Source of the DNA: Dehalococcoidia bacterium
GTDB taxonomy: Bacteria > Chloroflexota > Dehalococcoidia > Dehalococcoidales > RBG-16-60-22
Direction: 5' to 3'
NCBI GenBank assembly: GCA_011192005.1
Contig: DUFB01000086.1
Span: 1-35,152, forward strand
DNA: 35,152 bases
The position numbers and the translations under genes were made by a program. How positions within the stretch are numbered: position 1 is the stretch's first letter; each line of letters starts with the position of its first letter. The notes under the pieces are model-generated. The model was not told the DNA's origin. It did no database searches and saw only the letters and a program-made list of their open reading frames with translations. Below are positions 1 to 35,152 of the stretch, piece by piece.

Positions 1-1
1 T

Positions 2-190
2 CAGTCAGAAAACGGGGTTGTTCACAGTATCCAGTTCGAGAAATTTACACTCATCGAGGAATCAATAACAAGAGCAATCAGCTGGGGATCCCTCGGAATC
101 ATTATCGGCGGAACCTTGATTGTATTGTTAACGGTGTTAGCGGTAGTGATTTATCGCCGACGCGATATGCTTCGAGGATATGTCGAATAA
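2..190 (+). CDS. C-terminal fragment of a membrane protein (5' end outside window)
   Basis: Frame 2 is open from base 2 to TAA at 188-190: QSENGVVHSIQFEKFTLIEESITRAISWGSLGIIIGGTLIVLLTVLAVVIYRRRDMLRGYVE. One TM helix followed by a basic tail. Confidence 0.6.
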   Translation, partial: QSENGVVHSIQFEKFTLIEESITRAISWGSLGIIIGGTLIVLLTVLAVVIYRRRDMLRGYVE

Positions 191-200
191 CAGGTAGTTA

Positions 201-497
201 ATGCTAAAGTGGTTCCGGACAACTGAAAACAGACAATTATCAATGCGGCGGCGGCTGAAGTTCACCACTGTTGTACTTATCAGCCAGATGCTGCTCATAG
301 CACTGGCTATTGCCTGGCTTGTCCACATGATTGTCATCGCTGCGTACGGAGCAGTCTACTTCATACAAAGAGACCCGCTTGTACTCTGGATAGAAATCAG
401 CGCTTCATTGATTATAACCCTGTTTGCCGTCTTCGTACTCATTTTACAGATAAAAAGGCTGGGTGAAAGGCGAAGAAACGACAGGGATATGACCTAA
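201..497 (+). CDS. small membrane protein, about 2 TM helices
   Basis: 98-aa ORF just downstream of the previous gene, with two hydrophobic segments and a basic C-terminus. Confidence 0.55.
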   Translation: MLKWFRTTENRQLSMRRRLKFTTVVLISQMLLIALAIAWLVHMIVIAAYGAVYFIQRDPLVLWIEISASLIITLFAVFVLILQIKRLGERRRNDRDMT

Positions 498-563
498 ACT
501 AGCCTCTTGATATGCCCCTTCAGTCTCATCACGAGTTCTGTCCGCCAATAGCCGCATCTCTTT

Positions 564-1367
564 TTACAGGAAGGCGATCGCCAGAATACCTATCAGCACA
601 CAATATATTGCAAAGGGGTATAAACGTCTTTTACGCAGGTAAGCCAGGAGGAACCTGATGGCAGCATATCCGGAAATGGCAGCGGTGAAAAATCCCATGA
701 CCAGGGCGGGGGCTTCGGCGGATACGTTACCAGATTCAAATAATTCTACCAGATTGGCCAATCCAGCTCCGAGAATAATGGGTATTGCCAGGATAAAAGA
801 GAAACGCGCCGCCGCCTCTCGGGAAAGTCCGCAAAAAACCCCGACGGATATGGTGGTACCGCTACGGGATAAGCCCGGCGAAATCGATGCTGCCTGCCCT
901 ATGCCGATGATAAGCCCGTCCCACCAGGTGATATCCGTAAAACCTCGCCGGTACCTGCCCAGAATATCGGCCAGAACCAGCAACAGAGCCGTGGCCAGAA
1001 GAAAGCCGCCGACGGCTCTAGGCTCGGAGAAAAAGGATTCAAAGGTGCTTTCCAGAAACACTCCCGCCAGAACACCGGGTATCGTGCCTACTACTATCCA
1101 CCAGGCTATTCGGGACTCAACCGTTTTCATGGGTTGCCAGCCCCACAGACCCTTCCACCAGGCGACGATAAGAGTGCCCACGTCACGCCAGAAAACCGCT
1201 ATGACGGCTATCAATGTGGCGAGGTGGACGGTAGCATCGAATACAAGAGTCGGGGAGTCCCAACCAAGAGCTGCCGGTAATAACACGAGGTGACCGGAAC
1301 TACTTATCGGCAGGAATTCGGTCAGACCCTGTACTATACCCAGGATGAAAGCCCTGATTAGTGTCAC
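564..1367 (-). CDS. uppP: undecaprenyl-diphosphatase (UppP/BacA family)
   Basis: MTLIRAFILGIVQGLTEFLPISSSGHLVLLP and SPGLSRSGTTISVGVFCGL are characteristic BacA/UppP motifs. Confidence 0.95.
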   Translation of the reverse strand: MTLIRAFILGIVQGLTEFLPISSSGHLVLLPAALGWDSPTLVFDATVHLATLIAVIAVFWRDVGTLIVAWWKGLWGWQPMKTVESRIAWWIVVGTIPGVLAGVFLESTFESFFSEPRAVGGFLLATALLLVLADILGRYRRGFTDITWWDGLIIGIGQAASISPGLSRSGTTISVGVFCGLSREAAARFSFILAIPIILGAGLANLVELFESGNVSAEAPALVMGFFTAAISGYAAIRFLLAYLRKRRLYPFAIYCVLIGILAIAFL

Positions 1368-1499
1368 GAAAGCCTCTTGAAACCAGCGGTGTGCCTAACC
1401 ATTAATGTGAATTGTATCATTTCATCAGGCCAGTAACAAGGTTATCCTCGTTATTCGTGTCTACCGTCCCGGGGGATTTTCAACCTAGTAATATATAAT

Positions 1500-1554
1500 T
1501 TTTACCAAATTCTTACATAATTGTGACTTGCATCTTACGTAAATTGCCTAGTAT
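1500..1554 (+). promoter_or_regulatory. 11-bp-phased direct-repeat array plus -10 (site P1), upstream of the signal peptidase/ABC operon
   Basis: TTTTACCAAAT TCTTACATAAT TGTGACTTGCA TCTTAC, 10 bp, TAGTAT. Repeats at 1500, 1511, 1522, 1533. Confidence 0.6.
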
Positions 1555-1599
1555 ATTAATAATATTCCCAGTACACATGTGAGCGGAGTAGTGCACACT

Positions 1600-2103
1600 A
1601 TGTCAACAAACGCATATTGCGACAGGGATAAGATAATTGAAAAAATCTCCGTCTCACCGATTAACGGTTCCCGCGAAGTTGTGTCCGAAGGGCCTTCCTG
1701 GCGGGCGAAAAGCCGCGGTGAGAGCATGTATCCCCTGATAAAAAACGGAGATACCCTGCTTATCGAGCCAAGGAAAGCCGATGAGCTTCATCCCGGTGAT
1801 ATCGTAATATATCGTGTTCCGTCAGGCAGCTTCATAGCCCACAGATTTATAAAGAGAAACGTCTCCGGCTCATTGTTAACCAATGGTGATAGCATGCGGC
1901 AATACGATAAACTGGTGGCTGAAGAGCAGGTATTCGGAAAGGTTATCCAGATAGAACGCAATAGTAGAATCCTGAAGCTGGAAGGCAGACTGAACGGGCT
2001 TAACACACTACTCATCACATGGCTGGCCCAATACCGTGTGCCGCTGCAGATAACCATAAAAAAAATGCTGGGCAGGATTCAATGGCTTACTGGATTCCGG
2101 TAG
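1600..2103 (+). CDS. S24/S26-family signal peptidase I-like protein
   Basis: SRGESMYPLIKNGDTLLIEPRKADELHPGDIVIYRVPSGSFIAHRFIKR matches the SxSMxP and later catalytic boxes. ORF track starts at 1579; an internal ATG at 1600 is equally possible. Confidence 0.8.
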   Translation: MSTNAYCDRDKIIEKISVSPINGSREVVSEGPSWRAKSRGESMYPLIKNGDTLLIEPRKADELHPGDIVIYRVPSGSFIAHRFIKRNVSGSLLTNGDSMRQYDKLVAEEQVFGKVIQIERNSRILKLEGRLNGLNTLLITWLAQYRVPLQITIKKMLGRIQWLTGFR

Positions 2104-2108
2104 GTGCT

Positions 2109-3122
2109 ATGAACGCAGCGATAAATATCGAAAATTTAACCAAGAGATTTCCCCGGACATCCGGCTACCGCGATCTACTGCCTTTCAGACTCAGGGAGTG
2201 GGTCGAGGCGGTGAAAAACGTCAGCCTGGAGATTAGGGATGGCGAATTTTTCGGTATGCTCGGACCCAACGGTGCGGGAAAGACCACCCTGATAAAAATG
2301 CTGTGCTGCTTGGTACTGCCCAATTCGGGTACAGCCCGGGTGTTCGGACATGATGTCGCCAGAGACGCACAATCCGTAAAAGAAACGGTAGGACTAATCA
2401 GCGCCGAAGAAAGGAGTTTCTACTGGCGTCTTACCGGACGTGAGAACCTCCGGTTTTACGCCTCCCTGTACCATCTCCCCCAAAAACAGGCCAGCGCTCG
2501 CATCAACAAACTGCTGGAGCTCGTTGGTCTTGCCGACGATGGTGACACCAGATTTCAGAACTACTCCACCGGGATGCGTCAGAAACTCGCCATAGCCAGA
2601 GGCCTGCTCAGCGAACCCCGTCTCCTCTTCGTCGATGAACCAACCCGCAGCCTCGACCCCGTCAGTGCCCAGACGGTACGGATTTTCCTCAAGGACAAGA
2701 TAGCCGCCGAGGGGAAAACGGTCGTTCTGGCAACGCATAACCTGAACGAAGCCGAACAGCTCTGCGACCGCCTGGCAATTATGGACCGTGGCCATCTCAA
2801 GGCGGTGGGAACGGTCAGCGAATTACGGACCATATTTCAGACTCAGGAAGAGTGCGTGCTGGAGGTCGGTAATTACTCTGAGTCCATCCTGAACCAGCTG
2901 AGGGCTATAGATGGCGTACTCGACTGCAACCTGACGGAAACGCATGACGGTTTGGTAAAACTGAAGATGGTAATTTCAAATCGTGCGGCGGTATTACCCC
3001 ATATCATGAAGGTGACAGTGAACAGCGGTGCTGATATTATGGACTGCCAGCTGGACCCGCTGCCGCTTGAAGAGATATTCCTGCACGCCCTGCATACTGA
3101 TACGGGCAAGGAGAATGGCTAA
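2109..3122 (+). CDS. ABC transporter ATP-binding protein
   Basis: Walker A GPNGAGKTT, signature YSTGMRQKLAIARGL, Walker B LLFVDEP. Start at 2109 (MNAAINIENLTKRF) avoids the long overlap of the track start at 2019. Confidence 0.92.
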   Translation: MNAAINIENLTKRFPRTSGYRDLLPFRLREWVEAVKNVSLEIRDGEFFGMLGPNGAGKTTLIKMLCCLVLPNSGTARVFGHDVARDAQSVKETVGLISAEERSFYWRLTGRENLRFYASLYHLPQKQASARINKLLELVGLADDGDTRFQNYSTGMRQKLAIARGLLSEPRLLFVDEPTRSLDPVSAQTVRIFLKDKIAAEGKTVVLATHNLNEAEQLCDRLAIMDRGHLKAVGTVSELRTIFQTQEECVLEVGNYSESILNQLRAIDGVLDCNLTETHDGLVKLKMVISNRAAVLPHIMKVTVNSGADIMDCQLDPLPLEEIFLHALHTDTGKENG

Positions 3123-3926
3123 ATGTCTGTTGCGGGCGCTTTTATCAAGCGCGATTTTTCCCAGGCAATAAGTTACCGCTTCTCCTTTATGCTGCAAATC
3201 GGCGGTGTCTTCTTCAGCGTGGCCATCTTCTATTTCCTGTCAGAGCTTTTCGGAGGGGCTATCGCGCCGCAGCTTGAGGCCTACGGTGGCAATTACTTCT
3301 CTTTCGTCCTTATCGGGCTGGCCTTTACCGGGTTTTTGGGACTCTCACTTTCCAGCTTTGCTACAAGCATCCGTGAGGGACAGGTAATGGGTACTCTGGA
3401 AATAATGCTCCTCAGCCCCACCCGTCTCAGCACCATCCTTATTTGCTCATCATTGTGGGGATATGTGATGATGATATTCCGGGTGGTGCTGTACCTGGTA
3501 GTCGGAGCATTTATTTTCGGGGCTGACCTGGGTGGTGCCAACATCGGTGGAGCATTACTGATAATGCTTCTTTCTATAGCCAGCTTTACCGGATTCGGGG
3601 TCCTTTCTGCAGCACTGGTGCTTATCGTGAAAAAAGGCGACCCGGTGGCGATAATGCTCAACGGTGCATCCAGTCTGCTGGCAGGAGTGTTCTATCCGGT
3701 AGCCGTACTCCCCGACTGGCTGGAGCCAGTCTCCAAGGTCTTGCCCCTGACCTACGCTCTGGATTCCATGAGACTGGCCATGTTGCAGGGAAAATCTATA
3801 TACGAGCTCCGGTATGACATCCTGGTGCTTTTGGCTTTTACCCTTGTCCTGACACCCCTGTCTTTCCTTGTATTCAGGAGAGCTCTGAAGAAAGCCAAGA
3901 TGGAAGGAAGCCTGATACAATACTAA
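3123..3926 (+). CDS. ABC-2 type permease
   Basis: Six hydrophobic segments and the ABC-2 C-terminal pattern (FYPVAVLPDWLEPVSKVLPLTYALDSMR). Adjacent to the ATPase. Confidence 0.88.
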   Translation: MSVAGAFIKRDFSQAISYRFSFMLQIGGVFFSVAIFYFLSELFGGAIAPQLEAYGGNYFSFVLIGLAFTGFLGLSLSSFATSIREGQVMGTLEIMLLSPTRLSTILICSSLWGYVMMIFRVVLYLVVGAFIFGADLGGANIGGALLIMLLSIASFTGFGVLSAALVLIVKKGDPVAIMLNGASSLLAGVFYPVAVLPDWLEPVSKVLPLTYALDSMRLAMLQGKSIYELRYDILVLLAFTLVLTPLSFLVFRRALKKAKMEGSLIQY

Positions 3927-3952
3927 ACCAGCTAGAATAATTCAAGAGTGAA

Positions 3953-5170
3953 ATGCTACAACAAACAATGATACATAGCCAGATAGAGAATAAAGAAGAG
4001 TTTAAAAACAGGCGTTTTGTAACCGGTAAACGAGCCGCCAGGGAAATATTGCTCCTCGGTACTACTACTAGCTTATCGCCTGATAATTTAAAACGGCTGT
4101 CAAAGATTCTGGCGGGGAATGTAAACTGGGAATACCTGCTTGATCTGGCCAAATACCATGGGGTTGCTCCCCTGCTGGCACACAATCTTACCAGGTTTAA
4201 CCTCACTGACAAAGTGCCTGAAATATACGCAGAACGACTTAACCGTATCTATTCCGATAACATACATAGAAGTATTTTCCTTTCCGATGAACTTACTAGA
4301 ATCCTCTCAATATTCAATCAGAACGATATAGATGTTATCACCCTGAAGGGTACCGTTCTCGGCGAGCAACTTTATGTCAATCCAGGATTACGCACTACCA
4401 ATGACATAGATGTTCTGGTACAACCGGATAAAGTAATTCAAGCCAGCTCTCTTCTGGAAGGAATGGACTATACAAGGTACATAATGCCGAAAAAACCACT
4501 GCATCCTTTTCACCGGATATATATCAAGAAGGCAAGATTTCCGTTTATCGTGGAACTTCACTGGGATTTGCACGACCCCAAATTAGAAGTGGTCAAGCGG
4601 GAGGAAATCTGGCGTCGGGCCAGGCAATACCAGTACCAGGGAGGCAACACGATGGTACCTTCACCCGAAGATACCCTGTTATACATAGCCACAAAACTGC
4701 TGGTACACGACGAAAAGCATTTCAAACACCTTGTAGACATTAATGAGATAATCAGGAAGTACCGGAACAACCTTGACTGGGATTACATCGTCAGGACGGA
4801 GAAGTCTCTGGGAATCACCGCCATAATCTACTACGCCCTAAAATGGGCTCAAGAGCTACTGGAAGCACCGGTACCCGAATCAGTCATGAAGGCGCTGAAA
4901 CCGTCATTAACACGACGTTGTCTGATCAGCTGGCTGACCTATCACAGAATTCTGATATCACCGGAGGGCTGGACTAAAATAAACAACGAGATAAAGACTC
5001 TGGCGTACAGCCTGATGATGGGCAAGCGACGACAGGCCTTTGTCGTAATGGCGCAGTACCGGGGGTATGATAAAAGAGCAATATGGCTGAGGACACTAGC
5101 CTGGATACCGCTTGTACTTGGGGCAACCATATGGATAAATTTTCTGAATTTGTACGCTGGAAAATCATGA
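3953..5170 (+). CDS. nucleotidyltransferase family protein (PF14907-like)
   Basis: VITLKGTVLGEQLYVNPGLRTTNDIDVLV, typical of this nucleotidyltransferase fold. Co-directional with the ABC operon. Confidence 0.75.
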   Translation: MLQQTMIHSQIENKEEFKNRRFVTGKRAAREILLLGTTTSLSPDNLKRLSKILAGNVNWEYLLDLAKYHGVAPLLAHNLTRFNLTDKVPEIYAERLNRIYSDNIHRSIFLSDELTRILSIFNQNDIDVITLKGTVLGEQLYVNPGLRTTNDIDVLVQPDKVIQASSLLEGMDYTRYIMPKKPLHPFHRIYIKKARFPFIVELHWDLHDPKLEVVKREEIWRRARQYQYQGGNTMVPSPEDTLLYIATKLLVHDEKHFKHLVDINEIIRKYRNNLDWDYIVRTEKSLGITAIIYYALKWAQELLEAPVPESVMKALKPSLTRRCLISWLTYHRILISPEGWTKINNEIKTLAYSLMMGKRRQAFVVMAQYRGYDKRAIWLRTLAWIPLVLGATIWINFLNLYAGKS

Positions 5171-5271
5171 GATAAAGTAGTATTGTACCCTCATAATCGA
5201 CTGGCTAATTTAATATAAGTAGTTCAAAATAAAGCTTAATCAAAAATGGTGTAATATTTCTGAAGGATAGC

Positions 5272-6303
5272 ATGAATATACGGATTTTCTTTTTATGGCT
5301 GCTAGACATCCTGGGAATAAATGCTTTGTTGAGCAGACTGAATCGCAGAAAAGTACTCATTCTCTGGTACCATGGTATTTGCGATGACAGCTTTACTCAA
5401 TTAAAGGGTTATGACGACAGGTTCATTACCAGATCATCCTTTATGAAACAAATGGAATATCTTAAAAATAAAAGTTATAACCTCATAACCATGACTGAAT
5501 TAATAAATACCATCAAGAATAACGGAGAGTTTAATAAAAATGTTGTCCTTACCTTTGACGACGGCCTGAAGAATGTTATAAAAAATGCCTACCCCATCAT
5601 GCAGGAATACAACGCCAAGGGTTGTCTTTACGTGGTCTCCGATAATACAGGAATGGATACGCTAATCTGGTCAGACCATGTGGAAACGTTAATAAATAGT
5701 CAAAAGCCGGGAGAGTTCCTGTTCTTCTTCAAAGGTAAGAAATATACTTATATTTTATCTGACATGAAATCCTACGAATATGCGATAAAAGACATTAAAA
5801 AGAAACTCCGCAGTATTACAAACAAAGAAATGCAGGAACACCTCAAACAATTTACTCAAGTCGAGAAAGAAAATCTTCCCGAAGAGTATACTCTTGCCAG
5901 CTGGGACGAACTAAAAGAACTCGACGCCGAAATACTTGAAATCGGAAGTCATACCCGAACTCATCCCAACTGTGCCAATCTAACTGATGATGTTGAGCTT
6001 GAAAATGAAATACTTCATTCAAAAGAGGAGATTGAGAATATAATCGGCCGAAAAGTCGAGCATTTTTGCTATCCCGCAGGTTCCTATAACCGGCGCGTCC
6101 TCGATGAAGTAAAAGCCTCAGGCTATCAATCAGCAGTAACTATTGAATATGGTTTTATTGATAAGCATGCAGATTTATACCGACTAAAACGGGTTGAAGC
6201 GCTTGCGTCACTGCCGATCTTTAAATCACGAGTTTCGGGAGCTTACGGAATTCTCAGGGCTTTCAGTCAAATTTTTCGCAGGCGTTCATTCCGGATAGAA
6301 TAA
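5272..6303 (+). CDS. polysaccharide deacetylase (NodB homology)
   Basis: VVLTFDDGLKNV, IGSHTRTHPN and HFCYPAGSYN NodB motifs. Confidence 0.9.
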   Translation: MNIRIFFLWLLDILGINALLSRLNRRKVLILWYHGICDDSFTQLKGYDDRFITRSSFMKQMEYLKNKSYNLITMTELINTIKNNGEFNKNVVLTFDDGLKNVIKNAYPIMQEYNAKGCLYVVSDNTGMDTLIWSDHVETLINSQKPGEFLFFFKGKKYTYILSDMKSYEYAIKDIKKKLRSITNKEMQEHLKQFTQVEKENLPEEYTLASWDELKELDAEILEIGSHTRTHPNCANLTDDVELENEILHSKEEIENIIGRKVEHFCYPAGSYNRRVLDEVKASGYQSAVTIEYGFIDKHADLYRLKRVEALASLPIFKSRVSGAYGILRAFSQIFRRRSFRIE

Positions 6304-6371
6304 ATAGATGACCTATCATGGTCACGTGTTTTTAGAAGTAATAAATTAATGAGAAACGAGGGGCTATCAAT

Positions 6372-7646
6372 ATGAAAACAAACCTGGAAAAATCAGTGGT
6401 CTGCATCATCGGGTTGGGGTACGTGGGCCTGCCCCTAGCCGAAGCTTTTGCCAAAAGACTGCAAGTAATCGGCTACGATATTAACAGTAAAAGAATAGCC
6501 GGGTTAAGTAAGAGCCATGCCATCAATAACCTCACATTTACCGATAAACCTGCAATGATAGCCCAGGCTGACTTTATCATTATCTGCGTACCGACACCGG
6601 TGACACAGTCCAAAGAGCCTGACCTCAGCCTCGTTGAGAGTGCGGCTACTACCACCGGTAAGAACCTGAAAAGAGGCAGCATTGTTATCCTGGAATCGAC
6701 GGTATATCCCGGCGTGACCGAGGAGATCGTCAGACCGATTCTGGAAAAAGAATCTGGGCTCACATGCGGTGAGGATTTCAAGATTGCCTATGCCCCCGAA
6801 AGAGTCAATCCCGGCGACAAAGAGCATACCATCGATAAGATAGTTAAAGTTGTCTCAGGAATGGACGAGGAAACAGCCGAAATAGTGGAAAAACTTTACA
6901 GCGTCATATTCCCCAACGTATATAAAGCCAGGGATATTAAGACAGCCGAAGCCGCCAAGGTTATAGAAAATATCCAGCGCGATTTGAACATAGCGTTGAT
7001 GAACGAACTATCAGTCATCTTTGATAAGCTTAACATCGATACTAAAGACGTACTGGATGCAGCATCTACCAAATGGAATTTCCACCGCTACTCCCCCGGT
7101 CTCGTTGGCGGGCACTGCATCCCGGTTGACCCCTATTACCTGGTCCATAGAGCCAAGCAATACGGCTATAACGCGCAGGTGATTCTGGCAGGCAGAGCTA
7201 TCAACGATTCCATGGGCAAGCACGTTGCCGAGATAACCATAAAAGCCCTTAATGAAGTCGGTAAAGTTATCAAGGGCTCCAGGATTCTCATCATGGGCCT
7301 TACTTATAAAGAGAATGTACCTGATACCCGGGAAACACCCGTCAAGCAGGTAATTAAGGAACTCAGGGGATACGGTATTACGGTCTTCGGCTATGACCCC
7401 ATGCTGGATATGGCCGAAGCCGAAGAGGAATATGGTATAAAAATCCTTGATAACATGGACCAGGAAACCGGTTTCGATGGGATCATCGTGGCAGTGGCGC
7501 ATGACATTTTCATGGAATCCGGGCTAACGATAAACATCGACAAACTGGTCAAGGTAACTGGCGAAAGACCGGTATTGGTGGACGTGAAAAGATGTGTCGA
7601 CGCCACCGAAGCGCGTAAAAAAGGCTTTTACTACCGTACACTGTAA
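6372..7646 (+). CDS. UDP-N-acetyl-hexosamine 6-dehydrogenase (TviB/WbpA-like)
   Basis: IIGLGYVGLPLAEAFAKR; AYAPERVNPGD; LVGGHCIPVDPYYL. Confidence 0.9.
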   Translation: MKTNLEKSVVCIIGLGYVGLPLAEAFAKRLQVIGYDINSKRIAGLSKSHAINNLTFTDKPAMIAQADFIIICVPTPVTQSKEPDLSLVESAATTTGKNLKRGSIVILESTVYPGVTEEIVRPILEKESGLTCGEDFKIAYAPERVNPGDKEHTIDKIVKVVSGMDEETAEIVEKLYSVIFPNVYKARDIKTAEAAKVIENIQRDLNIALMNELSVIFDKLNIDTKDVLDAASTKWNFHRYSPGLVGGHCIPVDPYYLVHRAKQYGYNAQVILAGRAINDSMGKHVAEITIKALNEVGKVIKGSRILIMGLTYKENVPDTRETPVKQVIKELRGYGITVFGYDPMLDMAEAEEEYGIKILDNMDQETGFDGIIVAVAHDIFMESGLTINIDKLVKVTGERPVLVDVKRCVDATEARKKGFYYRTL

Positions 7647-8464
7647 TGATTAAGCGATTCGCCGTAAAACGTATAGCCCTGTGCCTGACTTTTTTCCTTA
7701 TTATACTCGGGGTTATTTTCATCCTTCTCGATATACTTGATATCGCCGAGGACTTCCGGCTGCACTGGTCCACAGCGGTTATCAACACCATATTCATCAG
7801 TGTCGTTGCCGTGTTCATCATTTATTTCGCCACCAAGAATTACCTCCGTTCCAGTTCTCCGGAGACACTGGCCCTCGGGGGAGGCGCGCTGGCTTTCGGA
7901 TTCGCTATTATCCTTTACGGGTGGCTGCCGAATTCCGACCTGAATACACGCTACACCGAATACGATAGCGGTGTGTTTATAGCCTCGGCGATATACCTGA
8001 CAGGGGCTATTTTAAGTATAAATAGCCAAAACACTCCTATCCAGAAAATAGGGTTGAATATACTGAGTATCACTGCAATCTACATCGGTATTGTATTGAT
8101 TATCAGCATCCTTACCTGGCTGGCTTACAAGGACATTATAACGTTCCTCACGCATACATTTTCAGTACATTTCTCTGCCAGGGACATCGTGCAGGGAATA
8201 GCGGCTGTTTTCTGCGTGAGCGCGGCGTTGATTTACCTTAAGAAATACCGCGAGTTACGGCATGATATATATTTCTGGTATTCTCTGGGTTTGATACTCT
8301 TCGCGGCGGGAGTCATCTTCATATCCCGAGGACCGCTGGAGGGTCGGATTGCCTGGCTGGGAAGAGCAGCGGAGTATGTCAGCTATTTCTACTTTCTCAT
8401 AGCCTCACTGAGCGCCTGTAAGCAGTCGGGTGAAAAGAGAATAGCGAATAACAAGGATATCTAA
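7646..8464 (+). CDS. multi-TM protein resembling a stand-alone MASE3-type sensory membrane domain
   Basis: About 8 hydrophobic segments. C-terminal LGRAAEYVSYFYFLIASLSACKQ resembles the last helix of membrane sensor domains normally fused to PAS/HK, but the ORF stops there. Confidence 0.5.
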   Translation: MIKRFAVKRIALCLTFFLIILGVIFILLDILDIAEDFRLHWSTAVINTIFISVVAVFIIYFATKNYLRSSSPETLALGGGALAFGFAIILYGWLPNSDLNTRYTEYDSGVFIASAIYLTGAILSINSQNTPIQKIGLNILSITAIYIGIVLIISILTWLAYKDIITFLTHTFSVHFSARDIVQGIAAVFCVSAALIYLKKYRELRHDIYFWYSLGLILFAAGVIFISRGPLEGRIAWLGRAAEYVSYFYFLIASLSACKQSGEKRIANNKDI

Positions 8465-8486
8465 ATAGTCCTGCTATGGTATTCCG

Positions 8487-9740
8487 TCAATTCACCAGGT
8501 CCGAAGCCAGATACAGATAGTCCCTGAGCAGGCGGGGCATGAGGTATTTCCCCCTCACGGACTCTTTTCCAGCCCTGCCCATGCTTTCGGCAACGTCAGG
8601 GTTCCTCAGCAAGGTCACAATCCGCTCGGCGCAGTCAGAAGGATTATCTACCAGAAAACCGGTTTCGCCATCGCGAATCTGGTGTCTGATACCACCGCAG
8701 TTACCACCGATTAGAGGCCTCTCTTTCCACATGGCCTCCGCCACCGTCAGACCGAAGCCCTCACGAATGGACTTCTGAAGGACAACATCCGAGCCGGACT
8801 GAAAAGCGTTCACTTCCCTGTCGCCGATAAGCTGCGGGTCGGAAAAGATATGGATATCGGAATCGTCTCTGCAATAACCCTGAAGATTTTTTAGAATTTC
8901 ACAAGCATCAAAATCGTCTTTGGCTGTCATGGCACCGACAAAGGCAAGCTGAAGACCGGGTACCTCTTTTTTCGCCAGCCTGTAGGCGTCAGCCACGCCC
9001 CACGGGTCTTTCCACTTATCGAAGCGTGATACCTGCGATATAATCGGGCGATCGTGATCCATACCCAGCCCGGCCATTATCTGCCTTGCCTGTGAATACG
9101 TCATCTGACGGTGCTTGGGCTGCAAGGGGTCGATTGCCGGCGGAATAACGACCACTTCGGTGGGATTGTTGCCGTTGGGGAAATACTCGGGCATACTGGC
9201 TATTATCCTCTTATATTTGGTCATATAAGGGAAAAGCATCTGTCGGACTTCTTCATTGGGCCGGGTGGTATCAACATGGCAAATCCAGACGCCGATATCC
9301 GAATTCATATACGCCAACATGGGTAGAACCTGGGCATCGTGGATAAACCACAGGTCGGCAGTAACTCCCATTGATTTCAAAGAATTGACCGCTTTCTCGT
9401 TTTGCGCCTGGTAACAGGTAAAATCCGCAGCACTGGGTACGGAACTGCCTCCCTGGAGACTGTGATGTAGAGTTTTACTGATGCTGAAGAAGGAATCATC
9501 AGGCAACATGGCATACCACTCGGTTTGAAGGCCGACGTCCCGCATGAGTGGCACCAGCGATTTCAGTATCTCCGCTACTCCGCCACCCTGTGCCGTAGCA
9601 TTAATGTGGATTACGCGCAGTCCCCGCAGCTTTTCGGCAACCTCAGTTACATCTGAAAGTATACCCTCAGGTACAATACCGTGATATCCATTGAGTCTGG
9701 CTGCCCTGGTAGAGACTAACTGCATGTAATTCTCCTCCAT
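8487..9740 (-). CDS. GT4 glycosyltransferase, trehalose synthase (TreT)-like
   Basis: GLRVIHINATAQGGGVAEILKSLVPLMRDVGL...WYAM, WICHVDTTRPN, VSRFDKWKDPWGVADAYRL, SIREGFGLTVAEAMWKERPLIG. Confidence 0.85.
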   Translation of the reverse strand: MEENYMQLVSTRAARLNGYHGIVPEGILSDVTEVAEKLRGLRVIHINATAQGGGVAEILKSLVPLMRDVGLQTEWYAMLPDDSFFSISKTLHHSLQGGSSVPSAADFTCYQAQNEKAVNSLKSMGVTADLWFIHDAQVLPMLAYMNSDIGVWICHVDTTRPNEEVRQMLFPYMTKYKRIIASMPEYFPNGNNPTEVVVIPPAIDPLQPKHRQMTYSQARQIMAGLGMDHDRPIISQVSRFDKWKDPWGVADAYRLAKKEVPGLQLAFVGAMTAKDDFDACEILKNLQGYCRDDSDIHIFSDPQLIGDREVNAFQSGSDVVLQKSIREGFGLTVAEAMWKERPLIGGNCGGIRHQIRDGETGFLVDNPSDCAERIVTLLRNPDVAESMGRAGKESVRGKYLMPRLLRDYLYLASDLVN

Positions 9741-9894
9741 ACCGGTAATGATAGCCTAGCCACGGGTATACCTAAGTACAATCTAGATAATCTAACTTAC
9801 AACGGCATAACACAAAGGTGATTAATTCTCACAAAAACAGCACAATGGCAACCCGGATAATATCCATGCTGGTTTTGTGTTTTACCAACAGCTC

Positions 9895-9949
9895 TACTTT
9901 AACGGCTGCAGGTAAGAAGACGGTAGGACAAAGGTAGAATTTGATTAGA
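9895..9949 (-). promoter_or_regulatory. 11-bp-phased direct-repeat array (site P2), upstream of the TreT-like gene
   Basis: Minus strand: TCTAATCAAAT TCTACCTTTGT CCTACCGTCTT CTTACC, 10 bp, AAAGTA. The -10 match is weak. Plus-strand hexamer starts 9944, 9933, 9922, 9911. Confidence 0.5.
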
Positions 9950-10001
9950 TTTGAAGGTTAGCGATAAATATTTGAATGCGCTGTGATACGTGAGGGGAGG
10001 T

Positions 10002-10964
10002 TTATTTATGATAGTCTTTGTATGTTCTGGCTGTCCGCTGCTCCAGCGGTAAGGAAAAGCTAAAAACGCTGCCTCCCTGGAGCCTGTTCCTGGCCCATAT
10101 CCGTCCACCATGACCTTCTACTATCATCTGACAGATATACAGACCTAGGCCAGCACCAGGGGTGCTTTTTATTATCTGGTTATCCACCCGGTAAAATCGT
10201 TGGAATATTTTTTCCAGGTCGTCTTCAGGTACCCCTATTCCGTCATCGGTGATATTCACAACGAGAGAAGGAAAGCTAATCACAGGGGGATCCTTAGAAA
10301 ACTCACTCAGCTCCTCTTCATTGCGGACCAAGCGAGTATCTACGGTAATTTCGCCACCCTGTGGCGAGTATTTAATTGCATTGGTAAGAAGATTAGTTAA
10401 AACCTGTTCAATCTTTTCCGGTTCCAATCTTACCAAGGGCAGGCGCTCCACAGGGTTAATTTTAATAACGTGTTTGTTGGTCTGGCTCTGCATTTCCGGC
10501 ACTACCCGCCGCAGTACATCGTTAAAATAAACGGAATGGGTTATCCAGGTATCAGAGCTCTCAAGATGAGATATATCCCTCAGGTTCTCCAACAGATGAA
10601 GCATACGGTTACTGGCTAATTCTATACCCCGGAGATACTGCTTTTTCTGCTCTTCCGTAATAGAATCGCTGAGTTCCAGTAAAGTCCCGGTGTATCCTTT
10701 GATAACGGTAAGAGGCGATAGTATCTCGTGCCATAACACCGAGAGATCATCTATAGTGGTATATTTATTCTTTTCACGTGTAGATGCAGCATAGGTTACC
10801 GGGAGACCATCTTTGTCTTTAAACACCATCAATTCCGTACCGCTTTTCTCATTACTCTCGTGATACATATTACCCTTCGCTATTCTCTCCCGTAAGATAC
10901 TATCTTTATTAAAATCAGTAAGGAAAACCCTATTCTTCTGGTGAGCGGGATAATCGCGCTTCAT
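10002..10964 (-). CDS. cytosolic sensor histidine kinase (HisKA + HATPase_c)
   Basis: WHEILSPLTVIKGY (phospho-His), LTNLLTNAIKYSPQGG, ITDDGIGVPE, GAGLGLYICQMIVEGHGG. No TM segment. Confidence 0.92.
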   Translation of the reverse strand: MKRDYPAHQKNRVFLTDFNKDSILRERIAKGNMYHESNEKSGTELMVFKDKDGLPVTYAASTREKNKYTTIDDLSVLWHEILSPLTVIKGYTGTLLELSDSITEEQKKQYLRGIELASNRMLHLLENLRDISHLESSDTWITHSVYFNDVLRRVVPEMQSQTNKHVIKINPVERLPLVRLEPEKIEQVLTNLLTNAIKYSPQGGEITVDTRLVRNEEELSEFSKDPPVISFPSLVVNITDDGIGVPEDDLEKIFQRFYRVDNQIIKSTPGAGLGLYICQMIVEGHGGRIWARNRLQGGSVFSFSLPLEQRTARTYKDYHK

Positions 10965-10973
10965 TATGTTATG

Positions 10974-11696
10974 TTAACTCCCTAGCGTACCAGCCTCTTC
11001 TGTCTCACTAGCCTGGGCGAAGTAATATCCAACACCCCTTTCGGTTAATATAAGCTTCGGTGTATGAGGATTCTCTTCTATCTTCTGGCGAAGGTACCTG
11101 ATATAGAGTTTAACGAAAGATTTATCGCCGATATAGTTGGGGCCCCAGGCTTTCTCCAGAAGTTGCTCGTGAGTTACTATCCAGCCCCGGTTTTTAATCA
11201 AACAGGATAGAATCCTGAATTCCGTAGGTGATAATTTCACCCGTTTCCCCCTGACATATACCTGGCGACTTCTCCACTCTATCTCGATCTCGCCGTTATG
11301 GAAATTACTTGGTTCGTTCTCGATATTAGTTGAACCGGTCCGTCTCAGGACGGCCTGCACTCTGGCTATCAATTCACGAAAATCAACCGGTTTGGTAATA
11401 TAATCATCAGCACCGAGGTCAAAACCTCGTAGTTTATCGGCTTTCTTACCATTTACGGTTACCATCATCACGGGGATATCACTCATATCCCTGATTCGGC
11501 GACATACTTCCCAGCCATCCATCTTGGGAATATTAGCATCGAGAAGTACCAGATTGGGTCGGTTGCTGTAAACACGGCGCATACCCTCGGCGCCATCCTG
11601 AGCGGTAAATACATCATACCCTGCGTTCTTGAGCCACATGCGTGTCAGATTGGAAAATTCAATATCATCTTCGATTAATAATATCTTGCCTCTCAT
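10974..11696 (-). CDS. OmpR/PhoB-type response regulator
   Basis: ILLIEDD, VLLDANIPKMDGWE, VTVNGK, ITKPVDFRELIARV, plus winged helix RQVYVRGKRVKLSPTEFRILSCLIKNRGWIVTHEQLLEKAWG. Confidence 0.95.
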   Translation of the reverse strand: MRGKILLIEDDIEFSNLTRMWLKNAGYDVFTAQDGAEGMRRVYSNRPNLVLLDANIPKMDGWEVCRRIRDMSDIPVMMVTVNGKKADKLRGFDLGADDYITKPVDFRELIARVQAVLRRTGSTNIENEPSNFHNGEIEIEWRSRQVYVRGKRVKLSPTEFRILSCLIKNRGWIVTHEQLLEKAWGPNYIGDKSFVKLYIRYLRQKIEENPHTPKLILTERGVGYYFAQASETEEAGTLGS

Positions 11697-12022
11697 TTAT
11701 TTATCCTCCTACCTTGCCACTGACACCTTTCCCCCTTTTTTGGCTTGATTATTTTATTTGGTTAGAAAATTCAAACCGCAGGAAACTTGCCATATGGCAT
11801 ATTCAGGGTACAATTAGCCTAAAATAAAATTTCCGGGGGAGCTAATATAAGGATAATATGGAAGCTGCACGATGTCAACATCACTTTTTATACCTTTTCC
11901 CACCAATTTCCAACCTTTGTCGTTTTCTTTATGTACCAAATCAAACAAGCGTCATAATTGTAAACACTTTTAGTGGAGTAGTCAACCTGAAAATCTGTTT
12001 TTTTACCTAATTTATACCGAAG

Positions 12023-12039
12023 TCTAACATATTTCTAAC
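12023..12039 (+). promoter_or_regulatory. isolated pair of the same hexamer at 11-bp spacing
   Basis: TCTAACATATT TCTAAC at 12023 and 12034. No convincing -10 at the usual distance. Confidence 0.45.
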
Positions 12040-12170
12040 TTATACTAAAAGTCAATACTAGTTCAAGTTAGTCTAAACTCAAAAAAACACACGATTCTCA
12101 TCATACTAAAAAAATAACTAGACGAAAGCATATAGATTTGATAATTACGGGTATGAAAAAAGCTGTAGAT

Positions 12171-12226
12171 TCTAACCATTTTCTAACTTCACTCTGACAT
12201 CAATCTAACGCCCCCCGGAGTATCAT
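12171..12226 (+). promoter_or_regulatory. 11-bp-phased direct-repeat array plus -10 (site P3), upstream of the degenerate hybrid signalling gene
   Basis: TCTAACCATTT TCTAACTTCAC TCTGACATCAA TCTAAC, 11 bp, TATCAT. Repeats at 12171, 12182, 12193, 12204. Confidence 0.75.
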
Positions 12227-12268
12227 AGTCTTGTTTGCATTTACTATGGTTCAGTACTGAGAAATACT

Positions 12269-14830
12269 ATGGCATCTAGCGATAGCTACATCGTTGCACA
12301 AAAAGCGGGTAAAATCCTGGCGGTTAATTCCGACCCCGAAGTAATTCGCATACTCGGCGTGAATCTAATACACGCGAATCTGGAATTCGTTTCAGCGCAA
12401 AGTGGCGTTGAGGCAATCGATAAAACCTTCTCGGAGAGACCGGATATTATATTACTGGGCCCACCGCTTCCTGACATAGACCTCAATAATATTTTCCAGC
12501 GGCTACAGAGGTCTCCAGAAACCAGCCAGATACCCATCATCGTTATCAGTGCCACGAAATCCGATCATATTGATACCCGCCAATCAGAAAATGGGACTAT
12601 CCACTATATTACCAAGCCGTTTGACCCGAATGAGATAGTGAACCTGGTACAGACACATTTAAGACAAAAAAGACGGGTAGAAAATATTCATCCGCTAACC
12701 GGATTACCGAACCAGGCCCAGGTCATAGCGGAAATGACAGAGATAATAGACCAGAAAAAGGCATTTGCCGTTATCTACATTGTCTTAGAAAACCTTACAG
12801 CCTTTAATAAAAATTACGGTTACTTACAGGGCGATCGCGCCATCAGGCTAGCAGCTGACATTATCACGGAAAAAGTCCGGATTTTCGGTAATCAGGATGA
12901 CCTGGTGGGGCATGTAAACGGTAATAAATTCGTCATTATCAGTACACCCTCCAAAGCCAAGGTTTTATGCCACCGGATAACCACCAAATTCAACCGTCGC
13001 ATCAGGGACCTTTATACAGATGAAGAGATTCAAAAAGACGATTTATCGAATGAAAATCCGGATGGTAATAAAGTCCAAAACACCATAATGAGCCTCTGCA
13101 TGGTTCTGGTTACCAACGAGAAACGTACTTTTCGGCATTATCTTGAAGTATACGAGGCTATTACCACACAAATGGACCACTCCCGGCATTCCCCCGATGA
13201 TAATACGCATCAGGGTATCCAAACCAGCGATACCGAGTCAGAAATGGCGGCGGCCCCCGGTTGTGTGTCCGGCACACAAAGAGAGGAGCTCAGGGTATTA
13301 TCCGGCGTTTTGGACTGGCTGGATTTCACTATCAGAGAGCTTGAAGTACCACTCGCCATTACCCGGGACAGCATAAGTTCTTTAGTTAACCTTGATGTTG
13401 AAAGCCTGGGGCCAGAGCAAAAGAATACCCTGAAAACGGTCAGCGATAAAGTTAACCAGCTTGAGCGCATAATAGAAGGACTAAATTGTTTAACAAGAGT
13501 TAAACGACATACCGCCGACGTCATCTTCGAAGAAGTTGAAATGGGCAACACTCTTGAGTGGGTTGTCAACCAGGTACGTGATATGCTGGAACAACGTGAT
13601 ATTCACATCAATGTCTCCGTGGTGGACAAATTGAGTCCAATTTCGATAGACAGGCGGACTCTCACCGAATGTCTTCTTTATCTGATAAAGAATGAAATCC
13701 AGTTCCTGCCACCTGAGAGTCGCCTGGACATACGTGCTGCCGATGTGAATGAAAAATTCCTTACCGTACTGATAACCAATCCTCGTCATCAGATTCCACA
13801 AAAAGCACCGGGGGAAACAAATCCCGACGCATTGAAGCAAAGGATTTATCCCGCCAAGCTGATGCTCCAGGGATTGGGCGGTAAGTTGAACGTTACCAGT
13901 GAAAAAGAGGAAGGGACGATATACACCCTCATCATCCCTAAAAAATGGCACAGCTGGATGCAGGAAACGAGCTCGTTACAGCAGGCAACCGAAACAGTAA
14001 GAAAAGAAGCACAATCAGAACTGACAAATATCCGTCACTTATTGTCATCAATCTCGGAGCAAGTGCCGCCACCGGTGAAATACAGCCTGGAAAAAATAAA
14101 AAACAGAATCCAGGAATTAGGAGTGCTCTGCAACCGTACGTTATTTTTGACAGAAGACCTGAACAGTCGATTGGAAATACAGCAGGAATCGCTGCTACAA
14201 CAGGAGATAGAACAGCTGGCCAGCCTGGAAGCAATACTGGCGGTAGGCAGAGAAATAGCCAGGTCAATGAACCTCGAATGGGTCTTTAGACCAGAAAGAG
14301 CCGAGTTTGTATCCAAATGGGTATTAAGCATTGCCAGGGAGTACAAGCTGTCAGAAAGCGACTGCCAATCACTGCGATATGCCGCGATGATAGATGACCT
14401 GGGGCTGGTTTTATCTCCTCAGATTTTAACCGAACTGGCGCTGGTATCCGGTGAAGAAGCAACCAGAATACGGGAACGCTTTTACCCGATGTGGAAAGCC
14501 CTCTCGGGTATTCCGTTTCTCAAGACAGCCATCATTTATGTCCGTCATATATATAATATGTACGGTATAAACGGCAGTCATTCTGAGGTAAAAGGGGCGG
14601 ATGTACCGCTGGGAGCAAAAATTCTCTACCTGGTAAGTACTTTTGAACGTCTTATATCTGGTCTACCATCACGGGAGAAACTTAGTCCGAACCAGGCACT
14701 AAACAGAATCACCAATAAATCTGGCTGGTGTTTTGAATCATATATATTGAATACGTTTTTACAGTTATGGCGTCGGCAAACGCCTTCTGGAGATAATGCA
14801 TCGGTTAAGAAGCTGAATGATGGTTTCTAA
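12269..14830 (+). CDS. large hybrid signalling protein with degenerate REC, GGDEF, HisKA/HATPase and HD-GYP-like regions
   Basis: REC-like fold with Gly at the phospho-Asp position (PDIILLGPPLPD); GGDEF-like LTGLPN...NGNKF; DHp-like RELEVPLA (no His); HATPase-like GLGGKLNVTSEKEEGTIYTLIIPK; HD-GYP-like YAAMIDDLGLVLSP...YGINGSHSEVKGADVPLGAKIL. Confidence 0.75.
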   Translation: MASSDSYIVAQKAGKILAVNSDPEVIRILGVNLIHANLEFVSAQSGVEAIDKTFSERPDIILLGPPLPDIDLNNIFQRLQRSPETSQIPIIVISATKSDHIDTRQSENGTIHYITKPFDPNEIVNLVQTHLRQKRRVENIHPLTGLPNQAQVIAEMTEIIDQKKAFAVIYIVLENLTAFNKNYGYLQGDRAIRLAADIITEKVRIFGNQDDLVGHVNGNKFVIISTPSKAKVLCHRITTKFNRRIRDLYTDEEIQKDDLSNENPDGNKVQNTIMSLCMVLVTNEKRTFRHYLEVYEAITTQMDHSRHSPDDNTHQGIQTSDTESEMAAAPGCVSGTQREELRVLSGVLDWLDFTIRELEVPLAITRDSISSLVNLDVESLGPEQKNTLKTVSDKVNQLERIIEGLNCLTRVKRHTADVIFEEVEMGNTLEWVVNQVRDMLEQRDIHINVSVVDKLSPISIDRRTLTECLLYLIKNEIQFLPPESRLDIRAADVNEKFLTVLITNPRHQIPQKAPGETNPDALKQRIYPAKLMLQGLGGKLNVTSEKEEGTIYTLIIPKKWHSWMQETSSLQQATETVRKEAQSELTNIRHLLSSISEQVPPPVKYSLEKIKNRIQELGVLCNRTLFLTEDLNSRLEIQQESLLQQEIEQLASLEAILAVGREIARSMNLEWVFRPERAEFVSKWVLSIAREYKLSESDCQSLRYAAMIDDLGLVLSPQILTELALVSGEEATRIRERFYPMWKALSGIPFLKTAIIYVRHIYNMYGINGSHSEVKGADVPLGAKILYLVSTFERLISGLPSREKLSPNQALNRITNKSGWCFESYILNTFLQLWRRQTPSGDNASVKKLNDGF

Positions 14831-14859
14831 CCTAATCCTAACGTTATCTTACTTTTAAT
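14826..14859 (+). promoter_or_regulatory. two-repeat box plus -10 (site P4), upstream of the Ugd-like/EPS operon
   Basis: TCTAACCTAAT CCTAAC, 11 bp, TTTAAT. Overlaps the stop codon of the preceding gene. Confidence 0.55.
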
Positions 14860-14911
14860 TTAACTTGATATATTGAAAATAGAAATAACGAAAACAGGAG
14901 TCGTTATTCGT

Positions 14912-16252
14912 ATGAGTAACATCAGTGTTATCGGAGCTGGATACGTTGGTTTATCAACAGCCGCATGTTTCGCAGAACTGGGACACAATATAACTCTTAT
15001 AGAAATCGATCCCGAGAAGCTGACCGCTTTAAAAAACGGATTAATGCCCATCAGCGAACCGGGACTTAATGAGATGTGGCAGCGTAATAAGCAGGAAGAC
15101 AGGATAAATGTTACCAATAATCATATGGATGGATTATTGGGTGCCGAGTTCGCATTCATAGCCGTGGGCACACCAGCAGCCTCTAACGGGAAACCTGATC
15201 TGAAATGGGTAAGGCTCGCCGCCAAGAACATTGCCGAAGCTGCCAGTGGCCCCATGGTTATAGTCATTAAGAGTACCGTACCGATAGGCACAGCTGAAAT
15301 CATCGACAGGATAGTCAGCTATAATGACCGGAACGGTCACAGCCTTCCCGTGGTATCTAACCCGGAATTTCTGAGAGAAGGTGCTGCTATCTATGATTTC
15401 ATGCATCCCAGCCGTGTTGTCATCGGTTCGTCAAGTCAAGAAGCCATCGATGTTGTAAGCAAGCTGTACAAACCGCTTGATTCGCCAATAATTACCTGTG
15501 ATAACCGTACCGCCGAGATGTCAAAGTACGCCTGCAATGCTTTCTTGGCCACCAGGATCAGCTTCATGAACGAAATTGCCCTTCTCTGTGATGAATACAG
15601 CGTGGATATTGTAAAGGTAGCCAAAATAATGGGATTAGACCCGCGTTTCGGCAGTGGCTATCTCAATGCCGGACTGGGATGGGGAGGTAGTTGTTTACCC
15701 AAAGACCTCAAAGGTCTCATACACATGGCAAAAAGCCGCGGATTCCCGGCCCGCCTGCTCCGTGCCGTCCAGCAGATAAACCAGCAGCAGGTATATATAG
15801 TAATAAGGAAGCTTCACTGGCTTCTGGGTAATCTTGAAGGTAAGACTATTGGTATTCTGGGACTTGCGTTCAAGCCGAATTCAGACGACGTACGAGAGGC
15901 ACGTTCACTGCTGATAATTTCGCTTTTAGAAAACGAAGGCTGCCGTATTAAAGCTTACGACCCGGACCCGACCGCCATGCAAAACGCCGGGAAACTAAAG
16001 ATTGACGTTACTTATTGTGCCAACGCATATGAAGTCGCCAAAGACAGTGACGCTATAGTACTCGTTACCGAATGGGAGGAATTCAAAGAGCTCGACATGC
16101 CGGCGATGGCTTCAATGATGAATCAACCTATCATTGTGGACGGTCGAAATCTTTATGACCCGGATGAGATGATTCAAGCTGGATTCCTGTATGAAGGAAT
16201 CGGCCGTTGCAGCCAGCGTACCCAGGAAACCAGAATAGGTATCGTTCAATAA
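14912..16252 (+). CDS. UDP-glucose/GDP-mannose 6-dehydrogenase family (Ugd-like)
   Basis: MSNISVIGAGYVGLSTAACFAELGH; GLGWGGSCLPKDLKGLIHMA. Track start is a TTG at 14873; the ATG at 14912 is more natural. Confidence 0.9.
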   Translation: MSNISVIGAGYVGLSTAACFAELGHNITLIEIDPEKLTALKNGLMPISEPGLNEMWQRNKQEDRINVTNNHMDGLLGAEFAFIAVGTPAASNGKPDLKWVRLAAKNIAEAASGPMVIVIKSTVPIGTAEIIDRIVSYNDRNGHSLPVVSNPEFLREGAAIYDFMHPSRVVIGSSSQEAIDVVSKLYKPLDSPIITCDNRTAEMSKYACNAFLATRISFMNEIALLCDEYSVDIVKVAKIMGLDPRFGSGYLNAGLGWGGSCLPKDLKGLIHMAKSRGFPARLLRAVQQINQQQVYIVIRKLHWLLGNLEGKTIGILGLAFKPNSDDVREARSLLIISLLENEGCRIKAYDPDPTAMQNAGKLKIDVTYCANAYEVAKDSDAIVLVTEWEEFKELDMPAMASMMNQPIIVDGRNLYDPDEMIQAGFLYEGIGRCSQRTQETRIGIVQ

Positions 16253-17022
16253 TGGAAGAGATAGAACTGAGCCAGATTATGACCAGTAAACACAAGACAG
16301 ACAACAAAATAAAAACTGCAAATACACCCGAAGACGAAAGAGTTCAAGCTAAAACTGTTGTTACAGGACACAATAACAGGTCTCGTTTCCTCAAGTACCA
16401 ATGGTGGAAAGGATGGCTTGATTTCCTGATTTCCTTTATTGTCCTGGTAATTCTGTCGCCTTTAATGCTCCTGATTGCCATAGCGATTAAGCTCGACTCG
16501 CGCGGTGAAATTATATACCGCCGGGAGCAGGTGGGTAAGGACGGACACATGTTCACCGGTTATAAATTCCGCACCATGAAGACTGATAATGATGACAGCG
16601 AATATAAAGAGTATCTCGTTAAATACATAAAGGAAAACGCGCCTTATAAAGTAGACTATAATGGACAGCTGGTATATAAAATTACCGGTGATCCGAGGGT
16701 TACCAGACTGGGAACCCTGCTACGCAAGACTAATCTGGACGAACTCCCTCAGTTCTTTAATGTACTTAAAGGTGAAATGTCAATTGTCGGTCCACGCCCG
16801 GATATTCCATTTGCGGTAAACATGTACAACAAATGGCACCGACAGAGACTGCTTGTTAAACCGGGTATTACAGGGTTGTGGCAGGTAGGTGGTCGTAAAG
16901 GTCTCTCGTTTGATCAAATGGTACGTCTTGATATTAAATATATAAATAGAGAATCACTACTTTGGGATACCAAGATCATAATATTAACTGTCGGCACCGT
17001 TCTGAGAGGCGACGGTAGTTAA
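16252..17022 (+). CDS. undecaprenyl-phosphate sugar transferase (initiating bacterial sugar transferase)
   Basis: Single TM helix then YRREQVGKDGHMFTGYKFRTM...KTNLDELPQFFNVLKGEMSIVGPRP...KPGITGLWQVGGR. Confidence 0.95.
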   Translation: MEEIELSQIMTSKHKTDNKIKTANTPEDERVQAKTVVTGHNNRSRFLKYQWWKGWLDFLISFIVLVILSPLMLLIAIAIKLDSRGEIIYRREQVGKDGHMFTGYKFRTMKTDNDDSEYKEYLVKYIKENAPYKVDYNGQLVYKITGDPRVTRLGTLLRKTNLDELPQFFNVLKGEMSIVGPRPDIPFAVNMYNKWHRQRLLVKPGITGLWQVGGRKGLSFDQMVRLDIKYINRESLLWDTKIIILTVGTVLRGDGS

Positions 17023-17049
17023 TTATTGATACATAAAGGGGGATAATTC

Positions 17050-18105
17050 ATGATAAATATCGGTGTTGTAGGTTGTGGCTACTGGGGGCCGAAGCATATA
17101 AGAGTCTGCCACGAATTAAGAGATGTAACTCTCACCTCAGTGTGCGATATTGACGAACAAAGGCTCCAACCGGTACAAAACCAGTACCCGGCTGTTCAGG
17201 CTACTACAGACTACAAGGAATTCCTTAACAGTAACCTGGATGCAATAATAATAGCTACCCCGGTTAACACGCACCACGATCTAGCTAAGCGAGCGCTTTT
17301 AAACAACAAACACGTCCTGATAGAGAAACCAATGACCGCTACCAGCCAGGAGGCCCTGGAGCTTATTGAACTGGCCGATAAAAAAAATCTGGTGCTTATG
17401 GCGGGACATACTTACGAATATCATCCTGCCGTGGACTTCCTGAGAGAACTGGTTAATAATGGCGACCTAGGAGACATTTACAGTATCGATGCCGCCCGTC
17501 TCAACCTCGGCTTGTTCAGGACGGATGTCAATGTCCTCTGGGACCTGGCACCGCACGATATCAGCATTATTCTATCCATACTCAAGGAAAATCCCATTGC
17601 GGTGAGTGCCCGAGGTACACATCATATAGATCCCAACACGTATGATATAGCCTACCTCGAAATCATGTTTCCCAGCGGGGCAATGGGGCATGTTCACGTA
17701 AGCTGGCTTCACCCCAGGAAAATCAGGCAGACCACCATCGTTGGCAGCAAGAAGATGGCAGTTTACGATGATGTTTCAGAAACAGAAAAAATACATATCT
17801 ATGATAAAGGAGTAGCTACTCCCAAACCCTATAATGGCACCAACAACGGGGGTGCTAACGGCAAATTCTCCGCCTGGCCGCCCAATTATCGATATGGCGA
17901 TGTTGTAATACCTTTTGTTTCTAATGCCGAACCACTTAAACTGGAATGCAATCATTTTATAAACTGTATTTCCGAAGGTAAAAAGCCAAGGAGTGACGGA
18001 TGGGTAGGACTTAAGGTTACCAGCATTCTTGAAGCATCCGAGAAGTCTCTGGCGAACGGAGGACAGCGGGAAAAACTGGATCTGGGAGCTATAGCGATTT
18101 TATAG
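17050..18105 (+). CDS. Gfo/Idh/MocA oxidoreductase (WbpB-like)
   Basis: INIGVVGCGYWGPKHIRV; VLIEKPMTATSQEALEL. Confidence 0.9.
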   Translation: MINIGVVGCGYWGPKHIRVCHELRDVTLTSVCDIDEQRLQPVQNQYPAVQATTDYKEFLNSNLDAIIIATPVNTHHDLAKRALLNNKHVLIEKPMTATSQEALELIELADKKNLVLMAGHTYEYHPAVDFLRELVNNGDLGDIYSIDAARLNLGLFRTDVNVLWDLAPHDISIILSILKENPIAVSARGTHHIDPNTYDIAYLEIMFPSGAMGHVHVSWLHPRKIRQTTIVGSKKMAVYDDVSETEKIHIYDKGVATPKPYNGTNNGGANGKFSAWPPNYRYGDVVIPFVSNAEPLKLECNHFINCISEGKKPRSDGWVGLKVTSILEASEKSLANGGQREKLDLGAIAIL

Positions 18106-18138
18106 ATGCTATACGCCCAATTCAATAAGGAGTAACTG

Positions 18139-18807
18139 ATGAGAGACGAGATGCAGCCTACAAGTGGATTAGAAGTAAATAACCAGATGGTGCGACTCGG
18201 GGAGAAAGCCGTCATTGATGATGGCGTGGTGTTAGGCTATCTGCCGGTCAGAGGTGGGCATATCGTTTTAACCATAGGTTCCGGGGCTCACGTACGTCGA
18301 GGTACCATTATTTACGGTGGCAGCCGTATAGGATATAACCTGGAGACCGGTCACAACGTTATTATACGAGAGGAAAATGATATAGGAGATAACTTCCGCA
18401 TCTGGAATAATTCCGTCATAGATTACGGCTGTCATATAGCTAATGACGTAAAAATTCATAACAAAGTATACGTGGCCCAATTTTCCACTATTGAAGACGA
18501 TGTTTTCCTGGCTCCCGGGGTTACTCTGGCGAATGATTTACATCCGGGGTGCCCACATTCTCACGAATGCATGCGGGGTCCCTATATCAAGAAAGGCGCC
18601 CAGATAGGCATCAATTGCACGATTCTACCCCGGGTAGTAATCGGAGAATACGCCGTCATCGGTGCCGGAAGCGTAGTTACCAGAGATATCCCCGATGGTG
18701 CCGTTGCTTACGGCAATCCCGCCGAGGTGAAATGCGATATTGAAAGTCTTACCTGCAACACGGGCCTCGGAGATAAACCATACAGTCATCTTGCACGGAG
18801 GGTTTAA
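18139..18807 (+). CDS. left-handed beta-helix N-acetyltransferase (WbpD-like)
   Basis: Hexapeptide repeats; IGINCTILPRVVIGEYAVIGAGSVVTRDIPDGAVAYGNPA. Confidence 0.88.
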   Translation: MRDEMQPTSGLEVNNQMVRLGEKAVIDDGVVLGYLPVRGGHIVLTIGSGAHVRRGTIIYGGSRIGYNLETGHNVIIREENDIGDNFRIWNNSVIDYGCHIANDVKIHNKVYVAQFSTIEDDVFLAPGVTLANDLHPGCPHSHECMRGPYIKKGAQIGINCTILPRVVIGEYAVIGAGSVVTRDIPDGAVAYGNPAEVKCDIESLTCNTGLGDKPYSHLARRV

Positions 18808-19931
18808 TGCGAATACCACTAGTAGACCTAAAAACTCAATACCAGGATATTAAAGAAGAGGTACTATCTGAAATAAGTCAGGCTCTGGATAGTATGCAGC
18901 TCTTTCTGGGTAAGAACGTCCAGGCGCTGGAGTCTGATTTTGCCGGTTATTGTGGCACCGAATTCGCTATAGGGGTGAGTTCCGGGACCGATGCCCTGCA
19001 TATAGCCCTTCGCGCCTGCGGTATCGGCCCGGGGGATGAAGTAATCACCGTTTCACATACCTTTATAGCCACCGTTGAAGCTATCATCCTAGCAGGAGCC
19101 AGGCCGGTACTGGTAGATATTGATCCCGATACCTATAACATAGACACTTCGCAACTTGAAAAGGCTATTACGGGTAAAACCAAGGCTATAATCCCGGTTT
19201 TCATGTACGGGCATCCCGCTGACATGGACCCGGTAATTGATATAGCCAGGGCTTATAACCTGAAGATAATAGAAGACGCCTGTCAGGCGCACGGAGCCGA
19301 ATACAAAGGGCGTCGGTCCGGTTCAATAGGTGATGCGGGCTGTTTCAGTTTCTATTTCACCAAGAATCTGGGGGCTTACGGTGAGGGAGGCATGATTACC
19401 ACCTCTGATCCTGCTATAGCTCAGCGGTGCCGCATGCTACGGGACCACGGGCAGAATGAAAAATACCGCCACGCATTAATCGGCATAAACGGCAGGCTTG
19501 ACGAGTTACAGGCTGCCATACTCAAAGTAAAAATGCCTCACCTGGCAAACTGGATCCAAAAGAGGCGGAGCCTGGCTCAAGCATATAACGAGGGATTGCC
19601 AGATTCGGTAATAAAGCCACAGGAGATGCCCTGGGGAAAGCATGTATATCATCTCTACGTGGTGCGAGTACCGGAACGGGAGCAGCTTCGCGAATGGCTG
19701 GAAAACAAGGGCATAAGTACCGGTATGCATTACCCCATCCCTGTTCACTTACAGGAAGCCTGGCGCAACTCCGGCGGCGATGAGTTGTCGTTACCGGTAA
19801 CAGAAAAGATAACCAAAGAAATCCTATCGTTGCCCATTTATCCGGAATTAACTATTGAAGAAGTCGATATTATATGTAAACATGTTCAGGAGTTTGTGGA
19901 TACTAGACTGGAAATAGGCATAGAACGATAA
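18807..19931 (+). CDS. DegT/DnrJ/EryC1 sugar aminotransferase (WbpE-like)
   Basis: IPLVDLKTQYQDIKEEV; GVSSGTDALHIALRACGIGPGDEVITVSHTFIATVEAI; EDACQAHGAEYKGRRSGSIGDAGCFSFYFTKNLGAYGEGG. Confidence 0.95.
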   Translation: MRIPLVDLKTQYQDIKEEVLSEISQALDSMQLFLGKNVQALESDFAGYCGTEFAIGVSSGTDALHIALRACGIGPGDEVITVSHTFIATVEAIILAGARPVLVDIDPDTYNIDTSQLEKAITGKTKAIIPVFMYGHPADMDPVIDIARAYNLKIIEDACQAHGAEYKGRRSGSIGDAGCFSFYFTKNLGAYGEGGMITTSDPAIAQRCRMLRDHGQNEKYRHALIGINGRLDELQAAILKVKMPHLANWIQKRRSLAQAYNEGLPDSVIKPQEMPWGKHVYHLYVVRVPEREQLREWLENKGISTGMHYPIPVHLQEAWRNSGGDELSLPVTEKITKEILSLPIYPELTIEEVDIICKHVQEFVDTRLEIGIER

Positions 19932-20107
19932 AATATTTAGATATTGATTGGCTAATATAAATACAAGATATGATATGATAAGATATAAAGATCAGCTAAA
20001 CACCCAGAAGGCATCAGGAGGAAACTGAAATTACTAGTGAAAGCAAATCCAAGAAGAAAAGCACTGTAGTCGAGAAGGAAGAGGAATCTACCAAAAAGAA
20101 ACTCGCT

Positions 20108-21727
20108 ATGGTACCCATTCTGAGCCGACGCTCACTGGTAATACTGGGTATAGGCTTAATTGTTGGGATATTATTGGCGTTTGGTTACTGGCTTATCAGC
20201 CCTGCATTTATTACGCCTGAAGGTGAAACCGGGGGAGACGCCGAGGGTATGGGCCTGCTGGGATTTCTGGGGATAGATACCGGGGGACCGTACATGAGTA
20301 TAGTCAGCATTCAGCTGGTGAATCCTGGGTATGAATATCAACCCCTATATATTATGCAACAGATGGCCGAATATTATGCCGCCAAACATAATAGTTTGCC
20401 GTTCTTCGAGTTTCTCGCCGAAGAACTGGATAAACGACCTATTGAATATTCCTATACTGTAGATGAACTCGACGATATGATATCGACGGATTACGATTAC
20501 AACAGTGAGATCCCCGCTATCAGGTTAACAATCACTGCCGATACCGAAGAAGAGGCCGCTAACCTCGCTGTACTGGTACCCCAGATTTTCGTGGACTACC
20601 TGATAGACGAAGAGAAAGACAGGCAAGAGCAGTTGTATCAATTTACCTCAGAAGAGATAGAAAATGTCAAGAATAATCTCTACGAAGCCCAACTGGAGCT
20701 GGATACCCTTTTATCAGATGAGATATTTAGTAATCCCAGTTACATTGCTCTCAACGCCAGAGTGGAAGCTTTACAGCAAGAACTTAACTCTCATATTAGT
20801 GAACTTACCATACAGTACCTCGAAGGATCAGAACTCCAGGAAGAATATGACAATATACTTGACAGAATGGGAGAAGTTACTGCTGAACTGACAGAGGCTG
20901 AGTCGGAGCTACAGAATATGATCGACCAGTCTTCAGGTTTAAGTATCGAAGATACAGCGTATAGTATGATACTGGAAGCCAAAATCAGAGGATTACAGGA
21001 CGAGCTCGATACGTTAATAATCGGCACCGAGACAACCATGGGGCTAACCGAAATGATTGCGACCGGAATAACGTCCGGTACTGCATACGATAACCTGATG
21101 CTTAAAATCGAGACTGTTGCTGAAGCTCTCGCTGAAGCTCAACAAGAATATGACGACTTAATGAAACGAGCGAGTCAGCAGGATCCAACGGCAACTCTGG
21201 AGTACCAGATAGCTAAAATTAAAGTAGATTCGCTTACTGCCAAACTCCAGACTCTGCAGGAAAAACTGATACCATTATACGATCAGATAATGAGTCTCGA
21301 TGGAGGAAACAGTCAATCAGATAGTGAACTAGCTTTTGATAGAATATCCGTCGCGCTGGCAAAAGCCATGAAAGACCTTGAAGAACTAGAAAAACAATTA
21401 GGATATGACCAGGTTTCCGCAAACACAGAAATACTAGCAGCTCAGGATAGAGTTAATACGCTAACCGCCAGGCTTGAGGAACTTAACATCGAGCTAACAG
21501 CTCTCTCGGGATATAATATCGAGTCGTTAGAAAACGAGTACCTGGTTGCAGGTAATCCCTCTATCCCTTTTCCAGTTCTTCCGGAACGAAGCAGGGCGCG
21601 TAACACCCTATTAACAGGCGCCATAGCCGGAATAATCATAGCCTGGATCATTTTGAACTTCAGGTGGCTGATCAACCTGGTATCCCCATCCGGTGAACGG
21701 GCTAAACCGGAAGAAGAGGAGGAGTAA
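20108..21727 (+). CDS. Wzz-like polysaccharide chain-length/co-polymerase protein, coiled-coil
   Basis: N-terminal TM (LVILGIGLIVGILLAFGYWLI), long coiled coil, then Pro-rich FPVLPERSRARNTLLTGAIAGIIIAWIIL second TM. The frame is open 5' to an AGGAGG and an ATT codon at 20030 (see findings). Confidence 0.75.
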   Translation: MVPILSRRSLVILGIGLIVGILLAFGYWLISPAFITPEGETGGDAEGMGLLGFLGIDTGGPYMSIVSIQLVNPGYEYQPLYIMQQMAEYYAAKHNSLPFFEFLAEELDKRPIEYSYTVDELDDMISTDYDYNSEIPAIRLTITADTEEEAANLAVLVPQIFVDYLIDEEKDRQEQLYQFTSEEIENVKNNLYEAQLELDTLLSDEIFSNPSYIALNARVEALQQELNSHISELTIQYLEGSELQEEYDNILDRMGEVTAELTEAESELQNMIDQSSGLSIEDTAYSMILEAKIRGLQDELDTLIIGTETTMGLTEMIATGITSGTAYDNLMLKIETVAEALAEAQQEYDDLMKRASQQDPTATLEYQIAKIKVDSLTAKLQTLQEKLIPLYDQIMSLDGGNSQSDSELAFDRISVALAKAMKDLEELEKQLGYDQVSANTEILAAQDRVNTLTARLEELNIELTALSGYNIESLENEYLVAGNPSIPFPVLPERSRARNTLLTGAIAGIIIAWIILNFRWLINLVSPSGERAKPEEEEE

Positions 21728-21799
21728 GCGCTGTCTCATTTATAAACTTAAGCTATGAGATAAATCGCAATTCTTCCGTTTTGCACTGAATAGGTTTTT

Positions 21800-22987
21800 A
21801 TGAGCAAGGAAAATAATAAGAAAAAGAGAGTCTGTATCGTCAGACAGAAACCTTACCCCTGGCAAAGAAACATGAGGAGAAATGCCGAAACACTATCTAA
21901 AGAAGGGTATGAGGTTGATGTCGTTTGCATCGGACTAAAAGGCCAGAAGAAGTTTGAGATAATGAACGGTGTAAATGTCCACCGTGTATATTATTCATAC
22001 CACCGCAATAAAGTCTTCTGGTACTTAATTGATTACTCTGTTTTTTTCCTTATGGTATCACTTAAATTGGCCTGGCTTTCGCTGAGGAAGCGTTTAGACG
22101 TTATCGAGGTATGTAATGTGCCAGATTTTCTGGTATTCACCACAATATTCCCCAAACTCCTGGGAACCAAAGTAATATATTATATGTTTGAAAAAACAGA
22201 GGCTTTGTTTACAGCCAGCTTCGGCGTAAGCAGTAATCACCTGCTTACCAGAATGGTAAGATGCCTGATTAAACTCTGCGCTACTTTCGCGAATTCTGTC
22301 ATCGTAACGGATGTTCTTGTAGAAAAACAACTGCTGGAATCATACCACGTTCGCAGTGATAAAATTACGCTGGTGCTAAACGTTGTTGATGAATCTGTTT
22401 TTAAGCTGGAACCATCTGATTGTACCGAAAAGGATGACTACTTTACCCTGACAATCGTCAGCGGCACTCTAAAAAGGTACGGGATCCAGACAATGATCAA
22501 GGCATTCCCGATTCTATTGAAAGACGTACCCAAGTTAAAGCTAAATATCGTTGGCGACGGAGAATACCTCCCGAATCTTAAAAAGATGGTGAATGCTCTT
22601 AATATAAAGGACCATGTAAACTTCACGGGTTATATACCTTATGAGGAAGTCCCACAGTATATAGCCTGCGCTGATGTCTGTATAGCACCAATGCTCGATG
22701 ATGTCGGGACGCCGAATAAAGTACTGGAATATTTTGCCATGGGTAAAGCTACGGTATCTAGCAAAATACCCGGGCTGGTAGCTCTTATAAATTGCGAATG
22801 CCTGGTATATTTCCAGCCTGGCGATGAGGTAGAACTGGCCGAGCGGATTCTGGAACTATATCATAACCCGGAAAAGAGAGCCGCTTTAGGAGCACTGGCC
22901 AAGGAGTTTTACGGTCAATATCGCTGGTCAACAATGGGGCAAAAATACCTTGGTGTATACAGGAAACTGATGGGCATTAATGCGTAA
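21800..22987 (+). CDS. GT4 family glycosyltransferase
   Basis: GEYLPNLKKMVNALNIKDHVNFTGYIPYEEVPQYIACADVCIAPMLDDVGTPNKVLEYFAMGKATVSS. Confidence 0.88.
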   Translation: MSKENNKKKRVCIVRQKPYPWQRNMRRNAETLSKEGYEVDVVCIGLKGQKKFEIMNGVNVHRVYYSYHRNKVFWYLIDYSVFFLMVSLKLAWLSLRKRLDVIEVCNVPDFLVFTTIFPKLLGTKVIYYMFEKTEALFTASFGVSSNHLLTRMVRCLIKLCATFANSVIVTDVLVEKQLLESYHVRSDKITLVLNVVDESVFKLEPSDCTEKDDYFTLTIVSGTLKRYGIQTMIKAFPILLKDVPKLKLNIVGDGEYLPNLKKMVNALNIKDHVNFTGYIPYEEVPQYIACADVCIAPMLDDVGTPNKVLEYFAMGKATVSSKIPGLVALINCECLVYFQPGDEVELAERILELYHNPEKRAALGALAKEFYGQYRWSTMGQKYLGVYRKLMGINA

Positions 22988-23346
22988 TTACAGCGGGTAG
23001 ATACTCCGGTAAGAACCAGCCGACCAATATTCACACCAGCATCCATCAGATACTATCACTTCAGCATTAAGTCCGACCTCATTTTACCGCAAGCTGCCTC
23101 CTGAAAAGGTCCCTAAAGGACCATCCTGAGACTAATAATCCCCGAAGTCAACTGGCAAAACATGTCATATCGCAGGAGAATAACAACATCACGAAATATG
23201 AAGGGTGAATAAAGATTTCAGGGCAGTAAAATACGTCTGCAAGACCGGTGTATTATGATAATTAACGGAATTCCGACTCGTCTGGTAAGTACAAGGGCCA
23301 GTGAGTGATAAAAAATAAAAGGATATTTACGAATAGATCCTTCTAA

Positions 23347-24693
23347 TTATTTAAGTGAAGTCTTTCTCTCTTTTTCAATCGGTGTAAAGAGCGTTTCCAG
23401 AATCCTTAATATGAAATCGTTAATGGTAATTGCATCTATATCGCCGGTAACAGAGACAGCGCTTCTGGCCTGATTCGGCCACCGCCAGTATCTGACCAGC
23501 GGAGCATCGGTTTGTTCAATTTTTTGGGAAAGTGCCTTTTCTTCAGTCTTATCAAACTCCGCCAGACCTTCCAGGTACACTGAATAATTATCAGGTTGTT
23601 CACCAGATTCAACAATATAGCCTTCATTCCGCAGTAATTGAATGGCACGCGGAGATGAGTCAGGTTTAACACCGATAACAGGCTTCTTTGTGCTCTCTAT
23701 TACAAAATCCCTGGATTCAACGCTCTGATAACCATCAAACCACTCTTTTACAGGAACATTAACTCCGGCATTTTTCACCAATATGGTAGCCCTTTCGGAG
23801 CAATCCGCCTTTACTCTATATTTGCCATGACCTTCGTCCTCTATCCGGAACTGAAAATTATTCCTCTCCTTCCACCACTCGGTTACTTCCCTTAAAGTAG
23901 CCAGCCATATTGGCGGATTGTATTGCTTCAAATCCCTGATTATACCGATGAGAGTTTTTTCGTAATGAGAAATCCTTTCCGGGTGAAGTTGAATGGTAAA
24001 AATCTCACCTGATTGGTAAGATTTCTTAACAATATCATTCCAGATACTGCTCATTTTATCTTCATCGGTAACACCGAGTCTTTCCATGATGATTTCGTCA
24101 TCTGGCATTGAAACCGGAATTTCAACGAAATTATCGATTATCCGGGGCAGAACGAGGTAGCTTCGAGCCTGATGTGTGTTATAATAATCCAAAACCCTCT
24201 GGTATTCACGACGTGCCTCTCTGGTAAATCCATCATTATCATCAATGACATCCCAGTGCACGGTAATGCTGCTGTCATACTTAAATCCCAGGTCATTAAT
24301 TACCCGAAATGTGTTGTCATTAGTACGTAAGAACGGAGCTCTGAAACCGGTAAAAGGGATTTCACATTTATTAAAGGTTTCTATTGCTTTATTGAAGTGC
24401 TTTTTTTGTTCTTGATAGCTCAACATACCATAGTCGGTGTGGATATAGCCATGAATCGCGAATTCAACTCCATACTGGCAGAGTTTCTTAATTAACTTTG
24501 GATGTCTTTTCAGAGTTACCGCGGTAAGAAAAAAGGTAGGTACGCATTCTAGTTCCCGGGTTAACGAACAATACTGGGTCAGCAAGCGTCTGAATTTTCT
24601 TGGAGAAAGACCAAAACGAGACAATACCGTACGTATTCTCGTTAGAATATTTTTAAGCCCTCGTGATTTCGATAATATGTGTAAAATATTCAC
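23347..24693 (-). CDS. polysaccharide-deacetylase-like protein with atypical motif order, GTG start
   Basis: VPTFFLTAVTLKRHPKLIKKLCQYGVEFAIHGYIHTDYG, GFRAPFLRTND. C-terminal ARSAVSVTGDIDAITINDFILR. Confidence 0.7.
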   Translation of the reverse strand: MNILHILSKSRGLKNILTRIRTVLSRFGLSPRKFRRLLTQYCSLTRELECVPTFFLTAVTLKRHPKLIKKLCQYGVEFAIHGYIHTDYGMLSYQEQKKHFNKAIETFNKCEIPFTGFRAPFLRTNDNTFRVINDLGFKYDSSITVHWDVIDDNDGFTREARREYQRVLDYYNTHQARSYLVLPRIIDNFVEIPVSMPDDEIIMERLGVTDEDKMSSIWNDIVKKSYQSGEIFTIQLHPERISHYEKTLIGIIRDLKQYNPPIWLATLREVTEWWKERNNFQFRIEDEGHGKYRVKADCSERATILVKNAGVNVPVKEWFDGYQSVESRDFVIESTKKPVIGVKPDSSPRAIQLLRNEGYIVESGEQPDNYSVYLEGLAEFDKTEEKALSQKIEQTDAPLVRYWRWPNQARSAVSVTGDIDAITINDFILRILETLFTPIEKERKTSLK

Positions 24694-24700
24694 TATCGTA

Positions 24701-24755
24701 ATGATGCTATATTCAAGTTAGAATGAGGTAAGAAAAATGGACTCTTCCGGTTAGA
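24701..24755 (-). promoter_or_regulatory. 11-bp-phased direct-repeat array plus -10 (site P5), upstream of the atypical deacetylase gene
   Basis: Minus strand: TCTAACCGGAA GAGTCCATTTT TCTTACCTCAT TCTAAC, 10 bp, CATCAT. Three strong repeats and one weak. Confidence 0.65.
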
Positions 24756-24947
24756 ACGTTTTTTATAAGATTAGCACAGTGGAGGATATTTTTAAAATCG
24801 GCATCAATCATTTTTATAAAGGTGATATATTTTTAAACAATTACACAGTTATTACCGGTGATATACTGTTTCTAATAAACGCAGATGGAAAGCCGTATGA
24901 AAAAGACAAGGCTTATCTTTAAACATTCATTAGCAAAACAAGTTATA

Positions 24948-25211
24948 TCACCTTTTACTCATGTCAACCGGGAATTTATAGGCTGACTTGCGTTCTCGGG
25001 GGGTATCTTCCTCGAAGCTGGATTCATTAAACTCGGCGAGATATCGCATAATATCCTCGCGGCGGAACCTGCGGTCACCCCGACGAGTGATGCGATAGGA
25101 CTTGATGATACCCTGATCACTCCACCGCCTTGCCGTGTTGACATGGATGTGCAGGAGATGAGCCACGTCCTTTACGGTCAACATTGGTTTTATCTCATCG
25201 GAAGATAACAT
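24948..25211 (-). CDS. MerR/excisionase-type helix-turn-helix DNA-binding protein
   Basis: MLTVKDVAHLLHIHVNTARRWSDQGIIKSYRITRRGDRRFRREDIMRYLAE. Confidence 0.85.
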   Translation of the reverse strand: MLSSDEIKPMLTVKDVAHLLHIHVNTARRWSDQGIIKSYRITRRGDRRFRREDIMRYLAEFNESSFEEDTPRERKSAYKFPVDMSKR

Positions 25212-25320
25212 ATCCTACTCCCAATATTATTTAATTACCTTTTCATACTTCAATATCCATATTACCCAGCCTGAAGTGAAAATCTCCTAAAAAAAACCTA
25301 TATTAATATAAATATTCCAT

Positions 25321-25505
25321 AAATACCCCGATATTTAACGAATGGACATCAGCAGGATTTAAAATACCCCGCTTTTTTAGATCACGAATATTCCTACTGG
25401 TTTCTAACCCATTGATAACTACTTATTAACAGTAATTCCATATATTTAAGGTGTGGTTGGCTGATATCAGGTCATCACTTAAATAGGACAGGGTATAAAT
25501 ACCCC
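25321..25505. repeat. three copies of AAATACCCC in the divergent intergenic region
   Basis: AAATACCCC at 25321-25329, 25362-25370 and 25497-25505. The first two also share a following G. Confidence 0.6.
25392..25446 (+). promoter_or_regulatory. 11-bp-phased direct-repeat array plus -10 (site P6), upstream of the HPrK-like/PqqD/RiPP operon
   Basis: TCCTACTGGTT TCTAACCCATT GATAACTACTT ATTAAC, 10 bp, TATATT. Repeats at 25392, 25403, 25414, 25425. Confidence 0.6.
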
Positions 25506-25511
25506 ATTTAA

Positions 25512-26471
25512 ATGGAGAAGCGGCCTAAAGAAATGAAAGCTTTACTACCGAAACGGGTAAATACCACTGAATTAGAAAGTACCCTAGGATTACAGATAGG
25601 GAGTATCTGTTGTGAATTGAGATGTAACGATCCCGAAATCCTCCGAAAGCTCCAGGATGTATACCGTAACTATCTGGTTGATGCCGAACCCGATGTTTTC
25701 GTAGAGTTAGAATTAACATCCCGCTTGAGTACCAGTAAAATCAGTTCAATTTTAACAAGAAGCAGATATATACGCCACGGGAATCGTTTCCGCAGTTCCG
25801 GGAGACTGCTCCAAGGGCAGTATGACCTGGACAGCCGCACCGTAAAGATCACAGGAGAGAAAGCACTGATAGATCCAGATAACAGTACCAATCTTCTGAA
25901 TCAGCTGATTTCCGTGTCATACTATTCTGCCTGTAAGATGAAATACGGGACCAATCCACCAGCCATGCTGGTGCACGCCTGCGGCATCCTGCGTAACGGA
26001 AAAATCCTCATTTTCGCCGGGCCCAGTAATATCGGGAAGACAACTATAGCCCGACTTTGCAGCGATAGACAAGGCGAGGTTTTCAACGATGAAATATTAC
26101 TGATGTCCCGCCCCGGTGTAAACGGGAAAGGTGTAATCATCCAGAACACGCCTATAATTGGTGATCTCCTGCCCGGACGGAACACCACGGCACCACTAAG
26201 ATGTATTTTTTTGCTCAAGCAGAATAACAGAACAGCCTGGCGTTATCTTGATAAAGCTGAGGCGTATTTACGCTTTATGCGTCAGATAATCGGCCCGTCA
26301 TGCGTGGGGAATTATGATAAAAAAACCGCCTACTCCATAATGGCGGATTTCAGTTCTGAAGTGGTTAAGTCCATCCCCATATACGAGCTTGAATTTAACA
26401 GGGACAGCGATACCCTCTGGCGAGTCACCGACGAACTTGAGGGAATAACAGGAGCGGAGTATCTGAATTGA
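25512..26471 (+). CDS. HPr-kinase-like P-loop protein of RiPP-associated type (SynChlorMet ScmC-like)
   Basis: MLVHACGILRNGKILIFAGPSNIGKTTIARLCSDRQGEVFNDEILLMSRP (Walker A GPSNIGKT plus HPrK-like context). Stop overlaps the start of the PqqD-like gene. Confidence 0.7.
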   Translation: MEKRPKEMKALLPKRVNTTELESTLGLQIGSICCELRCNDPEILRKLQDVYRNYLVDAEPDVFVELELTSRLSTSKISSILTRSRYIRHGNRFRSSGRLLQGQYDLDSRTVKITGEKALIDPDNSTNLLNQLISVSYYSACKMKYGTNPPAMLVHACGILRNGKILIFAGPSNIGKTTIARLCSDRQGEVFNDEILLMSRPGVNGKGVIIQNTPIIGDLLPGRNTTAPLRCIFLLKQNNRTAWRYLDKAEAYLRFMRQIIGPSCVGNYDKKTAYSIMADFSSEVVKSIPIYELEFNRDSDTLWRVTDELEGITGAEYLN

Positions 26472-26764
26472 AAACTATATATCCAGTGCAGAAAGACGAA
26501 GTAATCTGGCGGCGCATCGGCGACGCTATAGTAGTAATAAAGGAGGACGGGTTATCATCACACACGTTGAACAAGACCGCGTCTTTCATATGGGAATTAT
26601 GTGATGGAAATCTGGAAATAAACGAAATAGCTAAAAGACTAAACGAACGGTTTGATGTTTCTCTTGAGGATGCTCAAGCTGATGTGCATAATCTGATTGA
26701 GGAACTGACAACAGCCGATATTATAAAAAAATCAAAGGGTAAAAAGGATAAAATCAGGTATTAG
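26468..26764 (+). CDS. PqqD-family protein (RiPP recognition element-like)
   Basis: VIWRRIGDAIVVIKEDGLSSHTLNKTASFIWELCDGNLEINEIAKRLNERFDVSLEDAQADVHNLIEEL is a typical PqqD fold sequence. Confidence 0.85.
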   Translation: MKTIYPVQKDEVIWRRIGDAIVVIKEDGLSSHTLNKTASFIWELCDGNLEINEIAKRLNERFDVSLEDAQADVHNLIEELTTADIIKKSKGKKDKIRY

Positions 26765-26805
26765 CCGGTATTTTATAATATTGCCCATTTAGAAGAGGTT
26801 AGATT

Positions 26806-26973
26806 ATGAAAGAACCCTATATTAAACCCGCGGTAAAATCAGAAATCCTGGAGCCGGAAGCTCTTACCGGAGGCGGAAGTGGTATAGGTAATAACAGCGG
26901 AGGCACATGCTCGCCCGATAATAATGGAAGCTTTACATGTCAGGACGGTTGCTCAGTGGGTATTTGTCGATAA
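26806..26973 (+). CDS. putative RiPP precursor peptide, 55 aa, Cys/Gly-rich core
   Basis: Manual translation: MKEPYIKPAVKSEILEPEALTGGGSGIGNNSGGTCSPDNNGSFTCQDGCSVGICR*. AGAGG at 26793-26797 upstream. 41 nt after the PqqD gene and followed by a terminator. Too short for the ORF track. Confidence 0.75.
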   Translation: MKEPYIKPAVKSEILEPEALTGGGSGIGNNSGGTCSPDNNGSFTCQDGCSVGICR

Positions 26974-26999
26974 TATCTATCAAAGAAACACAAAAAATG

Positions 27000-27040
27000 A
27001 AGAGGATTCCAGACTAATATATCTGGAATCCTCTTTTCTT
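27000..27040 (+). terminator. rho-independent terminator of the HPrK-like/PqqD/peptide operon
   Basis: AAGAGGATTCCAGA-CTAATATA-TCTGGAATCCTCTTTTCTT: perfect 14-bp stem, 8-nt loop, T-rich tail. Confidence 0.9.
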
Positions 27041-27122
27041 AGTGTTGAATCGCCCCGTATATTAAAATGAAGGTGCTCTTCGCCACTAATTCTGATACAA
27101 TAGTGTCCGGGAGGATACCCTT

Positions 27123-27326
27123 ATGTCCTATCCAATAAGGGCTAAAGACCTCAGGATAAAGTTGTTCAGAAGCAACACGAATAAAGACCTGGAAAGTAAA
27201 GTAAACACATGGCTTTCGAACTGCGAGGAAGAGTTTGAGGTCATCGATGTTACTTTTGAGCGCTACTTTAATCCGGTAACGGAGAATGTAGTGACAACAG
27301 CAATTGTGGTGTTCCGCATAGTATAA
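27123..27326 (+). CDS. small protein, possibly Cse60-like
   Basis: 67 aa: IKLFRSNTNKDLESKVNTWLSNCEEEFEVIDVTFERYFNPVTENVVTTAIVVFRIV. Layout (charged helix, then beta strands, terminal hydrophobic strand) resembles the Cse60/DUF2758 family. GGGAGG just upstream. Confidence 0.5.
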   Translation: MSYPIRAKDLRIKLFRSNTNKDLESKVNTWLSNCEEEFEVIDVTFERYFNPVTENVVTTAIVVFRIV

Positions 27327-27353
27327 CTGAAATACAGATACTAATGATCAGAT

Positions 27354-28595
27354 TTATTTAATACTCTCCGCCAGTTCCTGACGGGTAGTCATTCCAGCTA
27401 CGGTCTCCAAAAACTCCTTTAGAGAATCGCTTTGCTCTCGAAGCTTCTTCATTTCAGTGCCGATGGGATTTATGGAAGTAGGACTATCAGCATAGGCGCC
27501 GTGAAACGCAAAATACGCCTGGTTAAGCTTTCTTATGTAGTATCCGTTTTCCGCCAGATACAACCGTTTCTGTTCCATATATTCCTCAGCCTGCTCAATT
27601 TCACCACGGGCGAGATATTCATCGACAGTCCGCCTGATTTCTCTCATCTCTTTCCCAAAATCGAAAACCGGTTCATCCTCCGGCGGCGGGGTATATTCCG
27701 GCTCTCCTGGGGAGTAATACTTTTCATAGATAATCGCCCCGATTTCTTCGCTTACCATCCCGGCCAGCGTCTCGTTCATCGTAACAATATCAAAGTTACG
27801 CCTTATGCCAGCCAAATCAAGAATATACAGGAATCCCAGCGGTTTAAAGGCGAGGTACTGGTGCAACCATTCTTCGGTGATAGTGTCGATAACATACTCC
27901 AGACTTGCCCTATCGGTAACGTAATAGGGATAGGTAGCCATCCCGCCCACCTCCACTACCAGTGCCGAATATCCCAACCCGGTAATTTGCGTTTCAATAT
28001 CCTCCATATCTTCCTCGCCGATGCCCGGGAAGAGTGTTGTCTCTCTCATGCGCTCTATTCTGTCCCGGGGTGATATCACCAACACACACGGCGGTTTATC
28101 CAGTATGAAGTTCACCGGCGGGAAACTGCCCCGATAATCCGTATGGTCCTGCCAGGGATTTAAAATACCTTGGTCAACAAGAGCCTCTCTTATCTGTTTT
28201 TCCAGCACCAGTTCAACAGCACCGACTATTGTCTCATTTTGCTGCAGTAATTCATCCAGTTCTTCTTCCAGTTCGTCAGGGTCACCCTCCCAGGTACCCG
28301 AATTGATGGCCGAAATTGCATATTCCAGCCATCTTATTATCTCAAGGTTGGCAAAGTAGGCTTTAACCATACTCGTATCCTCGTCAGAAATATCTGTTTC
28401 ATCGCTCAGGAGACTATCGATTTCAGTGCTGAGGGTCAGTACTTCCCACTTGCCAATATCAAATACGTACGGCCTAACGATTTGATTAAATTCACGATTA
28501 AAACTATCAGCGATGGCGTAATGATATATCAGATAAGATACCAGTAGAGGTATTAAAATCAATAACGGGAATATTATGAACTTTGATTTGCCCAA
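27354..28595 (-). CDS. hypothetical membrane-anchored/exported protein
   Basis: N-terminal TM (FIIFPLLILIPLLVSYLIYHYA), then a long acidic soluble domain. No family recognised. Confidence 0.65.
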   Translation of the reverse strand: MGKSKFIIFPLLILIPLLVSYLIYHYAIADSFNREFNQIVRPYVFDIGKWEVLTLSTEIDSLLSDETDISDEDTSMVKAYFANLEIIRWLEYAISAINSGTWEGDPDELEEELDELLQQNETIVGAVELVLEKQIREALVDQGILNPWQDHTDYRGSFPPVNFILDKPPCVLVISPRDRIERMRETTLFPGIGEEDMEDIETQITGLGYSALVVEVGGMATYPYYVTDRASLEYVIDTITEEWLHQYLAFKPLGFLYILDLAGIRRNFDIVTMNETLAGMVSEEIGAIIYEKYYSPGEPEYTPPPEDEPVFDFGKEMREIRRTVDEYLARGEIEQAEEYMEQKRLYLAENGYYIRKLNQAYFAFHGAYADSPTSINPIGTEMKKLREQSDSLKEFLETVAGMTTRQELAESIK

Positions 28596-28678
28596 CCTGA
28601 CACCCCGACTATTTCCCCGAGATTTTTTAAGGCTATCCGGCTAATAGGATGGAATACGCCCAAATATCTAGCGTGTGA

Positions 28679-29452
28679 TCATGCTTGTAATATTTCCTTT
28701 ACTCTCGTCATTATACGGGAGAGCACGACGCCGGCCATGTCATTAATGACAACATCGGCGTGGTGATCATGAGGGGTAGAAGTAAGATTGAGTATGACGA
28801 GTTTCGCCCCGGCGCGTTTGGCAATCAGGGGCATCTGTGCCGCCGGATAGACAACCATCGAGGAACCGGCGGCAAGGAGCATATCACATCTGGCCGACCG
28901 TAATTCAGACTCACGGGTTTCCCTCTCCGGCATCGACTGGCCATAGGCCACCGTAGCCGGTTTTAGAATACCGTTGCATTTATCACACCGGGGTACCTTA
29001 TCGCCGGCCAGCATCTTCTCGTGGGCGCGTTCGCGGGGATACCTCTCCCCGCAATCGAGGCAATCCACCCAGTGCATGGTGCCATGCAGCTCGAAAACTT
29101 TCTCATCGGGCGTGCCGGATTTTTGCTGTAATCCATCGGTATTCTGGGTAATCACGCAATCGAGTTTTCCCATGTTATGCAGTTCGGTAACGGCGTAGTG
29201 ACCGGCATTCGGCTCAGCCACCCTGACGGTTTCCCAGAATAACCTGTGTACCTGCCAGTATTTCTCCCTGATTTCTTCGCTGCGGAGGAAATTTTGCAGG
29301 TTCAATTCGTTGGGGTCAAACATCTGCCAGACTCCCTGTGGACCGCGAAAGTCGGGTACGTCAGACTCCGTACTGAAGCCGGCCCCGGTGAAAACCACGA
29401 TTCTATTCGAATTTACAATCATATCAGCAACGATATCAATCTGCTCCATCAT
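28679..29452 (-). CDS. Sir2-family NAD-dependent protein deacylase
   Basis: VVFTGAGFSTESDVPDFRGPQGVW, TQNTDGLQQKSG, ELHGTMHWVDCLDCG plus CDKCNG zinc cysteines. Confidence 0.95.
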   Translation of the reverse strand: MMEQIDIVADMIVNSNRIVVFTGAGFSTESDVPDFRGPQGVWQMFDPNELNLQNFLRSEEIREKYWQVHRLFWETVRVAEPNAGHYAVTELHNMGKLDCVITQNTDGLQQKSGTPDEKVFELHGTMHWVDCLDCGERYPRERAHEKMLAGDKVPRCDKCNGILKPATVAYGQSMPERETRESELRSARCDMLLAAGSSMVVYPAAQMPLIAKRAGAKLVILNLTSTPHDHHADVVINDMAGVVLSRIMTRVKEILQA

Positions 29453-29488
29453 TTAGCCTCCATATTATTAAAAACAATCCTGATGCGG

Positions 29489-30136
29489 CTAGCTTACCCG
29501 TAATACCGCCCTGGACAGTTCCCAGGAGTATTCATAGAGATGCAGTCCCTTGCTCATCGCTACGAGCTCGCCATCTTCGACACCGATTTCGCTGGACATA
29601 TATTCCTTTAAAAGCTGTATCGACGCCAGATTCGAAGGAAACCCGGCCCAAAGGTCCCACGAGCGGAAATATACGTAAAAATCCAGCTTGTTTTCCCTGA
29701 TTCTGGTATCTATCACCCGCAGGCACGGAGGGGCATCCAGATAAATAGATTTGTCATCACCAACCGCCATGAAAGCGTGGTTGGTATAGTGACCGTCTTC
29801 CTTATACATCCGGATAACCTCGGCGATCTGTCTCTCCAAGTACTGCCCGTAAGTATACTGCTCACCTTCCTTGCGGTGGGCCGCCATGAGGTAGGGTAAA
29901 TAACTCTCCACATATTCCATAGTGCTGGGTGGGGGAACGCCCTGAGGTACATCCGGTATCAGCGGTCTGGATGCCGGATAATTCACATGGACTACCGCCA
30001 GGTCAAGTTGTTTGCGTGTCTGCCCTTCATAACTGCCGCGGTCTATTTTGTATTCATAGCCTTCACTCATCACTTTACCAAGACAAAGAAACCAGGCTTC
30101 CGAAAGATCCCTGGCTTCCACTATAGTGATCTTCAT
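29489..30136 (-). CDS. archaeal-type thymidylate synthase (ThyA-like)
   Basis: YTYGQYLERQ, APPCLRVIDTRI (catalytic Cys context), YFRSWDLWAGFPSNLASIQLLKEYMSSEIGVEDGELVAMSKGLHLYEY. Confidence 0.75.
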   Translation of the reverse strand: MKITIVEARDLSEAWFLCLGKVMSEGYEYKIDRGSYEGQTRKQLDLAVVHVNYPASRPLIPDVPQGVPPPSTMEYVESYLPYLMAAHRKEGEQYTYGQYLERQIAEVIRMYKEDGHYTNHAFMAVGDDKSIYLDAPPCLRVIDTRIRENKLDFYVYFRSWDLWAGFPSNLASIQLLKEYMSSEIGVEDGELVAMSKGLHLYEYSWELSRAVLRVS

Positions 30137-30167
30137 GTGGATTACTCCTTAAGCGAAATATACGGTA

Positions 30168-30881
30168 TTACTTCTTTCCCCTCTTCACCACGTCGAAAAA
30201 CCTGTCCTGGTATTCGTGAAATGCCCCCCAGCGGTTGAGTTCCTCCTCCAGTTCATGAGCCGGCACCTCACCCTGAGCCACCTTGTCGAATAATTCCTCA
30301 ATTCTCTGCCTGGCTTCGACGGGAATACCCCCGTGACTCATGCCGAGTAGTCCCCTGGATCCAAGCTGGGCGATGTTACTCTGCAGCGAGCGACTCGTAA
30401 TCTCATAAATAAACTTCAGTAAAGAAACATCCCAGAGGTCATCCTGCCCTTTGATGATGGATGTCATCGGGTCGCCTTTTTCATCGATTTGCTTATTCAG
30501 TTTTTCTATTACGAGTTGCCAACTGTCCGAGACTATATTAAGCTCTTTAGGCTCGTTCTTATAGGTGTAAAAAAGTCCGGGGGTATCCGGCCCGTGCATT
30601 CGCAGCAGCATATCGAAATACCTCCGGGCATCATAGCTGAAGCCTTCGAGATGCGTGAGGTAGTAAGGCGTTACAATCTTGGGTCTTTCAGCGATAACCC
30701 TGCCTTCCCTGATGACCGTCTCGTTAGCGCTGTCAACCAGATCCGAGTATACCGGCTCGGTAATAAGATAATAATATATATTGGTAATACCGAAAGTGGA
30801 AAGATGCTGCCGGGGATGTCTCAATATCTCCGTATGACGGGCAGCCTGTTCAACTCTCTCGTCATAATCATCTATCGTCAT
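30168..30881 (-). CDS. hypothetical protein
   Basis: 237-aa ORF, co-directional with the ThyA-like gene; its start lies 2 nt past the stop end of the 30884-31519 gene. No family recognised. Confidence 0.65.
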   Translation of the reverse strand: MTIDDYDERVEQAARHTEILRHPRQHLSTFGITNIYYYLITEPVYSDLVDSANETVIREGRVIAERPKIVTPYYLTHLEGFSYDARRYFDMLLRMHGPDTPGLFYTYKNEPKELNIVSDSWQLVIEKLNKQIDEKGDPMTSIIKGQDDLWDVSLLKFIYEITSRSLQSNIAQLGSRGLLGMSHGGIPVEARQRIEELFDKVAQGEVPAHELEEELNRWGAFHEYQDRFFDVVKRGKK

Positions 30882-30883
30882 AT

Positions 30884-31519
30884 CTAGTTAATGGCAGCAA
30901 GCTCCTGTTTGTATTCGTCCAGGAGAGTAAGGTACTGTCCTTCCAGTCTCGATTGTAATCTCTGCCATTCCTCCACGAACTGCGGCTGTTTCTCTACATC
31001 TATCTTCATTCGGGCGTTGACCCCTGTCTGCTGTTTCAAAGCCTGTTGAATCTTCTCCTCGAATTCTTTTTTCAGCGCTTCGTAAGCCTGCTTTTTCTGC
31101 TGCTCTCCCTGCTGAGTATAATGGTCGAGGATGTGCCGGATTTTACTGAAGACATTCTCCACAGCAACCTTATCGTTTTTTATCGCCTTAATCCCGTCCA
31201 TAGCTTTCTTTGTACTTGTCCGGGCGGCTTGGTTACGGGGCAGACCGATATTTCTCAGGAGGATATCATTTATACCTTTAATAATAATTGGCTTGGCTTT
31301 ATTATCAAATTTGGCAATCTCGCTGGTAAGATTGCAGTTCTCCTTGAGATAGCGAGCTGCCAGTTTTTCCCCCTCCGGGGCAAATTTCCATTGAAGACGC
31401 TCTTCTTCGGTAATTTCCCCGAGCTTCTCTATCTTTTCCCTGGCTATTTCAGCGGCACTTTTAATCTCACCCATATCAGTCCTCCAAACAGGTAATGTCG
31501 GCGACAATCTTAGCTTCAA
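30884..31519 (-). CDS. hypothetical coiled-coil-rich protein
   Basis: 211-aa helical, charged ORF directly upstream of the 30168-30881 gene. Internal ATG MGEIKSAAEIAREKIEKL is a possible true start. Confidence 0.6.
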   Translation of the reverse strand: MKLRLSPTLPVWRTDMGEIKSAAEIAREKIEKLGEITEEERLQWKFAPEGEKLAARYLKENCNLTSEIAKFDNKAKPIIIKGINDILLRNIGLPRNQAARTSTKKAMDGIKAIKNDKVAVENVFSKIRHILDHYTQQGEQQKKQAYEALKKEFEEKIQQALKQQTGVNARMKIDVEKQPQFVEEWQRLQSRLEGQYLTLLDEYKQELAAIN

Positions 31520-31846
31520 TAATCATTATACTACATGTGGGATACCATCAAAAGACGTAAATTTTCCGCAGTATACAATTCGCATGGTGGATGGATTTTG
31601 ATTAGTTCCGGGCTGTTCACAGTTTGCAGCAATAAGTAGAGAAGTTATCCTGCCCAATATGACAAAATATCCCTGCTGAGCATGCAGGTATTCGTGTGTT
31701 TATGATTTGTTTATAACAACTACGAAAATATTTACCGATTTGTTGTTGGAATAACGTTAAAATAAAGAGCCCTGAATATTACTTGCAGAGAAGCGGGGCG
31801 CGGAAGATGAGTGCTGTTCGGGTAGGCTTCTATCGGAGGGAAAAAC

Positions 31847-34222
31847 ATGGCCAATCTCCTGGAAATCAAGAACAAGATTATAGGTATCAAGAAAGCCCAC
31901 CACAGGCATACAGAAAATCTCAGCAAACCGGCAAATAACAGCGATGTTCCGGAAACGCCTGGCAAAATGGATATATCCACACACCAGAAAGCCGAGACGG
32001 CACTGCATGAATCGGTGGAGAAACTAGCCAAAGCCTTCCTTTGCTGTCCTGATGCCATCGCCATCACCACGATAAAAGATGGCAGATTCATCGCCATCAA
32101 CGATGGTTTCACGCGGATTACCGGAGGTAAACGGGAGGAAACACTAGGACGTACCGCTAAAGAAATCAGTTGCTGGGAGAGCATGAAGGAGCGCGAGAGA
32201 ATAGTAAAAATATTGGAGGAGCAGGGCCGGGTTTACAACGAGGAAGTTCACCTGCGTATGAAATCGGGGAAAATAGTTACAGCCCTCTTCTCAGGTGATC
32301 CAATCGAGATCGATGGTGAACCATGCATGGTATCCATAGCAAGGGATATCACAGAAACGAAACAAGCACTAGAGGCGATTAAAGAAAGTGAAGAATTCAG
32401 CACCAGCCTTCTGGAAAACGCTCCTAATCCCATAACAGTAATCCATCCGGATACATCCATAAAATATGTTAATCCAGCTTTTGAAAAATTGACTGGTTTC
32501 TCCCTGGCTGAGATCATCGGGAAGAAAGCGCCTTTTCCATGGTGGCCCCAAAATAGATGGTCAGCAAGAGCCGAAGGCTTGAAGGAATTTATGGAGGGCG
32601 GAGGTAAAATTACCGAGCAGACTATAAAGAACAGGAACGGCGAGTTGATTAAAATAGAAATGAATATGGTACGGATAATGCATAATGGTGAGTTCAAGTA
32701 TTATCTGGCCCACTGGAATGATATCACCGAACGCAAGCAAAACGAAGAGAAACTTAAAGAAAGCGAAGTAAAATTCAGAATACTTGCCGAACGCTCACCA
32801 AACATGATTTTTATTAATAAAAACGGGGCGATAGTGTATGCTAACAAGAAATGCGAAGAGGTGATGGGTTATACAAGAGAAGAATTCTATGACCCCGGTT
32901 TTAACTTTTTAAACTTAATAGCACCGGAGTCTAAAGAGTTAGTTAAAAAATATTTTAATAAACATATTCAAGGCGAAGACGTAGTACCATACGAATATAC
33001 GCTGGTTACCAAGGACGGTACCAAAATTGAGGCAATAGTTACCACGGCGTTGATAAAATACGAGGGAGAGAACGCCATTCTGGGAACGATAACCGATATT
33101 ACCGAACAAAAAAAGGTACAGGATATTCTAACCAATGAAGCTACCTGGCGGCGCATTATGGTCGAGCAATCAAGAGACGGGATTGTCATCCTCGACCAGA
33201 ACGGTAAGGTGTACGAAGCAAACCGGCAATTCGGAGAGATTCTCGGATACTCTCCTGTGGAGTTACTTCAACTCTATGTCTGGGACTGGGATTCTCAACA
33301 TACACAGGAACAAATAAAGGAAATGATAAATAGTGTTAACGAAGACGGTGACCACTTTGAAACAGGCTGGAAACGCAAGGATGGTACGATTGTTGATGTT
33401 GAGATAAGTACCAATGGAGCAACATTCGGGGAACGGAAGCTCATTTTCTGCGTGTGCCGCGACATAACAAGTCGAAAACGGGCAGAGGAGGCACTAAAAG
33501 AAGCGGAATACAAATACCGGGACCTGCTTGATAATACCAACGAGCTGATACAGTCGGTAACACCGGACGGGCGCTTCAGGTATGTGAATAACGGCTGGAA
33601 ACAGGCCCTGAGCTACAGCGAAGAAGAGATCGCCAAGATGAGCGTATTCGACATCGTGCACCCCGATTACCTGGAAAATTACCGGATAATGTTCAGAAAG
33701 ATAACAGCCGGCGAGAAAGTCGGGCAAATACACACGGCTTTTGTAAGTAAAAACGGCAGCAAAGTAGTGGTTGAGGGAAACGTAAACTGCAAATACGAAA
33801 ACGGTGAAGTGGTATATACGCGCAGTATTTTACGGGATATTACCGAAAATAAATATCTCGAGGACCAGATGTTCCGCCTGTCCAGCGCGGTATCAATGTC
33901 CACGGACTATATCGTGATAACAGATTTCGATGCGAATATTATAGATATAAACCAGAAGACCCTGGATATGTACGGCGCCGACAGCAAGGACGAACTGCTG
34001 GGAAGGCACTTCCTGGAGCTGATTTACCCGCCACAACGGGGAATGGTGAACGAAGACGTCGCCCAAGTCATGGAGAAGGGATATCTGGAACGTCGAGAGT
34101 ATACTATGGTATCCAAACACGGCCAGCAGTATCCAGTACAGGTAAGCACGTCGCTGGTCAGGGACGCGGACGGCAAGCCGATGGGAATGGTGCGCGTGGG
34201 CAGGGAACTCAGTAATCCCTGA
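31847..34222 (+). CDS. multi-PAS protein, about six tandem PAS/PAC modules, no recognisable output domain
   Basis: Repeated PAC ends: VSIARDITETKQ, LAHWNDITERKQ, LGTITDITEQKK, FCVCRDITSRKR, RSILRDITENKY, and terminal VRVGRELSNP*. Confidence 0.9.
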   Translation: MANLLEIKNKIIGIKKAHHRHTENLSKPANNSDVPETPGKMDISTHQKAETALHESVEKLAKAFLCCPDAIAITTIKDGRFIAINDGFTRITGGKREETLGRTAKEISCWESMKERERIVKILEEQGRVYNEEVHLRMKSGKIVTALFSGDPIEIDGEPCMVSIARDITETKQALEAIKESEEFSTSLLENAPNPITVIHPDTSIKYVNPAFEKLTGFSLAEIIGKKAPFPWWPQNRWSARAEGLKEFMEGGGKITEQTIKNRNGELIKIEMNMVRIMHNGEFKYYLAHWNDITERKQNEEKLKESEVKFRILAERSPNMIFINKNGAIVYANKKCEEVMGYTREEFYDPGFNFLNLIAPESKELVKKYFNKHIQGEDVVPYEYTLVTKDGTKIEAIVTTALIKYEGENAILGTITDITEQKKVQDILTNEATWRRIMVEQSRDGIVILDQNGKVYEANRQFGEILGYSPVELLQLYVWDWDSQHTQEQIKEMINSVNEDGDHFETGWKRKDGTIVDVEISTNGATFGERKLIFCVCRDITSRKRAEEALKEAEYKYRDLLDNTNELIQSVTPDGRFRYVNNGWKQALSYSEEEIAKMSVFDIVHPDYLENYRIMFRKITAGEKVGQIHTAFVSKNGSKVVVEGNVNCKYENGEVVYTRSILRDITENKYLEDQMFRLSSAVSMSTDYIVITDFDANIIDINQKTLDMYGADSKDELLGRHFLELIYPPQRGMVNEDVAQVMEKGYLERREYTMVSKHGQQYPVQVSTSLVRDADGKPMGMVRVGRELSNP

Positions 34223-34248
34223 TGCCTTTTAGCGGAGATATAATCAGG

Positions 34249-34280
34249 GGCGGTACTGAATGGTACCGCCTTTTTGTTTT
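34249..34280 (+). terminator. rho-independent terminator after the multi-PAS gene
   Basis: GGCGGTAC-TGAATG-GTACCGCC followed by TTTTTGTTTT. Confidence 0.9.
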
Positions 34281-34355
34281 TAGTGGTGAAATGCTCATCA
34301 GTAAAAATCATAACAGAAACAGCTAAACGAGACTCTTATTTCCACTACCGAAACA

Positions 34356-35066
34356 TCAACTGAAAACCTTCGTTCCAATCATCCCAATCATGAAGCCGAT
34401 GGTAGCACTAAAAGCCGGAGCTTTGTGACTTTTATATTTAATCATAGGGGCGATATCCTGAAATACCAGATATAGTATTCCACCCGCCGAAAATAGCATG
34501 AGAGAACTGATCAAATTGCCATTTTCATTTAAAAATAAATAACCTAAAACAGCGGCGATTATACCAACAAAACTGAAGGGAACCAGGATTAATAATGATT
34601 TATTGGGTGAAAAACCGCTTTTAGTCAAATCACCAAATGCATTATATGATTCGGGCAGGTTCTGCAAACCTATAAATATAGCCAGTAATAAACCCGTTTT
34701 ACGGTCATATGAGAATATGGAGCCCAGTGCAACAGCCTCCGGAATATAATCCATGGACATAGCCATAAGTTGTGCCAATCTTCCACCATATCGGCCAATT
34801 AATCTATCCAATAATGAAAACAGAATAACACCTGAGAGAAAGATAGAAACGATGACCGGCAAGGATAATAGACTGATCGCACGGGGAGTCAATACAAAGG
34901 CGACTGCGGCAACAAGAACACCAGTACCAAAAGCAACAATGCTATGGGATATTTCTCCACCAAGCTCACCTCCAGGAAGTATCTTGTTCCTGGCGAGCAG
35001 GCTGCCAATTAATACAGTAACACCTGAGGCAAAGGAATACAGGATAACTTCTATAATCGTATCCAC
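34356..35066 (-). CDS. ZIP-family metal transporter
   Basis: Multi-TM ORF with HSIVAFGTGVLVAAVAFVLTPRA, MDYIPEAVALGSIF and LQNLPESYNAFGDL, matching the ZIP TM4/TM5 pattern. Confidence 0.85.
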   Translation of the reverse strand: MDTIIEVILYSFASGVTVLIGSLLARNKILPGGELGGEISHSIVAFGTGVLVAAVAFVLTPRAISLLSLPVIVSIFLSGVILFSLLDRLIGRYGGRLAQLMAMSMDYIPEAVALGSIFSYDRKTGLLLAIFIGLQNLPESYNAFGDLTKSGFSPNKSLLILVPFSFVGIIAAVLGYLFLNENGNLISSLMLFSAGGILYLVFQDIAPMIKYKSHKAPAFSATIGFMIGMIGTKVFS

Positions 35067-35152
35067 GATTCAAAGTATAGCATACACTGATTTCCGTCAA
35101 TAATCAGAATAAAAGATTTAAGTACGGATTTGTCTTAACGGGAGTCTGCCTA

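Follow-up and report, generated by a model that had tools for sequence, protein, structure and literature searches.

Can a kinase, a leader-binding protein and a short cysteine-rich peptide make up a RiPP pathway when no radical SAM enzyme is encoded beside them? The question is raised by a three-gene operon of a Dehalococcoidia bacterium (Chloroflexota; GenBank assembly GCA_011192005.1) on contig DUFB01000086.1, where the whole stretch of 35,152 nucleotides that was analyzed is referred to here as the window. The initial annotation described the operon as RiPP-like, and proposed either that a maturase acts in trans or that the operon is a maturase-lite variant whose chemistry is done by the kinase-like protein or other partners. 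We consider it probable that the window encodes an LPP-like system, that is, a linear, kinase-tailored and exported peptide whose making can do without a radical SAM enzyme. The known LPPs comprise a precursor, an HprK kinase, an RRE, a SipW-like peptidase, an NTP-transferase and a pump, lie in capsule loci without a cyclase, and are stated to be restricted to Bacillota (Popov et al. 2026, PMC13381572).

The host is represented by a single genome with an assembly about 80% complete, and no genome of the same genus was found for comparison. Two genomes that are often referred to below, G001 and G131, are presumably Dehalococcoidia as well, in view of their shared class and of what is known of RBG Chloroflexi.

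The operon and its flanking DNA

The open reading frame list agrees with the initial annotation on the position, order, strand and spacing of the three genes, all on the plus strand. The HprK-like kinase gene (25512-26471, with an alternative ATG at 25533) is followed by the gene for a PqqD-type RRE (26468-26764), which starts with TTG and overlaps the kinase stop by 4 bp. The gene for the 55-aa precursor peptide (26806-26973) begins with an ATG 41 bp past the PqqD stop, and a GAGG Shine-Dalgarno-like stretch lies close 5' of it. As described earlier, there is no radical SAM gene among them, and the operon is followed by a perfect 14-bp inverted repeat (27000-27035), an intrinsic-terminator-like hairpin that scores as a terminator in both orientations. 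Just 3' of this hairpin, a 67-aa open reading frame (27123-27326) barely passes the cut-off for Spore_Cse60 (PF10957, 21.1 bits against 20.7); the host lineage is thought to be non-spore-forming.

The promoter-like array reported upstream of the kinase did not hold up. Sigma-70-like matches are about as frequent as in shuffled sequence (12 vs 7.1 +/- 2.4 over 2.7 kb, both strands), with just one on the plus strand in the gap 5' of the kinase. What this gap holds is three AAATACCCC repeats (25321-25505, plus strand, starting at 25321, 25362 and 25497), which may serve as an operator. The pattern AWATACCCC occurs four times in the window against 0.76 expected, a count reached by 2 of 100 shuffles; repeats of the AAATACCCC type were not seen upstream of the paralogous operon on contig C66 of the same genome. 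Divergent from the operon is a BldC/MerR-type HTH regulator (24948-25211, minus strand; PF12728, 52.3 bits), a possible regulator of the cassette. Its homologues are found beside the NTP_transf_5 gene of the G001 C30 cassette (56% identity) and, twice, at the G001 C35 locus (72% and 42%).

The kinase and the recognition element

Taken as a single sequence, the kinase matches HPr-kinase profiles weakly (TIGR04355, 26.7 bits, cut-off 200), so that the earlier label of HPr-kinase-like gains its footing at the family level. Within the kinase family, HprK_rel_B is matched by 17 of the 19 members and Hpr_kinase_C by 5, and hhalign of the family against an annotated HPr kinase gives 96%. Among PDB sequences, the HprK 1jb1 is matched over the catalytic core at E=1.5e-4, and the search otherwise returned mostly P-loop noise. 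The catalytic residues H148, the P-loop GPSNIGKT and N185-D186-E187 (312-aa numbering) are intact. The AlphaFold model has a pLDDT of 38 and leaves the fold unconfirmed; the assignment as an HprK-like kinase of the LppK/PadeK kind, made from profiles and motif, holds for the family. A plasmid search with the kinase gave no match.

The second gene encodes a discrete RiPP recognition element that belongs firmly to the PqqD family (PF05402, 59.9 bits, cut-off 23.4), in agreement with the first reading of this protein. Its AlphaFold model (pLDDT 82) has leader-bound lasso B1 RREs as best structural matches, with TM-scores of 0.72-0.87 against TbiB1 (5v1u/5v1v) and TfuB1 (6jx3). N35 and D72 align with N33 and D70 of LppB, the residues that fix the leader Pro and Tyr of YxxP, and the comparison with LppB (9x8z), the sole LPP-clade RRE compared, gave E=0.098. 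The protein can be described as LppB/B1-like.

The co-occurrence of kinase-like, PqqD-like and short-peptide genes had suggested a SynChlorMet-like cassette, and a diverged member of that type (ScmA/C/D) would explain that the kinase matches ScmC and the PqqD protein ScmD. These matches stay below all curated cut-offs (19.8 of 125 and 32.2 of 100 bits, respectively), PqqD and lasso models give the PqqD protein a higher score, and no ScmE/ScmF-type radical SAM pair was found in the assembled genome (~80% complete). SynChlorMet membership was therefore rejected, and we see hardly any room for a diverged form of it.

The precursor peptide

The 55-aa sequence and the four Cys at positions 35, 45, 49 and 54 were given correctly in the initial annotation. 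In other genomes, the short open reading frames that directly follow homologues of the kinase/PqqD(/radical SAM) genes have in common the leader K/R-x-x-Y-x-x-P-x-[IV]-[KR]-S-E-x-[LI]-E. A profile built from seven relatives' leaders, with the window peptide left out, was run against all 986 frames of the window and ranks the precursor first (E=2.9e-8), the runner-up frame standing at E=1; the precursor is therefore not a chance frame. The initial annotation is supported in its calls of a RiPP operon, of the RRE role of the PqqD protein and of the precursor. When the own genome was scanned with a DNA pattern for more leaders, only the window and one match on contig C77 came up, near the level of a reversed-pattern control.

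We divide the peptide into a leader, M1-T21, with the RRE motif YIKP, and a putative core, G22-R55, with the four Cys; the best guess for cleavage is after A-L-T (Thr21). In LPPs, LppK adds phosphates to core Ser3 (PMC13381572). Ser25 (codon 26878-26880, plus strand) is the candidate phosphorylation site in the window peptide, from this parallel and from its place at Tyr+20, where a Ser is common to the three closest peptides, those of the window, C66 and G001 C9.

Relatives with and without a radical SAM enzyme

In the kinase tree, the window kinase groups with the C66 copy of the same genome and with G001 C9 (100/98); G131 C6 joins next (96/92), followed by the methane-oxidizing archaea of ANME-1 (87/82). 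A SPASM radical SAM gene lies between PqqD and the peptide in five of the five nearest loci outside the genome (G001 C9, G131 C6 and three of ANME-1), and is absent from the window and C66 cassettes, both of which are contig-internal. Since branching within the clade of window, C66 and G001 C9 is weak (88/55), one and two losses of the radical SAM gene are not separable.

The C66 gene set (L029, minus strand; 7155-8129, 6908-7213, 6606-6725 and 4759-6444) belongs to a locus with a second HprK-PqqD-peptide operon, whose precursor is MKKETYVEPEIKSRPLEAEAMGTNLSGAGDGDTPYTNQR. Just 3' of the operon lies a gene for a B12-binding radical SAM protein with a C-terminal TPR, a type that was not found in 40 relatives.

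The nearest loci invite the explanation that the window precursor, and perhaps that of C66, is modified in trans by a SPASM maturase whose gene lies elsewhere, and that the product is a Cys peptide with crosslinks like those of the relatives. The four Cys kept in the window core would fit, the assembly is about 80% complete, and contig C101 encodes a second SPASM protein. However, both own cassettes lack the enzyme within their contigs, and the C66 precursor has no Cys. A search of the own ~80% complete assembly found no cassette-type SPASM enzyme, and the only three SPASM proteins that it did find are MftC, a weak one, and one whose gene adjoins that of an MftF-like glycosyltransferase. The SPASM enzyme on C54 was rejected as a trans maturase, as it is MftC (360 bits to TIGR03962) and adjoins MftB. 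We consider maturation in trans unlikely; the other proposal of the initial annotation, chemistry by the kinase, fared better and is the reading we prefer, since LPPs are made in just this way. A maturase-lite system of this kind is then less exotic than was first thought.

In the same genome, C54 (L042) and C101 (L043) carry the mycofactocin genes MftB/MftC and MftF, and the second SPASM protein, on C101, lies beside MftF and ETF/FixC-like genes.

A second gene block in a polysaccharide locus

A second half of the system, and its link to polysaccharide genes, were overlooked by the initial annotation. It lies at 1579-5170, about 20 kb upstream of the kinase operon and on the same strand. The first gene (1579-2103) encodes an archaeal-type (Ser-His-Asp) S26/SipW-like signal peptidase, a candidate LppS-like leader peptidase, with 50.0 bits to TIGR02228, just below the cut-off of 51.85. 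Its S49, H88 and D104 are invariant in eight cassette homologues, and the S-H spacing of 39 is that of LppS. Next come an ABC transporter ATPase (2109-3122; PF00005, 105.6 bits), a candidate exporter that is 66% identical to its counterpart in the G001 C30 cassette and 50% to that of ANME-1, and its permease-like membrane partner (3123-3926; 68% and 49%). The last gene (3953-5170) encodes an LppN/PsmN-like NTP_transf_5 nucleotidyltransferase (PF14907, 195.5 bits), which is 40% identical to the G001 C30 protein. Altogether, identities of the ABC and NTP-transferase proteins span 40-68% with G001 C30 and 33-50% with the ANME-1 locus L050. Of 21 genomes searched, three have NTP_transf_5, among them the two with the kinase, and the window gene is the single copy in the own assembled genome. 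On a plasmid of Halopiger, a homologue is found close to lasso genes, and on one of Crinalium close to genes for HPr kinase and PqqD.

We assign this block to the system because its genes are contiguous with the cassette in G001 C30, where HprK, PqqD, SPASM, peptide, S26, two ABC genes and NTP_transf_5 form one run, because L050 has these parts together in a stretch of about 9 kb, and because of the NTP_transf_5 profile. Between the two blocks of the window are two UDP-sugar dehydrogenases, a sugar transferase, Gfo/Idh, DegT, glycosyltransferases and deacetylases. Homologues of such polysaccharide genes also border the loci G131 C47, G001 C30 and G001 C35.

The distance between the halves could also mark a decaying cassette, in which the genes for kinase, RRE and peptide have outlasted the radical SAM gene and no longer give a useful product. 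In line with this, the G001 C35 locus (L032, 7135-10362), which is syntenic to the window locus (deacetylase, HTH), has an HprK-like protein without a P-loop, and neither PqqD nor a peptide. Yet in the window all frames are intact, the catalytic and leader-binding residues are kept, the ribosome-binding site and terminator are present, and so are intact peptidase, exporter and NTP-transferase genes; moreover, two diverged copies persist in one genome. Decay is thus, in our judgment, quite improbable.

The proposed pathway

In the LPP-like pathway that we favor, PqqD would bind the YIKP leader and present the precursor, and the HprK-like kinase would phosphorylate a Ser close to the N-terminal end of the core, with Ser25 as the best guess. 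The SipW-like peptidase would then remove the leader, and the phosphate may receive a nucleotide or a sugar from NTP_transf_5. Export would fall to the ABC pair; the product may act together with the neighboring exopolysaccharide machinery. Outside the cell, the four Cys may form disulfides. For comparison, the LPP peptidase cuts with the help of the RRE (PMC13381572), and PsmN has been linked to hexosylation of phospho-Ser (PMC9266682).

This reading is preferred because the leader homology is far above chance, the RRE has both the fold and the leader-holding residues, and the catalytic residues of the kinase are kept. Further reasons are the linkage of the two halves in G001 C30 and L050, the co-occurrence of NTP_transf_5 with the kinase, the peptidase triad and spacing, a polysaccharide context like that of LPPs, and the Ser at Tyr+20, which is found even in the Cys-free C66 peptide. 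As the parts list is that of LPPs, no radical SAM enzyme need be missing.

Comparison with known systems

The window system resembles LPPs in its discrete PqqD-type RRE with equivalents of LppB N33 and D70, its HprK-like kinase with catalytic residues, its Ser-His-Asp archaeal-type SipW-like peptidase, its NTP-transferase (of PF14907 in the window), its YxxPx[V/I] leader, its capsule/EPS locus, and its lack of a cyclase and a radical SAM enzyme. Several differences count against the likeness. The kinase carries H-K-D-E where the lasso kinases PadeK and ThcoK have H-K-D-D, which they need (review PMC9266682), the second Asp being replaced by Glu. The exporter consists of an ABC ATPase and a membrane protein from two genes and is not MsbA-like, and of the LPP consensus YxxPxVLxHQxIxFETxxS only YxxPxV is present in the window leader YIKPAVKSEILEPEALTGGGS, LxHQxIxFET being absent. 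The system is split into two blocks 20 kb apart, the core has four Cys, unreported for LPPs, and the five nearest loci carry a SPASM radical SAM gene. In addition, the host belongs to Chloroflexota and not to Bacillota, and the candidate Ser is at Tyr+20 compared with Tyr+18 in LPPs. As to the LPP trait of an archaeal-type peptidase gene within 12 kb of the RRE, the window has the peptidase with its triad, at a distance of about 24 kb; in relatives the gene adjoins the cassette. The window system would work like an LPP system while differing from LPPs proper in leader consensus, pump type and contiguity, and we call it LPP-like.

Phosphorylated lasso peptides of the paeninodin/pseudomycoidin type (PadeK, PsmK, PsmN) have in common with the window an RRE, an HprK kinase with an H-K-D core, an NTP-transferase and a [Y/W]xxP leader. 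However, the window leader has Tyr and not Trp, its C-terminus is Arg and not the Ser phosphorylated by PadeK, and no AsnB-like macrolactam cyclase or B2 peptidase was seen among the window open reading frames near the operon. The SPASM cassettes of Chloroflexota and ANME-1 match the window by homology of kinase, RRE, leader, peptidase, ABC pair and NTP-transferase, and frequently lie among polysaccharide genes; they differ by the radical SAM gene, which as in ranthi- and sactipeptide systems is next to the precursor in the G001, G131 and ANME-1 loci and is absent at the window.

Evolution and significance

The RRE/kinase/signal-peptidase/NTP-transferase/exporter toolkit is present also in Chloroflexota and in ANME-1 archaea, and is tied to polysaccharide loci in several Chloroflexota genomes, with the radical SAM enzyme as an optional module that is present, absent or swapped. 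We tentatively propose a lineage-specific switch, in which an RRE, SPASM and HprK family of Dehalococcoidia and ANME-1 lost the radical SAM gene at both own loci, a B12 radical SAM replacing it at one, and left a kinase-only, LPP-like product; it may have happened, though we would not give it even odds. If true, the switch would bring LPPs and radical-SAM RiPPs together as a single family, with a range that reaches past Bacillota and includes archaea. Precursors of one family, some with radical SAM chemistry and others without it, offer a natural comparison, and phosphorylation of Ser25 and cleavage after Thr21 are concrete, testable predictions.

No paper describing PqqD-SPASM-Cys peptide-HprK cassettes of Chloroflexota or ANME-1 was found in the open-access literature. 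Cassettes of the type PqqD-SPASM-Cys peptide-HprK(-S26), with [VI]LxxC at the core start, are present in other Chloroflexota (L046, L081, L083-L086, L088, L090, L091, L094-L096), several of them beside secreted proteins of ~1000 aa. In the Methanophagales/ANME-1 MAGs (L048, L049, L050), archaeal HprK-PqqD-SPASM-peptide cassettes are followed by a large secreted protein, and in L050 additionally by S26, the ABC pair and NTP_transf_5. Finally, a PqqD-HprK pair without radical SAM on contig C37 of G131 (L098, 4884-6834) is preceded by a 225-aa Tat-type protein, which has YVKPSLLTV, an RRE-like YxxPxL motif, in its signal region, as well as GYWKNW.
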